DNA of 64,000 bases from contig JAFWCB010000008.1 of the NCBI GenBank assembly GCA_017537025.1, positions 186,001 through 250,000 of the forward strand. Reading direction: 5' to 3'. The position numbers were made by a program, and so were the translations under genes. How positions within the stretch are numbered: position 1 is the stretch's first letter; the number at the start of each line of letters is the position of its first letter. Below the pieces are notes generated by a model, which made no database searches, was not told where the DNA came from, and saw only the letters and a list, made by a program, of their open reading frames with translations. The stretch comes from Sediminibacterium sp. Its GTDB lineage: Bacteria; Bacteroidota; Bacteroidia; Chitinophagales; Chitinophagaceae. Positions 1 to 64,000 of this stretch are shown piece after piece.

Positions 1-2671
1 CATCAGCAGTAGTAACGCCCTTAATTCTTGGATCTAATTTGATATCAAAATACCGGCTTATTGTTTTACCAGCAGCCGTTAATCGTACCTGATATTTTCC
101 CGGCGTGGCAATGGGTCCGCGAACACTACCACCCCATAATATCATGCCTTTAAAAGAGCTGGCATCGGGGTATCGAAGGTTCCACTCAAACCTGTTCAAT
201 CCTATTTTTACACTCGGTGGATTTGGTTTTCTGGCATCTTCATCATCTTCATCAGCAGCTTCTGTTTTGGGTTTATTTTTCGAACCCATAAAAGTTTGAA
301 TTACTTTATTGTTCGCACTTAATATTTCAATTTTTATATCCCCTGTATCTTTTAGAATATATTGAAAAACAGCGTTCTGTACATTTCTTACCGCATAATA
401 AGGTTGAAATAAATGAACGGTTTTATACATTACTGTATCTGCATATTCTCTTATCGGAGCAATATCATCTAATACATAAATTGATCTTCCGTGTGTGCCT
501 ATTACTAAGTCTTTCTCTGTAACAGCCAAATCAGATACTTGTACATCAGGTAAATTTAATTGAAGTGATTGCCATTTTCCTCCGTCATCAAACGAAACCC
601 AAATACCATGCTCGGTACCGGCATATAATAATCCTTTACGTGTAATATCTTCTCTGATACTATGTACATAATCATCTCCCCGAATTCCTGAAATGATTTT
701 TGTCCAATGCTTGCCATAATCATTTGTTTTCCAAATATATGGTTTACGATCATCCATTTGATATCGCTTCACAGCAATATATGCAGTAGCTGCATTGTAT
801 TTGGAAGCCTCTATAATACTTACCCTTGAATTTTTTGGAAGATCGGGAGGCGTGATATTCTCCCAGGTTTTCCCCCCATTACGCGTGATATGTATCAATC
901 CATCATCAGAGCCAGCCCATATAATATTTACATCCTGTTTTGAAGGAGCCAATGCAAATACAGTAGCATAAATTTCAGGGCCATTCATATCGCGGGTAAT
1001 AACCCCGCCACTAACACCAAGTGTGGTAGTATCCGCATAGGTGAGATCACCACTTATTTTTTGCCAGCTTTGGCCTTCATTCATCGTCATCCAAACATGT
1101 TGTGAGCATACATATAATCTTCTAGGATCTACAGGTGAGAATACAATGGGGAAAGTCCACTGCCAACGCTCCGGTAAAACCTTCGCTTCTTCTCCCGAAA
1201 AAAATCTAGGGTATACTTGCACATCTCTGTATTGCCCGGTAGCTCTGTTGAACCTTGTTAATAAAGCACCCTGACTACCTGCATAAAAAATATCTGGGTT
1301 CTTAGGGTCCTGTGCAATATATCCGCTTTCGCCACCACCTACGGCATAAGCATAACCGATACCGGGTTTAGTTGAATTTGTTCGGGTGGTCATATGATTC
1401 CATCCTTCACTGGGCACAGCGATGGTGCTATTATCTTGTTGTGCACCGGCAACATGATAGGGAAAATCTGAAGTAGTGGTAATATGATATAGTTGTGCTG
1501 TAGGAAAATCTTCATCAGTCCAACTTAATCCTCCATTTACTGAAATAGTTCCACCTCCATCATTGGCGGCTGCTAAGCGTGATGAATCGGTAGGATCGAT
1601 CCATAAGTCATGATTATCTCCATGCGGTACATTTATAGATTGTTTAAAGCTGATGCCCCCATCAACCGACTTATAAAAATCTACATTTAAACCATATACT
1701 ACATCTTTATTCAACGGGTCGGCAACGATACGAGAATAATAAAAAGCACGCTGACGTAATTTTCTTTCGTTGTTTACCAATTTCCAATTATTACCGCCAT
1801 CATCTGAGCGATATAAACCACCATCATTGGCTTCTACGATGGCCCATACTCTGTTACCATCAACAGGTGAAACAGCCACCCCAATTTTGCCCACAGCTCC
1901 TTTTGGCATCCCATTATTTTTTGTAAGCTCTTTCCATGTAGCGCCCCCATCGGTAGATTTAAATAAACCCGATGTGCCCACATCGGCCCACATTTTATAA
2001 GGCGTTCTGTAAACTTCCCAAATAGAAGCATAGATAGTCTCAGGATTTTTAGGATCAATTACTAGATCAGCAGCACCTGCTTTATCACCTTTATATAAAA
2101 TTTTATTCCAGGTTTTACCACCGTCTATCGTTTTAAAAACACCTCTTTCTTCATTAGGGCCAAAAGCATGACCTAATACCGATACATACACAATATCCGG
2201 GTTGGTAGGATGAATACGCACACGCGAAATAGATTGAGAATTTGCCAAACCAATATATTTCCATGTTTTACCAGCATCAGTAGATTTATACACACCATCG
2301 CCCTGCATAATATTTCCACGAAACTCAGTTTCTCCCGTACCTATATAAACGATATCAGGGTTAGATTCAGCAACCGCCACTGCCCCAACAGAAGAGCAGG
2401 TGATCTGCCCATCAGTAACAGGTTTCCAGTTTAATCCTCCATCTACTGTTTTCCATAATCCACCGCCTACGGCTCCGAAATAATATTCCAGTTTTCTTTT
2501 AGAACTTCCTGCGATACCTAATGATCTACCGCCTCTGTTAGGCCCAATATTGCGCCAGTTCATTCCTTTGAAAGGGTTACCGGTATCAGGATTATTTTTT
2601 TGCTGAGCTTGTGTTACTACGGTTATTAAACATGCAATTAGTATCAAGCCTAATTTTTGAATAGCAGTCAT
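1..2671 (-). CDS. Exported BNR/VPS10-like beta-propeller repeat protein (C-terminus outside window)
   Basis: The frame is open on the minus strand from an ATG at 2671 to the window edge (890 codons visible). It starts with a signal peptide (MTAIQKLGLILIACLITVV, then TQAQQ) followed by NWRNIGPNRGGR. Many Asp-box/BNR repeats follow, with signatures such as GLWKTVDGGLNWK, GVYKSTDAGKTWK, GVFKTIDGGKTWN and GLYRSDDGGNNWK. This matches the roughly 1000-residue glycosyl-hydrolase-like (sortilin N-terminal/sialidase-fold) proteins common in Bacteroidota. The family is exported and its substrate is generally unknown. After the propeller comes a linker rich in Asp/Glu/Lys (EAADEDDEDARKPNPPSV) and a beta-sandwich-like tail. 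It is divergent from the carboxylesterase gene. Function beyond exported propeller is not inferable. Confidence 0.85.
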   Translation of the reverse strand, partial: MTAIQKLGLILIACLITVVTQAQQKNNPDTGNPFKGMNWRNIGPNRGGRSLGIAGSSKRKLEYYFGAVGGGLWKTVDGGLNWKPVTDGQITCSSVGAVAVAESNPDIVYIGTGETEFRGNIMQGDGVYKSTDAGKTWKYIGLANSQSISRVRIHPTNPDIVYVSVLGHAFGPNEERGVFKTIDGGKTWNKILYKGDKAGAADLVIDPKNPETIYASIWEVYRTPYKMWADVGTSGLFKSTDGGATWKELTKNNGMPKGAVGKIGVAVSPVDGNRVWAIVEANDGGLYRSDDGGNNWKLVNNERKLRQRAFYYSRIVADPLNKDVVYGLNVDFYKSVDGGISFKQSINVPHGDNHDLWIDPTDSSRLAAANDGGGTISVNGGLSWTDEDFPTAQLYHITTTSDFPYHVAGAQQDNSTIAVPSEGWNHMTTRTNSTKPGIGYAYAVGGGESGYIAQDPKNPDIFYAGSQGALLTRFNRATGQYRDVQVYPRFFSGEEAKVLPERWQWTFPIVFSPVDPRRLYVCSQHVWMTMNEGQSWQKISGDLTYADTTTLGVSGGVITRDMNGPEIYATVFALAPSKQDVNIIWAGSDDGLIHITRNGGKTWENITPPDLPKNSRVSIIEASKYNAATAYIAVKRYQMDDRKPYIWKTNDYGKHWTKIISGIRGDDYVHSIREDITRKGLLYAGTEHGIWVSFDDGGKWQSLQLNLPDVQVSDLAVTEKDLVIGTHGRSIYVLDDIAPIREYADTVMYKTVHLFQPYYAVRNVQNAVFQYILKDTGDIKIEILSANNKVIQTFMGSKNKPKTEAADEDDEDARKPNPPSVKIGLNRFEWNLRYPDASSFKGMILWGGSVRGPIATPGKYQVRLTAAGKTISRYFDIKLDPRIKGVTTAD

Positions 2672-2790
2672 AATGGTTGTAATTGAGAATTTGTTAAGGT
2701 ACAGATTTTCTTTAAGTAATGAATACTACACACTCAAACTTTGGTAGCTTTAATCAAATTATCTCATTGGTAAAGAGGTTGAAAACTAAT

Positions 2791-4335
2791 ATGTTTATGA
2801 AAAAAATAATTACAATATTAATAGCAGTATTCATTTTTATTTCAAGTTCTCATGCTCAGGTTCCTATCATTCAAACAACTTATGGGAAAATATCAGGATC
2901 ACAAACGGCTGATGGTAAAATAAGTATTTTTAAAGGCATCCCTTTTGCCGAACCTCCCATCGGAGATCTGCGCTGGAAAAAACCCATGCCACCCGCACCA
3001 TGGAAAGAAGTGAAAGTATGTACTACATTCAGTGCGAGTCCGATGCAACCAAAACCTGTACCCTTCTTTGTATGGAGTGAGGAATATTTGATTCCAACAG
3101 CACCCATCAGTGAGGATTGTTTGTATGTAAATGTTTGGACAAGCAACAAGCAAACTAAAAAAAAGAAACCTGTTTTGGTATGGATTTATGGAGGTGGACT
3201 TACAAGTGGAGGAAGTGCTTGCCCTATATATGATGGTGAAGCATTCGCAAGAGAAGATATTGTATTTGTAAGCATCAACTACAGGGTGGGTATATTCGGA
3301 TTTTATGCGCACCGTGAGATCGATAAAAACAATGATGGATTGGGGTCGGGAAATTTTGGGATACTCGATCAGATCGCGGCATTGCAATGGGTAAAAAACA
3401 ATATAGCCGAATTCGGCGGTGATCCTGATAATGTAACAATTGCCGGACAATCGGCAGGTTCCTGGAGTGTCAATATTTTAGTTGCAACACCCTTAGCAAA
3501 AGGGTTATTCAATAAAGCTATTGCAGAAAGCGGAGCAAATTTCACGAGAGGAAATGTAAGTAAAGAACAGGCAGTAGAAGCAGGCGATAAATATGCTGCC
3601 CTTTTTGGAAAATCTACTTTAGCAGAAATGAGAAGCATTCCTGCTGAAGAGTTATTGAAAAAAAATTTGGGCGTAAGAGGGATTTATATTGATAGTATTG
3701 TTTTGCCGGAACATATATTAGATATCTTCCTCAAGAAGAAGGAAAATAAAGTGATATTGTTGACAGGGTGGAATCAGGATGAAGGTGGTGTCATAGGAAA
3801 ACCCAAAGATGCAGCTTCCTACATCAATGATATGCGTATTCAATACAAAGCAAACGCAGAGAAGCTGCTGAATTTTTATCCCGCGAAGAACGATCAAGAA
3901 GCTATTTTATCTCAAAGAAACCTTTCCAGAGATATAACTTTCGGTATGCAAAATTTTGCTTGGAGTAATTTTGCTGTTCAAAATGGTTCAAAAGTTTTTA
4001 TATATAGATTCAAGAAGTTGGTACCGGAAAACGAGGAAGGAAGCAAGTACAGCGCATTTCATACAGGTGAGGTACCCTACGCGTATAATAACCTGAAATT
4101 TGTAAATCGTCCCTTCACAAATACAGATCATGCGTTAGCAAAAACCATGTCGAAATACTGGATCAATTTTATCAAAACGGGTAATCCTAATGGGGATCAA
4201 TTACCACTATGGCAATCCTACACAAAAGAAGGGAAACATATAATAATATTTGATGATGAAACCAAGTCAGGAAAAATAGAGGACGGCGATGCGTTGGAAT
4301 TTTTACAATCAGTAATAATAAATAAAAATTGGTAG
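2791..4335 (+). CDS. Exported type-B carboxylesterase/lipase
   Basis: This is a carboxylesterase-family alpha/beta hydrolase of 514 residues. A signal peptide follows MFMKKIITILIAVFIF and ends near SSSHAQ. The catalytic triad can be read: Ser221 in GQSAGS, Glu331 in GWNQDEGG and His424 in FHTGEVPY. The oxyanion region is WIYGGGLTSGG, and SEDCLYVNVW is typical of the family. It probably hydrolyses carboxylic esters in the periplasm or outside the cell; the substrate is unknown. The frame is open back to 2719, but that extension has no signal-peptide character, so the start at 2791 (or 2797) is preferred. The exported M28 peptidase gene follows 94 nt downstream on the same strand. Confidence 0.87.
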   Translation: MFMKKIITILIAVFIFISSSHAQVPIIQTTYGKISGSQTADGKISIFKGIPFAEPPIGDLRWKKPMPPAPWKEVKVCTTFSASPMQPKPVPFFVWSEEYLIPTAPISEDCLYVNVWTSNKQTKKKKPVLVWIYGGGLTSGGSACPIYDGEAFAREDIVFVSINYRVGIFGFYAHREIDKNNDGLGSGNFGILDQIAALQWVKNNIAEFGGDPDNVTIAGQSAGSWSVNILVATPLAKGLFNKAIAESGANFTRGNVSKEQAVEAGDKYAALFGKSTLAEMRSIPAEELLKKNLGVRGIYIDSIVLPEHILDIFLKKKENKVILLTGWNQDEGGVIGKPKDAASYINDMRIQYKANAEKLLNFYPAKNDQEAILSQRNLSRDITFGMQNFAWSNFAVQNGSKVFIYRFKKLVPENEEGSKYSAFHTGEVPYAYNNLKFVNRPFTNTDHALAKTMSKYWINFIKTGNPNGDQLPLWQSYTKEGKHIIIFDDETKSGKIEDGDALEFLQSVIINKNW

Positions 4336-4429
4336 CCCAAACAATTCTAAGTTCAAATTTTTTACAGGATGATATTAATAAAATTTTAGTGTTACTTTAG
4401 TCAATAACAGTTATTTCAAATTCATTATT

Positions 4430-5902
4430 ATGTTGAATAAAAAATTTATTACCGCCCTTGTATTGGCACTATTATGTATGCCCGTTTTTATTTCGGCACA
4501 AAAGAAAAAAAGTAAGGGCTTACAGGCTATTCGAGAGACTGATATTAAGAAAGATCTTTTTGAAATGGCAGATGATCATTTTGCAGGAAGAGAAGCCGGT
4601 ACGCTGAATGAATTAAAAGTTTCTGTTTGGTGGGCCAATAAAATGAAAGCCGCAGGCTTAGAACCGATGGGAGATGACGGAACCTACTTTCAGTTTTTTT
4701 CCATGTGGCGTAACAGAATTTCTGCAAGCAGTAATATTAAAATCAATGATCGTACTTATACTTTGTGGAAAGATGTATTGGTAGCACAAACGGCTCCGGC
4801 AAATGTTACTGTACCAATTATATTATTTGAAAACATTGCAAAAGAAAATATTGATATTAAAGGAAAAGCTGTAGCGGTAAGGATTTCAAAAGAAGGTATT
4901 AACCTCAATGTGTCATTACCTGAGAGAAGATACTTAGGCTATGTTACCAGAAAATATGCTGCCGATTTAATTAATAAAGGAGCTGCTGCTATTATTTTTA
5001 TTGCCGATGAGATGGCTGAAAAAAGTTGGTTACAAAATGTGCCGGCAATCAGTAGGGGTTTGTATGATATTGCAGGTGGCCCTTCAGAAAAAGTGATGGG
5101 CAGAGCACCGATTATTTGGATACACAATCAAGAGGCTAACTTCATACAAGCGTCATCTACACTTACTGCTAATATTATGGTTGAGCATTTTGAATATCCC
5201 TCCGTGAATATTGTAGGCAGGATTGCCGGAACAGATCCTTTACTGTCAAAAGAATATGTTCTGTTCAGCGGTCACCAAGATCACGATGGTGTTCGCTTTC
5301 CTTATGGAACAGATTCTATTTATAATGGTGCGGATGATAATGCTTCGGTAAGTGTAGCGTTGTTAGCAATTGCCCGTGCTTTTCGCCAAGAGCCAGGCAA
5401 ACGCTCGGCACTATTTGTGTGGCACGGTGCAGAAGAAAGAGGCTTATTGGGTTCTAAATGGTATTCCGCTCATCCTACAGTTCCCAAAGAATCTATAGTT
5501 GCAGTTTTAAACGGCGATATGATTGGTAGAAATAATCCGGATAGTGCAGCTTTGTTGGGAGCGCAGCCTCCACATCGCAATTCCATTGATTTGGTGAATA
5601 TGGCAATGGCTGCCAACGAGGAAGGCCCTCGGTTTAAATTAGATAGTTTATGGGATAAAGTGAATCATGTTGAGGGATGGTATTTCCGAAGCGATCATTT
5701 GCCTTATGCACGAGCGGGTTATCCGGCTATCTTTTATACCACTTTACTTCATCCCGATTATCATACACCGAAGGATGAGGCCGATAGAATTGATATAAAG
5801 AAATTAACCCGAATGACTGAATGGATGTACAGAACTGGATGGAAAGTCGCAAACCAAACAGAGAGACCAAAACTTGATCCTAATTTTAAATTGGAACGAT
5901 AA
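4430..5902 (+). CDS. Exported M28-family zinc aminopeptidase
   Basis: The protein has 490 residues. A signal peptide (MLNKKFITALVLALLCMPVF, cleaved near ISAQ) is followed by a protease-associated-like insert and an M28 catalytic domain. Candidate metal ligands are in the expected order: His282 in GHQDHDG, Asp302/303 in GADDNAS, Glu335/336 in GAEERGLLGS (catalytic base plus ligand), Asp363 in NGDMIG and His445 in DYHTPKD. M28 enzymes release N-terminal residues from peptides using two zinc ions, and this one should act in the periplasm or on the surface. It lies downstream of the carboxylesterase, so the pair may be co-expressed. The convergent tRNA gene follows. Specificity cannot be read from the sequence. 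Confidence 0.9.
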   Translation: MLNKKFITALVLALLCMPVFISAQKKKSKGLQAIRETDIKKDLFEMADDHFAGREAGTLNELKVSVWWANKMKAAGLEPMGDDGTYFQFFSMWRNRISASSNIKINDRTYTLWKDVLVAQTAPANVTVPIILFENIAKENIDIKGKAVAVRISKEGINLNVSLPERRYLGYVTRKYAADLINKGAAAIIFIADEMAEKSWLQNVPAISRGLYDIAGGPSEKVMGRAPIIWIHNQEANFIQASSTLTANIMVEHFEYPSVNIVGRIAGTDPLLSKEYVLFSGHQDHDGVRFPYGTDSIYNGADDNASVSVALLAIARAFRQEPGKRSALFVWHGAEERGLLGSKWYSAHPTVPKESIVAVLNGDMIGRNNPDSAALLGAQPPHRNSIDLVNMAMAANEEGPRFKLDSLWDKVNHVEGWYFRSDHLPYARAGYPAIFYTTLLHPDYHTPKDEADRIDIKKLTRMTEWMYRTGWKVANQTERPKLDPNFKLER

Positions 5903-5939
5903 ATAGATTTATTCCAGAGATTATTTTAGAAATAATAGG

Positions 5940-6011
5940 TAGTCCCGACAGGAATCGAACCTGTATCAAAAGTTTAGGAAACTTCTATTCTATCCATTGA
6001 ACTACGGGACC
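5940..6011 (-). tRNA. tRNA-Arg(CCT)
   Basis: A minus-strand cloverleaf of 72 nt. The acceptor GGTCCCG pairs with CGGGACT, with G-U at the first pair. The D-arm contains TTCAATGGAT. The anticodon stem GAAGT/ACTTT encloses the 7-nt loop TTCCTAA, giving anticodon CCT. The T-arm CAGG/CCTG carries TTCGATT. The discriminator is A and no complete CCA is encoded, as is common in Bacteroidota. It should decode AGG. Confidence 0.93.
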
Positions 6012-6102
6012 AACGCCGCGAAAATAAGCTAAAAGAGGAAATAAACGTCGGAACGTCGGGTCATTGGAGCGTCGTGATATTAGTTATCTATGGTCTATTT
6101 CC

Positions 6103-6110
6103 TATCTTTG
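6103..6110 (+). promoter_or_regulatory. Bacteroidota-type -7 promoter element
   Basis: TATCTTTG matches the consensus TAnnTTTG exactly and lies 18 nt before the ATG at 6129. No good -33 TTTG is visible at the expected distance. Its position downstream of an alternative in-frame start (6090) favours the 6129 start. Confidence 0.5.
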
Positions 6111-6128
6111 CCGCCCAATATTGAAACA

Positions 6129-6782
6129 ATGAAGTTTTATAATCTGATCATTAAGTACCGTTTTTGGCTAAGCTTGGTTTTGGTTGGCGTCGGTGTAATT
6201 TTGAATCTTACCGGTACCGGCTTTTGGCCAACTTTCCCTATTTATTTTGTAGCGCTTATCGGTTTATTGAGTCATTTTTTTATCGGCCCGTTGAGGCTTA
6301 TTCAAGAGCCAATGGAAAAGGGTAATATCGAAGAAGTAGAAAAAATTTTAAATGGTGTTTGGTATCCCAACCTATTATATAAACCTATCCGTTCTACCTA
6401 CTACACGATCAAGGGTAATTTGGCTATGATGAATCAGGATTTTGATACCGCAGAGAAGCACCTGAAAAAAAGCTCGGATCTAGGTGCCCCCATGCCGGAA
6501 GCAGAGGGAGCCAATAAGCTTCAACTAGGTATGATGGCTATGCAAAGAGGCGATTTAAAGCAAGGAGAAAGTTATATACGGGCAGCCATACGTGCCGGCA
6601 TCCCCGATAAAGAGAGCGAAGCAGTGGCTTATATCAGCATGTGCCAGATCTTTATGAATAAACGAGAGTTTAGAGCTGCAAAAGATTTCTTTCGGAAGGC
6701 CAAAGCATTGAAACCAACAACAAAACAAGTGATAGATCAAATTAAAGAAGTGGAGAAGTATATTTCCAGAATGCCCGGCTAA
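6129..6782 (+). CDS. Membrane protein with TPR repeats
   Basis: The protein has 217 residues. Two hydrophobic segments near the N-terminus (about residues 10-30 and 36-53) are followed by a soluble helical part with tetratricopeptide-like repeats, for example GNLAMMNQDFDTAEKHLKKS, LGMMAMQRGDLKQGESYI and CQIFMNKREFRAAKDFFRKA. TPR proteins are scaffolds, and no partner can be named here. The in-frame ATG at 6090 would lie upstream of the -7 element, so 6129 was chosen. The stop TAA overlaps the ATG of the next gene by one base (TAATG), so the two are translationally coupled. Confidence 0.8.
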   Translation: MKFYNLIIKYRFWLSLVLVGVGVILNLTGTGFWPTFPIYFVALIGLLSHFFIGPLRLIQEPMEKGNIEEVEKILNGVWYPNLLYKPIRSTYYTIKGNLAMMNQDFDTAEKHLKKSSDLGAPMPEAEGANKLQLGMMAMQRGDLKQGESYIRAAIRAGIPDKESEAVAYISMCQIFMNKREFRAAKDFFRKAKALKPTTKQVIDQIKEVEKYISRMPG

Positions 6783-7258
6783 TGATACAGCTAAAACATA
6801 TTACAACAGAGGGTGCCGAGCTGAACATAGTTCGGCATTTGTTTACAGCTTATGCAAAGGAGCTTAATGTAGATTTATGTTTTCAGGGTTTTGACGAAGA
6901 ATTAAAAATGCCTTTAAAAAAATATGGGGAACCAAAAGGTAGTTTACTGCTGGCATACTATGATGGTGAACCAGCCGGAACAATTGCACTGCAAGCATTA
7001 GCAGAAGAAGGTGTTTGTGAAATGAAACGATTATATGTATCGCCCGATTTCAGGAAAGCCCATATTGGTGAGCAATTGGTAGACGCCCTTTTGATAGACG
7101 CACAAAAATTGGGTTATACAAAGATGAAGTTGGATACGCTCGATCGGCTACAACCTGCCATACAACTTTATTTGAGGAAAGGATTTGTGGTTACTACCGC
7201 TTATTACCCCAACCCATTGCCGGGAGTAGTATATATGGAAAAGTTGCTTTTTTCTTAA
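6782..7258 (+). CDS. GNAT-family N-acetyltransferase
   Basis: The protein has 158 residues and the GNAT fold. The acetyl-CoA pyrophosphate-binding motif is recognisable in RLYVSPDFRKAHIGEQLVDA, a somewhat degenerate Q/RxxGxG/A motif, after the strand CEMKRLYV. The C-terminal part, LYLRKGFVVT, matches the usual Y-x-x-x-GF end of small-molecule acetyltransferases. It would transfer acetyl from acetyl-CoA to an amine; the acceptor is unknown. It is translationally coupled to the upstream TPR protein by a one-base overlap. Confidence 0.85.
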   Translation: MIQLKHITTEGAELNIVRHLFTAYAKELNVDLCFQGFDEELKMPLKKYGEPKGSLLLAYYDGEPAGTIALQALAEEGVCEMKRLYVSPDFRKAHIGEQLVDALLIDAQKLGYTKMKLDTLDRLQPAIQLYLRKGFVVTTAYYPNPLPGVVYMEKLLFS

Positions 7259-7294
7259 AATTTCCTTGGGAAGACCCTCATTCAATAAAGTACG

Positions 7295-7302
7295 TACCTT
7301 TG
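7295..7302 (+). promoter_or_regulatory. Candidate -7 element very close to a GTG start
   Basis: TACCTTTG is an exact TAnnTTTG match only 4 nt before the GTG at 7307, so transcription would begin at or within a base or two of the start codon. No -33 TTG is found 19-21 nt upstream, which weakens the call. Confidence 0.35.
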
Positions 7303-7306
7303 ATAA

Positions 7307-7693
7307 GTGAAGAAAATAGTTGTTTCATTGATATTAGTGCTGTTTATGGCTTCAACGCTCTTGATGCCCTATGCAAATTATAATGATACACAATCACTCG
7401 CAAAGGTTTACCAAAACTGTTTATCGGAAGATCCTGATATGGATTTTGCGGAATTCCTCGTAGAGAAATTATTTATTTCTATACCCGAGCAAGAGGAAAA
7501 TGTACCCACTCAACAAAAGCCGGCTTCTATGCCACTTTCTGTTCAAATTCAACAAGGTGTTTTAATACAGGTACCTATCCAGCAGTTTGTAATAGGAACT
7601 ACTATTGTACAAAACCAAACTTTTTTTACGCATAACCATAATGATCAAATGTATGGTTATAGGAATATGGTTTTTCGCCCTCCATTAGTGTAG
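7307..7693 (+). CDS. Small exported or membrane-anchored hypothetical protein
   Basis: A frame of 128 residues starting with GTG. The N-terminus MKKIVVSLILVLFMASTLLM is a signal peptide or anchor. The rest is hydrophilic, with an acidic middle (SEDPDMDFAEFLVEK), a Gln-rich part (SVQIQQGVLIQVPIQQF) and a His/Asn patch (FFTHNHNDQMYGYRN). I do not recognise a family. The His-rich patch could bind metal, but this is speculation. It precedes the PepSY-like and TonB-receptor genes on the same strand, with a 46-nt gap. Confidence 0.6.
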   Translation: MKKIVVSLILVLFMASTLLMPYANYNDTQSLAKVYQNCLSEDPDMDFAEFLVEKLFISIPEQEENVPTQQKPASMPLSVQIQQGVLIQVPIQQFVIGTTIVQNQTFFTHNHNDQMYGYRNMVFRPPLV

Positions 7694-7739
7694 TTTTTAC
7701 TTTTTCATCTACTTTATTTTCTCAAATTAATTTTTAATC

Positions 7740-8165
7740 ATGAAATATATTATTTCGATGATAGCCTTACTATTGGTAAGTGCATCATCATTATTTGCGC
7801 AAACAAAAAATACAACACCGGAAGCAGAAAAAGCTTTCGTAAAAAAATTTCCGACCGCAGTAGCTACTAAGTGGGCTAAGGAAAAAAAGAATGAATATGA
7901 AGTTGAGTTTACCCTAAATAACAAAAAGGGTTCTGCAAATTTTAGCGGTACAGGGGAATGGTTAGAAACGGAATTAGAAATCTCTCTTAGTGCTTTACCC
8001 GATATCGTAAAGAATGGCTTTACAAAAAATTTCCCGGGATCGAATATTGTAAAAGTTTATTCAATCGAAGCAAAAGATAATGCTCAATATTTTGAAATCG
8101 AGTATAAACTAAAAAACAAAATAGCAGAAGTAAAAATCGATACTAACGGAAAAATACTGAAATGA
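7740..8165 (+). CDS. Exported PepSY-like (beta-lactamase-inhibitor-like) protein
   Basis: The protein has 141 residues. A signal peptide (MKYIISMIALLLVSASSLFA) is followed by two PepSY-like repeats: one starts EKAFVKKFPTAVATKWAKE and the other VKNGFTKNFPGSNIVKVYSI. Each ends in short strands (YEVEFTLNNKKGSANF and YFEIEYKLKNKIAEVKI). This is the small periplasmic BLIP-like/PepSY-like family widespread in Bacteroidota. No enzymatic role is known, and an inhibitory or envelope-sensing role is usually assumed. The stop codon overlaps the start of the next gene by 4 nt (ATGA), so it is coupled to the receptor. Confidence 0.8.
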   Translation: MKYIISMIALLLVSASSLFAQTKNTTPEAEKAFVKKFPTAVATKWAKEKKNEYEVEFTLNNKKGSANFSGTGEWLETELEISLSALPDIVKNGFTKNFPGSNIVKVYSIEAKDNAQYFEIEYKLKNKIAEVKIDTNGKILK

Positions 8166-10357
8166 GTAGAAAAAAAATGATCATTACTTGCCTCCTTTTA
8201 GGGGGGCAAGTAATTTTACTGGCACAGAAGCCCAAAACAGATACCCTATCTAAGCAAAAAATCGATACTACAAAATTCGGATCTGCGGTATTACAAGAAG
8301 TGAAAGTTGTGGCGAAAAAGAATATGATTGCCAGTAGTATTGATCGCAAGGTATACACTACAGCTCAGGATATTATGTCGCAGTCGGGCTCTGCCAGTGA
8401 TATTCTTCGGAATGTTCCTTCTGTTGAAGTAGATATCGATGGAAATGTAAGTTTAAGAGGCTCGGGTGATATGCAGATACTCATTAACGGAAGACCATCT
8501 CCTTTGATGGGAACCAACAGAGCACAAGCTTTACAACAAATACCCGCGAACACGATTGAACGAATTGAGGTGATTACAAATCCCTCGGCGAAGTATAGAC
8601 CTGATGGAACAGCCGGTATGATTAATATCGTATTGAAGAAAAATACGAAGGCAGGGATCAATGGAAATATTACCGGTAATATCGGTAATAAAGAACGTGC
8701 AAACGGATCTGTGAACCTGAATTATAAAAGTGGTAAATGGAATCTATTTGGAAGCTATAGTTTACGCCAGGATGAGAGAAATCGATTTAGCCATACCGAG
8801 CGAACATTTTACGATTCTAATTCAGGAAAATTGACTGGTACCTATCAAGACTATTATCGATCTAAAGCCAGGCCATTAGCTCCTTTTTTAAGAATGGGTA
8901 TGGAATATACTATAAACAAAAAAAATACGATCGGTATATCGGGTAATTTGCTTACTACCCGTTTAACCAGGCGCGATACTACGCAGCGATATTTCTATGA
9001 CCCCAATCAACAGCTTACAACGCGGGTAAACAGAGAGCGATTCGCTCCTGCTATTGAGCATGAAAATGATGTGACAGCTTTTTGGCAACACAATTTCGAT
9101 AAAGAAGGAAAAGAATTTCGTGCTGAGTTTACGGCTTCTACTCAATCCGAGAATGAATCTAACTACTATAGAAATGTGTATTCATTGCCTACAAATACGG
9201 TAATACCGGATAATAACTTTGTAATACAGCATGAAAATAATCAACAGGTAACAGCAGATTGGGTTAATCCTGTTTCATCAAACGTTTCTTTTGATTACGG
9301 TTATGCAGGTTCTTTTATTCAACAAGAAATTACCTTTATTACGCAAAATTATGATGCTGCAAGTGGCACTGTTATTACGAACCCCCTCACTACTAATACT
9401 TTTCGGCTAAATCAGCAGGTACATGCAGCCTATGCTACCTGGAGTAAATCCGGGGATCATTGGGGTATTATGGGGGGCCTTCGCGCCGAGCAGTCTTTAG
9501 TTCATTCCAATTTAGTTACGAAAGACTCTGTTGTAGATAATAATTACTTTATGGTATTTCCCACAATACATATCACCTATAAATTAAAAAATGGCCAGTT
9601 ACAGTTAAATTACAGTAAACGGGTTAACAGACCCAATGGTGATAACCTGAATCCTTTTCCCGAGTACATGGACAACCTGAATTTAAGGGCAGGAAATCCT
9701 TTGCTAAAGCCGGAAATCGTTCATTCAATTGAGTTTGGGTATCAATGGAAATCAAAATCTTGGAGCCTTGTTCCAAGTATCTATTACAGATATAAAACCA
9801 ATGGCTTTACCACTATCACACAAAAATTAAACGACTCTGTTTTCTTAACCACGCAACAAAATTTATCAAACGATCAGTCGGCGGGATTTGAGTTAATTGC
9901 TTCATATAAAGCTAGTACTTGGTTTACGGCAAACCTTAGTAATAATATTTTTTATAATCTGATCAATTTCGGAACAATCAATTTACCCAAGCAAAAATCA
10001 ATTTTTGCGATGAGTACCAATCTGAATTTTAGTTTCAATATTACGAAAACAACGATGGTTCAGAGTACTTGTATATTTAGATCAGCTCGACAAACAATAC
10101 AAGGATATTTCTATCCCACATTCGTTTCAAACCTGGGTCTACGGCAAGATTTATGGCAAGGTAAAATGTCGGCTATTATAACAGTTAGCGATGTATTTGG
10201 GTCATTAAGACAAAGAAGTTATTTACAAACGCCATTTTTGTATCAAACCGCTTTGAACTATCGGGATTCACAAGTTTTTTATGTTGGGTTTAATTACAGG
10301 TTCGGAAAAACAATTAAAAAAGCAGAGGAGAAATTACAATATGATAATGCACTCTAA
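8162..10357 (+). CDS. TonB-dependent receptor-like outer-membrane beta-barrel protein
   Basis: The protein has 731 residues. The signal peptide MSRKKMIITCLLLGGQVILL is followed by a plug domain: SGSASDILRNVPSVEVDIDG, MQILINGRP and IERIEVITNPSAKYRPDGTA, ending in GMINIVLKK. The remaining roughly 530 residues alternate strands ending in aromatic residues, as in the outer-membrane beta-barrel family 3 of Bacteroidota (typical motifs YSKRVNRPNGDNLNPFP, LRAGNPLLKPEIVHSIEFGY). There is no N-terminal carboxypeptidase-regulatory-like domain. Expected role: TonB-energised uptake or a surface structural role; ligand unknown. The start overlaps the PepSY-like gene and the next receptor starts 12 nt after the stop, so the three form an operon. 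Confidence 0.85.
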   Translation: MSRKKMIITCLLLGGQVILLAQKPKTDTLSKQKIDTTKFGSAVLQEVKVVAKKNMIASSIDRKVYTTAQDIMSQSGSASDILRNVPSVEVDIDGNVSLRGSGDMQILINGRPSPLMGTNRAQALQQIPANTIERIEVITNPSAKYRPDGTAGMINIVLKKNTKAGINGNITGNIGNKERANGSVNLNYKSGKWNLFGSYSLRQDERNRFSHTERTFYDSNSGKLTGTYQDYYRSKARPLAPFLRMGMEYTINKKNTIGISGNLLTTRLTRRDTTQRYFYDPNQQLTTRVNRERFAPAIEHENDVTAFWQHNFDKEGKEFRAEFTASTQSENESNYYRNVYSLPTNTVIPDNNFVIQHENNQQVTADWVNPVSSNVSFDYGYAGSFIQQEITFITQNYDAASGTVITNPLTTNTFRLNQQVHAAYATWSKSGDHWGIMGGLRAEQSLVHSNLVTKDSVVDNNYFMVFPTIHITYKLKNGQLQLNYSKRVNRPNGDNLNPFPEYMDNLNLRAGNPLLKPEIVHSIEFGYQWKSKSWSLVPSIYYRYKTNGFTTITQKLNDSVFLTTQQNLSNDQSAGFELIASYKASTWFTANLSNNIFYNLINFGTINLPKQKSIFAMSTNLNFSFNITKTTMVQSTCIFRSARQTIQGYFYPTFVSNLGLRQDLWQGKMSAIITVSDVFGSLRQRSYLQTPFLYQTALNYRDSQVFYVGFNYRFGKTIKKAEEKLQYDNAL

Positions 10358-10368
10358 AAAATAATTTT

Positions 10369-12543
10369 ATGAAAATCGCTAATATAAAAATTTGTTTCAT
10401 ACTGCTATGTACTTTCGTTTTATATATACAAACAAGTGCACAAAAAATAAGCGGTACTGTTACAGATGATAAATCAGGGAAACCCTTACAAAGTGTTTCC
10501 ATTACAAATTTAAAAACGAAGAAAGGAACGCAAACCGATTCGTTAGGTAAATTCAGCTTAGAAATATTACCCAATACGAAAATTAGTTTTATAATTACCG
10601 GGTATGGAAAAATAGATACCCTATATACCGGGGGAAATAATATCTCTGTTGTTATGCACGAACAAGAAGAAGAGTTAGATGAAGTTGTTATCGTTTCCTC
10701 CTCCCGAACTAACTCCCGCATAGAAGACTTGCCTACTAAGGTAGAAGTATTGGGGGCAGAAGAAGTACATGAAGAAAATGGAATTAAACCCGGTAATATA
10801 GCAAGTTTATTGGGTGATATTGCCGGTATTCAAATTCAACAAACCAATGCCGCTACAGGTAATGCTGATATGCGTATACAGGGCTTGCAAGGTAAATACA
10901 CGCAAATTCTGCGAGATGGAATGCCCTTGTTTGGTGGCTTCTCAGGTAGTTTTGGAATTTTACAAATCCCACCTCTTGATTTGCAACAGATAGAATTGAT
11001 AAAAGGATCTGCTTCTACTTTATATGGCGGTGGCGCTATTGCAGGGATGTTAAATTTGATTTCAAAAAAACCAAAACTCGGCAAACCCGAAGCTAGTTTT
11101 ACGCTGAATCGTTCTACCTTACAGGAATCTAATATCAATACCTTTTTTTCGGGAAGAAATAAACAAGTAGGCTATACTTTATTTGCAGGTGGCACTAATC
11201 AAGATGCGGTTGATGTTAATAAAGATGGCTTCTCGGATATTCCTTCAGTCAAAAATATTTTTATTCATCCTCGCTTTTTTATTTACGGGTCTGATAAATC
11301 TACGGTTGCGATCGGATATACATACAATAGTGAAGATCGGAATGGAGGTGATATGCTTGCTATTTCTAAAAACCCGAATACCAGCAGGTTTTTTATCCGG
11401 AATCAAACCACAAGACATACTGCCGATATTATTTGGGAAGAAAAACTAGCCAATAATGCCCAGTTTACGCTGAAAGGCAGTACTAATTTTTCGAGACGTG
11501 ATATTTCTACCAATGTTTTTGGAATGAAAGCCAATCAACAAATTTGGTATACAGAAGCTGCGTATTCCAAAAAAACAGAACATCATAATTGGGTTGTTGG
11601 GATAAATTTTAATGGAGATAAATTCAATAAAGTTGAGCCTGATAGTACCCAATTACAAAATGTAACTACCAATACAATAGGTTTTTTTGGTCAAGACGAT
11701 TGGAAGTTTAATGATCATTTTACTTGGCAAGCAGGTATTCGGTATGATGTGCATAGTAAATACGGGAATTTTTTATTGCCCCGCCTTTCACTGATGTATA
11801 AAGTGAACAGAGAGGTAACCATGCGAATTGGTGGTGGCTTAGGATATAAAACACCTGTTCAGCTGAATGGGGAAATAGATGAAAGAAACTATCGTTATAT
11901 CATGCCACTCAGTAATAATTTAGAAGCAGAAAAATCTATTGGTGCCAACTATGATGTTAATTATAAAACAAAAATGGGCGAGTGGAAGCTTACTGTTAAT
12001 CAAACCTTCTTTTTTAATAAAATTGATAAACCGTTATTATTAGTATCAATACCTACGCTATTACCACCTACCTATTATACATTTACCAATCAACAAGCAC
12101 CGTTACAAACCGTTGGTTTTGAAACTTATGTTCAGGCAACTAAAGATGCACTAGAGTTATACTTAGGCTATGTGTATACTAATGCCAAGAGAAAATATGA
12201 TCTAACCAATACCAATCTACCACTGATTGCCAGAAATAAATTAGCCACTATTGTAGCTTATGAATTCAGTCACCGTTTTAGAGCGGGTATTGAAGCAAGT
12301 TATACAGGAAAACAATTTTTAGATAATGGACAAACTACAGAACCTTATTTATTTGGAGCAGCAATGATGCGCTATAATATCGGTAAAGTTTCTTTGGTAT
12401 TAAATTGTGAGAATTTATTGGACTATAGGCAGAATAAAAATAATGTGGTGGTATTCCCGCCGCTGAATAATCCTACGTTTCCTGAAATATGGGCTCCCTT
12501 AGATGGCAGGGTAGCTAATTTTTCAATTTATTGGAAACTATAA
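10369..12543 (+). CDS. TonB-dependent siderophore/metal-type receptor with CarboxypepD-reg domain
   Basis: The protein has 724 residues. A signal peptide ends near IQTSAQK. A CarboxypepD_reg-like domain follows (ISGTVTDDKSGKPLQSVSI, DSLGKFSLEI), then a TonB-box-like stretch LDEVVIVSSSRTNSRIEDLP. The plug has IASLLGDIAGIQIQQTNAAT, MRIQGLQGKYTQILRDGMPL and IELIKGSASTLYGGGAIAGM. The barrel ends with an aromatic-rich strand, VANFSIYWKL. The layout is that of FecA/CirA/BtuB-type importers, so the ligand may be an iron chelate or cobalamin-like compound; this cannot be settled from sequence. It is the last gene of the PepSY-receptor operon, and a strong terminator follows. Confidence 0.87.
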   Translation: MKIANIKICFILLCTFVLYIQTSAQKISGTVTDDKSGKPLQSVSITNLKTKKGTQTDSLGKFSLEILPNTKISFIITGYGKIDTLYTGGNNISVVMHEQEEELDEVVIVSSSRTNSRIEDLPTKVEVLGAEEVHEENGIKPGNIASLLGDIAGIQIQQTNAATGNADMRIQGLQGKYTQILRDGMPLFGGFSGSFGILQIPPLDLQQIELIKGSASTLYGGGAIAGMLNLISKKPKLGKPEASFTLNRSTLQESNINTFFSGRNKQVGYTLFAGGTNQDAVDVNKDGFSDIPSVKNIFIHPRFFIYGSDKSTVAIGYTYNSEDRNGGDMLAISKNPNTSRFFIRNQTTRHTADIIWEEKLANNAQFTLKGSTNFSRRDISTNVFGMKANQQIWYTEAAYSKKTEHHNWVVGINFNGDKFNKVEPDSTQLQNVTTNTIGFFGQDDWKFNDHFTWQAGIRYDVHSKYGNFLLPRLSLMYKVNREVTMRIGGGLGYKTPVQLNGEIDERNYRYIMPLSNNLEAEKSIGANYDVNYKTKMGEWKLTVNQTFFFNKIDKPLLLVSIPTLLPPTYYTFTNQQAPLQTVGFETYVQATKDALELYLGYVYTNAKRKYDLTNTNLPLIARNKLATIVAYEFSHRFRAGIEASYTGKQFLDNGQTTEPYLFGAAMMRYNIGKVSLVLNCENLLDYRQNKNNVVVFPPLNNPTFPEIWAPLDGRVANFSIYWKL

Positions 12544-12562
12544 AAACTTTCTAATAATAAGT

Positions 12563-12590
12563 AAACCCCGTTTAAAACGGGGTTTTTTAT
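12563..12590 (+). terminator. Rho-independent terminator after the TonB receptor operon
   Basis: AAACCCCGTTT and AAACGGGGTTT form a stem with a minimal loop, followed directly by a T-run (TTTTTTAT). It separates the receptor operon from the peptide-export island. Confidence 0.88.
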
Positions 12591-12613
12591 TTACCGTGAA
12601 AAAACATTTTTAG

Positions 12614-12631
12614 TTAGGTATTTCTACCTGA
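12614..12631. promoter_or_regulatory. Inverted-repeat operator candidate upstream of the peptide island
   Basis: TTAGGTATTTCTACCTGA contains a perfect 5-bp inverted repeat AGGTA-TTTC-TACCT. The 14-nt core TTAGGTATTTCTAC recurs exactly at 35433-35446, in the spacer between ssb and the zinc-ribbon gene. A dyad of this size is typical of a dimeric regulator. The binding protein is unknown. It lies 184 nt before the first peptide ORF. The rest of the 12591-12814 spacer holds AT-rich sequence (for example TTTGCTATAATATCG at about 12645), a possible promoter, but no ORF I can support. Confidence 0.45.
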
Positions 12632-12814
12632 TAAACTTACCTCATTTGCTATAATATCGTTGTATCAAACCAATGACCATTATCTTACTGCTGTACACGG
12701 TTGATGATGGTGGTAGAAAGATGTGCATGTTGCAGAGAAGCAAGTAAAAAAATCCGTTGAACATCCGCACCAAGACGATAGACAGGTGAGGGAAATTTAA
12801 TTAAAAAAAATAAT

Positions 12815-13006
12815 ATGAAAAAGATAGAATTAGGCGCTTACGGCTTAGTAGAACTTCATGCTAACGACCTTGAAATAAATGGAGGTGGTTGGCCAAAATG
12901 GCTTAAGAAACTTTCTTGGGCTTATGTAGCAGAAGAAGTTATTACAAACTGGGAAGTAATTAAAAAAGGATTGAAAGAAGGTTGGGATGTTGAACATCAT
13001 CATTAA
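12815..13006 (+). CDS. Double-glycine leader peptide, candidate bacteriocin precursor 1
   Basis: A 63-residue precursor. The leader MKKIELGAYGLVELHAND continues to LEINGG at residues 19-24, the classic GG-type site cut by C39 peptidases (hydrophobic residues at the -4, -7 and -12 region, Gly-Gly at -2/-1). The predicted core is 39 residues, with four Trp, several Lys (GWPKWLKKLSWAYVAEEV) and a C-terminal VEHHH. Cys, Ser and Thr are too scarce for lanthionine formation and no modification enzyme is nearby, so an unmodified class II-like peptide is the simplest reading. An A-rich stretch precedes the ATG. It sits 28 nt before the second peptide gene. Confidence 0.75.
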   Translation: MKKIELGAYGLVELHANDLEINGGGWPKWLKKLSWAYVAEEVITNWEVIKKGLKEGWDVEHHH

Positions 13007-13034
13007 TTATTTAAACTAAAAAAATTTTCTAAAT

Positions 13035-13232
13035 ATGAAAACGAATCACAACAATCAAGAATTTAATCAATTCCAGCAACTTAGCAATGAAGAGTTGCTA
13101 ACGATCAACGGCGGTAGCGGATTTTGGGAAGACGTAGCTTATATTACAGGAAGAACTCTTAGATGTATATGGGAGTTTTCAAAGACTGCTTCCGAATATC
13201 AACACTCTCTGCCGGCTAATTTAAAAAAATAA
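13035..13232 (+). CDS. Double-glycine leader peptide, candidate bacteriocin precursor 2
   Basis: A 65-residue precursor. The leader contains QFQQLSNEELLTINGG with Gly-Gly at residues 26-27, a textbook C39-cleaved leader. The predicted core is 38 residues, starting SGFWEDVAYITGRTLRCIWE and ending PANLKK, with a single Cys. Cores 1 and 2 both have the pattern aromatic-x(n)-V-A and a downstream W-E followed by a Lys, so they may be distant paralogues or a two-peptide pair. A strong terminator follows directly, so the two precursors can be transcribed separately from the export genes. Confidence 0.78.
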   Translation: MKTNHNNQEFNQFQQLSNEELLTINGGSGFWEDVAYITGRTLRCIWEFSKTASEYQHSLPANLKK

Positions 13233-13242
13233 GTCTTTATCT

Positions 13243-13273
13243 AACAAGGGCTAGTTACTAGCCCTTGTTTTAA
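13243..13273 (+). terminator. Terminator/attenuator between precursor peptides and export genes
   Basis: A 12-bp stem AACAAGGGCTAG/CTAGCCCTTGTT with a 3-nt TTA loop is followed by TTTAATATTT. It lies between the second peptide stop (13232) and the CPBP gene (13283). It would keep precursor mRNA abundant and let only read-through reach the transporter genes. Confidence 0.85.
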
Positions 13274-13282
13274 TATTTCTAA

Positions 13283-13711
13283 ATGGAAAATAAGAACTTA
13301 GAATTGGTTTTGAAATGTATGCTTACCCTAGGACTAATGATCTTAAATGCGTGGATATGGGTATTGCTTGCACCCAATGTTAATAGTAATGGGAATGATA
13401 TTCTTAATGTATATGAGAAAAGCATACTTGTTTTCGTTATTGCGCCTCTTGTAGAAACTTATATTGCTATGACATTGATACTTGATGAATCCATCAGGTA
13501 TTTAAAATTTAATAAACATATTGCTGTATTTGTATCAGCGACTGTTTTTGGTTTATTGCATCACACACACTGGGCTTATATGTGTAAGACTTTTATTGAT
13601 GGATTTTTCTTAGGGTATCTATATGTATCATTTAAGCCTGATATCAAAAAAGCGTTTTTTTTGACCGCATTAGTTCATGCTATTTATAATATAATAGCAC
13701 ACTTCAGTTAA
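13283..13711 (+). CDS. CPBP/Abi-type membrane protein, candidate immunity factor
   Basis: A 142-residue protein with about four membrane segments. It resembles the CPBP (CAAX protease/bacteriocin-processing, Abi) family. Motif 2 is present as FGLLHHTHW and motif 3 as ALVHAIYNIIAHF (His-x3-Asn). The first motif, normally EExxxR after a Pro, reads APLVETYIAM here, with only one Glu and no Arg. The protein is also shorter than usual CPBP enzymes. In plantaricin and sakacin loci, CPBP proteins act as self-immunity factors; its place between the precursors and the exporter suggests the same. Whether it is proteolytically active is doubtful. Confidence 0.7.
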   Translation: MENKNLELVLKCMLTLGLMILNAWIWVLLAPNVNSNGNDILNVYEKSILVFVIAPLVETYIAMTLILDESIRYLKFNKHIAVFVSATVFGLLHHTHWAYMCKTFIDGFFLGYLYVSFKPDIKKAFFLTALVHAIYNIIAHFS

Positions 13712-13719
13712 GTTACTTT

Positions 13720-14856
13720 GTGGAACAGTTTACACATTTATCGGAAACCGATCAACTTTACTTTGAACCTAACCGAGTAGCAAAAATTATTTTTTGGTTG
13801 CTCTTTATAGTGCTTTTAGCTATTGGCATTGTATTGCCACTAGTAAAAATTGATATTACTGTAAATGCTGTTGGAGTTATAAGACCATCAAAGGAAAGAA
13901 CTGAAATAAAATCTATACAAGAAGGTATGATTGTAAAGATGAATTTTCAGAACGGAAATCTGGTGAATAAAGGAGATCTTTTATTAGAGTTAAACACAGA
14001 TCCCTTAGTAAAGCGAAGTTCTTTTTCTACTATGAATGAGTCTATTTTTAAAGACCAAATTTCCGACCTGCAATTACTTTGTAAATACCGTTTAGAATTA
14101 ATACTTCCTTCTCAGTTAAAAACCGACATATATGTTGAACAGTTACAACGAGTAAAAGAGGAAATCTTATTGAAAAGTCAAAATATCGAAAAGCTAAGTA
14201 AAGAAGTTAAAAGGGATAGCTTATTACTTGCAGATAAAGTGATAGCAAGAAAAGAATTTGAGGATAAATATGCAGACTGGCAAAATGCAGTTCATGAAAT
14301 GCAAATTAAAATTAAAGATCAACTTTCTCAATGGAATAATGAGTTACAGAGAATTACGATTAGTTTAAATAATGTTAGTTCAGAGAATATTTCTGTTCGT
14401 TCGCAAGTCACTAGAAGTAAAGTGTATGCGCCTATTACGGGTTATATACAAACAAGCGCAACCAAATATGCAGGTAGTATGATATTAGTGGGTGAGCCAA
14501 TTTGTACTATATCCCCGGTAACGTCTTTGATTGCCGAATGCTATGTCGTACCTAAGGACTTAGGCTTACTTAAGGAAAAACAACCCGCAACCATTTATGT
14601 TGATGCATATGACTACCGATACTTTGGTTTTATTAAAACAAAGATCAATTTTATTGAACCAGATATAAGTGTTATTGATAATAAGCAGGGCTTTAAAGTT
14701 TATTGCGATTTGCCTGTTGAAACATTGAGCCTCAAAAATGGATATACGGCTACGATTTTGCGTGGACAAACAATTCAAGCGCGATTTGTTGTTGCTAAAA
14801 GAACGCTTTGGCAATTATTATTCGATTCTATAAATGATTGGCTAAGACCTTATTGA
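13720..14856 (+). CDS. HlyD-family membrane fusion (adaptor) protein of peptide exporter
   Basis: The protein has 378 residues and a GTG start 8 nt after the CPBP stop. One membrane segment lies near residues 23-45 (IIFWLLFIVLLAIGIVLPLV). A biotinyl-lipoyl-like half follows (GVIRPSKERTEIKSIQEGMI, VKMNFQNGNLVNKGDLLLEL), then a long coiled coil at about residues 110-225. The second lipoyl half is SKVYAPITGYIQTSATKYAG, and a beta-barrel-type C-terminal domain follows. HlyD adaptors link an inner-membrane ABC exporter to an outer-membrane channel. No TolC-type gene is in this window, so the channel must be shared or lie elsewhere. It is followed 7 nt later by the C39-ABC exporter. Confidence 0.87.
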   Translation: MEQFTHLSETDQLYFEPNRVAKIIFWLLFIVLLAIGIVLPLVKIDITVNAVGVIRPSKERTEIKSIQEGMIVKMNFQNGNLVNKGDLLLELNTDPLVKRSSFSTMNESIFKDQISDLQLLCKYRLELILPSQLKTDIYVEQLQRVKEEILLKSQNIEKLSKEVKRDSLLLADKVIARKEFEDKYADWQNAVHEMQIKIKDQLSQWNNELQRITISLNNVSSENISVRSQVTRSKVYAPITGYIQTSATKYAGSMILVGEPICTISPVTSLIAECYVVPKDLGLLKEKQPATIYVDAYDYRYFGFIKTKINFIEPDISVIDNKQGFKVYCDLPVETLSLKNGYTATILRGQTIQARFVVAKRTLWQLLFDSINDWLRPY

Positions 14857-14863
14857 ATAAAAT

Positions 14864-17023
14864 ATGTTCTCAAAGAAAATACAAGTAAAACAACGCGACT
14901 TTACAGACTGTGGAGCAGCTTGTTTAGTATCTATTGCCGCTTATTATAATATTACAGCGACCGTAAGTGAAGTGCGTGGGTTCGCCGGTACAGATAGATT
15001 GGGAACAAATATAAAAGGATTATTAGCTGCAGCTACAAGTATAGGATTTCAAGCAAAAGGAGCAAAGGGTTCTTTAGCGCAATTATCGCTAATACCATTA
15101 CCCGCTATTGCCCACGTGATTTTAGAAAACGGATTTCATCATTATGTGGTTATATATAAGATAAGTAAAAAAAATGTGGAGTATATGGATCCGCAAGACG
15201 GACTTCTACATAAAGCCAAATTGAGTGATTTTGAAAAAACTTGGTCAGGGGTTTTAGTGCTGTTAATCCCAGATAGCAATATTTCTTTCAAAACAAATAA
15301 GCAATCAAAGCTCGGTAGATTTATTCGCTTAACACGCCCTTATAAAAGTCGAATTGCTATTACATTTATTGGTTCGTTAATTTATACTATGCTAGGATTT
15401 TCTAGTGCTATATATATGCAAAAATTAGTAGATCAGATAATTGTAACAGGAAATAATAAGCTCTTAAATTTAGCAAGCATCGCAATGATCATAATATTGT
15501 TTGCCCAAACTTTTTTTGGGTTTTACAAGTCAATACTTGGAACACAAACTGCGCAATTAATTGATAGTAGTTTGATTGGTACTTACTATAAACATTTGGT
15601 ATTTATGCCTCAGCGTTTCTTTTCAAGCATGCGTACAGGAGAACTCATTAGTAGAATCAACGATGCATTTAAAATCCGGGCTTTCATTAATGATATAACA
15701 GTATCAATGATTGTAAATGTTTCAATTATTATCCTAAGTATAGTAATGATGTTTTTTTATTCTTGGAAACTGATTGTTGTAGTTGCCTTCATATTCCCCA
15801 CTTTCATCTCGATTTATATTATCACTAATCGGCTTAATAAAAAATACCAGCGATTGTTAATGGAATTGTCGGCGGCTTTAGAGGCCGACTTAGTTGAAAG
15901 TATTGAAGCGTCTATTACTATCAAGCAGTTCTCTCTTGAAACAAAATTTGTAAATAAAATTAATATTAGATTATTCAAACTAATGCGTACGATTTATATA
16001 AATAGTAAATCCGGTTTAGGGTTAAGTTTTGTAGCCGATTTCTTTTCCAAATTGTTTAACATATTGTTACTCTGGGTAGGTGCTTATTTAGTAATGCAGC
16101 GTGAGCTTACTATCGGAGAATTATTATCTTTTTATGCAGTGCTCGGATATCTTACGCCACCTATGCTTGCAATAATTTCTTCCAATAGGGGAATTCAGGA
16201 AGCATTGATAGCTGCAGATCGACTCTTTGAAATTTTAGATATGGATAATGAGTTAGTTGCAAACAAACCTCTTGCGATAAAACAGGAGAAATTGTGTAGC
16301 ATAGCTTTTAAAAATATCTATTTTCAATACGGAATGCGAGCAACTGTATTGGATGATTTGTCATTCAATATAATAGCCGGCACTACAACAGCAATAATAG
16401 GAAAAAGTGGAAGTGGTAAAACAACAATTATTTCTTTGTTACATAAGTTATATCCTACAGAAAGAGGAATGATTACTATAAATGATATTGATATTAATCA
16501 TTGGGATACACATTATCTTAGACGGAAAATTGCTATCGTACCTCAAAAAGTTGACCTATTTGCAGATACCGTGATTAGCAATATTGCGATTGGGGATGAA
16601 CAGCCAGATTTTGAGAAAATAATTTTCTTGTCAAAGTTAACAGGCGTTGTCTCTTTTATTGAGGAACTTCCTGAAAACTATCACACAATTCTATCTGAAC
16701 AAGGGAGTAACTTATCGGGTGGCCAACGTCAAAGATTAGCAATTGTTAGAGCGTTATATCGTGAACCAGATGTACTTGTGCTCGATGAAGCCACGAGTAA
16801 TTTAGATGTGCTAAGCGAGTCGGAAATTCAAAAAGCACTTACTTGGTTTATTGAAAAAGGAAAAACAGTTATCATTATTGCTCATCGATTATCTACTATA
16901 AAAACGGCGGATAATATAATCGTTCTAGATAAAGGAACAGTTAAAGTGCAAGGAAAACATATTGATTTGTTGGATACTAGCGAATATTATCGAAACTTAT
17001 GGAATCAAAGTAGTGTATTATAA
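14864..17023 (+). CDS. Peptidase-containing ABC transporter (C39 peptidase, TM, ATPase)
   Basis: The protein has 719 residues and three domains. Residues 1-140 are a C39 peptidase with Gln10, catalytic Cys16 (RDFTDCGAACL), His93 (FHHYVVIY) and Asp109 (MDPQDG). Residues 160-450 form six membrane helices. Residues 480-719 are the ATPase, with Walker A GKSGSGKTT, signature LSGGQRQR, Walker B VLVLDEA and H-loop IAHR. Such PCATs cut GG leaders and export the mature peptide in one step, which fits the two precursors upstream. All catalytic residues are intact. The stop at 17021-17023 abuts the stop of the convergent DUF3089 gene with no spacer and no visible terminator. Confidence 0.93.
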   Translation: MFSKKIQVKQRDFTDCGAACLVSIAAYYNITATVSEVRGFAGTDRLGTNIKGLLAAATSIGFQAKGAKGSLAQLSLIPLPAIAHVILENGFHHYVVIYKISKKNVEYMDPQDGLLHKAKLSDFEKTWSGVLVLLIPDSNISFKTNKQSKLGRFIRLTRPYKSRIAITFIGSLIYTMLGFSSAIYMQKLVDQIIVTGNNKLLNLASIAMIIILFAQTFFGFYKSILGTQTAQLIDSSLIGTYYKHLVFMPQRFFSSMRTGELISRINDAFKIRAFINDITVSMIVNVSIIILSIVMMFFYSWKLIVVVAFIFPTFISIYIITNRLNKKYQRLLMELSAALEADLVESIEASITIKQFSLETKFVNKINIRLFKLMRTIYINSKSGLGLSFVADFFSKLFNILLLWVGAYLVMQRELTIGELLSFYAVLGYLTPPMLAIISSNRGIQEALIAADRLFEILDMDNELVANKPLAIKQEKLCSIAFKNIYFQYGMRATVLDDLSFNIIAGTTTAIIGKSGSGKTTIISLLHKLYPTERGMITINDIDINHWDTHYLRRKIAIVPQKVDLFADTVISNIAIGDEQPDFEKIIFLSKLTGVVSFIEELPENYHTILSEQGSNLSGGQRQRLAIVRALYREPDVLVLDEATSNLDVLSESEIQKALTWFIEKGKTVIIIAHRLSTIKTADNIIVLDKGTVKVQGKHIDLLDTSEYYRNLWNQSSVL

Positions 17024-18016
17024 TCATTTCTTTAAAAAACTTTGTACTCTGAGTACAGCATTTTTTCTGACACTTAGATAATAAAAATTTAAATCTGCAA
17101 TATGATAGTTTTTGGTAGTATATAAGATGCTTCCAAAAAATCTTGGTCTTTCGGTCCATAATACACCATCACTAATCTCGGCACCGGCTACATGAGTAAT
17201 AATCTTATTAAAGTTTTTTAGCACGGATCCTTCATTTTCATCTCTGTTAACAGTAGGCTTGTTTATATCCCACGATAACGGATTAGTAACTGTTGCCACA
17301 TATTTTTCTCTCTTAATATAATCGGGTTTATAATCTTTTCTATACGTTCTCCAGCTACAATAGCAACCGGTTTGATTTGGCTTGCTACATAGATCAATAT
17401 TAGTAAACCAGTTTGGCTCTACGGGCATGCCAACTAGATAGGCAGCAACTAGTTTTTGTTGCAATGGTTTTCCGTCAAAAAATTCTTTTAGTAATCGTTT
17501 TGCATGCGTTGTACCCTGACTATGTGAGGCTATAATGATAGGCCTTCCTTCATTCCATAGTTGAAGAAAGCTTTCAAAAGCTTTTTTAATATCACTGTAT
17601 GCCAATTCAAATGATGCTTTTGCTTCTACACTATCAAGTTGCGATATAGGATAGTAGGAACTAATATGTGCTTGCCTGTAATAAGGAGCAAAAACTCTTC
17701 CTGCCGCATTAAAAATACTGGCCTGGAATAAAATAGTTCCTTCATTGGTTTTTTTGAGGAGAAAAGGGTTATCAATAGGAGCATTTTGCCCAAATGTCTT
17801 ATCGCTTTGTGTATAGGTTGTTGGATGTATGAAAAATACATCTACATTTTCTATTGGAGTATAATCTTTCCTCAATGACTTGGGGACACTATCAGCCATG
17901 TCTTTTTTTAAAGGATGAGCCGCCCAATTTTGCAAAATAGTATAGTCGGGTTGATTAAGTTGTGCAATTACTCCAAAATGAATTACCAATGCAATTCCTA
18001 TCAATGTATATTTCAT
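17024..18016 (-). CDS. Exported DUF3089 alpha/beta-hydrolase-like protein
   Basis: The protein has 330 residues and a short signal peptide (MKYTLIGIALVIHFGVIAQ). The fold resembles an alpha/beta hydrolase: FFIHPTTYTQ after the first strands, and a nucleophile elbow SHSQGT (residues near 165) with the Ser in the middle. Motifs such as VFAPYYRQAHISSYY and CYCSWRTY are typical of DUF3089. The family has no firm substrate and lipid or ester hydrolysis is usual to suppose. It is convergent with the ABC exporter; the two stop codons touch, so transcripts from the two strands probably overlap. About 115 nt upstream lie between it and purN. Confidence 0.8.
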   Translation of the reverse strand: MKYTLIGIALVIHFGVIAQLNQPDYTILQNWAAHPLKKDMADSVPKSLRKDYTPIENVDVFFIHPTTYTQSDKTFGQNAPIDNPFLLKKTNEGTILFQASIFNAAGRVFAPYYRQAHISSYYPISQLDSVEAKASFELAYSDIKKAFESFLQLWNEGRPIIIASHSQGTTHAKRLLKEFFDGKPLQQKLVAAYLVGMPVEPNWFTNIDLCSKPNQTGCYCSWRTYRKDYKPDYIKREKYVATVTNPLSWDINKPTVNRDENEGSVLKNFNKIITHVAGAEISDGVLWTERPRFFGSILYTTKNYHIADLNFYYLSVRKNAVLRVQSFLKK

Positions 18017-18132
18017 AAAATAAGGGTCAGACGGGTGTTTACTACAAATATTCTAAAAAGCATATCGAATTATCTAAAAAAGGGTATAAAATCAATGAAA
18101 ATAATAGAAAATCCGTTAGCGTCGGACCATGG

Positions 18133-18699
18133 TCAGACGCGGAGTAAACGTTCGATAACTTCTGGGAAATACCGATGTTCAAGTTGGTGAACTTTATCCG
18201 CCACTTGCGCAGGTGAATCGGTAGAAAGTACTTCGCATTTTGCCTGAAAAATTATCGCCCCCTCATCATAATGTTCGTTTACATAGTGAATCGTGATGCC
18301 TGTTTCTCTTTCTTTTGCGGCTACTACAGCCTCATGTACATGCATTCCATACATACCCTTGCCCCCATACTTAGGTAGTAAGGCAGGATGTATATTGATG
18401 ATGTGTAACGGATAAGCTTCCACAAAAAATGAAGGGATCTTCCATAAAAAACCAGCTAATACAATCCAATCAATGCCCCTATCTCTTAAAATAGCCAAAC
18501 AGTTTTGAGGATCATTGAAGCTAGTTTTATCAATAATCAATGTTTCTATATTATTTTCTGAGGCAATATTCAGAACACCCGCATCCGGCTTATTAGAAAC
18601 TATGAGTGCAACAGAAATACTGGGGTGATTAGTAAAGCGGTCAATAATTTTTGCTGCATTGGTACCCGTACCCGAAGCAAAAATGGATATCCGTTTCAT
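18133..18699 (-). CDS. purN: Phosphoribosylglycinamide formyltransferase 1
   Basis: Transfers formyl from 10-formyl-THF to GAR, the third step of purine synthesis. The protein has 188 residues from the ATG at 18699. The N-terminal phosphate loop reads ISIFASGTGTNA, the catalytic Asn-His block is HIINIHPALLPKYGGKGMYG, and the late Asp lies in NEHYDEGAI. The frame extends to 18738, but that would overlap the stop of the upstream membrane-protein gene, and the conserved fold begins at MKRISIFAS. The start at 18699 leaves a 4-nt gap from the upstream stop. The two genes are therefore likely one transcript. Confidence 0.92.
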   Translation of the reverse strand: MKRISIFASGTGTNAAKIIDRFTNHPSISVALIVSNKPDAGVLNIASENNIETLIIDKTSFNDPQNCLAILRDRGIDWIVLAGFLWKIPSFFVEAYPLHIINIHPALLPKYGGKGMYGMHVHEAVVAAKERETGITIHYVNEHYDEGAIIFQAKCEVLSTDSPAQVADKVHQLEHRYFPEVIERLLRV

Positions 18700-18703
18700 C
18701 TGA

Positions 18704-18982
18704 CTATTTTTTTGAAATTCTTCCCCAAATCCTTTCAAGATAAGCCCTGAAGAAATTAAACTGTCCGAAAGGAATGCTGATGATAATTACACACAGTGGC
18801 CATAAGCATGTTATAACAACAATGTAAATCACAAAATACAAAACACCTTTTTCCATCTCGGTAAACCGTAAAAGTTTACGGCCTAAATATCCACACAAAC
18901 TACCTCCCAACGCAAAAGTGCAGAAGATCAAAGTGAACTGAAACCAGTTAACACCCCATTTTTTCCTCAATTTGTTAAACAC
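18704..18982 (-). CDS. Small DUF6787-like membrane protein
   Basis: The frame runs back to 19132, but only the part after residue 50 looks conserved: VFNKLRKKWGVNWFQFTLIF, a glycine-rich segment FALGGSLCGYLGRK and a second membrane helix LYFVIYIVVITCLWPLCVII. A GTG at 18982 gives 92 residues and two membrane segments, in line with the small Bacteroidota family I remember as DUF6787. A longer form would overlap the divergent cytochrome gene at its start. The function is unknown. It precedes purN by 4 nt on the same strand. Confidence 0.62.
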   Translation of the reverse strand: MFNKLRKKWGVNWFQFTLIFCTFALGGSLCGYLGRKLLRFTEMEKGVLYFVIYIVVITCLWPLCVIIISIPFGQFNFFRAYLERIWGRISKK

Positions 18983-19052
18983 GCCGCAAAAATGAATTAA
19001 AAAGTTGATAGAAAAATTTATTAATGAATGAGTTTTTGTCAGCATCCTGTCA

Positions 19053-19060
19053 TATTTTTG
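19053..19060 (+). promoter_or_regulatory. Candidate -7 element for the Alternative Complex III operon
   Basis: TATTTTTG is an exact TAnnTTTG match 46 nt before the ATG at 19107. The -33 TTG at the expected 19-21 nt spacing was not found, so this rests on the -7 element and its position only. Confidence 0.35.
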
Positions 19061-19106
19061 CATCCGAATTAGGATATTTTTCCACACCAGATCCATTCTT
19101 GTGCAT

Positions 19107-20375
19107 ATGATATTGTTTAGATCTATAGCCAAAACAAGCCTTAGGGCCTTATTTTTTCTGATTAGTATAGGTTTTAGTGCTGCCGTTAGCGCACAAGATG
19201 GTAAAGCACTTTTTAGTGCAAACTGTGCCTCTTGTCACCAAATACACAAAAAATTAACGGGTCCCGCGCTTACCGGAGTTGAAGATCGCTGGCCGGATAA
19301 GAATAAACTTCACGCCTGGATCCGTAATAGCGCCGCTTTCTTAAAAACCGGGGATGCCTATGCCAATAACTTGTACAATGAGTACAATAAAACGGCGATG
19401 AACGCTTTCCCGAATTTTACCGATAAGGAAATTGACGCCATTCTTGCTTACATTAAATCTGTACCTGCACCGGGAGCAGGAGGTGCTACAGCCGGAGCAG
19501 GTGCTGTTGACCCTAACGACGCTAAAAATGCCGATAGCGATAGCTCTCTATTATTTGGTATTCTTACCTTGATATTAGCCGTTGTAACATTTGTAATGTT
19601 ACAAGTAAATGCTAACCTCAAAAAGTTAGCAGATGAAAGAGCAGGTCTGGCCGCGCTAGAGCCTGTTCCTTTCTGGAGAAATAAGAGCTATATCACAATG
19701 GCTACCGTAGTTCTCTTCCTAATTGGGGGCTATCTCACTTCAAAAGGAGCTATAGGTTTAGGTAGAAGTAAAGACTATCAACCCGAACAACCTATTTACT
19801 ACTCTCACGCCGTTCACGCGGGTACCAACCAAATTAACTGTCAGTATTGTCATACCGGTGTTTATCAGGGCAAACAAGCTACTATTCCTTCTGTAAACGT
19901 TTGTATGAACTGCCACATGGCTATCAACGAATACAAAGGCGCAAAAATCTTTAATGAAGCCGGTGAAGAAGTGAACGGAACCGCAGAAATTAAGAAGTTA
20001 TATAAATATGCCGGATTTGAAGAAGGTAAACCTTGGGACGCTTCTAAAGCCAAACCTATTGAGTGGGTTCGTATCCATAATTTACCCGATCATGTTTATT
20101 TTAATCACGCACAGCACGTAAAAGCCGGACAAGTAGCCTGCCAAACCTGCCATGGAGAAATTCAGAAAATGGGTGAAGTAAAACAATTCACCGACCTAAG
20201 CATGGGCTGGTGTATCAATTGCCACCGCGAAACAAAAGTTCAATTTAAAGAAAACGGTTTCTATAGCATCTACGAAAAATATCATAACGACCTTAAATCC
20301 GGTAAAATAGATAGTACCAAAGGTATTACGGTAGAAAAAATAGGTGGTACAGAGTGTCAGAAATGCCATTACTAG
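19107..20375 (+). CDS. actA: Alternative complex III multihaem c cytochrome ActA with extra N-terminal cytochrome domain
   Basis: The protein has 422 residues. The signal peptide is MILFRSIAKTSLRALFFLI. A monohaem domain (CASCH) comes first, then two hydrophobic helices near residues 147-170 and 195-213, then five closely packed haem sites: CQYCH, CMNCH, CQTCH, CINCH and CQKCH. Six haem-binding motifs are thus visible, while ActA is usually described as pentahaem. ActA accepts electrons from the iron-sulfur subunit and passes them toward ActE or an oxidase. A GTG at 19101 is an alternative start. The gene begins the ActABCDEF-oxidase block. Confidence 0.9.
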   Translation: MILFRSIAKTSLRALFFLISIGFSAAVSAQDGKALFSANCASCHQIHKKLTGPALTGVEDRWPDKNKLHAWIRNSAAFLKTGDAYANNLYNEYNKTAMNAFPNFTDKEIDAILAYIKSVPAPGAGGATAGAGAVDPNDAKNADSDSSLLFGILTLILAVVTFVMLQVNANLKKLADERAGLAALEPVPFWRNKSYITMATVVLFLIGGYLTSKGAIGLGRSKDYQPEQPIYYSHAVHAGTNQINCQYCHTGVYQGKQATIPSVNVCMNCHMAINEYKGAKIFNEAGEEVNGTAEIKKLYKYAGFEEGKPWDASKAKPIEWVRIHNLPDHVYFNHAQHVKAGQVACQTCHGEIQKMGEVKQFTDLSMGWCINCHRETKVQFKENGFYSIYEKYHNDLKSGKIDSTKGITVEKIGGTECQKCHY

Positions 20376-20476
20376 AACTAAGGTGAAAGGTGATAGGGTA
20401 TAGGGTGAGGTTGTTTTTAATCTTAAAATATTCGAACGAAGAAGGCCGGGAGGCATTCAACTGTTAATCAATAATT

Positions 20477-23400
20477 ATGGAGCAAAAAAAGCACTGGCAA
20501 AGTTTCGGAGAGCTGAATCAGTCGGAAGCCTATAACAAAGACGTTAAAGACGAATTCAGAGAGGAGTTACCTTTTGTTGCCGATGAAAGCAAAAGTTTCT
20601 TAGAAGCTAAAGCGCCCCGTCGCGATTTCCTTAAATACTTAGGATTCAGCACCGCCGCCGCAGCCGCTGCCGCAAGTTGTGAAATGCCCGTTAAAAAGGC
20701 CATTCCATTTGCCAATAAGCCGGAAGATGTTGTTCCCGGTATCGCTAAATATTATGCTACCACTTATGTTCAGGATGGTGATACCATTTCTATCCTAGCA
20801 AAAGTGCGCGATGGCAGGCCCATTAAAATTGAAGGAAATGAATTGAGCCCTATCACTAAGGGTGGTACCTCTGCCCGTGTACAGGCTTCAGTTCTTGATT
20901 TATATGATACGGCTCGCTTGCGTTATCCTACTATCGATGGCAAAGAAGTAACTTTCGAAGCTGCCGATAAATCTATTGCAGCAGCTTTAAGCGGGCCCGT
21001 TGTAATCCTTACCAGCACTATCACTTCTCCTTCTTCAAAAGCAGTGGTAGCGCAGTTTTTGGCTAAATATCCCGGAAGTAAACATGTTACGTACGATGCC
21101 ATTTCTTATAGTGGTATCTTGTTGGCAAATGAAGCAACATACGGTGTTCGCGCCATTCCTTCTTATAAATTTGATGCAGCAAAAGCAATCGTGAGTATCG
21201 GTGCCGATTTCTTAGGTACTTGGTTGAGTCCGGTTGAATTTGCTAAACAATATGCTACCGGAAAAAAATTAGATGAGAAAAACCCCGAAATGAGTAAGCA
21301 TATTCATTTCGAAACAGTGGCTTCTCTTACCGGTTCTAATGCCGACGAAAAATATTTACACCGTCCCTCCGAAACCACCGCCATTGCTGCCGCTTTATTA
21401 AGTGCAGTAAATGGACAAGGTACCGGAAATATTAACGACGCTAAATTGAAAGTCGGTATTGAAAAAGCAGCTAAAGCCCTCAATGCTAATAAAGGCAAGG
21501 CTTTAGTGGTAGCAGGTAGCAATGATGTAAATGTTCAAATTATTGTAAACGCTATTAATAATGCTATCGGTGCCAATGGCACCACCATCAATTTTGGTGA
21601 AACCATCAATACTCGTCAGGGTGTAGATGCCGACTTCGCTAAGCTAATAGATGAAATGAATGCAGGTGCCGTAAATACACTGATTGTGTATGGCGCAAAC
21701 CCTGCATATAGCTGGTACGATGCCGATAAATTTAAAGCGGCACTTAAAAAAGTAAAAACAACTATTTCTTTTAACGGTAAAGTAGATGAAACTACCGAAC
21801 TGTGTAAATATGCATTACCCGATAATCATTTCCTCGAAAGTTGGGGCGATGCGGAAGCAAAATCAGGATACTATTCTTTTCTTCAACCTACTATCTACCC
21901 CTTGTTCAAAACTCGTCAATGGCAAGATAGCTTGTTGAAATGGAGTGGTGCAACCGAAGATTATCTATCGTTCTTAAAAAATTTCTGGGCAGCTAAACTA
22001 GGCGGCGTTGCCGGATGGGATAAAGCGCTGCAAGATGGGGTATTAAACCCTGCCGCACCTGTTGTTAAAGCAGCCAACTTTAATAGTGCGGCTGTGGCAG
22101 GAGCATTAGCTGCTACCGGTAAAAAAGGTGGTGCTGTTGAATTAGTGTTATACGAGAAAGTGGGTATCGGTGCCGGACAAGGCGCTTCTAACCCCTGGTT
22201 ACAAGAATTACCAGATCCTGTTACACGGGCTACCTGGGATAACTATGTAATTGTTTCTCCAGCTTTAGCCAAAACCTTGTTGGGTATAGATTTGAGCAAA
22301 GGCGGACAAGCAGATGCTTACGAAGTGAACCCTCCCAAAAAAGTTGTAAAGGTTACTGTTGGTAATAAATCTATAGAACTCCCTGCCTTAATTATTCCGG
22401 GAACAGAAGCCAACACCATCGGTATTGCAGTAGGTTATGGAAGAAGTGAAAATATAGGTAAAGCTGCTGCCGGAGTTGGTAAAAATGCTTTTGCATTAGC
22501 TGGCCTAAATAATGGTACAGTTAATTTTATTAATGAGAATGTAACAATAACTGTAACCGGTGAAAAATATCCTGTTGCATTAACACAAACACATAGCCGC
22601 TACGATACTACCCAAGGTAATCGTACCGAAGTAGTAAAAGAACTTACACTGGCTGCCTATAAACACCATCCAACAGAAATCAGAGATGAACGGGAAGAAG
22701 AATTAAAGCCATGGGGTGGATTAGAGAAATTTGAATCTCAGGGAACCATTTATCCGGTATATGATCGTCCGGGTATTAAATGGGGAATGAGTGTGGATCT
22801 AAATACTTGTAATGGTTGTGGCGCCTGCGTTGTAGCATGTAATGCTGAAAACAATGTATCTGTTGTAGGTAAGCCGGAAGTTTTACGCGGACATGAAATG
22901 CATTGGTTACGTATCGACCGTTATTATAGCGGTGATCTGGAAAATCCGAATGTAGTTTTCCAACCATTGATGTGTCAGCATTGCGATAATGCTCCTTGTG
23001 AAAACGTTTGTCCGGTGGCAGCTACTAATCATAGCAGTGAAGGGTTGAATCAAATGACTTATAACCGTTGTATTGGTACAAGATATTGCGCTAATAACTG
23101 TCCGTTTAAAGTACGTCGCTTTAACTGGGCCGATTATACAGGAGCCGATAGCTTCCCTGATAATCAAACAGGTATTGTGAACGATGTGGTATTGAATATG
23201 AACGACGACCTTACGCGTATGGTGTTAAACCCCGATGTAACGGTTCGTTCTCGTGGTGTGATTGAAAAATGTTCTTTCTGCGTACAACGTTTACAAGAAG
23301 GAAAATTAAAAGCGAAAAAAGATAGCCGCCCATTAAGCGATAGCGATATAAAAGTAGCTTGTCAGCAAGCCTGCCCAACAAACGCTATTACTTTCGGTAA

Positions 23401-23593
23401 TGCTAACAGTAAAGAGAGTGCGATTACCATGGTTAGAAAAGAAAACCCTAACCGCCAGTTCTATGTACTCGAGCAATTACACGTTTTACCAGGGGTTACT
23501 TATTTAGCTAAAGTGCGTAATGCCGATGAAGAACATGAAGGCAAAGAAGCACATGGTGAGAAAAAAGAACACGCTGAAAAAGAGCACGCATAA
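20477..23593 (+). CDS. actB: Alternative complex III iron-sulfur subunit ActB (molybdopterin-oxidoreductase-like plus ferredoxin domains)
   Basis: The protein has 1038 residues. The N-terminus carries a Tat-like signal, RRDFLKYLGFSTAAAA. A large domain resembling the catalytic chain of molybdopterin oxidoreductases follows, then a four-cluster ferredoxin domain at about residues 770-1000: CNGCGACVVAC, CQHCDNAPCENVCP, CIGTRYCANNCPF and CSFCVQRLQ with a later CQQACPTNAI. From what is known of ACIII, this subunit carries the iron-sulfur chain and the molybdopterin-like part lacks the cofactor. It moves electrons from the quinol site in the membrane to ActA. The tail is rich in His, Glu and Lys. 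Confidence 0.95.
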   Translation: MEQKKHWQSFGELNQSEAYNKDVKDEFREELPFVADESKSFLEAKAPRRDFLKYLGFSTAAAAAAASCEMPVKKAIPFANKPEDVVPGIAKYYATTYVQDGDTISILAKVRDGRPIKIEGNELSPITKGGTSARVQASVLDLYDTARLRYPTIDGKEVTFEAADKSIAAALSGPVVILTSTITSPSSKAVVAQFLAKYPGSKHVTYDAISYSGILLANEATYGVRAIPSYKFDAAKAIVSIGADFLGTWLSPVEFAKQYATGKKLDEKNPEMSKHIHFETVASLTGSNADEKYLHRPSETTAIAAALLSAVNGQGTGNINDAKLKVGIEKAAKALNANKGKALVVAGSNDVNVQIIVNAINNAIGANGTTINFGETINTRQGVDADFAKLIDEMNAGAVNTLIVYGANPAYSWYDADKFKAALKKVKTTISFNGKVDETTELCKYALPDNHFLESWGDAEAKSGYYSFLQPTIYPLFKTRQWQDSLLKWSGATEDYLSFLKNFWAAKLGGVAGWDKALQDGVLNPAAPVVKAANFNSAAVAGALAATGKKGGAVELVLYEKVGIGAGQGASNPWLQELPDPVTRATWDNYVIVSPALAKTLLGIDLSKGGQADAYEVNPPKKVVKVTVGNKSIELPALIIPGTEANTIGIAVGYGRSENIGKAAAGVGKNAFALAGLNNGTVNFINENVTITVTGEKYPVALTQTHSRYDTTQGNRTEVVKELTLAAYKHHPTEIRDEREEELKPWGGLEKFESQGTIYPVYDRPGIKWGMSVDLNTCNGCGACVVACNAENNVSVVGKPEVLRGHEMHWLRIDRYYSGDLENPNVVFQPLMCQHCDNAPCENVCPVAATNHSSEGLNQMTYNRCIGTRYCANNCPFKVRRFNWADYTGADSFPDNQTGIVNDVVLNMNDDLTRMVLNPDVTVRSRGVIEKCSFCVQRLQEGKLKAKKDSRPLSDSDIKVACQQACPTNAITFGNANSKESAITMVRKENPNRQFYVLEQLHVLPGVTYLAKVRNADEEHEGKEAHGEKKEHAEKEHA

Positions 23594-23608
23594 TTAAATA
23601 AAGAAGAG

Positions 23609-25051
23609 ATGCATTTAAAGTACGAATCACAGCTCAGGGAACCGTTGGTGTACGGCGATAAAACCTATAAGCAGGTTACAGAAGATATCGTTCGCCCTAT
23701 CGAAGCCAAGCCAACGCGCTTATGGTATGTTGGTTTCTATATTGCTGCAGCATTATTAATGTTTGGAGTGTATAGCGTTTACCGTGAGGTTACCTATGGT
23801 ATTGGCCAGTGGAACTTGAATAAAACTGTGGGTTGGGGATGGGATATCACCAACTTCGTATGGTGGGTAGGTATTGGTCACGCCGGTACGCTGATCTCTG
23901 CGATCTTATTACTCTTCCGCCAAGGATGGAGAACGGGCGTAAACCGCGCTGCTGAAGCAATGACGATCTTCGCGGTAATGTGCGCCGGTCAGTTCCCCAT
24001 CTTCCACATGGGTCGTGTATGGATGGCTTTCTTTGTATTGCCTTATCCTAACTCTCGCGGTCCTCTTTGGGTAAACTTTAATTCACCCCTTTTGTGGGAT
24101 GTATTCGCAATCTCTACTTATTTCACCGTATCATTATTATTCTGGTACTCCGGTTTAATACCCGATTTTGCCACTGTGCGTGATAGAGCATTTACCAAAT
24201 TACGTAAGCACTTATATGGTATCGCTTCCTTCGGGTGGACCGGCTCTACCAAACACTGGCAGCGCCATGAGAGTTTATCATTGGTGTTAGCAGGTTTGAG
24301 TACACCGTTAGTACTTTCCGTACACACGATCGTATCATTCGACTTCGCTACTTCGGTAATACCGGGTTGGCATACTACTATCTTCCCTCCTTATTTCGTA
24401 GCCGGTGCGATCTTCTCGGGCTTCGCCATGGTACAAACCTTAATGGTAATAGTACGTAAGGTATTTGGTATGCAAGATTATATTACCATGGGCCATATAG
24501 AAGCGATGAATAAAGTAATTGTACTTACTGGTTCTATCGTAGGTATTGCTTACCTAACTGAATTATTCATGGGTTGGTATAGCCAAAATAAATATGAAGG
24601 ATACACTTTTTGGTATAGCCGTGCTTACTTGTTTAGTCCGTATGGTTGGAGCTATTGGGGTATGATGGCTTGTAACGTATTGAGCCCGCAAATATTCTGG
24701 TTCCGCAAAATGCGCAGAAACTTATTCGTTACTTTCTTCATGAGTATTATCGTGAATATCGGTATGTGGTTCGAGCGTTTTGTAATTATCGTTACTTCAT
24801 TATATAGAGATTATTTACCATCTAGCTGGAGCGTTTATTATAGCCCCACTATTTGGGAAATAGGCTTCTATGCAGGAACATTCGGATTGTTCTTTACCTG
24901 CTTCTTCTTATTCGCTAAATATTTCCCTGTTATTGCCATTGCAGAAATTAAGTATGTATTGAAAACAACAGGAGAAGGATATAAAAATAAAATGGGTGTA
25001 ATTGAAGAGCAAAAACTCGAAGAGTTTGTGCACGAACATGCGCATCACTAG
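23609..25051 (+). CDS. actC: Alternative complex III quinol-binding membrane subunit ActC (NrfD/PsrC family)
   Basis: The protein has 480 residues with about ten membrane helices. NrfD/PsrC features include WWVGIGHAGTLISAILLL and HMGRVWMAFFVLPYPN. In ACIII this subunit holds the menaquinol site near the periplasmic face and connects it to the ActB clusters. The N-terminus LREPLVYGDKTYKQVTEDI is typical. The gene follows actB by 15 nt and precedes actD by 17 nt. The last residues are His-rich (FVHEHAHH). Confidence 0.95.
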   Translation: MHLKYESQLREPLVYGDKTYKQVTEDIVRPIEAKPTRLWYVGFYIAAALLMFGVYSVYREVTYGIGQWNLNKTVGWGWDITNFVWWVGIGHAGTLISAILLLFRQGWRTGVNRAAEAMTIFAVMCAGQFPIFHMGRVWMAFFVLPYPNSRGPLWVNFNSPLLWDVFAISTYFTVSLLFWYSGLIPDFATVRDRAFTKLRKHLYGIASFGWTGSTKHWQRHESLSLVLAGLSTPLVLSVHTIVSFDFATSVIPGWHTTIFPPYFVAGAIFSGFAMVQTLMVIVRKVFGMQDYITMGHIEAMNKVIVLTGSIVGIAYLTELFMGWYSQNKYEGYTFWYSRAYLFSPYGWSYWGMMACNVLSPQIFWFRKMRRNLFVTFFMSIIVNIGMWFERFVIIVTSLYRDYLPSSWSVYYSPTIWEIGFYAGTFGLFFTCFFLFAKYFPVIAIAEIKYVLKTTGEGYKNKMGVIEEQKLEEFVHEHAHH

Positions 25052-25068
25052 AAAAACAAACAATTGCT

Positions 25069-25659
25069 ATGGCAAAAAAGAAATTTGTAGTAGGCTGTTT
25101 TGATGATGAAGCGGTTTTATTTCCGGCGGTAAAAAAAGTACGTACCGCAGGTTATAAAATTCACGATGTATATACTCCATTTGCAGTACATGGTTTAGAT
25201 CATGCAATGGGTTTACGTGAAACCAGCTTACATACTGCCGGCTTTATTTATGGTATCACAGGTACTACTACTGCAGTAAGTTGTATCAGTTGGATCTTTA
25301 CGAAAGATTGGCCGCTGAATATTGGTGGTAAACCACATTTTGCGCTACCGGCATGGATCCCAATCATGTTTGAGCTTACGGTATTATTTGCAGCAGTGGG
25401 TATGGTACTCACATTTTGCTATCTCTGCCAGTTAGCGCCATTCGTAAAAAAACATCATTTTCACCCACGTGCAACAGACGATCTATTTGTAATGGTAATT
25501 GAGTGTACCGATAAAACCAATGTGGATGATCTGCGTTCTTTCCTCGCTAATAATGGCGCCGTAGAAACAGATTTCCAAATTGCGGAAGATGGCTGGTGGC
25601 TTGGCCGATATGATAGGGACGAAATGCCATTTGAACACAAACAAATTGTTGCCGCCTAA
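25069..25659 (+). CDS. actD: Alternative complex III subunit ActD (DUF3341)
   Basis: The protein has 196 residues and two membrane helices, at about 57-80 and 100-122. It matches DUF3341: FVVGCFDDEAVLFPAVKKVR in the N-terminal soluble part, VYTPFAVHGLDHAMGLR, and a C-terminal ferredoxin-like fold with DLRSFLANNGAVET. ActD is a structural membrane subunit of ACIII with no cofactor. It is flanked by actC and actE with 17- and 19-nt gaps. Confidence 0.93.
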   Translation: MAKKKFVVGCFDDEAVLFPAVKKVRTAGYKIHDVYTPFAVHGLDHAMGLRETSLHTAGFIYGITGTTTAVSCISWIFTKDWPLNIGGKPHFALPAWIPIMFELTVLFAAVGMVLTFCYLCQLAPFVKKHHFHPRATDDLFVMVIECTDKTNVDDLRSFLANNGAVETDFQIAEDGWWLGRYDRDEMPFEHKQIVAA

Positions 25660-25678
25660 TTGAAGAAATAAAAAGATC

Positions 25679-26314
25679 ATGAAGAAAACAGCTATCATCA
25701 TTTCTCTTTCTGCCGTTGTTGCGTTAGTTGCTTGTAGCGATGTGAAGCGCAAACCGGGAGATATTTATATGCCCGATATGGCATATAGCCGAGCCTATGA
25801 ATCTTACGCAGATCATAGCAATTTGGCAGAGAAAGGAATCAACTATAATAACAGGCCGGTAGTAGGTACCATTTCTCGCGAAGAAGAAATGCCTTTTCAC
25901 ATCCCCAAAGATGTTCCCGGTGATACCACCAATTATACGGCATCTAAACTGGTAAAAAACCCTTTCGATTCCTTGGGCACAAAAGACCTCGCAGAAGCTG
26001 AGCGTTTATATGTGATCAACTGCGGTATTTGTCATGGTGCTAACTTAAAAGGTAATGGTCCTTTATATAAAGGTGGTGAAGGTCCATATCCGGCACAACC
26101 TAAAAATTTGTTAGAAGACCCAATTGTTTCTGTAATGCCTGAAGGACAAATGTTTTACTCTGTAGCATACGGTAAAAACCTCATGGGATCTTATGCTTCA
26201 CAGTTAAGCAGAAAGCAACGTTGGATGGTAATTAAATATATTAAGTTGAAACAACAGGAAACAAAAGCTGCTGCTGCCCCAGCCGCGGCTGCAACGGCTC
26301 CTGCTGCGAAATAA
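25679..26314 (+). CDS. actE: Alternative complex III lipoprotein cytochrome c ActE
   Basis: The protein has 211 residues. A lipobox VALVACSD marks a lipoprotein anchored by the Cys near residue 20. One haem c site, CGICHG (about residue 117), with a distal Met in LMGS, identifies a class I cytochrome c. The C-terminus is Ala- and Gln-rich. ActE takes electrons from ActA and hands them to the oxidase CuA centre. It lies between actD and actF. Confidence 0.93.
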   Translation: MKKTAIIISLSAVVALVACSDVKRKPGDIYMPDMAYSRAYESYADHSNLAEKGINYNNRPVVGTISREEEMPFHIPKDVPGDTTNYTASKLVKNPFDSLGTKDLAEAERLYVINCGICHGANLKGNGPLYKGGEGPYPAQPKNLLEDPIVSVMPEGQMFYSVAYGKNLMGSYASQLSRKQRWMVIKYIKLKQQETKAAAAPAAAATAPAAK

Positions 26315-26346
26315 ATTTTATAGAAGGCTGATAAAAAAATAATACG

Positions 26347-27576
26347 ATGGCATCTTTAAGAACACAGTTTGAAGTACCCGGAAAAATGAAGACCTGGTCG
26401 TATGCACTCATAGGCATAGGATTAGTAGCCTTATTATTCGGTATGATCACCAAAGGATTCAGTGCCGATGAGCATGAGCAAGTGCATTTCTGGGGAACCT
26501 TAATGTACAATACCATCTTCTTCACCCTTATTTGTAATGCAAGTATGTTCTTTATTTGCGTAACAACCTTAGGTCAGGCAGGTTTTACTCAAAGTTTCCG
26601 TCGTATACCGGAAGCGATCTCTACGCTGGTACCTATTTTTGGCGCCATCACTTTTGCGGTGTTGATGTATATCGTTTTCGGTCACAAACATCATATCTAT
26701 CATTGGTTAGATTCAGAAGCTGTTGCTGCTGACCCTATACTAAATGGTAAGAAAGGTTTTTTGAATCCTACATTCTTTGTTATCTGGACAACCCTCACCA
26801 TAGCTCTTTGGAGTTTCTTAGGATGGAGAGTGCGCCAGTACAGTCGCGAAGCAGATGAAGCACCTATGAGTATAGAGCAAGGTGCTAATTATATATGGAG
26901 AGGAACGATTCGTGCAGCCATGTTCACGGTATGGTTTGCTTTAACGGTGGGTTCCACTATTCCTTGGTTATGGATGATGAGTATCGATGCACACTGGTAT
27001 TCTACTATGTATAGCTGGTACACTTTTGCAAGCTCATTCGTTTCAGGCATGTCGCTAATCGCATTATGGATTATTTATTTGAAGAATAAAGGGTACTTAG
27101 AGTTAACAGGGCAGGAACATTTGCATGATATCGGTAAGTTTATGTTTGCATTTTCTATCTTCTGGACTTATCTCTGGTTCTCTCAGTACATGCTTATTTG
27201 GTACGCTAATATTCCGGAAGAAACGGTGTACTTTAAACATCGTGTACAGGGGCCATATAAAGGAATATTCTTCTTCAACCTAATCATTAACTTCTTATGC
27301 CCTTTGTTGATCTTAATGAAGCGTTCGGCGAAGAGAAATTATACATTAGTAACTTTTATGGCTGTATTAATCATCTTTGGGCACTGGATAGATTTTTACC
27401 AAATGGTGATGGGTTCTTTAAGTAAAGAACATGTAACACTAGGTTGGTTAGATTTTGGAATACTCGCCTTCTTTGTAGGAACATTGATACTATTTGTGGG
27501 AAGATCATTGGCAAGCAAACCTTTGATTGCCAAATATCATCCATTCCTTAAAGAAAGCGTAATTCACCAAGTGTAG
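26347..27576 (+). CDS. actF: Alternative complex III membrane subunit ActF
   Basis: The protein has 409 residues with about ten membrane helices. It is related to ActC and lies in the fixed place after actE. Recognisable segments are KMKTWSYALIGIGLVALLFG, SMFFICVTTLGQAGFTQSFR, FVIWTTLTIALWSFLGWRVR and WFSQYMLIWYANIPEETVYF. In ACIII, ActF packs with ActC and may form a proton path or a second quinone site; no cofactor is bound in known structures. Coding ends 49 nt before coxB, so oxidase transcription probably continues from the ACIII operon. Confidence 0.92.
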   Translation: MASLRTQFEVPGKMKTWSYALIGIGLVALLFGMITKGFSADEHEQVHFWGTLMYNTIFFTLICNASMFFICVTTLGQAGFTQSFRRIPEAISTLVPIFGAITFAVLMYIVFGHKHHIYHWLDSEAVAADPILNGKKGFLNPTFFVIWTTLTIALWSFLGWRVRQYSREADEAPMSIEQGANYIWRGTIRAAMFTVWFALTVGSTIPWLWMMSIDAHWYSTMYSWYTFASSFVSGMSLIALWIIYLKNKGYLELTGQEHLHDIGKFMFAFSIFWTYLWFSQYMLIWYANIPEETVYFKHRVQGPYKGIFFFNLIINFLCPLLILMKRSAKRNYTLVTFMAVLIIFGHWIDFYQMVMGSLSKEHVTLGWLDFGILAFFVGTLILFVGRSLASKPLIAKYHPFLKESVIHQV

Positions 27577-27625
27577 TAAACGTTTCGAAGAATTAATTGT
27601 AGAATAAGATAATATTCATCATACT

Positions 27626-28696
27626 ATGACAATGTTTTTAATCATCGCGGTAACGGTTCTTGTTTTTGTAGTCATTTTTCAGATTGCAAAAGCAAGTGAA
27701 TATGTAGCAGTTCTCAAAGGAGAGGAAAAAACCCGCAAGCAGGATAATAAGATCAATGGATTTATGATGGTTACCTTTTTGGTACTCGGGCTGGTAGGCG
27801 TATGGTACTGCAATGAACTTTACTATAAGAAAACCTTACTTGTGCACGATGCGGCCAGTGTAGAAGGCGCCAGGGTAGATTCTATGTTATGGGTAACATT
27901 AGCAGTAACAGGTGTAGTATTTATTGCTACACAAATTGTACTATTCTGGTTCGCTTATAAATATCAAGAAAGCGATACACGCAAAGTATATTATTTCCCA
28001 CATAACAATAAGTTAGAAGTTATTTGGACGGTAGTACCTGCTATTGCACTTACCGTGCTTGTAGTTATTGGATTACGTAACTGGTTCCTATTTACCGGCG
28101 ATGCTCCTAAAAATGCGATGGTTGTAGAAGTAACCGGTAAACAATTCGGTTGGATTTACAGATATCCCGGTAAAGATGGTGTATTGGGCAAGAAATATTT
28201 CAAGAATATCGATAATGCTGCTAATCCATTAGGATTAATATGGGAAGATAAAATGGTGCAAGATGATATAGTGATGGAGCAAACAATGTATCTGGTGAAA
28301 GGGAAGCCGGTTAAGTTAGTAATCGGTTCCAGAGATGTCATTCATGATGTAGGCTTATCTCATTTTAGAATGAAAATGGATGCAGTACCGGGTATACCTA
28401 CTACTATGTGGTTTACGCCAAAGTATACTACAAAGGAAATGAAAGAGATTACAGGTAATCCTAATTTCCAGTATGAAATCAGTTGCGATCAAATGTGTGG
28501 TAACGGACATTATTCTATGAAAGGTGTAATTGATGTATTAGATCAGGAAGAATTTGACGCTAAAATGGCCGGTTTGAAACCTGCCTACGTAACCGCATTC
28601 CCTGAAAAAACTCCGAATGCTACTAAATCGGCAGATACGGTTAAAATAGTAGCTAAGGCCGTTGAACCTGCAGCAAAAGTTGTTGCAAAAATGTAG
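27626..28696 (+). CDS. coxB: Cytochrome c oxidase subunit II (CuA)
   Basis: The protein has 356 residues. Membrane segments lie at the N-terminus and at about residues 50-70 and 88-110. The CuA site is complete: an upstream His in DVGLSHFRMKMDAVPG and the loop CDQMCGNGHYSM (Cys-x3-Cys-x3-His-x2-Met). The aromatic electron-entry patch near WIYRYPG is present. The C-terminal tail is Ala/Lys-rich. It takes electrons from ActE or ActA. The gene sits 49 nt after actF and 54 nt before coxA. A hairpin separates coxB and coxA. Confidence 0.95.
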   Translation: MTMFLIIAVTVLVFVVIFQIAKASEYVAVLKGEEKTRKQDNKINGFMMVTFLVLGLVGVWYCNELYYKKTLLVHDAASVEGARVDSMLWVTLAVTGVVFIATQIVLFWFAYKYQESDTRKVYYFPHNNKLEVIWTVVPAIALTVLVVIGLRNWFLFTGDAPKNAMVVEVTGKQFGWIYRYPGKDGVLGKKYFKNIDNAANPLGLIWEDKMVQDDIVMEQTMYLVKGKPVKLVIGSRDVIHDVGLSHFRMKMDAVPGIPTTMWFTPKYTTKEMKEITGNPNFQYEISCDQMCGNGHYSMKGVIDVLDQEEFDAKMAGLKPAYVTAFPEKTPNATKSADTVKIVAKAVEPAAKVVAKM

Positions 28697-28703
28697 AACA
28701 AAT

Positions 28704-28729
28704 AACAACCACTTATAGTAGCGGTTGTT
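28704..28729 (+). other. Intergenic hairpin between coxB and coxA
   Basis: AACAACC pairs with GGTTGTT around an inner part that can extend the stem (CCACT/AGCGG). There is no long T-run, so it is unlikely to be a full terminator. It could tune mRNA processing or stability between the two subunits. Confidence 0.4.
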
Positions 28730-28750
28730 TACATAAACAAAGAACAGTGT

Positions 28751-30574
28751 ATGAGTAACGAAGCCGTTTTCCAAGCTCCTGCGGCAGCAGGTACGCACCA
28801 CGATGTACATGGTGATCATCATGGTGAGCACCATCATCATGAAACCTTCATCACGAAGTATGTTTTTAGTCAGGATCACAAAATGATTGCTAAACAATTC
28901 CTGATCACAGGGATGGTATGGGCAGTATTAGGTGGTTTGATGAGCGTACTTTTCCGTTTGCAAATTGGTTATCCTGATGCAAATTTCCCCTGGTTACAAG
29001 ATTTATTAGGTAAGTGGTGGGCTGAAGGTGGTAAAATTACCCCACAAGCTTATTATGCATTAGTAACTACCCATGGTACCGTTTTGGTATTCTTTGTATT
29101 AACAGCGGGTTTAAGTGGAACTTTTGCGAACTTCCTTATTCCATTGCAGGTAGGAGCGCGCGATATGGCTTCTCCGTTTATGAACATGCTGAGCTATTGG
29201 TTCTTTTTTACTGCCAGTGTGGTAATGTTATCTTCCATTTTTGTGGAGAATGGACCATTTAGTGGCGGTTGGACTGCCTACCCTCCTTTAAGTGCTTTGG
29301 GTGATGCCTCACCGGGTTCTAAAACAGGTATGGATTTGTGGTTGATATCTATGGCATTATTCGTAGTATCTTCTTTATTAGGCGGATTAAATTATATCGC
29401 AACGGTATTGAATATGCGTACTAAGGGTATGAGCATGACGCGCTTACCACTTACCATCTGGGCCTTATTCTTCACCGCAGTATTAGGAGTACTTTCTTTC
29501 CCTGTATTATTCTCTGGTTTTATTCTATTGATATTTGATAGAAACTTCGGAACCAGCTTCTACTTGTCAGATATTTTTGTAAATGGAGTTGGCGCTTTAC
29601 CTAATGAAGGCGGAAGTGCTATTTTATACCAACACTTATTCTGGTTCTTAGGTCACCCTGAAGTATATATTATCCTATTACCTGCCATGGGTATGGTGTC
29701 GGAAATATTGTCTGTAAACTCACGTAAACCAATTTTCGGGTATATGGCGATGATTGGATCTTTGTTTGCCATTGCGATACTTGCATTCTTGGTATGGGCA
29801 CACCATATGTTTGTAACCGGATTAAATCCTTTCTTAGGCTCAATCTTCGTGTTGCTTACTTTGTTAATTGCTGTTCCTTCTGCTATCAAGGTGTTTAACT
29901 GGATCACTACTTTATGGAGAGGTAATATTCGATTTACACCAGGTATGCTCTTCGCTATCGGTTTTGTAAGTTTATTTATCTCCGGCGGCTTAACCGGTAT
30001 CTGGTTAGGAAACTCTGCTCTAGATATTCACTTGCATGATACCTATTTTGTGATCGCGCATTTCCATATTGTAATGGGTGTTGCTAGTATGTTCGGTATG
30101 TTTGCCGGTATCTATCATTGGTTCCCTAAAATGTACGGTCGCTACCTCAACAATAATTTAGGATATATCCATTTCTGGATTACGATTGCAGGTGCTTACA
30201 TGATATTCTGGCCTATGCACTATGAGGGCTTAGCAGGTATGCCACGTAGATATTACGATTACAGTGTTTGGGAAAGCTTTAAGCAATTTGCAGATTTGAA
30301 TCGTTTTATCAGCACGGTTGCCATGATTGTGTTCGCTGTTCAAATTTTATTCCTGGTTAATTTCTTCTACTCTATTTTCAAAGGAAGAAAAGTGACTACA
30401 CAAAATCCTTGGGGCTCGAATACTTTAGAGTGGACTACACCCATCAATCCCGGTCATGGTAACTGGGTAGGTGAAATTCCGGAAGTATATCGTTGGGCAT
30501 ATGATTATGGTAAAGATGGAAAAGAATTTATTCCTCAAACAAAACCTATTGGCGACGATGAGAGTCACCATTAA
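28751..30574 (+). CDS. coxA: Cytochrome c oxidase subunit I (haem-copper oxidase)
   Basis: The protein has 607 residues and at least twelve membrane helices. Haem-a ligand context is TTHGTVLVFF. The CuB and Tyr-His site reads FLGHPEVYIILLPAMG, the CuB histidines are in VWAHHMFVTG, and haem ligands lie in HDTYFVIAHFHIVMG. The Glu of the GHPEVY motif is not a D-channel residue; the family type needs alignment. The N-terminus is unusually His-rich (THHDVHGDHHGEHHHHETF) before the first helix. The enzyme reduces oxygen to water and pumps protons. A terminator follows directly. Confidence 0.96.
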   Translation: MSNEAVFQAPAAAGTHHDVHGDHHGEHHHHETFITKYVFSQDHKMIAKQFLITGMVWAVLGGLMSVLFRLQIGYPDANFPWLQDLLGKWWAEGGKITPQAYYALVTTHGTVLVFFVLTAGLSGTFANFLIPLQVGARDMASPFMNMLSYWFFFTASVVMLSSIFVENGPFSGGWTAYPPLSALGDASPGSKTGMDLWLISMALFVVSSLLGGLNYIATVLNMRTKGMSMTRLPLTIWALFFTAVLGVLSFPVLFSGFILLIFDRNFGTSFYLSDIFVNGVGALPNEGGSAILYQHLFWFLGHPEVYIILLPAMGMVSEILSVNSRKPIFGYMAMIGSLFAIAILAFLVWAHHMFVTGLNPFLGSIFVLLTLLIAVPSAIKVFNWITTLWRGNIRFTPGMLFAIGFVSLFISGGLTGIWLGNSALDIHLHDTYFVIAHFHIVMGVASMFGMFAGIYHWFPKMYGRYLNNNLGYIHFWITIAGAYMIFWPMHYEGLAGMPRRYYDYSVWESFKQFADLNRFISTVAMIVFAVQILFLVNFFYSIFKGRKVTTQNPWGSNTLEWTTPINPGHGNWVGEIPEVYRWAYDYGKDGKEFIPQTKPIGDDESHH

Positions 30575-30590
30575 TTAGCATAAGATTCTC

Positions 30591-30623
30591 AATGCTCCCG
30601 GCAAAAATCGGGAGCATTGTTTT
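30591..30623 (+). terminator. Rho-independent terminator after coxA
   Basis: A perfect 10-bp stem AATGCTCCCG/CGGGAGCATT with an 8-nt loop, then GTTTTAAT. It lies 17 nt after the coxA stop and ends the ACIII-coxBA transcript. Confidence 0.9.
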
Positions 30624-30643
30624 AATAGCCTTTACTGCCATTC

Positions 30644-31549
30644 ATGATAAAAACTTCGGATACACCGGTACATTCAACTTCTTTTTCACTTGCTACAAAA
30701 GTGAAAGACTATTTCGCGTTAATTAAATTCACTTTGAGTTTTACGGTAGTATTCTCTTGTGTTATTTGTTATTTACTTGCACCTAGAGTTGTGGCTTATG
30801 ATTGGGTAATGATTATTATGCTTTTTATAGCCGGTATGTTGGTTACGGGTAGTGCAAACGCTATTAATCAAGCTGTTGAAAAAGATACGGATGCCATGAT
30901 GAAGAGAACAGCCAAGCGCCCAGTAGCCAGTGGTGCTATGTCTGTTTCGGAGGCATTAACTTTTGCAACCATTGCCGGTATTGCGGGTGTGTTGATGATG
31001 TGGTATTTTTTCAATCTATCATCTGCCCTTCTTTCCGCTTTCAGCCTTGTACTTTATGCTTTCATTTATACCCCACTAAAAAAGATAAATTCAATTGCTG
31101 TTTTAGTAGGAGCGCTACCGGGTGCTTTGCCTTGTTTAATTGGCTGGGTTGCTGGTAACGACGATTTTTCAGCCGGAGGTTGGGTATTATTCGGCATGCA
31201 ATTTTTATGGCAGTTCCCTCATTTTTGGGCAATAGCCTGGGTAGCACATAATGATTACACAACAGCAGGGTTTAAATTATTACCTGCTAAAAGCGGCCCC
31301 ACAAAATTTACTGCTGTTCAAACAGTAATGTACTCAGTACTCATGATTCCGGTAGGGGTATTGCCCTATTATTTCGGACTAACAGGTATCATTAGTTTAT
31401 GGATAGTGATGGCTTGCAATATTATTATGGTTATTCAGAGCATGCGCTTATATATGAATATGGATGTGAAAGCGGCCAGAAGAGTTATGTTTAGTAGTTA
31501 TATCTATTTACCGATTGTACTTTTGGCATTGTTGGCAGATAAGGGATGA
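30644..31549 (+). CDS. ctaB: Haem O synthase (protohaem IX farnesyltransferase)
   Basis: The protein has 301 residues and is a UbiA-type prenyltransferase with about eight or nine membrane helices. The first Asp-rich motif reads NAINQAVEKDTDAMMKRT (Asn-x(n)-D-x-D). The following KRPVASGAMS is the family signature. A second region, FWAIAWVAHNDYTTAGFKLL, matches the second conserved stretch. It makes haem O from haem B, the first step to haem A for the oxidase encoded upstream. The gene follows the coxA terminator by 20 nt and begins the second oxidase transcript. Confidence 0.93.
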   Translation: MIKTSDTPVHSTSFSLATKVKDYFALIKFTLSFTVVFSCVICYLLAPRVVAYDWVMIIMLFIAGMLVTGSANAINQAVEKDTDAMMKRTAKRPVASGAMSVSEALTFATIAGIAGVLMMWYFFNLSSALLSAFSLVLYAFIYTPLKKINSIAVLVGALPGALPCLIGWVAGNDDFSAGGWVLFGMQFLWQFPHFWAIAWVAHNDYTTAGFKLLPAKSGPTKFTAVQTVMYSVLMIPVGVLPYYFGLTGIISLWIVMACNIIMVIQSMRLYMNMDVKAARRVMFSSYIYLPIVLLALLADKG

Positions 31550-31629
31550 TATCAGGTAATAGGTTATAGGTAACAGGTTATAGGGGATAGGGAAAAGGTG
31601 TAAGTTATTTATCTCGAGAATTTAGAATT

Positions 31630-32208
31630 ATGTTATTAAGTGATAATATGACAGAGGAAAAAAGAATTCATCCGCACAAATTTACCTTATGGGTAGCTAT
31701 GGGCAGTATCGTGATGATGTTTGCTGGTTTAACAAGTGCGTATATCGTGAAAAAGAACCAGAGTAGTTGGTTGGAATTTGAGTTACCTAAGATTTTCTGG
31801 TACTCAACTTTGGTAATACTACTCAGCAGCGTAACTATTCATTTAGCAGGTAAATCTTTCAAGGCCCGCGAAATGGGTAGATATAGAAACTTGATAACGA
31901 TTACTGCAGGTTTAGGTGTACTTTTTATGGTATTGCAAGTACTCGGCTTTCAAAACCTCGAGCAGAGAAATATTGCCTTAACAGGGGTAAAGAGTAATTC
32001 AGCCGCTTCTTTCTTATTTGTTATTACCGGTTTGCATATGCTTCACGTACTGGGTGGCGTAATAGCTATTTTAGTGATTTTTATCAGAGCTTATGCCGGA
32101 AGAGTAAAGCAATATAGTAGTATATCGATAGATTTAGTGAGTACTTATTGGCATTTTGTAGATATACTTTGGATTTATTTATTCATATTCTATAATTGGA
32201 TCGGATAA
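31630..32208 (+). CDS. Haem-copper oxidase subunit III, first copy
   Basis: The protein has 192 residues and five membrane helices, in line with short subunit III (CyoC/CtaE-like). Conserved features include FAGLTSAYIV in helix 1, FLFVITGLHMLHVLGGVI and the C-terminal YWHFVDILWIYLFI. It stabilises the core and aids proton uptake. A possible start is the ATG at 31630; the Met at 31648 is an alternative. Two subunit III genes stand side by side here and this one is the shorter. Confidence 0.88.
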   Translation: MLLSDNMTEEKRIHPHKFTLWVAMGSIVMMFAGLTSAYIVKKNQSSWLEFELPKIFWYSTLVILLSSVTIHLAGKSFKAREMGRYRNLITITAGLGVLFMVLQVLGFQNLEQRNIALTGVKSNSAASFLFVITGLHMLHVLGGVIAILVIFIRAYAGRVKQYSSISIDLVSTYWHFVDILWIYLFIFYNWIG

Positions 32209-32283
32209 ACATAAAAAAGTTGACTTTTATGCAGCTTTTTTGGCGTCTAGCCAATACTTTTGTAAACGAAACGAACGAGCGTT

Positions 32284-32964
32284 ATGGCAACAACTGCAAC
32301 AGCACCGGGTACTAAATTATGGGGAGGTGGTAAAAGCCCCTTTAACGTAGAGTATGGCAAACTTATGATGTGGTATTTTCTCATGAGTGATGCCTTTACA
32401 TTCGGTGCATTTTTGATTTCTTATGGAACTATCCGTTTTTCAACAAATGGATGGCCCGACCCTAATGAAGTGTTTAAAAGCTTTCCATTTGCACCGGAAG
32501 GGGTACACGCTCCATTGGTTTTTGTGAGTATCATGACTTTCATCCTAATTATCAGCTCTGTTACGATGGTATTGGCTGTACATGCAGGTCATAATATGGA
32601 TAAAAAAGGAGTAGTAAAAAATTTGATATGGACGATTATTGGAGGCCTAGCTTTCTTAAGTTGTCAGGCTTGGGAGTGGACGCATTTACACCATGAAGGT
32701 GCTTGGTGGGGCGCTAATCCTTTCCTCAATCATGATGGTACGGCATCGTCTACAAACTTCACCAATTATTTCTTTACGATTACCGGTTTCCATGGTTTCC
32801 ATGTATTTTCTGGAGTGATTATTAATATCGTGATGTTGATCATGACGCTTACTGATCAGTTTGAGAAAAGGGGTCATTATTTAATGATTGAGAAAGCAGG
32901 TTTGTACTGGCACTTTGTAGATTTAGTATGGGTATTTGTATTTACTTGTTTTTATTTGATCTAA
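32284..32964 (+). CDS. coxC: Cytochrome c oxidase subunit III, second copy
   Basis: The protein has 226 residues. Membrane segments begin with MMWYFLMSDAFTFGAFLISY. The signature FFTITGFHGFHVFSGVI and the terminal YWHFVDLVWVFVFTCFYLI identify subunit III. A Glu within a helix (CQAWEWTHLHHEG) is the usual conserved Glu near the D-channel entrance. Its presence after the 192-residue paralogue matches many Bacteroidota caa3-type loci, where both proteins occur. It is in the same transcript as the subunit IV gene. Confidence 0.92.
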   Translation: MATTATAPGTKLWGGGKSPFNVEYGKLMMWYFLMSDAFTFGAFLISYGTIRFSTNGWPDPNEVFKSFPFAPEGVHAPLVFVSIMTFILIISSVTMVLAVHAGHNMDKKGVVKNLIWTIIGGLAFLSCQAWEWTHLHHEGAWWGANPFLNHDGTASSTNFTNYFFTITGFHGFHVFSGVIINIVMLIMTLTDQFEKRGHYLMIEKAGLYWHFVDLVWVFVFTCFYLI

Positions 32965-33005
32965 TTCATAATTCATAATTTTTAAGTCGTAATTCTTAAC
33001 TGAAT

Positions 33006-33479
33006 ATGGAACATACAGCAGAACATCAAGAGCATAGTGGCGGCGGTACCAAAGAAATAGTAAAAGTAACAATCATACTTACTGTACTTACCATTATTGA
33101 ATTGATTTTAGGATTTTGGATGATAAGTATACCCTTGGAAAGAGCAAGTTTTAGGTTAGCTGTCAAAGGTACAATCGTGATTTTGATGTTGGCCAAAGCA
33201 TTTTATATCGTAGCCTATTTTATGCATTTGAAGCATGAGATCAAGAATATGATCATGACCATCGTTGTGCCTTTAGCATTATTTATTTGGTTTATCGTGG
33301 CCTTCTTATATGATGGTAATTCCTTCCGCAACCTTCGGAACACGTATGATCCGCATTTTAAAGAACAAAGTACCATTAAAGTTGAAAAGAAAGAGCATGA
33401 TAGTGAAGCAAAGCACGAAGAGGCGAAGCCAAACGGAGTGAAGGATGGTAAACAAGATGAAAAGAAAGCAACTCATTAA
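33006..33479 (+). CDS. Cytochrome c oxidase subunit IV-like protein
   Basis: The protein has 157 residues and three membrane helices: VTIILTVLTIIELILGFWMI, TIVILMLAKAFYIVAYFMHL and TIVVPLALFIWFIVAFLYDG. This is the prokaryotic subunit IV fold, an accessory subunit. The tail (after about residue 115) is strongly charged, with repeated Glu/Lys and His (KEHDSEAKHEEAKPNG). A terminator follows. Confidence 0.9.
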   Translation: MEHTAEHQEHSGGGTKEIVKVTIILTVLTIIELILGFWMISIPLERASFRLAVKGTIVILMLAKAFYIVAYFMHLKHEIKNMIMTIVVPLALFIWFIVAFLYDGNSFRNLRNTYDPHFKEQSTIKVEKKEHDSEAKHEEAKPNGVKDGKQDEKKATH

Positions 33480-33508
33480 GAGTTAATAACTGTATTTCAA
33501 TTTTTAAG

Positions 33509-33540
33509 AAACCATCCCATTTGTAAAGGGGTGGTTTTTA
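33509..33540 (+). terminator. Rho-independent terminator after the subunit IV gene
   Basis: AAACCATCCC pairs with GGGGTGGTTT (one G-U pair) around a roughly 9-nt loop, then TTTATTT. The SCO gene starts 11 nt later, so it is reached by read-through or by its own promoter. Confidence 0.8.
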
Positions 33541-33550
33541 TTTAGATGCT

Positions 33551-34363
33551 ATGAATAGAAAAGCCATTTTAGGAGTTTTACTAGCCTTAGGAGTACCGCT
33601 TGGATGCTATTGGATTTTAAAATATAATAGCGATAATGCGGTAAATATGCCAAGAAAATATCTTTTAGATACTGTTGTTACAAGGGTTGAGAAAGGGAAA
33701 GAAATAACAGATAGTATCTGGCATAAAACTGCGAATATTAGTTTAGTGAATCAGTTAGGGGATACCGTGAGCCTATATGATAAGCAAGGAAAGATTATTG
33801 TAATAGATTTCTTTTTTACAAGTTGTAGAAGTATTTGTCCGCGTATGACTCAAAACATGCTCACCTTACAGCAGTCTTTTAAAAAAGGAGGAAATGTTCG
33901 GAACAAAATAGATACTTCTATTGTTCAATTTATATCATTCACTGTAGATCCGGAAAGAGATACTGCTCAGGTGTTAAAAAATTATGCAGATAGATTTGGT
34001 GTAAATCATGATAATTGGTGGATGTTAACGGGAGATAAGAAGAAAATCTATGATTTTGCATTTGAGCAATTGAAAGTTGATAAATTCAGTGAGGAACCTA
34101 TTAGCCCTGATTTTGTACATACCAGCCGCTTTGTTGTTCTCGATAAAGATTATAGAGTAAGGGGATATTATAATGGATTAGATTCAGCAGATATAAAAAA
34201 ACTAGCAAGGGATATTGGATTGCTCATGCTGGAAAAGGATAAGAAAAAGAAGAGTGGAATTTTTCAAAAAATCATTGATTTAAGTTGGTTGTGGCTAATA
34301 GTAGCACTTTCAGTTTCATTTTTTATGATCTACCTGAATCAAAGAAGAAAAATTAACGGCTAA
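33551..34363 (+). CDS. SCO1/SenC copper chaperone for CuA assembly
   Basis: The protein has 270 residues. An N-terminal membrane anchor is followed by a thioredoxin-like fold with the copper-binding Cys pair in FTSCRSICPRMT (CxxxC) and the His in DFVHTSRFVVLDKD. A second hydrophobic segment lies near the C-terminus (LSWLWLIVALSVSFFMIYLN), unlike the usual single-anchor SCO protein. It delivers copper to the CuA site of subunit II. It is followed 10 nt later by the DUF420 gene. Confidence 0.9.
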   Translation: MNRKAILGVLLALGVPLGCYWILKYNSDNAVNMPRKYLLDTVVTRVEKGKEITDSIWHKTANISLVNQLGDTVSLYDKQGKIIVIDFFFTSCRSICPRMTQNMLTLQQSFKKGGNVRNKIDTSIVQFISFTVDPERDTAQVLKNYADRFGVNHDNWWMLTGDKKKIYDFAFEQLKVDKFSEEPISPDFVHTSRFVVLDKDYRVRGYYNGLDSADIKKLARDIGLLMLEKDKKKKSGIFQKIIDLSWLWLIVALSVSFFMIYLNQRRKING

Positions 34364-34373
34364 AAAAAAGAAT

Positions 34374-34958
34374 ATGCTAGCACCGGTACTAAAAAAGAAT
34401 GATAAGCAAGCTGCTTGGTTAATTGGTATTTTTTCAGTAGTTGTTTTTGCGGTGGTTGTGTCTTTGGGCAGGATCAAGCTAAACGTAAATGTGGGCTTTA
34501 ATGTTCACATTTTCGCTGCTGCTAATGCTATTATTAATTCTGTTATTGCTGTTTTATTGATAGCCGCATTGGTAGCAGTAAAGCAAAATAATTATTTGTT
34601 GCACAAGCGGTTGATGATGACGGCGCTTATACTTTCGATCCTTTTTTTGGTATCGTATATAGCGCATCATTTGCTGGCAGGTGAAGCTAAGTTTGGTGAT
34701 ATAGATCATGATGGATTAATTGTGGAAGAAGAAAAAGTAGCCGTTGGTAAACTCCGCTATCTATATTACTTCATTTTAGTAACACATATTTTCTTAGCTG
34801 CAGTAATCCTACCATTTATTCTGTTCACAGCATATCGAGCATTAACCGCAAAATTTACCATACATAAGAAATTGGCAAAAATAACTTGGCCCTTGTGGCT
34901 CTATGTTGCTATCACTGGTCCGGTTGTATACTGGCTCATACATCCATACTATACTTAG
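34374..34958 (+). CDS. DUF420 membrane protein, oxidase assembly-associated
   Basis: The protein has 194 residues and four or five membrane helices. Conserved features are the paired His in NYLLHKRLMMTALILSILFL and YIAHHLLAGEAKFG, the helix TPR-free segment YYFILVTHIFLAAVILPFI and HKKLAKITWPLWLYVAITG. DUF420 proteins lie next to SCO and oxidase genes and are thought to help oxidase maturation, with the histidines as possible haem or copper ligands. The precise reaction is unknown. It closes the respiratory block. Confidence 0.88.
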   Translation: MLAPVLKKNDKQAAWLIGIFSVVVFAVVVSLGRIKLNVNVGFNVHIFAAANAIINSVIAVLLIAALVAVKQNNYLLHKRLMMTALILSILFLVSYIAHHLLAGEAKFGDIDHDGLIVEEEKVAVGKLRYLYYFILVTHIFLAAVILPFILFTAYRALTAKFTIHKKLAKITWPLWLYVAITGPVVYWLIHPYYT

Positions 34959-34971
34959 TGCATAGTGCCTC

Positions 34972-35304
34972 TCAAGTACCTTTCTTCGTTAGCACTAATA
35001 ATTCATTTGCCTGTACTTCGGTAATATATCTTTTTACACCTTGCTTATCTACATAAGAACGATTAATTAATTTTCCTTCAACTACAACTTCAGTTCCTTT
35101 TACCATTAGTTTCTCCGCAATATCAGCTAGTTTGCCCCAGGCAACTACACTGTGCCATTGGGTATCGGTAACTTTTTCTCCTTTTGAATTGCGATAGGTT
35201 TCGTTAGTTGCAACACTAAGATGAGCAACCCGTTTTTCTTCTCCGATATTTTTAATATCTGGGTTTTGCCCTAGATTACCGATCAATTGTACTTTGTTTT
35301 TCAT
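34972..35304 (-). CDS. ssb: Single-stranded DNA-binding protein, short form
   Basis: From ATG at 35304 the protein has 110 residues: MKNKVQLIGNLGQNPDIKN, then the OB-fold with VAHLSVATNE, DTQWHSVVAWGKLADIAEKL and TEVVVEGKLINRSY. It ends LLVLTKKGT, so the usual Gly/Pro linker and acidic tip (DDDIPF-like) that recruits partner proteins is missing. The frame extends to 35367, but the added 21 residues do not resemble SSB. It is probably a paralogue, as a main SSB normally carries the tail. The spacer upstream holds an inverted repeat and a shared regulatory motif. Its stop lies 13 nt from the convergent DUF420 stop. Confidence 0.88.
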   Translation of the reverse strand: MKNKVQLIGNLGQNPDIKNIGEEKRVAHLSVATNETYRNSKGEKVTDTQWHSVVAWGKLADIAEKLMVKGTEVVVEGKLINRSYVDKQGVKRYITEVQANELLVLTKKGT

Positions 35305-35361
35305 TTTTTTTATTTTTATGTATGTAAATATGCGATAGTTCGTGTAAGTGGGGGGAATTTT

Positions 35362-35389
35362 AAACATTTACTTGCGTTTGTAAATGTTT
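35362..35389. promoter_or_regulatory. Inverted repeat in the ssb upstream region
   Basis: AAACATTTAC and GTAAATGTTT are perfect 10-bp inverted repeats separated by 8 nt (TTGCGTTT). They lie 58-85 nt upstream of the ssb start. The plus strand continues with a T-run, so it could be a terminator-like hairpin, but no gene precedes it on that strand. An operator is the simpler reading. Confidence 0.45.
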
Positions 35390-35432
35390 TTTTACTGATA
35401 GCTTCAAGAATACCGTGATTTTATTCTCTGGA

Positions 35433-35446
35433 TTAGGTATTTCTAC
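35433..35446. promoter_or_regulatory. Second copy of the TTAGGTATTTCTAC motif
   Basis: This 14-nt motif is identical to the core at 12614-12627 upstream of the peptide-export island. It lies between ssb (minus) and the zinc-ribbon gene (plus). A GTTGTA also appears about 46 nt downstream at both loci. Here the right half of the inverted repeat is weaker (TACGG in place of TACCT). Confidence 0.45.
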
Positions 35447-35503
35447 GGTTAATTTTTTTTACTGAATAATTATTTTGCTGTTGTAACCCGCTACACAAAA
35501 TAT

Positions 35504-35863
35504 ATGGAACCAGTAAAGCAATGCATGTATTGTAAAAAAGGAATTTATGGTCGTACCGACAAAAAATTCTGTAATAGTTATTGCAGAAGCAGTTATCACA
35601 ATACTATGGTAACGGCCGATGTGAATTATGTTAGAAGAATAAATTACCACTTGCAAAAAAACCGGAAAATATTAGCCGCAGCTTTTTCAGCGTGTAAACA
35701 AGCAAAACAGGTATCTTCTAAAGAATTATTTATACAAGGTTTTAGTTTTGCTTACTATACCCATCAGCAGGAGAAAGAAAATCGGGAAACCTATTTGTAT
35801 TGCTATGACTATGGATATAGAATTGTTGATAATAATAAAGTAACGATTGTGCAGGAGGAATAG
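35504..35863 (+). CDS. Small CxxC-CxxxC zinc-ribbon protein, hypothetical
   Basis: The protein has 119 residues. Cys7, Cys10, Cys23 and Cys27 (QCMYCKKG and FCNSYCRS) form a likely zinc-binding knuckle at the N-terminus. A helical middle (VNYVRRINYHLQKNRKILAA) is followed by a region with aromatic residues (FIQGFSFAYYTHQQ, TYLYCYDYGYRIV). I recognise it as a conserved hypothetical of Bacteroidota with no assigned function. The pattern suggests nucleic-acid or protein binding. Its upstream region holds the TTAGGTATTTCTAC motif shared with the peptide island. Confidence 0.72.
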   Translation: MEPVKQCMYCKKGIYGRTDKKFCNSYCRSSYHNTMVTADVNYVRRINYHLQKNRKILAAAFSACKQAKQVSSKELFIQGFSFAYYTHQQEKENRETYLYCYDYGYRIVDNNKVTIVQEE

Positions 35864-35867
35864 GTAA

Positions 35868-35945
35868 TCTAGAATCTTCAATGTGGAATCTGATTTTTTT
35901 AAAAATTGAAACCGTCTTCAGATTGAAGATTCCAGATTCCAGATT
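35868..35945. repeat. Imperfect inverted/direct repeats of a GGAATCT-type unit
   Basis: AATCTTCAAT recurs as the reverse complement ATTGAAGATT, and several near-copies of GGAATCT/AGATTCC surround it, with TTTTTTTAAAAA in the middle. It lies between two convergent genes and could act as a weak bidirectional terminator. Confidence 0.5.
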
Positions 35946-35959
35946 GAATAAGTCAGTGG

Positions 35960-36340
35960 TTAGCGCTTATATTTGATCCTGACCCTCGCTACGCCTGCAC
36001 CCAGCATATCAATTTCTTTAGCGGCTGCTTTGGTAAGATCGATGATACGACCACTAACAAAAGGACCACGATCGTTGATGCGAACTTGAACTGAGCGACC
36101 ATTGGCCAAATTTGTTACCATTACTTGTGTGCCAAACGGAAGTTTTTTATGCGCCGCAGTTAGTTTGGATTGATTGAAGATCTCTCCATTGGCTGTTTTT
36201 CTTCCCTCAAATTTATCTGCGTAAAAAGAGGCATAGCCTGTTTCTGTTTCGGAATGAGACCCGGCAGGCGTGGATTTACGATGACAAGAAGCGAATAATA
36301 TGAAGAGAAATAAAACTAATGAAGCATAATTCTTTCGCAT
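35960..36340 (-). CDS. RlpA-like septal-ring lipoprotein
   Basis: The protein has 126 residues. The lipobox ILFASCHRK places a lipid on Cys near residue 19. The mature part is a double-psi beta-barrel: [35 protein letters not shown] and [18 protein letters not shown] are the RlpA motifs. In other bacteria RlpA cuts denuded glycan strands. The SPOR domain found in longer RlpA is missing, as in many Bacteroidota homologues. It is 32 nt from the YdeI-like gene on the same strand. Confidence 0.92.
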
Positions 36341-36372
36341 ATGCTAATAACGACCGCCGGCTATTGAATATT

Positions 36373-36972
36373 TTACTTCTTAGGCTGCCTATATTGATTG
36401 GCACGAATGTTTTCTGCAGCTTTTTCAACCGTTTCTAGAATCCTTTTTTCGCGTGTACCGGCGGTTTTAGCATTGTTAATCCATTCATAGATACTTTTTT
36501 TTGTTGATGGGGGAAATGCATTAAAAAACTGTTTAGCCATTTTATTTTTCTCAAAAGCTTTTGAAAGATCTTTGGGTATTTCTAAAGCGGATATTTTGTC
36601 GAGTGCGGTCCAAGTTCCTGTTTTCTTAGCTAGCTCAATCATGGCTAAACCTGCCGGTGCCATTCTATTTTCAGCTAATAATTTTTCTACTTTCTTTTTA
36701 TTAACGGTGCTCCAATTACTCTTAGGTTTTCTTTGAGAAAAAAACTGATAGTAGCTTTTTTCATCCCGTTTATTGGGTTTGCTATCTATCCAGCCAAAAC
36801 AAAGGGCTTCGTCTACTGCTTCGGGATAATATAAACTAGGTATCCCCGTCTCTTTTTTATAAATGATTAGCCATACCGCTTTTTCTTTGGCATGATTTTT
36901 CTCAAGCCATTTCCGCCATTCAGCTTGTGATTTTGCATGAAATGCTGTGATATTTTTATATGTAGTGGTCAT
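36373..36972 (-). CDS. YdeI/OmpD-associated family protein
   Basis: The protein has 199 residues. The family block is clear: AWLIIYKKETGIPSLYYPEAV, DEALCFGWIDSKPNKRDEKS, YYQFFSQRKPKSNWS, and the C-terminal region PPSTKKSIYEWINNAKTAG with TREKRI. Proteins of this family are annotated as bacteriocin-protection proteins in some databases, but the basis is weak. It is followed downstream by rlpA. The relation to the peptide-export island 20 kb away is unproven. Confidence 0.85.
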   Translation of the reverse strand: MTTTYKNITAFHAKSQAEWRKWLEKNHAKEKAVWLIIYKKETGIPSLYYPEAVDEALCFGWIDSKPNKRDEKSYYQFFSQRKPKSNWSTVNKKKVEKLLAENRMAPAGLAMIELAKKTGTWTALDKISALEIPKDLSKAFEKNKMAKQFFNAFPPSTKKSIYEWINNAKTAGTREKRILETVEKAAENIRANQYRQPKK

Positions 36973-37098
36973 GAGGTATAGGATATAGTGTATAGTGTGT
37001 AGTGATGCTTACCAATGTAAGTATTTAAAATATATAGCTATAAAGATGTGTTATTACTCTAGTATTTGTAATTTACGCAGTAAACAACTATTATTAAC

Positions 37099-37470
37099 AT
37101 GAAAAAAGATAAAATATTTTTTTGGACAGCAACTATTATCATAGCATTATTTGAGGGTGTTATGCCAGCACTTACTTCTCAAACTGAGCTTGCTAAAGAA
37201 GGTATTCGTCATCTTGGTTATCCTGAATACTTTGGCAATGCATTAGTAGTATTTAAAGTTTTAGGTGTTTTAGCGCTTCTAATTCCTCAGGTTACAAGGC
37301 GCGTTAAAGAATGGGCTTACGCGGGATTCGCTTTCAATTTCATTTTTGCCATTATTAGTAACTGGGCAATTGATGGCCCGAAACTGTTAACATTTTTCCC
37401 GCTATTAATACTTGCTATTTTATTGGTTTCTTATGTATACTATCATAAGCTGAATCCTGGGAAGGAGTAA
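37099..37470 (+). CDS. DoxX-family membrane protein
   Basis: The protein has 123 residues and four membrane helices: FFWTATIIIALFEGVMPAL, ALVVFKVLGVLALLIPQV, WAYAGFAFNFIFAIISNWAI and LLILAILLVSYVYYHKL. HLGYPEYFGNALVVFKVLG is the family signature. DoxX-like proteins are small membrane proteins of uncertain role, sometimes tied to thiol or redox stress. It is a single gene with a repeat-bearing spacer after it. Confidence 0.87.
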   Translation: MKKDKIFFWTATIIIALFEGVMPALTSQTELAKEGIRHLGYPEYFGNALVVFKVLGVLALLIPQVTRRVKEWAYAGFAFNFIFAIISNWAIDGPKLLTFFPLLILAILLVSYVYYHKLNPGKE

Positions 37471-37541
37471 GGGAATAGATAGAAGGCAATAGGAACCTTA
37501 GGTAATATTCACTAATCACTAACCACTTAGGACTTCACACA

Positions 37542-37564
37542 CCCTTCGACAAGCTCAGGGTGAC
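37542..37564. repeat. 23-bp dispersed repeat, copy 1
   Basis: A 23-nt sequence starting CCCTTCGACAAGCTCAGG is present here and its exact reverse complement lies at 53562-53584. It contains the partial dyad CCCTtcgacaagctcAGGG. Both copies lie between genes, one near a gene end and one near gene starts. It resembles the REP-like sequences scattered in many bacterial spacers. Confidence 0.75.
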
Positions 37565-37569
37565 ATTCC

Positions 37570-38655
37570 TTAAGCAAAAGGTAACTTAACCACTTTAGCT
37601 TTCACTAGAGAATTGCGGATATCTACATAAATTTCACTGTCGATAGCAGCATGTGATGTTGCGACATAGCCTAAGCCAATGGCTTTTGATAGTGAAGGCG
37701 ATTGGGTACCGCTTGTTACTTTGCCTATAGGATTACCTGCTGCGTCTTTAATAATATAATCATGCCTCGGAATACCTCGATCAATCATTTCAAAACCCAC
37801 TAGCTTTCTGGCAATACCTGCTGCTTTTTGTGCTGAAATAATTTCTTTGGCAGTAAAATCTTTACTGAGTTTAGTGATCCATCCTAATCCGGCTTCGAGT
37901 GGCGAAGTGGTATCATCAATATCATTCCCATATAAGCAATATCCCATTTCTAACCGAAGTGTATCGCGCGCACCTAAACCTATTGGTTTAATGCCTGCAT
38001 CTTTGTCTGCTTCAAAAATTGCATCCCATATTTTATCGGCGGCGCCATCGCTATCCTCAAAATATATCTCTATTCCACCCGATCCGGTATAGCCGGTTGC
38101 ACTTACTAAAACATTTTCAACCCCGGCAAAAACACCTTTTGCAAAAGTGTAATATTTGAGGTTCATGATATCCATATCGGTAAGTGGCTGTAATATTTTG
38201 GTAGCGTTAGGTCCTTGAATAGCGAGTAAACAGGTTTTATCACTGATATTGTGCATTTCTACATGGTTGGTATTTCTGGCACTAATCCAATTCCAATCTT
38301 TTTCAATATTAGAAGCGTTTACAACCAACATATATACTTTATTTTGCTCAATACAGTATACGATCAGATCGTCTACTATACCTCCGGTTTCATTGGGCAA
38401 ACAACTGTACTGTGCTTGTCCGTTTACAAGCTTGGCCGCATCGTTGGAGGTTACACGTTGAATAAGATCTAAGGCATGTTCACCTTTCAGGATAAACTCT
38501 CCCATATGACTTACATCAAATACCCCGGCATTTTTGCGAACGGCTGCATGTTCGTCGTTGATACCTGTATAGCTAATTGGCATATTATAACCGGCGAATT
38601 CAGCCATTTTTGCTCCTAAGGCAATATGTTTTTGTGTAAACGGGGTATTCTTCAT
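37570..38655 (-). CDS. gcvT: Aminomethyltransferase, glycine cleavage system T protein
   Basis: The protein has 361 residues from the ATG at 38655. GcvT features: [20 protein letters not shown] at the N-terminus, [40 protein letters not shown] and [20 protein letters not shown]. It transfers the methylene group from the aminomethyl-lipoyl H protein to THF and releases ammonia. A TTG at 38664 in frame would lengthen it by three residues, but an exact -7 element 18 nt upstream of the ATG supports 38655. The P and H proteins are not in this window. Confidence 0.94.
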
Positions 38656-38672
38656 ATCAGGCAATTGAGTCG

Positions 38673-38680
38673 CAAAAATA
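38673..38680 (-). promoter_or_regulatory. -7 element of gcvT
   Basis: On the minus strand the bases read TATTTTTG, an exact TAnnTTTG match, 17 nt before the gcvT ATG. No consensus -33 TTG at 19-21 nt was found; the nearest TTG is 15 nt away. Confidence 0.45.
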
Positions 38681-38704
38681 CAGGAATTAGGGGTTCAATA
38701 AGTA

Positions 38705-38734
38705 GAGCCCCACACGCCGGGGCGTGCAGGGCTC
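38705..38734 (-). terminator. Strong GC-rich hairpin, likely terminator of the PadR-PspC operon
   Basis: GAGCCC...CACGCC pairs with GGCGTG...GGGCTC, a nearly perfect 12-bp or longer stem around GG. It lies 23 nt after the PspC stop. There is no long T-run on the minus strand, so it may instead be a palindromic repeat. Confidence 0.5.
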
Positions 38735-38756
38735 CATTTTCCAACCTGAACCGAGT

Positions 38757-40952
38757 TTATGATCCCATTTGAAATAGGGAGAACATGCCTAACTCTCCGA
38801 TCAATTCATTTTTTGGTTCTACTTCTTTTACTTTTAGAACAGGTGTAACTTCTTGGTGATTTAGAGAAATAGCTTTTTGATATTTATATTTTACAGTATC
38901 AGGAGCTTTTTCTAATTCTTTTTTCAATTCTTCAGCTTCTTTTTGTTTACGCTCTAATTCCTTCCGTAACTCTTCTTTACTGCGTTTATAATTTTCAATC
39001 GCATCATCACTATTATATTCTTCAGAACGCTTATCAATTCTTTCTCTACCGGAAGGGGTCATAATATATTCTGTGTTGGAGCTCCAGTTACCATCCCCAT
39101 TTTCCCATTCGTTATCCCAATCAAAACTATCATTGCCTTTTTTGAAATGCATCCATTTTAAGCGACGGGAAACCTCTTCATCAATCTCAATTTTCTTACC
39201 TACCGGTACTTGTACAGTTACAATTACACTTTGATTACGAAACTTGGTTCCTTTTTTTAGATTGAAGCCGCGGTTCAACACCAGTACACTATCCATTTGT
39301 GTTAAGCCATAATGTATTTCATTGATATTAGCTAGTGCTACATTCTCGTCTCTACCATTACTCATTTTGGTATAATATACATGGTATAAAGAATCTGGAC
39401 TTTTTGCAATACGTAAACTTACGTTGTTGAGGATAATGCTATCTCCATCGTAGCCTAGGAACCCTTCGAGATGAAACCATTTACCTATCACCCGAACTCT
39501 CGAATCTTCTACTTTGATGATTAGTTTTTTAGTACTGGGTTGTTGAATAGCAATATCTTTTTTCTCTTTAGCACGAGCATCAAAATCTTGTGTAATAAAA
39601 GCGGCTAAGAAAACAGCGCTTACAATTCCTAATGTCCATAATCCTCCGAAAGCAAAACCTAAATATCTGCTACCTGCTTTCGCCCCAATAATTCTTCGGA
39701 TCAGCCATACAAGTATGCCAATTACAGGTACTAGCAAGAAAAGAAGTATGGTTGCCCATGCCAGGAAGTTTTGCCAAAAGCCATCAAGGAAAAAATCTTT
39801 TAATGGGAATGCAGCAACGCCTGCTGTCATCATAGCCATCAATGCTACAAAAAGTGCGAAAGCGATAACTCCGGCTACAAAGAGGAAGAATGCTTTGAAT
39901 AGCGTAGCGATAATATTACCAATTCTATTAGCACTGCTTCTGCTTGCGTTTGCTGTTTCTTTACCAAATTGTTTTCCTTTTTGGTTTACCGTGCTGCTAA
40001 ACTCATTACCGAACTCTTTCGCTTTTTCAGAGAACTCAGTGCCCCATTTTTCGGCGCGGGTTTTAAATCCTTCCAGATCTTCCTGAATGGTATTTTTAAT
40101 CGTGTTTAAGTCTACCTTCTCACCACGCATTTCCAATTTCTCGGAAGCACTTTTAGCTTCCGGAATCACAGCCCATAGTATAGCATAGGTTACAAATAAA
40201 GTACCGCCGAAAGAGCCAAAGACGAAGCTGGGAAATGGATCGAAATCGAACCAAAAAGCGGAGCGGAAAATATTGGTTATGATACCAATTACCAGCGGCA
40301 TGGCAAATATTAGTCGAGGTATCCAAATAGCAATATCAAAATAAGTAGCAATACCGCTAGCTACGCCTGCTATTACTTTTTCTTCAGGATTTCTATACAA
40401 TCTTTTCGAAGAAGTGATATGCTCCAGTGATTTTGAAGGGAGTATGATCCACAGCAAAATATATAATAAGATACCTGTACCAGCACCGAAAGTGATGAGT
40501 GCAAATACTAAACGTACAATTGTTGGATCTACACGTAAATAACTCGCCAAACCACTACATACGCCACCTAGTATTTTATCGTTTTGATCTCTGTATAAGC
40601 GACCACGAGGGACTTCCTCATACTGCGTACGCTGATTGGTACTTTGTTGTTGCTCGCTGCCACCAAGCTGAGATTGTACTTTACTTTCTTCACCCTCAAA
40701 ATCTTCCGGGCGCCCCATACTGGCTATTATTTTATTTACATCTTCATCAGTGATGCAGGTGCTACCTTTTTTAAGTGTTTCACCAAAGAGCTCAGCAATA
40801 CGGCCTTCAATATCATTGATGATTTCATCTCTTCCTTCTTCATTGGCGAAGAAACGGCGGAGGCTTTCTACATACTGCTTCAGTACGTCGTAGGCAGATT
40901 CCTCAATGGGAATCACCCTGCCCTGGAAGTTTATGTTTATTACCTTTTTCAT
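38757..40952 (-). CDS. Double-PspC-domain membrane protein
   Basis: The protein has 731 residues. The first 90 residues are soluble with DEDVNKIIASMGRPEDFEGE. Two PspC domains follow: RLYRDQNDKILGGVCSGLAS with its helix, and RLYRNPEEKVIAGVASGIAT. Next come a soluble linker, further membrane helices (about residues 330-450), and a C-terminal part ending in a long coiled coil rich in Lys/Glu (about residues 650-690). PspC senses envelope stress in other phyla. The gene is 7 nt after padR, the usual Bacteroidota PadR-PspC pair, so the regulator probably controls it. Confidence 0.9.
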   Translation of the reverse strand: MKKVININFQGRVIPIEESAYDVLKQYVESLRRFFANEEGRDEIINDIEGRIAELFGETLKKGSTCITDEDVNKIIASMGRPEDFEGEESKVQSQLGGSEQQQSTNQRTQYEEVPRGRLYRDQNDKILGGVCSGLASYLRVDPTIVRLVFALITFGAGTGILLYILLWIILPSKSLEHITSSKRLYRNPEEKVIAGVASGIATYFDIAIWIPRLIFAMPLVIGIITNIFRSAFWFDFDPFPSFVFGSFGGTLFVTYAILWAVIPEAKSASEKLEMRGEKVDLNTIKNTIQEDLEGFKTRAEKWGTEFSEKAKEFGNEFSSTVNQKGKQFGKETANASRSSANRIGNIIATLFKAFFLFVAGVIAFALFVALMAMMTAGVAAFPLKDFFLDGFWQNFLAWATILLFLLVPVIGILVWLIRRIIGAKAGSRYLGFAFGGLWTLGIVSAVFLAAFITQDFDARAKEKKDIAIQQPSTKKLIIKVEDSRVRVIGKWFHLEGFLGYDGDSIILNNVSLRIAKSPDSLYHVYYTKMSNGRDENVALANINEIHYGLTQMDSVLVLNRGFNLKKGTKFRNQSVIVTVQVPVGKKIEIDEEVSRRLKWMHFKKGNDSFDWDNEWENGDGNWSSNTEYIMTPSGRERIDKRSEEYNSDDAIENYKRSKEELRKELERKQKEAEELKKELEKAPDTVKYKYQKAISLNHQEVTPVLKVKEVEPKNELIGELGMFSLFQMGS

Positions 40953-40959
40953 GAGTTGA

Positions 40960-41337
40960 TTAGTTTTCTTGGTTTAGGTTGGTTTGGTTGTTTTCTGTTT
41001 CTGTGGATGCTTGGGGTTGGGTAAGCACATGCACAGCATCTGCTAATTCTTGCCAGGTTCGTTCCAATTCCTGGTAAAAGGTTAACCCTTTCTCAGTCAT
41101 CACAAAATATTTGCGGGGGGGGCCGCTATTGCTTTCTACCCATCGGTACGTGAGTAACTCTGCGTTTTTTAAGCGCGTTAATAATGGATAGAGTGTGCCT
41201 TCCAAAATGTGAAGGTTAGCAGCTTTCATTCTTTCCACCAAATCACTCGGGTAAACTTCTCCCTGGCGAATGATGGAGAGAATACAAAACTCCAGTACCC
41301 CTTTGCGCATTTGGCTTTGTGTATTCTGAATATCCAT
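40960..41337 (-). CDS. PadR-family transcriptional regulator
   Basis: The protein has 125 residues. The winged-helix domain reads MRKGVLEFCILSIIRQGEVY, then PSDLVERMKAANLHILEGTL and YPLLTRLKNAELLTYRWVES. The following EKGLTFYQELERTWQELADA is the dimerisation helix. PadR proteins repress their own operon and release on ligand binding. It is 7 nt from the PspC gene and likely autoregulates it. A small possible ORF and a promoter lie upstream. Confidence 0.93.
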   Translation of the reverse strand: MDIQNTQSQMRKGVLEFCILSIIRQGEVYPSDLVERMKAANLHILEGTLYPLLTRLKNAELLTYRWVESNSGPPRKYFVMTEKGLTFYQELERTWQELADAVHVLTQPQASTETENNQTNLNQEN

Positions 41338-41371
41338 AACGTTTGTTTGTTTAGTGAATAGAGGGGATTGG

Positions 41372-41476
41372 TTAGATCAAATTTCTTCTTGGCATTCTTA
41401 CCCGGCGCATGCGCTCCAAATTCCAGAAATCTACTAAACCGAAAACTGGTTTGTGGGTGTTTACTGTGTTGTTCAT
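41372..41476 (-). CDS. Possible 34-residue small ORF upstream of padR
   Basis: ATG at 41476 and TAA at 41372-41374 give a basic peptide of 34 residues with MNNTVNTHKPVFGLVDFWNL at its start and RRVRMPRRNLI at its end. It lies directly between the padR promoter and padR (34 nt before padR). The composition (aromatic-rich middle, Arg-rich tail) is not random-looking, but nothing similar is remembered with certainty. Confidence 0.45.
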   Translation of the reverse strand: MNNTVNTHKPVFGLVDFWNLERMRRVRMPRRNLI

Positions 41477-41516
41477 TGTTTTATGTTTTAATTGTTTTAG
41501 AATCACATTGACAACA

Positions 41517-41547
41517 CAAAGATGAGGAATATTTTAGTACTATGCAA
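41517..41547 (-). promoter_or_regulatory. Candidate promoter of the small ORF-padR-PspC operon
   Basis: On the minus strand TTG is followed 20 nt later by CATCTTTG, a 7-of-8 match to TAnnTTTG with correct spacing. It lies 40 nt upstream of the small ORF. The remaining spacer, 41548-41791, is AT-rich and I see no gene there. Confidence 0.5.
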
Positions 41548-41791
41548 CACACAGTACCTGTTTTTTTTAAGTAATAGGTAGGAGAAAGATGCATGTATTG
41601 CATAAGTAATTGAATTGCAATAAGTTACAATTTTTTTTAAAAAAGCAAATATGATGAACGGTTTTATAAAGGGATGGAAGGGTTGAGCTAAAAGCGATAG
41701 GGGAAAATAGGTAGAGTAAGTAAACTAGGTACAATAAGGGTAAAAGCAACTGGCTCACGGACTTACCGACTTTTCTTCCGACTCCCCAACT

Positions 41792-43072
41792 TTACACCAC
41801 TACCAATTCATAAAACGCTTCAGGCTGTAAATATTTCTGCGCCAGTTCTCGCAATTCTTCTGCAGTAGTGGTTTTGATATGTTGAATACTATTATAAAAA
41901 TAGTTTTCATCAATACCATTGAGGATATAATTTTTCCAACGAGCAATCAGTTGAAAGGGTCCATCTAAATCACCTAATATACCTCCAATCATATGATTTC
42001 TTACTAAATGTAATTCCTCCTCATCAATAGGTTCAACACAAAGTTTTTTCATCTCTTTGTATACTTCGTCAATCGTTGCTTCACAAACATCTCTACCTGC
42101 TTCGGTACTGATCATCCACGAAGTTTCTTTGATATGGTTTTGTATGAAACTATGAATACCATAAGTATAGCCTTTATCTTCTCGAATATTACTCATGAGA
42201 CGAGATCCAAAAAAACCACCAAAAATATTGTTCAGTATATGTGCTTTCTGAAAATCGGGATGATGCCTGTTAGGGAATGGGCGCGCTAAACGAATAGCAC
42301 CTTGTACACCATCGGGGTCATTGATGATTCTATATTTTTTATTTTCTGCTGCTTGGATATTATACTGAATATTAGGAATGCTTCTCTGTTGAAGTGGAAG
42401 ACTGCCAAAATGATTTTCAAATTGCTTATCTAAATCGGCTGGTAATTTACCCGCTGCAAAAATGATGCATTTACCTTCTGTATAAAATTTTTGAAAAAAT
42501 TGCGCTAAGGCAGATCTCTCAATAGCATCGTAATCAAGGGTACTGGTGTATTTACCATAAGGGTGATAAATACCATATATATACTCATCAATCAACCGAT
42601 TGGCAATGAAATCACATTTCTTCAAATTTACTTCAAGTCGCTGTTTTTGATTCTGTTTATAAATGCTTAATTCCGATTCCGGAAAAATAGATTCGGTGAT
42701 AAGTTCAGCAACCACTGGCAGTAATACACCTACATGTTTACTTAAACAATGCAAGGTTATTGTGGCCGTTTCATTATAACAACTTCTATTCAAATAAGCA
42801 CCATAAAATTCAAAATGCTCATTAATTTGATATGCCGATTTTTGTTTAGTGCCGTTCTTCAGTAAAAAATTTGTAGTGGCTGCCACTATATTTTGTTGCT
42901 CATACCAATTACCCGCATAAAAAACCCATTCAATCATTACTACTTCCTGTATTCCGGCATCTAAACTATATACAGGTACTTTATTATTCAACGTGTAGTG
43001 CTCACACTTTTTTAACTTCAGCTCAAAATCTACGGCATCAGTAATAGGAGGTTGTATTTTTCTGTTGAGCAT
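41792..43072 (-). CDS. M16-family peptidase homologue lacking the active-site motif
   Basis: The protein has 426 residues with the M16 fold. The expected HxxEH zinc motif is absent: the matching region reads AATTNFLLKNGTKQKSAYQI. Later blocks are typical of M16: AHILNNIFGGFFGSRLMSNI and REDKGYTYGIHSFIQN. Non-catalytic M16 subunits pair with an active partner, and the upstream gene encodes one. The two genes are 9 nt apart. Together they probably form a heterodimer acting on peptides in the cytoplasm or periplasm. No signal peptide is seen. Confidence 0.88.
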   Translation of the reverse strand: MLNRKIQPPITDAVDFELKLKKCEHYTLNNKVPVYSLDAGIQEVVMIEWVFYAGNWYEQQNIVAATTNFLLKNGTKQKSAYQINEHFEFYGAYLNRSCYNETATITLHCLSKHVGVLLPVVAELITESIFPESELSIYKQNQKQRLEVNLKKCDFIANRLIDEYIYGIYHPYGKYTSTLDYDAIERSALAQFFQKFYTEGKCIIFAAGKLPADLDKQFENHFGSLPLQQRSIPNIQYNIQAAENKKYRIINDPDGVQGAIRLARPFPNRHHPDFQKAHILNNIFGGFFGSRLMSNIREDKGYTYGIHSFIQNHIKETSWMISTEAGRDVCEATIDEVYKEMKKLCVEPIDEEELHLVRNHMIGGILGDLDGPFQLIARWKNYILNGIDENYFYNSIQHIKTTTAEELRELAQKYLQPEAFYELVVV

Positions 43073-43081
43073 GAAGACTTC

Positions 43082-44317
43082 TTATTTCGCTTTATAATAA
43101 ATAGTATTGCTATTCGATTCTCGGAAAATATCTTGGCTGTAGTTGAGCATATCGATTGCAGTAACGGCATGGTATTTTTCTAATTCGGTATTCATCAGAG
43201 ATGCATCCCCTAATAATTCATACATCGCTAAACTATTGGCTCTACTCATTACGCTCATATCTTCAAAGGCAATTACACTCTCTGTTTTATGCTGTACTTT
43301 TATCAACTCATTATCAGATATCGGTGTGGTACTGATTTTTTCAATTTCTTCTCCGATAGCTTTTTCAACCTGCTCAAAGCTTACCCCTTTTACTAATTTC
43401 CCTTCAACTGCGAGTAGCCCTGCATCCATACTCCCGAAATGATAACAATCCAAACTAGAGAATAATTTCTGTTCTTTTACCAATGATTGATATAACCGGG
43501 AAGATCCTCCACCTCCCAATATTTCACTGATTAAATCAGCGGCATAATATCCCTTATCCAAACGCCCATCCATATGCCATGTTTTGATAAAAGCGTCTAA
43601 TGGTACTTCTGCTTCTATCATTTGTTTGCGTGCTTCTGTTTGTTTGGGCTCTTGTGGTATACACCGGATATATTTTTCTCCGGCCGGGATAGGGCCAAAC
43701 CATTTTTCGGCTAAACGCTTTACGGCATCTGTGGTAATATTACCCGCTACTACCAGGATAGCATTAGCAGGCGTATAATGTTTTTTGAAAAAAGCTTTTA
43801 CATCATGAATAGTAGCATTTTCAACATGACTTAACTCTTTCCCGATAGTCATCCATCTATATGGATGAACCTGATACGCTAATGCACGCATTTTATGCCA
43901 AACATCACCATAAGGCTTATTGATATAATGTTCTTTGAATTCTTCACAAACTACCTTGCGCTGCACTGCTAAGCTTCTCTCGCTAAACGCCAGGCTTAGC
44001 ATCCGGTCGCTCTCCAGCCAAAATGCGGTTTCAATATTAGTGGCGGGTAATTGACAATAATAATTGGTTAGATCGTTTGTGGTATAGGCGTTATTATCAC
44101 CCCCGGCCCTCTGTAAAGGCTCGTCATAATCAGGTATGTTGATGCTACCTCCAAACATCAAATGCTCAAATAAATGAGCGAATCCTGTTTTAGCAGGATC
44201 TTCATCTCTGGCACCTACATCGTACAAAACATTTACTACTGCCATTGGTGTAGCAGTATCTTCATGTACCAAAACGGTTAAACCATTATTAAGTTGAAAA
44301 CGATTATACTGAATCAT
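43082..44317 (-). CDS. M16-family zinc metallopeptidase, catalytic partner
   Basis: The protein has 411 residues. The inverted zinc site HLFEH lies in GFAHLFEHLMFGGSINIPDY (HxxEH), with the third ligand Glu some 75 residues later in the VVCEEFKEHYINKPYGD region. The C-terminal half-domain has the usual SRLYQSLVKEQKLFSSLDCY. It cleaves small peptides. No signal peptide is seen. The gene is followed 9 nt later by the inactive partner, an arrangement known from mitochondrial processing peptidases and bacterial homologues. Confidence 0.92.
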   Translation of the reverse strand: MIQYNRFQLNNGLTVLVHEDTATPMAVVNVLYDVGARDEDPAKTGFAHLFEHLMFGGSINIPDYDEPLQRAGGDNNAYTTNDLTNYYCQLPATNIETAFWLESDRMLSLAFSERSLAVQRKVVCEEFKEHYINKPYGDVWHKMRALAYQVHPYRWMTIGKELSHVENATIHDVKAFFKKHYTPANAILVVAGNITTDAVKRLAEKWFGPIPAGEKYIRCIPQEPKQTEARKQMIEAEVPLDAFIKTWHMDGRLDKGYYAADLISEILGGGGSSRLYQSLVKEQKLFSSLDCYHFGSMDAGLLAVEGKLVKGVSFEQVEKAIGEEIEKISTTPISDNELIKVQHKTESVIAFEDMSVMSRANSLAMYELLGDASLMNTELEKYHAVTAIDMLNYSQDIFRESNSNTIYYKAK

Positions 44318-44371
44318 GTCATACTATCAACATGCAAAATAATTGATTTCAGTAGAACTACCGAAAAACCA

Positions 44372-45558
44372 TTATCTGCGAATATCTTTTACATCAAGCG
44401 TTAAAACAATAGGTGTTTGTTGCCTGAAAACAACAACTTTTACTTTACCAATAGCATTTTGGAAAATTGATTTATAAGCCTGAATATTTTTTGAGAAATT
44501 AGTTTCAACAGAAAAAATAATATCATCGGGTAAAAAACCTGCTCTTTCTCCGGGTGAACCTTTTATCACATCTATTACTCTGATTTCCCCATTAATCAAA
44601 TAAATACCTAATCCCGTATAACTATAATCGAATTGTTCTTTAAAATGAGTATTGGGTTTAATATGAATACTTTGTTCAGGATAATTAAGTACGATATTAA
44701 ATCTCCTTAATAGATCATTTCCCATAATGCCTCCGAGTGTCGGGTATTGGGTAACATTAAATATATCATTAAAAATATGCACGGGAACCTTCCTGAATTT
44801 ATAAGGCCCGATTTTTACGGATTTGATAACGGTTAGTTCCATTTGTTTCTTACCACCTAAGCCCTCAGCTTGTGTAGGGTAAAACTTTCTAGACGATTTA
44901 AATACAGAACTATCCTCCGTAAAGTCTTTTGATAAAAGAAAACAAAGCCCGGCTCCGGTATCGAAAATAAACCGACTGGCAATCAACCTTCCATCCTCAA
45001 TTTGAGCGGCTTGTAGTGGTAAGGTTGTAAAATTTGGTTTCATTAAATATCCTCCTCTGGGATATCGGTAATTTCCAGGAGTGTATACTTCAATCAGTTT
45101 TTCATCGTAATCGATCTTCACAATATACCTTCTAAAAAAACTATACCCAATAACGCCATCAATTTTTTGCCCATAAACACTGGTTAATAAATCATAATCA
45201 TTAATATGGAAATCCAAATTTTCTGCTTTCATTCCGGGTATGGCCAAATCATGATTATTGGTAAAATCAACATTTCGTATTCCCGCAATTCCTCGGATTG
45301 TTTTTTCACTTTTAGCAACCGGTAAGTTCAGTCTTTTAACGGTGGCGGAGTCTAACGAAATGCCCCCACTACCGGTATCTAATAAAAAAATAAAGAATCG
45401 GAAAAGTGGTCGAGCTGCGCTTTTATAAGAATGATACCCCCGCTAAGCTGCATAAAGGGGAAACTGGTAATTTTTTTTGATTCAGGAAGCACAAATTCTT
45501 CCTGAGCCATAGCAACTGAAAAAGAAAACAGAAAGATCAGTAACAAGCCCCTGCTCAT
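44372..45558 (-). pseudogene. Exported aspartyl protease (two DTG motifs) with C-terminal PDZ domain, frameshifted
   Basis: Two frames together make a protein of about 395 residues. The first (start 45558, MSRGLLLIFLFSFSVAMAQE) ends in SLFFY then a stop. The second continues from LLDTGSGGISLDSATVKRLN. The break falls in a run of seven T (minus strand) at 45384-45390; eight T, or five, would restore the frame. The joined protein has two DTG motifs (DTGSG and FIFDTGAG), as in retropepsin/pepsin-type aspartic proteases, and a PDZ domain at the end (GLGIYLING, VIDVIKGSPGERAGFLPDDI). Sequencing error in a homopolymer is as likely as a true mutation. Confidence 0.75.
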
Positions 45559-45618
45559 AACAATCGTTTTGAAATAACAAGATAATCCCATTCCATGACA
45601 ACATAATCCCTAATTAGG

Positions 45619-45650
45619 TTGCATTACAAACTATTCCCGTAGTACCTTTG
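45619..45650 (+). promoter_or_regulatory. Complete Bacteroidota promoter of mqnC
   Basis: TTG at 45619-45621 is followed 21 nt later by TACCTTTG, an exact match to TAnnTTTG with canonical spacing. The predicted transcription start is about 17 nt before the ATG at 45676. Confidence 0.7.
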
Positions 45651-45675
45651 TTATAATATACAATCAGTAACAAAA

Positions 45676-46800
45676 ATGGATATATCGGTACTTTATAGGA
45701 AAGCTTTGGATTTTGAGTTTTTATCTGTAGAAGAGGGAATTTATCTCTTTGAAAATGCGCCACTAACGGAATTGATGCAAATAGCCAACGAACTCCGTAA
45801 AATACAAGTGCCTCATGGAAAAGTTACCTGGCAGATCGATAGAAACGTAAATACAACGAATGTTTGTATCGCTAACTGTAAGTTCTGTAATTTCTACAGA
45901 ATTCCGGGGCACGCAGAAGCCTATATCACTGAAATGCCCGTTTACAGAAAGAAAATTGAGGAAACACTTCGCTTTGGGGGTGATCAGTTGTTATTACAAG
46001 GTGGGCATCATCCCGATTTAGGTCTGGATTTTTATGCAAATCTCTTTAGGAAGTTAAAGCAAGAATACCCCAGCTTAAAGCTGCATGCTTTGGGCCCCCC
46101 CGAAGTGGCTCATATTACAAAATTAAGTAAGCTATCTCACCATGAAGTATTAAAAGCCTTACAAGAGGCAGGTTTAGATTCTTTGCCTGGAGCTGGTGCC
46201 GAGATATTAGTGGATCGGGTACGCAGACTAATTTCTAAAGGTAAGTGTGGGGCAGACGAATGGCTCACTATCATGCACGAGGCACATAAACTCAATATCA
46301 CTACCAGTGCTACAATGATGTTCGGGCATGTAGAAACCATTGAAGAACGCTTCATACACCTCGTACGTATTCGCGAAATACAGGCAAAAAAACCGGAACA
46401 TGCAAAAGGATTTTTAGCTTTTATTCCCTGGACTTTCCAAGATGTAGATACGCTTCTTACCAGAATTAGGGGAGTGCATAATCTTACCACCCCGGAGGAG
46501 TATATTAGAATGATTGCCATGAGTAGGATCATGCTACCCAATATTAAAAATATACAAGCTAGCTGGCTTACCGTGGGAAAACAAACCGCTCAAATATGTT
46601 TGCAGGCAGGAGCGAACGATTTCGGTAGTATTATGATTGAAGAAAATGTAGTTAGCGCAGCGGGGGCTCCGCACAGATTTACTTATAAAACCATGCAAGA
46701 TGCTATAAAAGAAGCCGGTTTTGAGCCCCAACTAAGGAATCAGCAATATGAATGGAGAGAAGTTCCTGCAGGTATAGAGGAGCAAGTGATCAACTACTAA
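45676..46800 (+). CDS. mqnC: Cyclic dehypoxanthine futalosine synthase (radical SAM)
   Basis: The protein has 374 residues. The radical SAM cluster site reads CIANCKFCNFYR (Cys-x3-Cys-x2-Cys). Family blocks are TWQIDRNVNTTNVC, LLLQGGHHPDLGLDFYANLF, LDSLPGAGAEILVDRVRRLI, ATMMFGHVETIEERF and FLAFIPWTFQ. MqnC cyclises dehypoxanthine futalosine, a step of the futalosine route to menaquinone, the quinol used by the complex III encoded in this window. No other mqn gene is nearby. MqnE is the closest alternative, but the motif set fits MqnC better. Confidence 0.9.
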   Translation: MDISVLYRKALDFEFLSVEEGIYLFENAPLTELMQIANELRKIQVPHGKVTWQIDRNVNTTNVCIANCKFCNFYRIPGHAEAYITEMPVYRKKIEETLRFGGDQLLLQGGHHPDLGLDFYANLFRKLKQEYPSLKLHALGPPEVAHITKLSKLSHHEVLKALQEAGLDSLPGAGAEILVDRVRRLISKGKCGADEWLTIMHEAHKLNITTSATMMFGHVETIEERFIHLVRIREIQAKKPEHAKGFLAFIPWTFQDVDTLLTRIRGVHNLTTPEEYIRMIAMSRIMLPNIKNIQASWLTVGKQTAQICLQAGANDFGSIMIEENVVSAAGAPHRFTYKTMQDAIKEAGFEPQLRNQQYEWREVPAGIEEQVINY

Positions 46801-46848
46801 ATTTCAAAAATCCAATATTCAGCTAAAAAATTCGTTTTTCTGTTGAAT

Positions 46849-47292
46849 ATGAACATATTTAAGTCAGTCATTTGTCACGATTACACGGTTATCCGTGCTC
46901 AAAGGCAACCGCAATTCAAAACAAACGGCGTGCACATGCTTGGCGTATGTTGGATCGCCAATATTCTTACATTAGTGGGTATCAGTATTTTATATTTTTT
47001 ACTTACTAATAGGAAGAATGATGTATATGATTTGCTCTTCGAAATCCACTATTGGGAACTGGCAGGCAGGGTAGGGATTATCGTTTTATTGTCTATTATT
47101 TACCTTATTGCATTTGCTGCCTATGGTGGTAAACCTACTTTTCTTCGTATTATTCATGAGTTTATGGAATTAGACCAAGAATCTCAAATTGCTGTTGCCC
47201 GCAAGGGTGGCTGGTATTTCTACGGATCTTTACTTCTATTTGCTGTTGTAGCCGGTACCTTATTCTATTTTGTTAAACTCAGCGGTTACTAA
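46849..47292 (+). CDS. Small three-helix membrane protein, hypothetical
   Basis: The protein has 147 residues. Three membrane segments are seen: MLGVCWIANILTLVGISILY, VGIIVLLSIIYLIAFAAYGG and YFYGSLLLFAVVAGTLFYFV. The N-terminal part is basic and polar (RAQRQPQFKTNGVH). I do not recognise the family. The ORF is open from a TTG at 46843, but the ATG at 46849 gives a clean start. It is 48 nt after mqnC and could share its promoter; the ECF sigma gene follows 69 nt later. Confidence 0.6.
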   Translation: MNIFKSVICHDYTVIRAQRQPQFKTNGVHMLGVCWIANILTLVGISILYFLLTNRKNDVYDLLFEIHYWELAGRVGIIVLLSIIYLIAFAAYGGKPTFLRIIHEFMELDQESQIAVARKGGWYFYGSLLLFAVVAGTLFYFVKLSGY

Positions 47293-47361
47293 TACATCCA
47301 AAGAATTTTTAGTTTTGCTGTAACAAAACCCCTGTTGAATCGTATAATAGGGGAATAGCTT

Positions 47362-47847
47362 ATGAACGAAAGGGAATATAATAGTTGTGTAAATAACCAC
47401 GCCGATGGCCTATTCAGGTTCATTGTAAAAAACCTGAGGCATGAGGAAGATGCGCGTGATATTGTGCAAACTGCGTTCGAAAAGCTATGGAGAAATAGAG
47501 ATCAGGTAGAAATCGCTAAATCGAAGTCTTATCTATTTACAGTAGCGTATAACCAAATGATCGACCATATTCGTAAGCATAAAAGAGTAGAATTAACAGA
47601 AGGCTTTGACGAAACTACAGGTGTTACGCATCAACAGCATGGCAATTTGAAAAAAACACTGATGGATGCCTTGAATACACTCAATGAAACCCAAAGAAGC
47701 TTGGTAATGTTAAAGGATTATGAGGGGTATAGTTACGAAGAAATCGGGCAAATAATGGATTTAAATGAAAGTCAGGTTAAAGTATATCTGCATCGGGCTA
47801 GAATTATTTTAAAAAACTATTTGGTGAGTCCGGAAAACGTTCGCTAA
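47362..47847 (+). CDS. ECF-subfamily RNA polymerase sigma factor
   Basis: The protein has 161 residues. Region 2 reads DARDIVQTAFEKLWRNRDQV with SKSYLFTVAYNQMIDHIRKH; region 4 reads EEIGQIMDLNESQVKVYLHR. It lacks region 1, as usual for ECF factors. Its stop is 1 nt from the next gene, so sigma and the membrane protein are an operon. The target genes are probably the operon itself and envelope genes, which is inference. Confidence 0.94.
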   Translation: MNEREYNSCVNNHADGLFRFIVKNLRHEEDARDIVQTAFEKLWRNRDQVEIAKSKSYLFTVAYNQMIDHIRKHKRVELTEGFDETTGVTHQQHGNLKKTLMDALNTLNETQRSLVMLKDYEGYSYEEIGQIMDLNESQVKVYLHRARIILKNYLVSPENVR

Positions 47848-47848
47848 T

Positions 47849-48913
47849 ATGAGTATAAACAAACATAATTATGAAACTTATTTTCTGCTATTAGTAGACG
47901 GGGAGTTGAATGCCCGTGAGCAGGAAGAAGTGATGTTGTTTGTTGATGCAAATCCCGATTTGGTTACTGAACTCGAGGCCCTATATGCTACCAAACTTCC
48001 TCCGGATGATATTTTTTTCTACCCTAACAAACAGGGTTTAATAAAAGAGATTGGAAACTCTATTTCTTTAGAGAACTATGAGTCTTGGTTCTGTGCTTAT
48101 GTAGATAAAGAACTTACGAAAGAAGAAATAGCTGCCGTTGAATTATTCGTACTCCAACACCCTTCTTTACAAGAAGAATTTTTATCACTTCAACAAACTG
48201 TATTACCGATTGAAAATATTGTTTTTGAAAATAAAGAAATACTTTATCGGAAAGAATCAAAAAAGGTTGTATTGATACCTTATATACGCCGAATTGCAAT
48301 AGCTGCTGTTTTCATCGCTGCGCTATTTTCTGTTTGGTTTATTTCTAAAAATACAAATGCAAATACAGATGCTATAGTTGCCGGTAATACCAGTTCCGGT
48401 AATAAATCTATTAAGTCGGGTATTACTGCGCAATCATCTTTCGCACCTACAAATGAAAAAAATAATATAGCAAGTGTAACAGAAAATAACTTAGTACGTT
48501 CCATAAATACCAGTATTCATAAAGTAGAGAAGGATGATGCGAAAACGAGCATTATTAGTAGCAATGAACAAGAACTGGCACAAGTATCTGTTCCGAAAAA
48601 TAATGCAGAGCAAATAGTTTCAGAAGGGTTACGCACACCTATTACAAGTACGGAAACAGTGAGTAGGGCACATGAAACAGCGATAGCAAAGGCAGAAACT
48701 GAACCTCAGGAAACAGAAATGCATCAACTAGCAGAGAAGGTTTCTTATAAAGAAATAGATACTGACGATAATAATAAGAGTTTATATGTTGGCGCCATCG
48801 AAATAAATAAAGACAAGCTTCGTGGTTTTCTTAGAAAAGCCGGAAGTATTTTCAAATCGAAAGCTAAACAGGAAGAAGATAAAACGGATACTTCTCCACA
48901 GCGATTAAAATAA
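47849..48913 (+). CDS. Putative anti-sigma-like membrane protein with duplicated N-terminal repeat
   Basis: The protein has 354 residues. Two similar units of about 65 residues open the protein: YETYFLLLVDGELNAREQEE then VMLFVDANPDLVTELEAL, and YESWFCAYVDKELTKEEIAA then VELFVLQHPSLQEEFLSL. A membrane helix follows (about residue 145, RIAIAAVFIAALFSVWFIS), then a long polar Ser/Thr/Asn-rich part. The second unit is preceded by a run similar to LPPDDIFFY and followed by LPIENIVFE. It follows the ECF sigma gene, so it may be its anti-sigma factor, although a zinc-finger HxxxCxxC motif is absent. It is followed 11 nt later by the outer-membrane-type gene. Confidence 0.7.
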   Translation: MSINKHNYETYFLLLVDGELNAREQEEVMLFVDANPDLVTELEALYATKLPPDDIFFYPNKQGLIKEIGNSISLENYESWFCAYVDKELTKEEIAAVELFVLQHPSLQEEFLSLQQTVLPIENIVFENKEILYRKESKKVVLIPYIRRIAIAAVFIAALFSVWFISKNTNANTDAIVAGNTSSGNKSIKSGITAQSSFAPTNEKNNIASVTENNLVRSINTSIHKVEKDDAKTSIISSNEQELAQVSVPKNNAEQIVSEGLRTPITSTETVSRAHETAIAKAETEPQETEMHQLAEKVSYKEIDTDDNNKSLYVGAIEINKDKLRGFLRKAGSIFKSKAKQEEDKTDTSPQRLK

Positions 48914-48924
48914 AATAAGATAGT

Positions 48925-49809
48925 ATGAAAAGGTTATTCAGTACCATGGCAATATTGATTATTGCCCAGCAGGGATTTGCTCAAACAGATAGCTCAGCAA
49001 CAAAAACCGATACGGTTAGGGTAGGTAATTTTCTTATCATAAAGAAAAATAAGTCAACTGACAGTGGATCTGATATGGGATCATCCGGTCGAAAAGATTA
49101 TGATATAAATGCCACAGTACGTAGTATTGTTAGAAGTCCGGCTAAGAAAAAAAATATTAGTACGAACTGGTGGATTTTCGATTTAGGTTTTGCCAATTTG
49201 AGAGATAATACCGACTATAGTTATGCTCAAGCCGGTTCTTATTTCAAAACGTTTCGCCCTGCCGATGGCCCTGTTAATCAAAATAGTTACCGGTTAAATA
49301 CAGGTAAAACAAGCAATGTAAATATTTGGTTTTTCATGCAAAAACTCAATGTTAGTAAGCATGTATTGAATTTGAAATACGGACTAGGTTTGGAAATGTA
49401 CAATTTCAGATATGATACCCGATTGAGTTATAGAAAAGATCCGGTACCGTTTGTATACAACGACTCGATCGGATTTAGTAAGAATAAATTATTTGCATCC
49501 TACCTTACCGTTCCCTTCATGATTAATGTAAATACCACACCAAACAAAAGAAACGGGTTTAGTTTTAGTGCAGGTGTAAGTGCAGGCTATTTAGTGGGTA
49601 GCAGAAACAAGCAAATTAGTGGTGAGCGTGGCAAGCAAAAAATAAATGGAAATTTTGATATGGAACCATGGCGATTAGCTGCCATTGGTGAATTAGGAAT
49701 AGGGCCGGTTCGTTTATACGGATCCTATAGTTTGAATAAACTACAAAAAGATGTAACCAGGCTCGAACAGTTCCCTTATGCAATAGGTTTACGTTTCAGT
49801 AGCTGGTAA
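48925..49809 (+). CDS. Exported beta-barrel-like protein of the ECF operon
   Basis: The protein has 294 residues with a signal peptide (MKRLFSTMAILIIAQQGFAQ). The mature part has alternating strands ending in aromatic residues (NWWIFDLGFANLRD, LNLKYGLGLEMYNFRYDTRL, GFSFSAGVSAGYLVGS, AIGLRFSSW at the end), which fit an outer-membrane barrel. No named family was recognised. As the third gene of the sigma operon it is a likely effector of the response. A strong terminator closes the operon. Confidence 0.7.
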   Translation: MKRLFSTMAILIIAQQGFAQTDSSATKTDTVRVGNFLIIKKNKSTDSGSDMGSSGRKDYDINATVRSIVRSPAKKKNISTNWWIFDLGFANLRDNTDYSYAQAGSYFKTFRPADGPVNQNSYRLNTGKTSNVNIWFFMQKLNVSKHVLNLKYGLGLEMYNFRYDTRLSYRKDPVPFVYNDSIGFSKNKLFASYLTVPFMINVNTTPNKRNGFSFSAGVSAGYLVGSRNKQISGERGKQKINGNFDMEPWRLAAIGELGIGPVRLYGSYSLNKLQKDVTRLEQFPYAIGLRFSSW

Positions 49810-49833
49810 AGTATTTTTTCTCATGTTCATGAT

Positions 49834-49866
49834 AGCCCCGCTTTCTTAGGCGGGGCTTTTTTTGTT
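49834..49866 (+). terminator. Rho-independent terminator of the ECF operon
   Basis: AGCCCCGC and GCGGGGCT form a perfect 8-bp stem around TTTCTTAG, then TTTTTTTGTT. Confidence 0.88.
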
Positions 49867-49942
49867 AACGATTTAAAAATTAACAAGCTGCTACAATCTT
49901 TATTAACCGGTTTCGTTTTAATTTAGTAGACGTTTTAGATAC

Positions 49943-50482
49943 ATGAATACCCTACGTTATTCTCTATTTTTGCTGGCTATCATTGCCTTGTTTACTTCTT
50001 TTCGAAAACCGAAGCGATTACTTACTCATGCCGATAAAGACAGTTATTCTGTATACATTATTAAAAGCGAATATGCTTTAAAAGTATATGACGCAGATGG
50101 GGAATGGATGGCTACTTATCCGGTTGTTTTTGGGAGTAATGATTTAGGAGATAAAATGATGCAAGGTGATCGTAAAACACCCGAAGGCACTTTTCATATA
50201 ACAGCAAAAAGAAAGCACCCCAAATGGGGGTATTTTATGAGTATTGATTACCCTAATGAGGAAAGTATTGCCAAATTCAATCAAAGAAAAGCGGAAGGAA
50301 AAATTCCGTATGGTGCCAAAATAGGTGGCGAGATAGGCATCCATGGTACCTGGCCTAATGAGGATTTTGCTATCGATCAATATCGTAATTGGACTGAAGG
50401 TTGTGTTAGCACTAAAAATACTTACATTAAAGAGCTATTTGATCTACTACCTGTTGGTACGCGTGTTGAAGTTCGGCGATAA
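49943..50482 (+). CDS. L,D-transpeptidase (YkuD family)
   Basis: The protein has 179 residues with an N-terminal hydrophobic segment. The catalytic core is clear: His in EIGIHGTWPNE and the Cys in WTEGCVSTKN (S/T-x-GC). VVFGSNDLGDKMMQGDRKT is a typical substrate-loop segment. It makes 3,3 cross-links in peptidoglycan or attaches proteins to it. The stop region overlaps the 3' end of the convergent amidase gene by 36 nt, so the two cell-wall enzymes share sequence. Confidence 0.92.
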   Translation: MNTLRYSLFLLAIIALFTSFRKPKRLLTHADKDSYSVYIIKSEYALKVYDADGEWMATYPVVFGSNDLGDKMMQGDRKTPEGTFHITAKRKHPKWGYFMSIDYPNEESIAKFNQRKAEGKIPYGAKIGGEIGIHGTWPNEDFAIDQYRNWTEGCVSTKNTYIKELFDLLPVGTRVEVRR

Positions 50483-51640
50483 TGATTTTAACCAGTCGGT
50501 AATGCCCAATTGAATTTTTTGAGCTACCTGTGTATGAAAAACAGGTTTTGCTATTTTTTTCTCATCGTCTTCATTACTTAAAAAGGCAATTTCAACAAGG
50601 CAATTCGGGAAATCTGTTGGGGCATTGAGTGCAAAATTAAAATGACCAATATTGCCGAACTCTGTAAGTTTGAGTTCTAGCATTCTATTGAGAATAGCTT
50701 GTGTGAGTGGGCGATAGCCAATATGTTTATAATACGTACTTACGCCATTTATTTCTGCTTTTACACTTGAGTTCAAATGTAAGCTTATTAAAAAATCAGG
50801 GTTCTGTTCTTGCAACCAGAGAATACGGTCTTTATTATCAAAGCTGGTATCAGTATTGCGTGTCATGATAATTTGTTTTACGCCCACCTTCTTTAACGTC
50901 TTCTGTAGTGCTTTGGCAAACAATAAAGTGTATTCTTTTTCTGCTAATTGCAATTTTACCCCGGTTGCACCGGCATTTGTTCCTCCATGTCCGGCGTCTA
51001 TGGCAATTTTTAATTTTCGGATATCAAGTGATGGTGGTTGCCTTTTTACCTTTATGCTCAAAGCTTTCCCTTTATACCCAACACTATAACCCCAAAATTG
51101 AGGATGTGTTAGTTCAACGGTTACCTGCATTACATCGGCCTCGGTTTGATTATAGTACACATTTTTAACTTCCTTTAAAGAGCGTAATTGAGTAACCCAA
51201 TTGGTATTGCTTTGTACACCAAAAATTTCAAGCATAATACGAGATGGATTTAGTTCCATCCATGTGCGAAAGGGTAGTTTTTCTTCTAAATTGATATTTA
51301 CATAATCAAACAGGGAATCACCTTTAGCTATAAAAGAGTTACTTAAGTAAGTGTTTTTTTTGACAACCTTAGACGAGTCGGGTTTTGTAAAAGATTTATC
51401 TATATACGCAGTGCGGTATTTGGATAATTGGATGGTATATTGATCTTTAGTGGAATCTACGATTCTCAATAAAATATTGGTATCTATATAACCCATTTTT
51501 GCAGCACCCAGTCGATCTTCACCTAAGCTAAATGCCAGTGCGGGCAATTTGCCGCTGCTGCGCAGATAAATGGTATTCTCAGATTGCCCTTTTACAGTCA
51601 AAAAGTAGCTTATACAAAATATGAGCGTAATTACTTTCAT
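50447..51640 (-). CDS. N-acetylmuramoyl-L-alanine amidase
   Basis: The protein has 397 residues from MKVITLIFCISYFLTVKGQ, a signal peptide. Middle strands resemble an AMIN-like domain, and the Amidase_3 domain follows: IAIDAGHGGTNAGATG (zinc His), AEKEYTLLFAKALQ (zinc Glu), LISLHLNSS (zinc His) and CLVEIAFLSNEDDE (catalytic Glu). It cuts the amide between MurNAc and the peptide stem during septum splitting. The frame continues 5 residues upstream of 51640 without a better start. Its 3' end overlaps the L,D-transpeptidase gene by 36 nt. Confidence 0.93.
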   Translation of the reverse strand: MKVITLIFCISYFLTVKGQSENTIYLRSSGKLPALAFSLGEDRLGAAKMGYIDTNILLRIVDSTKDQYTIQLSKYRTAYIDKSFTKPDSSKVVKKNTYLSNSFIAKGDSLFDYVNINLEEKLPFRTWMELNPSRIMLEIFGVQSNTNWVTQLRSLKEVKNVYYNQTEADVMQVTVELTHPQFWGYSVGYKGKALSIKVKRQPPSLDIRKLKIAIDAGHGGTNAGATGVKLQLAEKEYTLLFAKALQKTLKKVGVKQIIMTRNTDTSFDNKDRILWLQEQNPDFLISLHLNSSVKAEINGVSTYYKHIGYRPLTQAILNRMLELKLTEFGNIGHFNFALNAPTDFPNCLVEIAFLSNEDDEKKIAKPVFHTQVAQKIQLGITDWLKSLSPNFNTRTNR

Positions 51641-51657
51641 CGTATGAAGATACAAAA

Positions 51658-51690
51658 AACCCTCCCTGCTTAGGCGGGGAGGGTTTTTAT
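51658..51690 (-). terminator. Rho-independent terminator downstream of the acyl-CoA dehydrogenase gene
   Basis: AACCCTCCC and GGGAGGGTT pair around TGCTTAGGCG, with A/T runs on both sides. On the minus strand it ends TTTTTTGTA. It lies just after the acyl-CoA dehydrogenase stop and 18 nt before the amidase start. Confidence 0.85.
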
Positions 51691-51703
51691 AATGGCAAGC
51701 GGA

Positions 51704-53494
51704 TCAAAATTTATATCCGTTATCGGCGATCAGTTGATCAGCGATTCTTCTGCGAGCATCTTTGGTATTAAATGGTTCCACTTTGGTAAAACGCTTTAAG
51801 CCTATATGCATCATACGTAACTCATCTCCATCTGCAAAACTGTTCAATGCATCTTTACCGGCTTTATTGATACGATCTGCAGCGTCATATAAATAAGTAC
51901 GCATAATATCTGTTTGTAAACTTACTGCAGATGCACCTCTTGTATTTGCTAATTTTATTACACGTAGCAAAGCACTCTCAGCATGAAATACTTCAATAGC
52001 CATATCAGCAATATTCATCAGAATTTCCTGCTCTTTATCTAACTGCATCATCAGTTTTTGAACGGCAGCACCGGCTACCATTAAAATGGCTTTTTTGAAA
52101 TTGGCAATTGCTTTTCTTTCTTTTGCAAATTCGCCTTCCTCTTCCGCACCAAAATCTGGGATACTCATTAATTCTTTTTGTACGGCCATGGCTGGCCCCA
52201 TTAAATCAAGTTTGCCTTTCATAGCACGCTTCAACACCATATCTACTGTTAGTAGGCGATTGATTTCGTTGGTGCCTTCATATATGCGGTTGATTCTACT
52301 ATCGCGATAAGCTTTTGAAATCATATACTCATCACTAAAACCATTACCGCCATGTATTTGAACTCCTTCATCTACAACAAAATCGAGCACCTCACTACCA
52401 TACACTTTTAAAATGGCGCATTCAATGGCATATTCTTCTGCAGCACCCAGTAGGGCTTCTGCAAATGCTTTACCACCGGCTAGCAATTCATGCTCTTTAT
52501 CATCAATCCATTTTGCTGAACGGTATAGAGCCGATTCGCATACCCACATCCGAATAGCTATTTCGGCGAGCTTGTGCTTAATAGCTCCGAATTTTGAAAT
52601 AGAAATTTTAAACTGCTCACGGGTTTTTGCATATTGAATAGAGATATCAGCAGCTTTTTTAGATCCACCCAGTGTTGCAGCGCAAAGTTTTAATCTACCA
52701 ATATTCAGAATATTGAAAGCGATAACATGACCTTTGCCTATTTCCCCTAAAACATTTTCTACCGGAATCTTACAATCCTGAAAATAGAGTTGAACGGTAG
52801 AGGAACCTTTGATACCCATTTTATGTTCTTCCGGACCTTGTGTAAACCCTTCAGTACCTCTTTCTACAATAAAGCCGGTGAACTTATCGCCATCAATTTT
52901 AGCAAACACTGTATACACATCAGCAAAGCCACCGTTGGTAATCCAGCATTTTTGTCCGTTGAGAATATAATATTTTCCATCATCACTTAGCTTGGCTGTT
53001 GTTTTTGCGCCTAGCGCATCGCTTCCGCTATTTGGTTCCGTTAAACCATAAGCTCCTTTCCACTCTCCACTGGCTAGCTTAGGAATGTATTTTTGTTTTT
53101 GCGCTTCTGTACCGAAATATAAAATAGGAAGGGATCCAATTCCTGTATGTGCCGCAACAGCTACTGAAAAAGAATGACCACCACCAAGCCCTTCATTTAC
53201 AATGGTAGAAGTAATAAAATCCTTACCTAATCCGCCATAGGCTTCGGGGAAAGAAGTTGACAATAATCCTTGTTCGCCGGCTTTCTCCATTAGCGAAGGC
53301 ATAAGACCCGGCTCCATTTTATCAATTCGGTCAACAATAGGGAGTACTTCAGTTTGTAAAAACTGTTCGCACATATCCATTACCATCGATTGCTCCTCAT
53401 TGAAGTCTTCCGGAATAAAAGTTTCAAATGGATTACTTTCTTTGATAATCCACTCACCGCCTTGTAAGGCATTTGCTGTTTTAGTGGTTTCCAT
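51704..53494 (-). CDS. Acyl-CoA dehydrogenase, long form
   Basis: The protein has 596 residues. The core is classic: GLLSTSFPEAYGGLGKDFIT, YGLTEPNSGSDALGAKTTAK, KCWITNGGFADVYTVFAKID and the catalytic Glu region NRIYEGTNEINRLLTVDMVL. A C-terminal extension of about 180 residues, helical, follows, as in Bacteroidota paralogues. It oxidises acyl-CoA to enoyl-CoA with FAD and feeds the ETF pool. The 94-nt spacer upstream holds the 23-bp repeat copy 2 and a short tandem repeat before the MarR gene end. Confidence 0.92.
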   Translation of the reverse strand: METTKTANALQGGEWIIKESNPFETFIPEDFNEEQSMVMDMCEQFLQTEVLPIVDRIDKMEPGLMPSLMEKAGEQGLLSTSFPEAYGGLGKDFITSTIVNEGLGGGHSFSVAVAAHTGIGSLPILYFGTEAQKQKYIPKLASGEWKGAYGLTEPNSGSDALGAKTTAKLSDDGKYYILNGQKCWITNGGFADVYTVFAKIDGDKFTGFIVERGTEGFTQGPEEHKMGIKGSSTVQLYFQDCKIPVENVLGEIGKGHVIAFNILNIGRLKLCAATLGGSKKAADISIQYAKTREQFKISISKFGAIKHKLAEIAIRMWVCESALYRSAKWIDDKEHELLAGGKAFAEALLGAAEEYAIECAILKVYGSEVLDFVVDEGVQIHGGNGFSDEYMISKAYRDSRINRIYEGTNEINRLLTVDMVLKRAMKGKLDLMGPAMAVQKELMSIPDFGAEEEGEFAKERKAIANFKKAILMVAGAAVQKLMMQLDKEQEILMNIADMAIEVFHAESALLRVIKLANTRGASAVSLQTDIMRTYLYDAADRINKAGKDALNSFADGDELRMMHIGLKRFTKVEPFNTKDARRRIADQLIADNGYKF

Positions 53495-53561
53495 TGTTTT
53501 TATTATTGTATTATTAATTATTAGCTATTCGTTAAATCGTCAGAACGTCAGGTCGTCTACC

Positions 53562-53584
53562 GTCACCCTGAGCTTGTCGAAGGG
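53562..53584. repeat. 23-bp dispersed repeat, copy 2
   Basis: This is the exact reverse complement of the 23-nt sequence at 37542-37564 (GTCACCCTGAGCTTGTCG...). It lies in the short spacer between the MarR gene end and the acyl-CoA dehydrogenase start. A 7-nt tandem repeat (GTCTATC, three copies) follows at 53587-53607. Confidence 0.75.
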
Positions 53585-53588
53585 CGGT

Positions 53589-54062
53589 CTATCGTCTATC
53601 GTCTATCGTCGTTTCAGCTATTCCCATCAAATTATCATATACTCTCTGAAAAACCGATTTCACTGTTTCAATCTCATGTTTTTCAACGCCTTCCAATGCC
53701 TCATTCATGGTTTGATTGGCTAAGTCAATAGTAATATGTTGCAGTTCTAAAGCAGCATCGGTTAACTGTACTAAGTTTATTCTTCTATCTGTAGGGGAAG
53801 CTACCCGCTTCACCAGTTTTTGTTTTTCCAAATTGTCTATCAATCTGGTAATACTGGGCTTATCGCGGAATGTACGGTTACAAAGTTCTTGCTGACTCAA
53901 TCCGTCTTCTTTCCATAGATGATATAAAACACTCCATTGTTCAATGGTAATTTCAAGTCCGGCAGACCTAAAATTCTTCTGTAAGCGCCTGGCAACGGCT
54001 GTTGAAGCCATCCCATTGATAACACTGTACAATTCTCCTCTTCTAAAATGGTTGTTTGACAT
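53589..54062 (-). CDS. MarR-family transcriptional regulator
   Basis: The protein has 157 residues from MSNNHFRRGELYSVINGMAS. The winged helix reads QWSVLYHLWKEDGLSQQELC, NRTFRDKPSITRLIDNLEKQ and LVKRVASPTDRRINLVQLTD. The frame opens at 54116, but the extra 18 residues are not MarR-like and would run into the palindrome at 54067-54082. It is divergent from the alpha/beta hydrolase gene and probably regulates it or itself. The acyl-CoA dehydrogenase follows downstream on the same strand, so it could be another target. Confidence 0.92.
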   Translation of the reverse strand: MSNNHFRRGELYSVINGMASTAVARRLQKNFRSAGLEITIEQWSVLYHLWKEDGLSQQELCNRTFRDKPSITRLIDNLEKQKLVKRVASPTDRRINLVQLTDAALELQHITIDLANQTMNEALEGVEKHEIETVKSVFQRVYDNLMGIAETTIDDRR

Positions 54063-54066
54063 ATAG

Positions 54067-54082
54067 TTAGTTATGCAACTAA
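54067..54082. promoter_or_regulatory. Candidate MarR operator
   Basis: TTAGTTATGCAACTAA is a perfect 6-4-6 palindrome that starts 5 nt upstream of the marR ATG. Its position and length fit a MarR dimer site controlling its own gene and the divergent hydrolase. Confidence 0.6.
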
Positions 54083-54139
54083 TTTCAAAATAAGTTCGTT
54101 TCTTTGATACTACCAAGAATAAAACACTAAATTTTTAAA

Positions 54140-54946
54140 ATGGAGTCGTTTTTCATACCCTACCAGGATTCGAGCTTCCATGCCATAAAGTATGGTAAAG
54201 GGCAGGATGTTATTTTGTGTTTTCATGGATATGGGGAAGAAGCAGGTACTTATTGGATATTCGAAGAATTATTGGGGGATAGATATAGCCTGATAGCTAT
54301 TGATATGCCGTTTCATGGGAAAACAGACTGGAGGGGGCCCTTACTCTTTACCGTACATGCGCTTATTGAGATAATAAATAGGATAATAGGCTCGCCTGAT
54401 AACCAGTTTATTTTGATGGGTTATAGTATGGGGGGAAGGGTAGCATTCCGCCTGTTAGAAGCTATTCCTGAGCGGGTTAAAAAATTGGTTTTAGTAGCTC
54501 CCGACGGATTGCATAAGAATCCATGGCAAAGATTCTCTACACAAACTTGTATTGGCAATCGTTTATTTAAGTTCACTATGGCAAATCCCGGTTGGCTGTT
54601 TGGGTTGATGAAAACGGCTTTTGCGTTACGGTTGCTAAACCCCAGTATTGAAAAATTCATACGATATTATTTAGATGAAGAGCAACAGCGATTGATGTTA
54701 TACAAAAGGTGGACGACCATGCGAAATTTTCGTCCATCCATTTCCCGGCTTCAGCAAGTTTTTATGAAAAAACAAATACCCTTGCATATTTTCTTTGGAA
54801 AGTATGATCGTGTAATCGTTGCCAAAAGGGGGTACACATTTGCTAAGAAACTGCCTTCGGTTTATATCAGGGAAATAGAAGCAGGTCACCAATTATTACA
54901 TCAAAAATATGCTATACAAATAGCCGAACCACTTATGCAGGAATAG
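54140..54946 (+). CDS. Alpha/beta hydrolase
   Basis: The protein has 268 residues. The triad is visible: nucleophile Ser in MGYSMGGRVAF, Asp in FFGKYDRVI and His in IEAGHQLLHQK. Other features: ILCFHGYGEEAGTYWIFEEL and LIAIDMPFHGKTDWRG. No signal peptide, so it acts in the cytoplasm. The substrate is unknown. It is divergent from marR and 15 nt before the glycosyltransferase gene, so the two may be co-transcribed. Confidence 0.88.
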   Translation: MESFFIPYQDSSFHAIKYGKGQDVILCFHGYGEEAGTYWIFEELLGDRYSLIAIDMPFHGKTDWRGPLLFTVHALIEIINRIIGSPDNQFILMGYSMGGRVAFRLLEAIPERVKKLVLVAPDGLHKNPWQRFSTQTCIGNRLFKFTMANPGWLFGLMKTAFALRLLNPSIEKFIRYYLDEEQQRLMLYKRWTTMRNFRPSISRLQQVFMKKQIPLHIFFGKYDRVIVAKRGYTFAKKLPSVYIREIEAGHQLLHQKYAIQIAEPLMQE

Positions 54947-54961
54947 CTTTTCTTTGCGGTA

Positions 54962-56107
54962 ATGCTTATTTTCATTGCTTTCATATGGGTATTAGCTTTT
55001 TTATACGCGGTGTTAATATTATTGTATCGCCACTGGTTTAATCGGCTGCAAGCATTTACACCTAATGTTACTTCTAATCCGCAAATTTTTTTCTCGATCA
55101 TTATTCCGGCCCGTAATGAAGAAAATAATATAGGTGCTTGTTTAGCAGCTATTGCCAAGCAACAATACCCGGCATATTTAATGGAAGTGATAGTGGTAGA
55201 TGATCATTCTGAAGATAATACCGCTCAGGTAGTTTTGCAATATCAATCAATACTGCCCGGCTTACGAATAATCTATTTAAAAGATCATTTGCTAGGAAGG
55301 ATAATTAATGCCTATAAAAAGAAAGCGATCGAAATTGCCATTGCGCAAGCAAAAGGAAATTGGATAGTAACTACCGATGCCGATTGCACAATGGGGAGTA
55401 ATTGGTTGAATTTTTTAGGTGCCTATATAGAGCAATATCAACCGGTATTAGTGGCGGCACCGGTAGTATTTGAAAAAAAGAATGGGTTATTGGGTAATTT
55501 TCAATTACTTGATTTTGTAAGCTTACAAGGCATCACTGCTGCTGCGGTAGCTGCCGGATATCATAGTATGTGTAATGGGGCAAATTTAGCCTATGCTAAA
55601 CAAGCTTTTTATGATGTTGGTCAATTCGCCGGAATCGACCAAATAGCGAGTGGTGATGATATGCTTTTAATGTATAAGATGAAGAAAAAATTCCCGGGTA
55701 AAATGGGTTTCTTATTTCATCGAGGGGCTATTGTGTACACAGCCCCGGTAAACAGTTGGCGAGCTTTTTTTCAACAGCGGATCCGCTGGGCAAGTAAAGC
55801 CGATAGCTACGCAGATAAAACCATATTTTATGTGTTGCTGATTGTGTATCTGTTAAATGCTTCTATCCTAGTTACTTTTATTATAGGATGCTGGAATGAA
55901 TGGGTATTCTCTCAGGCAGTTTTATTGCTTTTTTTTAAAACTGCCATTGAGTTAAGTTTTATGATACCCGTAGCCAATTTTTTCTCGGTGAGCCAAAGAC
56001 TTTGGTTATTTCCATTTTTACAACCCCTACATATTATATATACTGTTATTGCGGGCTGGCTAGGTAAGTTTGGCAGTTATGAGTGGAAGCAACGAAAAGT
56101 AAATTAA
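54962..56107 (+). CDS. Membrane-anchored family 2 glycosyltransferase
   Basis: The protein has 381 residues. An N-terminal helix (MLIFIAFIWVLAFLYAVLIL) is followed by a GT-A domain: SIIIPARNEENNIGACLAAI, VIVVDDHSEDNTAQV, VTTDADC (DxD) and QQRIRWASKAD (Q/RxxRW). Further hydrophobic helices close the protein. It transfers sugar to a lipid or polysaccharide acceptor. With the O-antigen ligase-like and Wzz-like genes nearby on the opposite strand, a surface-polysaccharide role is likely. Confidence 0.9.
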   Translation: MLIFIAFIWVLAFLYAVLILLYRHWFNRLQAFTPNVTSNPQIFFSIIIPARNEENNIGACLAAIAKQQYPAYLMEVIVVDDHSEDNTAQVVLQYQSILPGLRIIYLKDHLLGRIINAYKKKAIEIAIAQAKGNWIVTTDADCTMGSNWLNFLGAYIEQYQPVLVAAPVVFEKKNGLLGNFQLLDFVSLQGITAAAVAAGYHSMCNGANLAYAKQAFYDVGQFAGIDQIASGDDMLLMYKMKKKFPGKMGFLFHRGAIVYTAPVNSWRAFFQQRIRWASKADSYADKTIFYVLLIVYLLNASILVTFIIGCWNEWVFSQAVLLLFFKTAIELSFMIPVANFFSVSQRLWLFPFLQPLHIIYTVIAGWLGKFGSYEWKQRKVN

Positions 56108-56114
56108 GCTCCTG

Positions 56115-56210
56115 TCATTTTCTTTTTTCTTTCCTCAGGTAACCATACATATAGTAACAAAGAAACAAGCGCTAATAAAACAGCTAAAAAAGTAAAAAAG
56201 GATTTCATAA
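56115..56210 (-). CDS. Possible 31-residue single-helix membrane peptide
   Basis: ATG at 56210 and TGA at 56115-56117 give MKSFFTFLAVLLALVSFCYY, then MYGYLRKEKRK: one membrane helix with a basic tail. It follows the O-antigen ligase gene by 95 nt on the same strand and is just after the GT2 gene end. The hydrophobic helix plus charged end is typical of small membrane proteins, but a 31-codon ORF can occur by chance. Confidence 0.4.
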
Positions 56211-56305
56211 TGGATGTTTTTAATTGGATAGCTGAATGTACAAAAAGTTTAAATGTATTTTAAAATATCGGTGAATTTAATTTAACAATTACTTAGCATT
56301 AGATA

Positions 56306-57601
56306 CTATTCGTAATTATATCGCTGCTTTCCCGCTAAATTCGTCTGTGATTGTAGTGAAATAACTACGGAACAAATGAGCCAAAATATCCCACCAACTT
56401 TATCAGTTTCCAAAAGATCGCTAAAAAAATTGAGGAAAAGGATCATGGCCAATGTGGTTCCGGAAACAATGGCTAATTGTTTGTGAAGTGGGTTTGAAGA
56501 ATGGGTATATATTTTTTGGCAGTAAACAAACATATATACTATCAGCAATAGAAATATACATAAACCCGGAAGCCCCTGTTCAATGGTTGTCAATAAAAAA
56601 TAATTATGCACAGTTGAATGGTCAGGATTATTACTGACCCAGGTTTTATAAGCAGGTAGGGTATAGGCTTTATAAGTAGGGTAAAAACTATTGGTGCCGA
56701 ATCCGGTTATGGGTTTATCAGCAACCATATAAGCCCCGGCTATCCACCGATAAATACGTTCTCCGTTTGAAACATCTTCTAATGTTACGGTAGCTGCTAA
56801 ATGTTCATTTAATTTTTCATGGAAATAAGTTTGATCGTGTTTAGGTCGGAAACTTAAGAAACGTTGGTTTTGTACCATCACAAAAATGGAAATACAGATA
56901 GCTATAGCACTAAATGTTATGGCTACTTGCATGATTCCTTTTTTAATAAACCCATACGCTAATATGCCAACAAGTAATGCCAGCCAAGCACCGCGGGAAT
57001 AAGCTACAATTAATCCGGCAAAAGCTATTACAAGTAAAATTGATATCCCTAAACGTAGGTTGCTTTTTGGCGCGGATGCTTTTAACAAAATATAGCCCGT
57101 TGGGAATAAACATACTAAGAGCGCACTATAATTTACATGGTTTCTAAAGAAAGGGAAAAGGCTTTTGTTGATGCCAATAAATGAAAATTGGAAGCCGGCA
57201 TGCCGAACTATTGCCACTATAATCATGATACTCATGCTTATGCATAAGCAACTTGCGAGTGTTATCCAATGTTTTTTTTCTTGTATAACAAGTGGTAGCA
57301 ATATACAGTATGGTATGATATACCAGCACTTGGCGAGAAAAAATTTAAAAGATAAGAGGGGGGTAGTAGAAAAGATAATATTGATGAGCCACCATACCAT
57401 TTGTGCGCTAATGAGTAATAGCAACGGAGATTGTAAAACGGCGTAAAAGTATTTAGGTGAATAGCAAATAAATAGAATGGTAATAAAACTCAGTATAATG
57501 AGTATAGGTTCAAAAGGAAAATCGAGCGACAAAGAATCACCAATGGGTAATTCGGTGGAAAGTGGAAGTAGCGCGAATAATATATAGAAGATAAGCCTCA
57601 T
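56306..57601 (-). CDS. O-antigen ligase (Wzy_C/WaaL)-like membrane protein
   Basis: The protein has 431 residues with about eleven membrane helices. The periplasmic loop before the last helices holds RIYRWIAGAYMVADKPITGF and FGTNSFYPTYKAYTLP, then SNNPDHSTVHNYFLLTTIEQ: the region with the conserved His found in the Wzy_C family. It would join polysaccharide chains to a lipid or polymerise repeat units. It is 4 nt after the Wzz-like gene, so both are one operon. Confidence 0.87.
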   Translation of the reverse strand: MRLIFYILFALLPLSTELPIGDSLSLDFPFEPILIILSFITILFICYSPKYFYAVLQSPLLLLISAQMVWWLINIIFSTTPLLSFKFFLAKCWYIIPYCILLPLVIQEKKHWITLASCLCISMSIMIIVAIVRHAGFQFSFIGINKSLFPFFRNHVNYSALLVCLFPTGYILLKASAPKSNLRLGISILLVIAFAGLIVAYSRGAWLALLVGILAYGFIKKGIMQVAITFSAIAICISIFVMVQNQRFLSFRPKHDQTYFHEKLNEHLAATVTLEDVSNGERIYRWIAGAYMVADKPITGFGTNSFYPTYKAYTLPAYKTWVSNNPDHSTVHNYFLLTTIEQGLPGLCIFLLLIVYMFVYCQKIYTHSSNPLHKQLAIVSGTTLAMILFLNFFSDLLETDKVGGIFWLICSVVISLQSQTNLAGKQRYNYE

Positions 57602-57605
57602 AGCA

Positions 57606-58406
57606 TCAGGCTAATCTATTTTTTATAGCTACAATTACACAGGCTATCATAAAACCACTGAGGGTAATGAGTGTAATTAGTAAAGTTTTGTTCGGAACTA
57701 TTTCTACTCGAGTGGGATTAGCGTATTCGGCAAGAATTAAAAAATTGGGAGAAACAGTTTGTTGTTGTTTCCATTCCGCTATCGTTTTTTCCTGATTACT
57801 GATTATGTTTTCTAATTGTAATTTACCTGTTTCGCTAATGGTAGGATTGTTTAGGGAGTCTTTATTTTTTTGAATAGAGTTGCTGATTGCCTGAATAATT
57901 TTATCTTCTTCTTTTTTTATTAATGACTGTAAATGGATATTGGTTTGTGTGGCAATATCATTGGCAACGCTTGCAGCTATTTGAGCATTGGGTAGCTCAA
58001 CACTAATAAGCAATTGATCTTTATCGGATCGTTGAATGGATATATCTTTTCTGAATGAGCGTAAATTAACAAAGTCATCTTTTTGCTGATAGTATGTAGC
58101 AAGATTATTTTTGACAAAAACTGTATACAGTATCGTATCCGATTCTGCGATAGCTCTTAGCCTGTCGAGGTCGTCTGTATTACCAAAATAAGAATATAGA
58201 TCTTTTATATTCGGATTACTGAGTCGGGCTTTATCGTTTAGTAAAGGATTACCGGCCAATGCGCTCGCTGTAGCTTTAAACCTGGGACTGAGTAAGAAGG
58301 CTGTGCTGGCGCCGATGAGTGCTGCTAATACAGAGATGCTAAGTAAAAATCGTATATTCTTTACTAATAGTTTTATAAGCGTAAGTAAGTTTAGGTTGTT
58401 TTCCAT
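57606..58406 (-). CDS. Wzz-type chain-length determinant protein
   Basis: The protein has 266 residues. Helices at both ends (FLLSISVLAALIGASTAFLL and LLITLITLSGFMIACVIVAI) enclose a periplasmic part with a coiled coil, ending in ...ANPTRVEIVPNK before the last helix, the Wzz pattern (Pro-rich start of the last segment). There is no cytoplasmic tyrosine kinase domain. It sets polysaccharide chain length with the Wzy_C-like protein that follows. The Lrp-type regulator gene lies 8 nt upstream, in the same direction. Confidence 0.88.
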   Translation of the reverse strand: MENNLNLLTLIKLLVKNIRFLLSISVLAALIGASTAFLLSPRFKATASALAGNPLLNDKARLSNPNIKDLYSYFGNTDDLDRLRAIAESDTILYTVFVKNNLATYYQQKDDFVNLRSFRKDISIQRSDKDQLLISVELPNAQIAASVANDIATQTNIHLQSLIKKEEDKIIQAISNSIQKNKDSLNNPTISETGKLQLENIISNQEKTIAEWKQQQTVSPNFLILAEYANPTRVEIVPNKTLLITLITLSGFMIACVIVAIKNRLA

Positions 58407-58414
58407 AAAAAAGA

Positions 58415-58885
58415 TTATCGGGGTGCAACAACAACATTTCTATTAATACTTTCTTCTAATGAAATAAAAGTTTCGGTTCTTTCGATACCTTTTATTTTCT
58501 GTAGTTCATCGTGTAAAACAAAGCGCATTTCCTGAATGTCTTTACAAACGATTTCTATAAACATGGAGTAATTGCCGGTTGTATAATTTAGGCGTACAAT
58601 TTGTTGAATTTTTTTGAGTTCTTTAGCAACCGTATCATACATGGAGCTTTTTTCAAGATAAATACCTATAAATGCAATTATGTCGTAACCTAGCGCTTTG
58701 AGATCAACAGAAAGTTTTTTACCTTTCACTACCTTCTGTTCTTCTAGTTTTTTGATACGTACATGAATGGTACCGCCAGAAACAAAAAGTTTCTTGCCTA
58801 AATCGGCGTAAGATATCTCTGCATTTTCCATCATTTCCTGAATGATTTGGAAATCGAGTTTGTCGAGATTCAATTTTCCGGACAT
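58415..58885 (-). CDS. Lrp/AsnC-family transcriptional regulator
   Basis: The protein has 156 residues. The helix-turn-helix reads DFQIIQEMMENAEISYADLG and KKLFVSGGTIHVRIKKLEEQ, then the RAM domain starts at YDIIAFIGIYLEKSSMYDTV, with IVRLNYTTGNYSMFIEIVCK. It is a ligand-responsive dimer or octamer binder. The ATG at 58885 is used; a TTG at 58891 would add two residues. It is the first gene of an operon with Wzz and Wzy_C-like proteins. Inverted repeats lie upstream at 58902-58941. Confidence 0.93.
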   Translation of the reverse strand: MSGKLNLDKLDFQIIQEMMENAEISYADLGKKLFVSGGTIHVRIKKLEEQKVVKGKKLSVDLKALGYDIIAFIGIYLEKSSMYDTVAKELKKIQQIVRLNYTTGNYSMFIEIVCKDIQEMRFVLHDELQKIKGIERTETFISLEESINRNVVVAPR

Positions 58886-58901
58886 TTTCAATCTATTTTT
58901 T

Positions 58902-58941
58902 GATAATATTCAAATATAGTAATAATAAATTGAATAATATC
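58902..58941. promoter_or_regulatory. Inverted repeat upstream of the Lrp gene
   Basis: GATAATATTCAA (58902-58913) and TTGAATAATATC (58930-58941) are imperfect 12-bp inverted repeats with a 16-nt spacer. Outer ATTTTCAAT/ATTGAAAAT copies near 58884 and 58969 add a second layer. The run starts 16 nt before the Lrp ATG, so an autoregulatory Lrp operator is likely. Confidence 0.5.
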
Positions 58942-59032
58942 TATATTTTACAAAATTATATTGAAAATAGTTAAACTAATTCAGTTTTTACTGTATTTTT
59001 GATTTATCAAACAAACGATAGTTCTTATATAC

Positions 59033-59200
59033 TGTGGGGTGATGAAATTTTCGGCAGACATGCCCTCTTGTCTCGGGGGTGAAGATAAAAGGATAAACGT
59101 AGTATAGAGCCCCCGACGGTTCCGTCGGGGTCCAGGGTCGACCACTGAACTTTGTGCTATAGCTAACTTCTTCGTGGAGGTTCGATCCCTCCCCCTACAG
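59033..59200 (+). ncRNA. tRNA-like RNA with a very long variable region (anticodon GTC in the loop)
   Basis: A complete cloverleaf can be drawn with canonical spacing. Acceptor TGTGGGG pairs with CCCTACA (one G-U). After TG comes a 3-bp D-stem ATG/CAT around a 14-nt loop containing GG. After one base, the anticodon stem CCCTC/GGGGG encloses TTGTCTC (U33, anticodon GTC). The T-arm GGAGG-TTCGATC-CCTCC is perfect. Discriminator is G; CCA is not encoded. In place of the usual 5-20 nt variable loop, 96 nt (59080-59175) are inserted and can fold into a stacked arm: GAAG/CTTC, TAGTATAG/CTATAGCTA, CCCCGACGG/CCGTCGGGG. A terminator follows directly. G73, GTC and C38 agree with tRNA-Asp identity, but U37 and the first-base T are odd. 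Repeat insertion into a tRNA gene is an alternative. Confidence 0.6.
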
Positions 59201-59204
59201 CTTC

Positions 59205-59240
59205 AAAAAAAGCTCTGTATTATTAGTACAGAGCTTTTTT
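59205..59240. terminator. Bidirectional terminator after the tRNA-like RNA and LLM gene
   Basis: A perfect 9-bp stem AGCTCTGTA/TACAGAGCT with loop TTATTAG is preceded by AAAAAA and followed by TTTTTT. It lies 4 nt after the tRNA-like discriminator and can serve both strands. Confidence 0.9.
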
Positions 59241-59302
59241 ATTTTAGGGTTAGTATACAGCACTTTGATTCAGCAATGTGCCGATACCTAGATAGTATCA
59301 GA

Positions 59303-60331
59303 TCACGCATATTCCGCTTGAATGATCGCTTCCGAAAATCTTTCCATCTCTTCTAATTGTGGACTGCATTGCAATAAAAAGAAATCAACTCCTATTTTTT
59401 CAAATTCCCCGATACGATCCAATACTTGCTGATGTGTTCCGGTTAAACCTGTTCTAAGTCCGCGGTTACTTACAGAATAATCCTCCAAAGAAACTTTTTG
59501 TTCCAGCTGTGTTCCATTGAGCCATTGTTGATAGTTCTCATATCCCGGAGATCCAACTTTGATGTTCGTGATTCTTTCCAATTCTTTCTTTACTTCTAGT
59601 TCTGTTGACCGAATAATACTGTAAGCAGCAACCCCAAATTTCATTGGGGGTAATCCTTTTTTCTCTCTTCTTTCCGATAAGTCTTTTATTCTTCTGGCAA
59701 TTACTTCAGGATCATCTCCATGCATAACATAACCATCACAAGTAGATGAAATAAGGTCCTTTGCCCTCTCACTCTCACCACCCGCATAAATAAATGGTCG
59801 CGGATTCGATTTGGGCTTGGGTTGTAAAACATTATCCTTTACAGTATAATATTTTCCAGAAAAACTAAAATGATCCTGTTGCCATACACCATTTACAACA
59901 GATAACCATTCTTCTGTTCTCGCATACCTATCATCGTGCTGCTCAAACTGAACACCGTATTTTTCGGCCTCGTCTTTCCACCAACTACTTACCACATTCA
60001 ATGAAAGTCGGCCATTGCTGATATGATCAATATTAGCAGCAGCTTTAGCCAGTAATGCTGGATTGTGGAAAGTAGGCCTTACGGCAACCATTAATTCGAT
60101 GCTGTTTGTTACTGCAGCTAAGGCCGCAGCGGTACTCCAGGCATCTACACTGGGTGCATGAATGCCTTTGATATCATTCAAATTTAATTCGGCAATCAAT
60201 GAAATACTATATCCCAAATCTTCACTTCTGATCGTGAGTTTTTTAATGTATTCCCAATCGGCATACATGTGCTCATCCTCAACATTTCTTAACCAACCTC
60301 CAAAAACAGGTAACCAATATCCAAATTTCAT
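59303..60331 (-). CDS. LLM-class flavin-dependent monooxygenase
   Basis: The protein has 342 residues and the TIM-barrel of bacterial luciferase-like monooxygenases. Blocks: GYWLPVFGGWLRNVEDEH, SLIAELNLNDIKGIHAPSVD, NIDHISNGRLSLNVVSSWWK and RPFIYAGGESERAKDLISST. GRLSLNVVSSWW and ESERAKDL are typical of the alkanesulfonate/dimethylsulfone type. It would oxidise an organosulfur or similar substrate with FMNH2 and O2. It follows the ATP-grasp gene (gap 9 nt) in an operon led by the palindromic operator region. Confidence 0.85.
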   Translation of the reverse strand: MKFGYWLPVFGGWLRNVEDEHMYADWEYIKKLTIRSEDLGYSISLIAELNLNDIKGIHAPSVDAWSTAAALAAVTNSIELMVAVRPTFHNPALLAKAAANIDHISNGRLSLNVVSSWWKDEAEKYGVQFEQHDDRYARTEEWLSVVNGVWQQDHFSFSGKYYTVKDNVLQPKPKSNPRPFIYAGGESERAKDLISSTCDGYVMHGDDPEVIARRIKDLSERREKKGLPPMKFGVAAYSIIRSTELEVKKELERITNIKVGSPGYENYQQWLNGTQLEQKVSLEDYSVSNRGLRTGLTGTHQQVLDRIGEFEKIGVDFFLLQCSPQLEEMERFSEAIIQAEYA

Positions 60332-60340
60332 AGTATGTTT

Positions 60341-61321
60341 TTAAAATGTGTGAGCAACTTGTAAAGGCTCTTTTGCATAAATTTTCTCCTCAATAAAATC
60401 TACCAATCTTTCATGTGGGTTAAAGCCGATAACATTTACAGCATCTGCCACAAAATTGGATAGCGCATTTACATCATAATATAGGATTTCACCATCCCGG
60501 TCGTCGATGATATATTCAATACCTCCCACATCAATACCCGCTGATTGAACAATTTTTTCAACAGCATGTATCACTTCTGCCGGCGGATTGTATGCTTCTA
60601 CTCTTAATCCGGTTTTTGGCGCATCGAGTGCACAAGCATTTCGTACCAATTCTTTACCATCTGTAGTTTGACAGATATCTGCCGGACAAAGATTAAATGA
60701 CTCGCCGGAAGTGTATACTTTAATGGCATAAAGGAATTTGCCCCCTAACGTTTCAACTCTTGTTATATAGCCACCTCTCGCCGGAATATATTCTTGTACT
60801 AATGCTGTATGATCAATACCAAAATCAATCTGGTTTTGCAGGATATCTTCTGTTAAGCTTGCTTCTGAATTGTATTTCACGATTCCGGCACCACTTCCAC
60901 CAATATTCGCTTTTACAACAATAGGAAATCTTAATCCATGGGAAGCTCTAATTAATTGGCTACTATGATTTACCACTTTAGCTTTAGGATATTTGAAGCC
61001 AAGTTTTTGAATAAGGGAGAGCTGGTTTGCTTTCGATGTTTCATATTGAAACGCTTTGTAACCATTTATCGTTGGTACACCATTGTCTTCTAAAAATTTT
61101 AAATAAGACTGCGTATAAAAAATTCCCTGAGTTCCATTTCTTAGATACGCAGAGGGGCTCATTCTATTGAAAACAAGACTATATTTTCTGGTACCGTCTG
61201 CAATATCAAACTGATGATTAACCGCATCAATTTTTTCAAAGGGTAATCCTCTTTTTTCCAGCTCCGCAAATAAAGGCTTAAACCAGTCGGGATGTTCATA
61301 GTAAATCGCTATTGGTAACAT
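60341..61321 (-). CDS. ATP-grasp ligase, RimK/glutathione-synthase-like
   Basis: The protein has 326 residues. The ATP-grasp fold is seen in RFPIVVKANIGGSGAGIVKY (nucleotide loop), ALVQEYIPARGGYITRVETL and the metal-binding VGGIEYIIDDRDGEILYYDV with NALSNF. It joins a carboxylate to an amine or thiol with ATP; the substrate is unknown. It starts 26 nt from one copy of the palindromic operator. It is the first gene of the operon with the LLM monooxygenase. Confidence 0.86.
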   Translation of the reverse strand: MLPIAIYYEHPDWFKPLFAELEKRGLPFEKIDAVNHQFDIADGTRKYSLVFNRMSPSAYLRNGTQGIFYTQSYLKFLEDNGVPTINGYKAFQYETSKANQLSLIQKLGFKYPKAKVVNHSSQLIRASHGLRFPIVVKANIGGSGAGIVKYNSEASLTEDILQNQIDFGIDHTALVQEYIPARGGYITRVETLGGKFLYAIKVYTSGESFNLCPADICQTTDGKELVRNACALDAPKTGLRVEAYNPPAEVIHAVEKIVQSAGIDVGGIEYIIDDRDGEILYYDVNALSNFVADAVNVIGFNPHERLVDFIEEKIYAKEPLQVAHTF

Positions 61322-61346
61322 ATCTTTTTTAGGTAAAATTATATAA

Positions 61347-61365
61347 TTCTATTAAATTAGTAGAC
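61347..61365. promoter_or_regulatory. Palindromic operator, ATP-grasp side
   Basis: TTCTATTAAATTAGTAGAC is a near copy of the palindrome at 61402-61420: right arm TAGTAGAC is identical, left arm matches at 6 of 8 positions, and the 3-nt spacer is kept. It lies 26 nt upstream of the ATP-grasp ATG. Confidence 0.6.
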
Positions 61366-61401
61366 TTTTATTTTGGAGGAAGACTAATTTGTAGTAATTT
61401 T

Positions 61402-61420
61402 GTCTACTATTTTAGTAGAC
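61402..61420. promoter_or_regulatory. Palindromic operator, SusC side
   Basis: GTCTACTATTTTAGTAGAC is a perfect 8-3-8 inverted repeat. Its centre is 55 bp from the matching site at 61347-61365, about five helical turns, so a dimeric regulator could bind both and control the two divergent units together. Further downstream, 61490-61560 has two short stems (CGATC/GATCG and GTCTGT/ACAGAC) that could be leader structure; no known riboswitch was recognised. Confidence 0.7.
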
Positions 61421-61608
61421 TAATGAAATTTAGCGTTGTGGAAAATTATGTAATGAGCCCTGTTTTTGAAACGAATTTATATCCTATTTCGATCTTCTCG
61501 GATCGATGTTGTTGTTGATCCTTTAGTTCTACGGTCTGTTCCTAAGTAGGTACAGACAAACTTGCCATTTGTATTGCTCCTATCATTTTTATTGTAAACA
61601 AGAAAATT

Positions 61609-64000
61609 ATGTATATACATATATCAAAGCTATTGCTATCATTGAGCCTGATTGTATCCATACAGGTCTCGGCACAGAAAATTATCGGCGGAAAAGTATT
61701 TGATGATAAAGGAAACCCACTTGCAGGCGCTCTTATTAAGATTACCAAATCTGGTCAGAAACAAAATATCATAACTGCCAACGACGGTAGTTTTACCCTC
61801 ATTACCGAATCTGATTCTGTTAATGCGATTATCAGTTATACCGGGTATAGTGAATCAAACGTGACACTTTTTCAAAAAAAAATCAACACTATTGAACTTC
61901 AAAAAACAGATAAAGTACTCGATGATGTGATTGTAACAGGGTACAGTGTTCAAAATAAAAGATTTGTTGCGGGCTCCATAACAACAGTTAAAGCAAGCGA
62001 GGTAAAAGACATACCCGCTCCCGGTATAAATCAATTATTACAGGGTAAAGCGGCTGGTGTTCAGGTAACTGCTAATTCCGGTGTTGCGGGAGGCGGTATC
62101 ACTTTTCGAATTCGTGGAAATAATTCTATCAATGCGTCTGTAGATCCATTATACATTGTAGATGGAGTTTTTATTAATAGTAATAATTTAGTAAATACCG
62201 GATTGGGGAATCAGCAACAGTCGAACCCACTGGCCGATTTGAATCCGTCGGATATTGAAACCATCCAAATCCTTAAAGATGCAAATGCTACTGCCATCTA
62301 TGGCTCTCTGGGTGCGAATGGCGTGGTGCTAATTACTACTAAAAGAGGTAAATTGAATAGTAAGGCCAGAATACAGTTCAATACCTATCAAGCATGGTCG
62401 ACCCCAACAAATAAATTTCGTGTTGCTACCGGTCCCGAAACAGCCTTGCTTACCAATGAATCAAGAATTAATACCGCTATAGATAATGGATTACCTCCAT
62501 CTTCTGCTACATTAATTCCAAATCCTGATCAGCAGCCTACTTTTTTTAGAACTGATGATCTTTTTAGAACTGCTAAAACAAGTAACTATGATATATCTGT
62601 TCAAGGCGGTACAGATAAGAGTACGTACTTTCTTGCTTTTGGTTATTTCAATCAACAATCTATCGTAAAGCCTACCGATTTTAACAGATATAGCCTTCGA
62701 TTCAATTACGACAATTATTTGAGTAAGAATCTGAAACTTGGAAATAGCATTAATATCAGCCGCACTTTTCGAAATGTAAGCAGTAACGATAATAATCCTC
62801 AGGGAGTTATTAATTCTGCTCTTTTCCCCAGATCTTATTTACCTGTATTTAATACCGATGGCACTTATGCACGTTATGGTAGTTTTGATAATCATTTGGC
62901 TTTAATAGATAACCTTAATAATAAAGCTGAAAGCTGGAGAACAATCGGAAATATTTATCTCGAATATAGTTTTCTACCCGAGCTAAAACTAAAAAGTAGT
63001 TGGAGCGTAGATAATACCAGTGTATATGAAAATAATTATTCAAATACACTTACAGCCGCCGGTCTTGCTAATAACGGATCTGCCAGCTCTTCAGAATCTA
63101 AATCAATTATTCTTACGAATGAGCAAGTACTAACATATATCAAAACATTTGGCGAAAGCCGAAAGCATGCTATCAATGCACTTATAGGTAATACCATAAA
63201 TACGGTATTGAATCAGAATACCTCCGCTAGTGGAACAGGCTTTGCTTCTAATGATCTTACCGCTGTTTCAGTGGCTTCTATTAGAACAGGATCGTCATCA
63301 CGTTCCATTGCGAAACTGATTTCATTTTTTGGAAAAGCAAGTTATACTTATGATAATAAATATACCTTCGATGCCAGTTTACGGGCAGATGCATCATCCC
63401 GATTTGGAATCAATAAAAGATGGGGCTATTTTCCTTCCGGAGGGTTTACTTGGAGAGCCGGACAAGAATCTTTTATTCAGCAGTTGAATATTTTTAATGA
63501 ACTTAAATTCAGAGTCAGCGTCGGTACATCCGGGAACCAGAATGGTATAGGATCTTATGCAGCACTCGGCTTATGGAATTCAGGCAATAACTATCTTGAT
63601 TTACCGGGTAATGCACCAACACAACTTGCTAATCCTGATCTAACATGGGAAACAACCAGACAAACGGATGTAGGGGTGGAGTTCAGTGTATTGAATAATC
63701 GATTAACAGCGATCATTGACTATTATAATAAATATACTTATGATTTGCTCCTGAATGTACCGGTTCCTTATCGTTCGGGCTTTGCATCTTATTTACAGAA
63801 CTTTGGTGCTGTTAGCAATAAAGGGGTAGAACTAACTTTGAAATTTGTAAACCTTGAAACGAAGTCGTTTAGTTGGTCATCTGATTTTAATATTTCTTAC
63901 AATAAAAATAGAATTGAAAAATTGGCTTCCGATATTTCTTTGGGAGCTTCAGGACGAAATATTTCTATTTTAAGAGAGGGTTTCCCGGTGAATTCTTTTC
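61609..64000 (+). CDS. SusC/RagA-type TonB-linked outer-membrane protein (C-terminus outside window)
   Basis: The frame is open from ATG at 61609 to the window end (797 codons). A signal peptide (LLLSLSLIVSIQVSAQ) is followed by a CarboxypepD_reg-like domain (IIGGKVFDDKGNPLAGALIK), a TonB box-like DDVIVTGYSVQNKRFVAGSI, and the SusC plug with LQGKAAGVQVTANSGVAGGG, FRIRGNNSINASVDPLYIVD and LKDANATAIYGSLGANGVVL. The barrel begins at about residue 250. It should import an oligomer or other nutrient with a SusD partner probably just beyond the window. The upstream operator pair links it to the LLM/ATP-grasp operon. Confidence 0.9.
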   Translation, partial: MYIHISKLLLSLSLIVSIQVSAQKIIGGKVFDDKGNPLAGALIKITKSGQKQNIITANDGSFTLITESDSVNAIISYTGYSESNVTLFQKKINTIELQKTDKVLDDVIVTGYSVQNKRFVAGSITTVKASEVKDIPAPGINQLLQGKAAGVQVTANSGVAGGGITFRIRGNNSINASVDPLYIVDGVFINSNNLVNTGLGNQQQSNPLADLNPSDIETIQILKDANATAIYGSLGANGVVLITTKRGKLNSKARIQFNTYQAWSTPTNKFRVATGPETALLTNESRINTAIDNGLPPSSATLIPNPDQQPTFFRTDDLFRTAKTSNYDISVQGGTDKSTYFLAFGYFNQQSIVKPTDFNRYSLRFNYDNYLSKNLKLGNSINISRTFRNVSSNDNNPQGVINSALFPRSYLPVFNTDGTYARYGSFDNHLALIDNLNNKAESWRTIGNIYLEYSFLPELKLKSSWSVDNTSVYENNYSNTLTAAGLANNGSASSSESKSIILTNEQVLTYIKTFGESRKHAINALIGNTINTVLNQNTSASGTGFASNDLTAVSVASIRTGSSSRSIAKLISFFGKASYTYDNKYTFDASLRADASSRFGINKRWGYFPSGGFTWRAGQESFIQQLNIFNELKFRVSVGTSGNQNGIGSYAALGLWNSGNNYLDLPGNAPTQLANPDLTWETTRQTDVGVEFSVLNNRLTAIIDYYNKYTYDLLLNVPVPYRSGFASYLQNFGAVSNKGVELTLKFVNLETKSFSWSSDFNISYNKNRIEKLASDISLGASGRNISILREGFPVNSF

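Follow-up and report, generated by a model that had tools for sequence, protein, structure and literature searches.

The window, a 64,000-nt stretch of a Sediminibacterium sp. contig, contained at 59032–59201 an RNA gene with the arms of a tRNA and a very long variable region. The features of this locus were as follows (positions in the window).

58415–58891, − strand: divergent gene for an Lrp/AsnC-family regulator, with a 140-bp spacer between it and the RNA.
59032–59201, + strand: whole RNA, from position −1 to C74, scoring 134.4 bits with model R1 (this copy was among the 19 training sequences of R1).
59033–59039, + strand: 5′ strand of the acceptor stem, U1 G2 U3 G4 G5 G6 G7, covarying with 59193–59199.
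59042–59061, + strand: D-arm, tRNA-Leu-like, with a 3-bp stem (59042–59044/59059–59061) and G18G19 in the loop at 59053–59054; comparative evidence.
59063–59079, + strand: anticodon arm, with stem 59063–59067/59075–59079 and loop UUGUCUC at 59068–59074 (GUC anticodon, C38); comparative evidence.
59080–59175, + strand: variable region of 96 nt.
59081–59084, + strand: 5′ strand of helix V1, partner 59170–59173, covarying.
59089–59091, + strand: 5′ strand of helix V2, partner 59167–59169, covarying.
59099–59109, + strand: 5′ strand of helix V3, partner 59150–59160, from the single-sequence fold only.
59111–59130, + strand: hairpin V4, varying in length and sequence among relatives; from the single-sequence fold and the alignment of loci.
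59133–59147, + strand: hairpin V5 with the GGGTCGACCAC motif (general form GGRUNGACCAC), read by eye from the loci.
59176–59192, + strand: T-arm, GGAGG-TTCGATC-CCTCC; comparative evidence.
59193–59201, + strand: 3′ strand of the acceptor stem (pairs 59193–59199), G73 (59200) and C74 (59201).
59206–59240, + strand: intrinsic terminator hairpin of the RNA gene.

The acceptor and T-stems were most plainly read as 7 + 5 bp. C(−1) at 59032 could pair with G73; this pair was C-G or U-G in 62 of the 69 distinct rows of the family alignment, making an 8 + 5 split possible in those rows. C74 was encoded in the genome, as it was for the 29 ordinary tRNAs found there by ARAGORN, and the other cloverleaf hallmarks (TTCGA T-loop, G18G19 and U8) were also present, U8 and TTCGA being among the filters applied to the training sequences of R1. 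The variable arm opened with V1 and V2, separated by a bulge, and continued through an AUAAA/CUAA internal loop into arms that varied. The original prediction had placed here four correctly spaced arms, a 96-nt variable region with stems of its own and a terminator just after the RNA. All of this held: relatives covaried in every arm and in V1 and V2, the first helices of the variable region, and the terminator hairpin lay at 59206–59240. Folded as a single sequence, the RNA was mildly better than its shuffles (z −1.83), which is weak evidence, as 11/200 shuffles were as good.

Standard finders passed over the locus. ARAGORN reported no tRNA there or in 20 related loci given to it, and Rfam at the gathering threshold had nothing at the locus or in 12 related loci, RF00005 included. 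A search of 58900–59300 at E <= 10 gave 16 Rfam matches, all below their own gathering scores and none to a tRNA-like family. The sole tRNA reported in the window by either program was a tRNA-Arg near 5938–6011. A literature search of titles and abstracts found no description of this tRNA-shaped RNA.

Of 100 genomes searched at the DNA level (the own genome and relatives), 59 had matches. Thirty loci were fetched and 29 of them aligned (L030 was left out through a filter mismatch); they shared a constant core followed by terminators that differed in sequence between genomes. Among distant relatives, from other families of the order, variable arms were mostly shorter and several genomes carried tandem copies. 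Tandem arrays of 3–5 copies were seen at L034, L114, L117, L164, L180 and L220, mostly without the GGRUNGACCAC motif where examined. At about 3000–3420 of L047 (G043:C107) an intact copy was followed by repeats of the RNA 3′ end and terminator, and a copy at L044 was without most of the variable arm.

Nineteen diverse members were compared over 28 named pairs, both the members and the structure being set by the analyst; 531/532 cells held standard pairs, 13 pairs had double-sided changes, and 0/500 shuffles reached any of these measures. In a larger alignment, fitted to model R1 and holding 71 members found by that model (69 distinct, window copy included), 98.6% of 1928 pair cells were standard, with 247 double-sided changes. 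Among its 69 distinct rows 17 pairs had changed on both sides, again with 0/500 shuffles reaching any measure, and slid controls were 50–60% paired. Position 4 of the acceptor stem ran through A-U, G.U, U-A, G-C and C-G, the D-stem through A-U, U-A and G-C, the anticodon stem through C-G, G-C and U-A, and the base of the variable arm through G-C, A-U and U-A. The tRNA-like fold is not a product of chance, and the proof is comparative. The original prediction had turned on homologues with covarying arms, and such homologues exist.

Family membership was called at R1 >= 85 bits; one genome with a 109-nt match of 68 bits (G245) was kept negative. Members of set A4 scored 94–138 bits, the tRNA-Leu genes of the own genome 53.1, 44.2 and 38.2 bits, and its tRNA-Ser genes 31–34 bits. 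Raw model tallies of 272/296 and 289/296 were rejected as family counts, as matches below about 65 bits were 78–89 nt long, the size of ordinary class II tRNAs. At the chosen threshold the RNA was found in 53/296 sampled genomes of the class, in searches whose stricter filters lost weak matches, and two genomes of the phylum sample from outside the class (G622 and G630) scored > 100 bits. A pattern scan gave at least 119 bacterial stretches from named genomes and 113 stretches from predicted viral contigs; R1 matched all 113 viral and all 119 listed bacterial stretches, some cut by contig ends. The 80 record titles among the matches listed were all Bacteroidota by name, mostly Chitinophagales, Saprospirales and Cytophagales, and the assignment of the sample genomes to Bacteroidota rests on such named records. 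The RNA family is large and unannotated and occurs in Bacteroidota bacteria and their phages. With 53 of the 296 sampled class genomes and 113 viral stretches, a common RNA family is added to a field thought complete.

Terminator-like hairpins followed within 60 nt of the 3′ end in 50/71 bacterial members of A4 (5 with shuffled flanks) and 62/98 of A3 (6 with shuffled flanks). They followed 11/78 viral members, against 1 in shuffled flanks, and with so few terminators behind them the viral RNAs may be processed out of longer transcripts. Among the matches listed, 73/119 bacterial loci had a divergent Lrp/AsnC homologue within 1 kb, at a median of about 150 nt (50/80 in the first bacterial set), and 46/119 had no such neighbour, 10 of these having < 600 nt of upstream sequence; Pfam was applied to the neighbour in the window and to one other. 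A SufB-like gene lay farther along in the same direction in 17/80 bacterial loci among the matches listed. Genes recurring near the bacterial copies were those of the Lrp/AsnC regulator, of the suf system and of an AMP-binding enzyme.

The conserved bases of the RNA were compared with known tRNA determinants. In the 71 model-found members U1-A72, G2-C71, G73, C74, U35, C36 and C38 were present in 71/71 and G34 in 70/71. The training sequences had been pre-filtered for GTC, U8, TTCGA and G73, so the constancy of these in model-found members was partly built in; C38, U1-A72 and G2-C71 were outside that filter. Distinct members picked via the anticodon arm alone had U1-A72 in 134/136 bacterial (among the matches listed) and 72/77 viral cases, G2-C71 in 136/136 (likewise among the matches listed) and 75/77, and G73 in 136/136 (also among the matches listed) and 76/77. 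The bacterial aspartate determinants given in PMC9976931 are G73, G10, G34, U35, C36 and C38, with G1-C72 and G2-C71 conserved. The RNA kept G34, U35, C36, C38 and G73 and did not keep G10 or G1-C72; position 10 was A in 44, U in 14 and G in 13 of the 71 members. The own genome carried genes for an ordinary tRNA-Asp(GTC), tRNA-Asn and tRNA-Leu; its tRNA-Asp had G1-C72, and its tRNA-Asn and tRNA-Gln had U1-A72. Judged by its sequence, the RNA unites putative tRNA-Asp-type determinants with the U1-A72 of the tRNA-Asn and tRNA-Gln of its own genome. Aspartate identity had been proposed at the outset from G73, GUC and C38, and these bases proved near-constant across the 71 members; U37 and U1-A72 had rightly been called unusual (U37 in 65/71, U1-A72 in all). 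U33 was found in 57/71 members and lost in 14, and position 37 was U in 65, C in 5 and G in 1, never A, which makes decoding improbable. The RNA is probably non-decoding.

The RNA resembled several known molecules in part. It shared GUC, C38, G73 and G2-C71 with tRNA-Asp(GUC), from which it differed by U1-A72 in place of G1-C72, a rare G10, a pyrimidine at position 37 in 70/71 members and a class II arm. With tRNA-Leu it shared the D-arm sequence, the 3-bp D-stem and the class II layout, and R1 cross-matched best to the tRNA-Leu genes of the own genome; unlike tRNA-Leu it had GUC, G73 instead of A73 and a variable arm of up to about 100 nt, and a tRNA-Leu function was rejected for want of A73 and a leucine anticodon. 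Alanine identity, with a G.U pair in the acceptor and the stem shifted by one, was also rejected: G.U occurred in 15/69 rows, the pair being mostly A-U, U-A, G-C or C-G. Like tmRNA it is tRNA-like with a large insert, but the insert sits in the variable arm and the determinants are of the Asp, not the Ala, type. Neither RF00023 nor an ARAGORN tmRNA matched at the locus, and a true tmRNA lay elsewhere in the genome. The bacterial Y RNA YrlA is a tRNA mimic of similar size and a partner of Ro60/TROVE. Unlike YrlA, the RNA had an intact acceptor with C74, and a Y RNA was rejected as the TROVE protein (PF05731) was absent from the own genome. Allo-tRNAs and tRNA-Sec are likewise unusual class II molecules with G73 (PMC7609411). 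Their acceptor/T-stem splits are 8/4 or 9/3 (or 8/5); that of the RNA was most plainly 7/5, with 8/5 possible in 62 of 69 rows, and the RNA had a 3-bp D-stem, a constant GUC and a far longer arm.

U1-A72 is a pair recognised by bacterial GatCAB, according to PMC4206432. Co-occurrence of the RNA, GatB and GlnRS (E <= 1e-60) was compared across the 296 genomes that make up the class sample, GatCAB presence being scored through GatB alone. GatB was present in 53/53 genomes with the RNA, 35 with GlnRS and 18 without. Among the 116 genomes with GlnRS, GatB was found in 35/35 with the RNA versus 16/81 without it (Fisher 1.3e-17, kinship ignored). Genomes with neither GlnRS nor the RNA had GatB in 159/162, which is the ordinary glutamine route. 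The 16 GatB matches in genomes with GlnRS and no RNA all passed the Pfam cut-off; 8 were at E 1e-4 to 1e-45 and 8 belonged to family f33 (1e-93 to 1e-99). A version of the comparison reading 35/35 versus 0/81 uses an E-value line drawn after seeing the data. Family f33 formed one block of exceptions, with GlnRS and a GatB match and the RNA undetected (G110, G152, G187, G216, G242, G266, G287 and G309). The RNA and GatB were jointly missing within families f1 (G171, G321), f23 (G209) and f59 (G137, G233, G323).

In 43 hand-picked genomes AsnRS was above cut-off in 43/43 and GlnRS in 35/43, AsnRS being present in 26/26 with the RNA. AsnRS and GlnRS were both present in 25/26 of the latter, leaving GatCAB without an ordinary client there. 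PMC4206432 counts Bacteroidetes among the clades that have GatCAB together with AsnRS and GlnRS and that lack an asparagine synthetase. Genes recurrent beside gatB were AlaRS-like and thioredoxin-like, the latter recurring also in a genome without GlnRS; no asparagine-releasing enzyme was found among them.

AspRS type and asparagine supply were also examined. The anticodon-binding-loop residue of AspRS was F, L or K in 20 genomes (11 of the 53 with the RNA and 9 without); the Asp/Asn-type enzyme 4rmf has His and 1efw Leu. A His at this place we take to mark a non-discriminating enzyme, here on one aligned sequence, 4rmf. This suggests that the host AspRS would read GUC only, in which case GatCAB would need a GUC RNA with U1-A72. 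AsnA was found in 2/26 genomes with the RNA (G390 and G267) and in 3/17 others. Among the matches listed, AsnB-family proteins above the TIGR01536 cut-off occurred in 22/26 genomes with the RNA, including that of the window, and not in G356, G374, G310 or G347. With the asparagine synthase B equivalog (cut-off 499), three AsnB-family proteins from genomes with the RNA failed (246–287 bits) and three from genomes lacking both RNA and GatB passed (> 900). AsnA or an E. coli-like AsnB was present in 2/26 genomes with the RNA versus 8/10 lacking RNA and GatB (p 5.9e-5, among the matches listed), E. coli-like AsnB being called by length and match pattern and three of these AsnB being tested directly. 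A 571-aa AsnB-family protein in G188, which has the RNA, could be of either type. Neither enzyme was among the matches listed for G117, G169, G140, G138 and G118, which have GatB and no RNA (G107 was ambiguous), or for G171 and G321, which have no GatB. The asparagine-synthetase pattern is suggestive, supportive rather than decisive. The AsnB-family protein of the own genome (L354:6728–8509, G000:C19) lay among glycosyltransferase genes and failed the asparagine synthase B model.

We propose as the simplest reading, at about an even chance of being right, that the RNA is a dedicated carrier on which AspRS would load aspartate and GatCAB would amidate it to asparagine, a form of tRNA-dependent asparagine synthesis. 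The RNA would be transcribed from its own gene, stopped at the terminator seen behind it and given CCA. AspRS would recognise the conserved G34U35C36, C38, G73 and G2-C71 and attach aspartate. GatCAB, which co-occurs with the RNA, would then read U1-A72 and amidate the aspartate to asparagine, a reaction not expected on the ordinary G1-C72 tRNA-Asp. The odd anticodon loop and long variable arm would keep the Asn-RNA off the ribosome, where it would otherwise place asparagine at aspartate codons. Asparagine would be released or passed on, giving a route independent of AsnA and AsnB, and the divergent Lrp/AsnC-type regulator may adjust the RNA to amino-acid supply. Known tRNA-dependent asparagine synthesis employs AspRS and GatCAB on tRNA-Asn, as in Deinococcus, Thermus and Bdellovibrio (PMC4206432). 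The proposed route resembles that described there in having GatCAB beside AsnRS and GlnRS, a U1-A72 RNA (presumably Asp-loaded) and scarce asparagine synthetases; it would differ by using a separate GUC RNA, one that has a long variable arm and is less constrained in its decoding features, and would need no non-discriminating AspRS. Against a carrier of this kind speak the absence of G10 in 58/71 members, the replacement of G1-C72 and the overlap with the serine determinants, which likewise include G73, G2-C71 and a variable arm of large size. If true, asparagine would be synthesised on an RNA that takes no part in codon reading, a clean case of a tRNA in metabolism missed by the finders tried. 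It would explain why GatCAB is retained in many Bacteroidota that have both AsnRS and GlnRS, a concrete solution to the question raised in PMC4206432 of the job of GatCAB beside these two enzymes.

The identity bases and the GatB evidence would also fit an RNA that donates Asp or Asn outside the ribosome: once charged, and perhaps amidated, it would hand the amino acid to a lipid, a peptide or an acceptor in the cell wall instead of freeing asparagine. tRNAs with roles outside translation are known, and the AsnB-family proteins in 22/26 genomes with the RNA (among the matches listed) lessen the need for a pure asparagine supply; however, none of the genes near the RNA stands out as a transferase, the recurrent bacterial neighbours being Lrp/AsnC, suf and AMP-binding genes, and the two genes recurrent next to gatB are AlaRS-like and thioredoxin-like. 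We hold such a donor to be unlikely. Less probable again is a regulatory sensor that would report Asp/Asn charging, or titrate AspRS or GatCAB, and so control the divergent Lrp gene or others. The close divergent Lrp/AsnC gene in 73/119 loci among the matches listed (median about 150 nt) and the recurrent GGRUNGACCAC motif of the variable arm speak for it. The 46/119 loci among the matches listed without this neighbour (10 with < 600 nt upstream) speak against it, and the class-wide dependence on GatCAB would require an amidation-based signal. A regulatory RNA on a tRNA scaffold had been one option of the original prediction: the tRNA scaffold makes it the closest of those options, but the evidence favours an AspRS/GatCAB amino-acid carrier over a purely regulatory RNA. 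We think it still more doubtful that a non-discriminating AspRS and GatCAB act on normal tRNA-Asn, the RNA accompanying the lineage for other reasons. This indirect pathway has been demonstrated for Bdellovibrio, the Bacteroidetes are named with the fitting enzyme set and no asparagine synthetase (PMC4206432), and the own tRNA-Asn has U1-A72; against it, AspRS has F, L or K in place of the loop His both in 11 genomes with the RNA and in 9 without it, and GatB and the RNA were jointly missing in three families.

A functional decoding tRNA, here a specialised one reading GAC/GAU under some condition, had also been considered at the outset and is now disfavoured, with a probability we rate as small. 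The complete tRNA fold, C74 and the anticodon GUC agree with it, and many viral contigs also carry weaker, tRNA-sized R1 matches; yet U33 is missing in 14/71, A37 occurs in none, an ordinary tRNA-Asp(GTC) exists, and amidation by GatCAB would place asparagine at aspartate codons. A serine acceptor charged by SerRS is very improbable. Most members have the G73, G2-C71, R4-Y69 and large variable region given among bacterial serine determinants in PMC9976931, but C72 and C11-G24 are also listed there, and the RNA had A72 in 71/71 and U in 57 and C in 14 at position 11, mostly as U11-A24; SerRS would also leave the constant GUC, C38 and the link to GatB unexplained. A decayed tRNA with a palindromic insertion can practically be dismissed: a few truncated copies do occur in relatives (L044, and 3′ pieces in L047), but every arm and the first helices of the insert covary and the identity bases are constant. 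The invasion of a tRNA by a palindromic repeat, once offered as an option, is rejected on the same helices.

Returning to the proposed asparagine carrier, its phage copies had features of their own. In 80 viral loci, with one member per group tested, the RNA lay near a terminase gene (33), a portal gene (20) or other genes. The G...GACCA motif was present in 58/61 distinct viral members. Palindromes of at least 6 nt followed the motif in 28/36 distinct viral stretches versus 6.4 expected (maximum 13 in 500 base shuffles), and palindromes of at least 8 nt in 17/36 versus 1.6 expected; their letters varied from phage to phage, and the relatedness of phages makes these counts non-independent. Bacterial members had no palindrome enrichment (7/43 regions versus 7.6 expected). 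The changing phage palindromes, as in kissing-loop dimers, suggest dimerisation. Somewhat short of an even chance, we would give the family the standing of a new RNA class, a non-decoding aminoacyl cofactor of asparagine biosynthesis, loaded by an ordinary discriminating AspRS, that phages would have captured, often beside packaging genes, and equipped with individual palindromic loops dimerising with their own kind.

Among GenBank phages, one query gave a full-length match, LR756504.1:133312–133456 (a 636-kb unannotated record, 73% identical), and two short weak ones; a second query gave no match there. Weaker R1 matches of about 105–160 nt and about 24–55 bits at L260, L265, L266, L268 and L338 may include diverged members besides ordinary phage tRNAs. 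Palindromes of 6–10 nt after GACCA were seen in many phage copies, e.g. L289:2552–2724, L278:4947–5118 and L268:7300–7452, and the copies at L289, L278 and L248 had an additional hairpin inserted in the D-loop.
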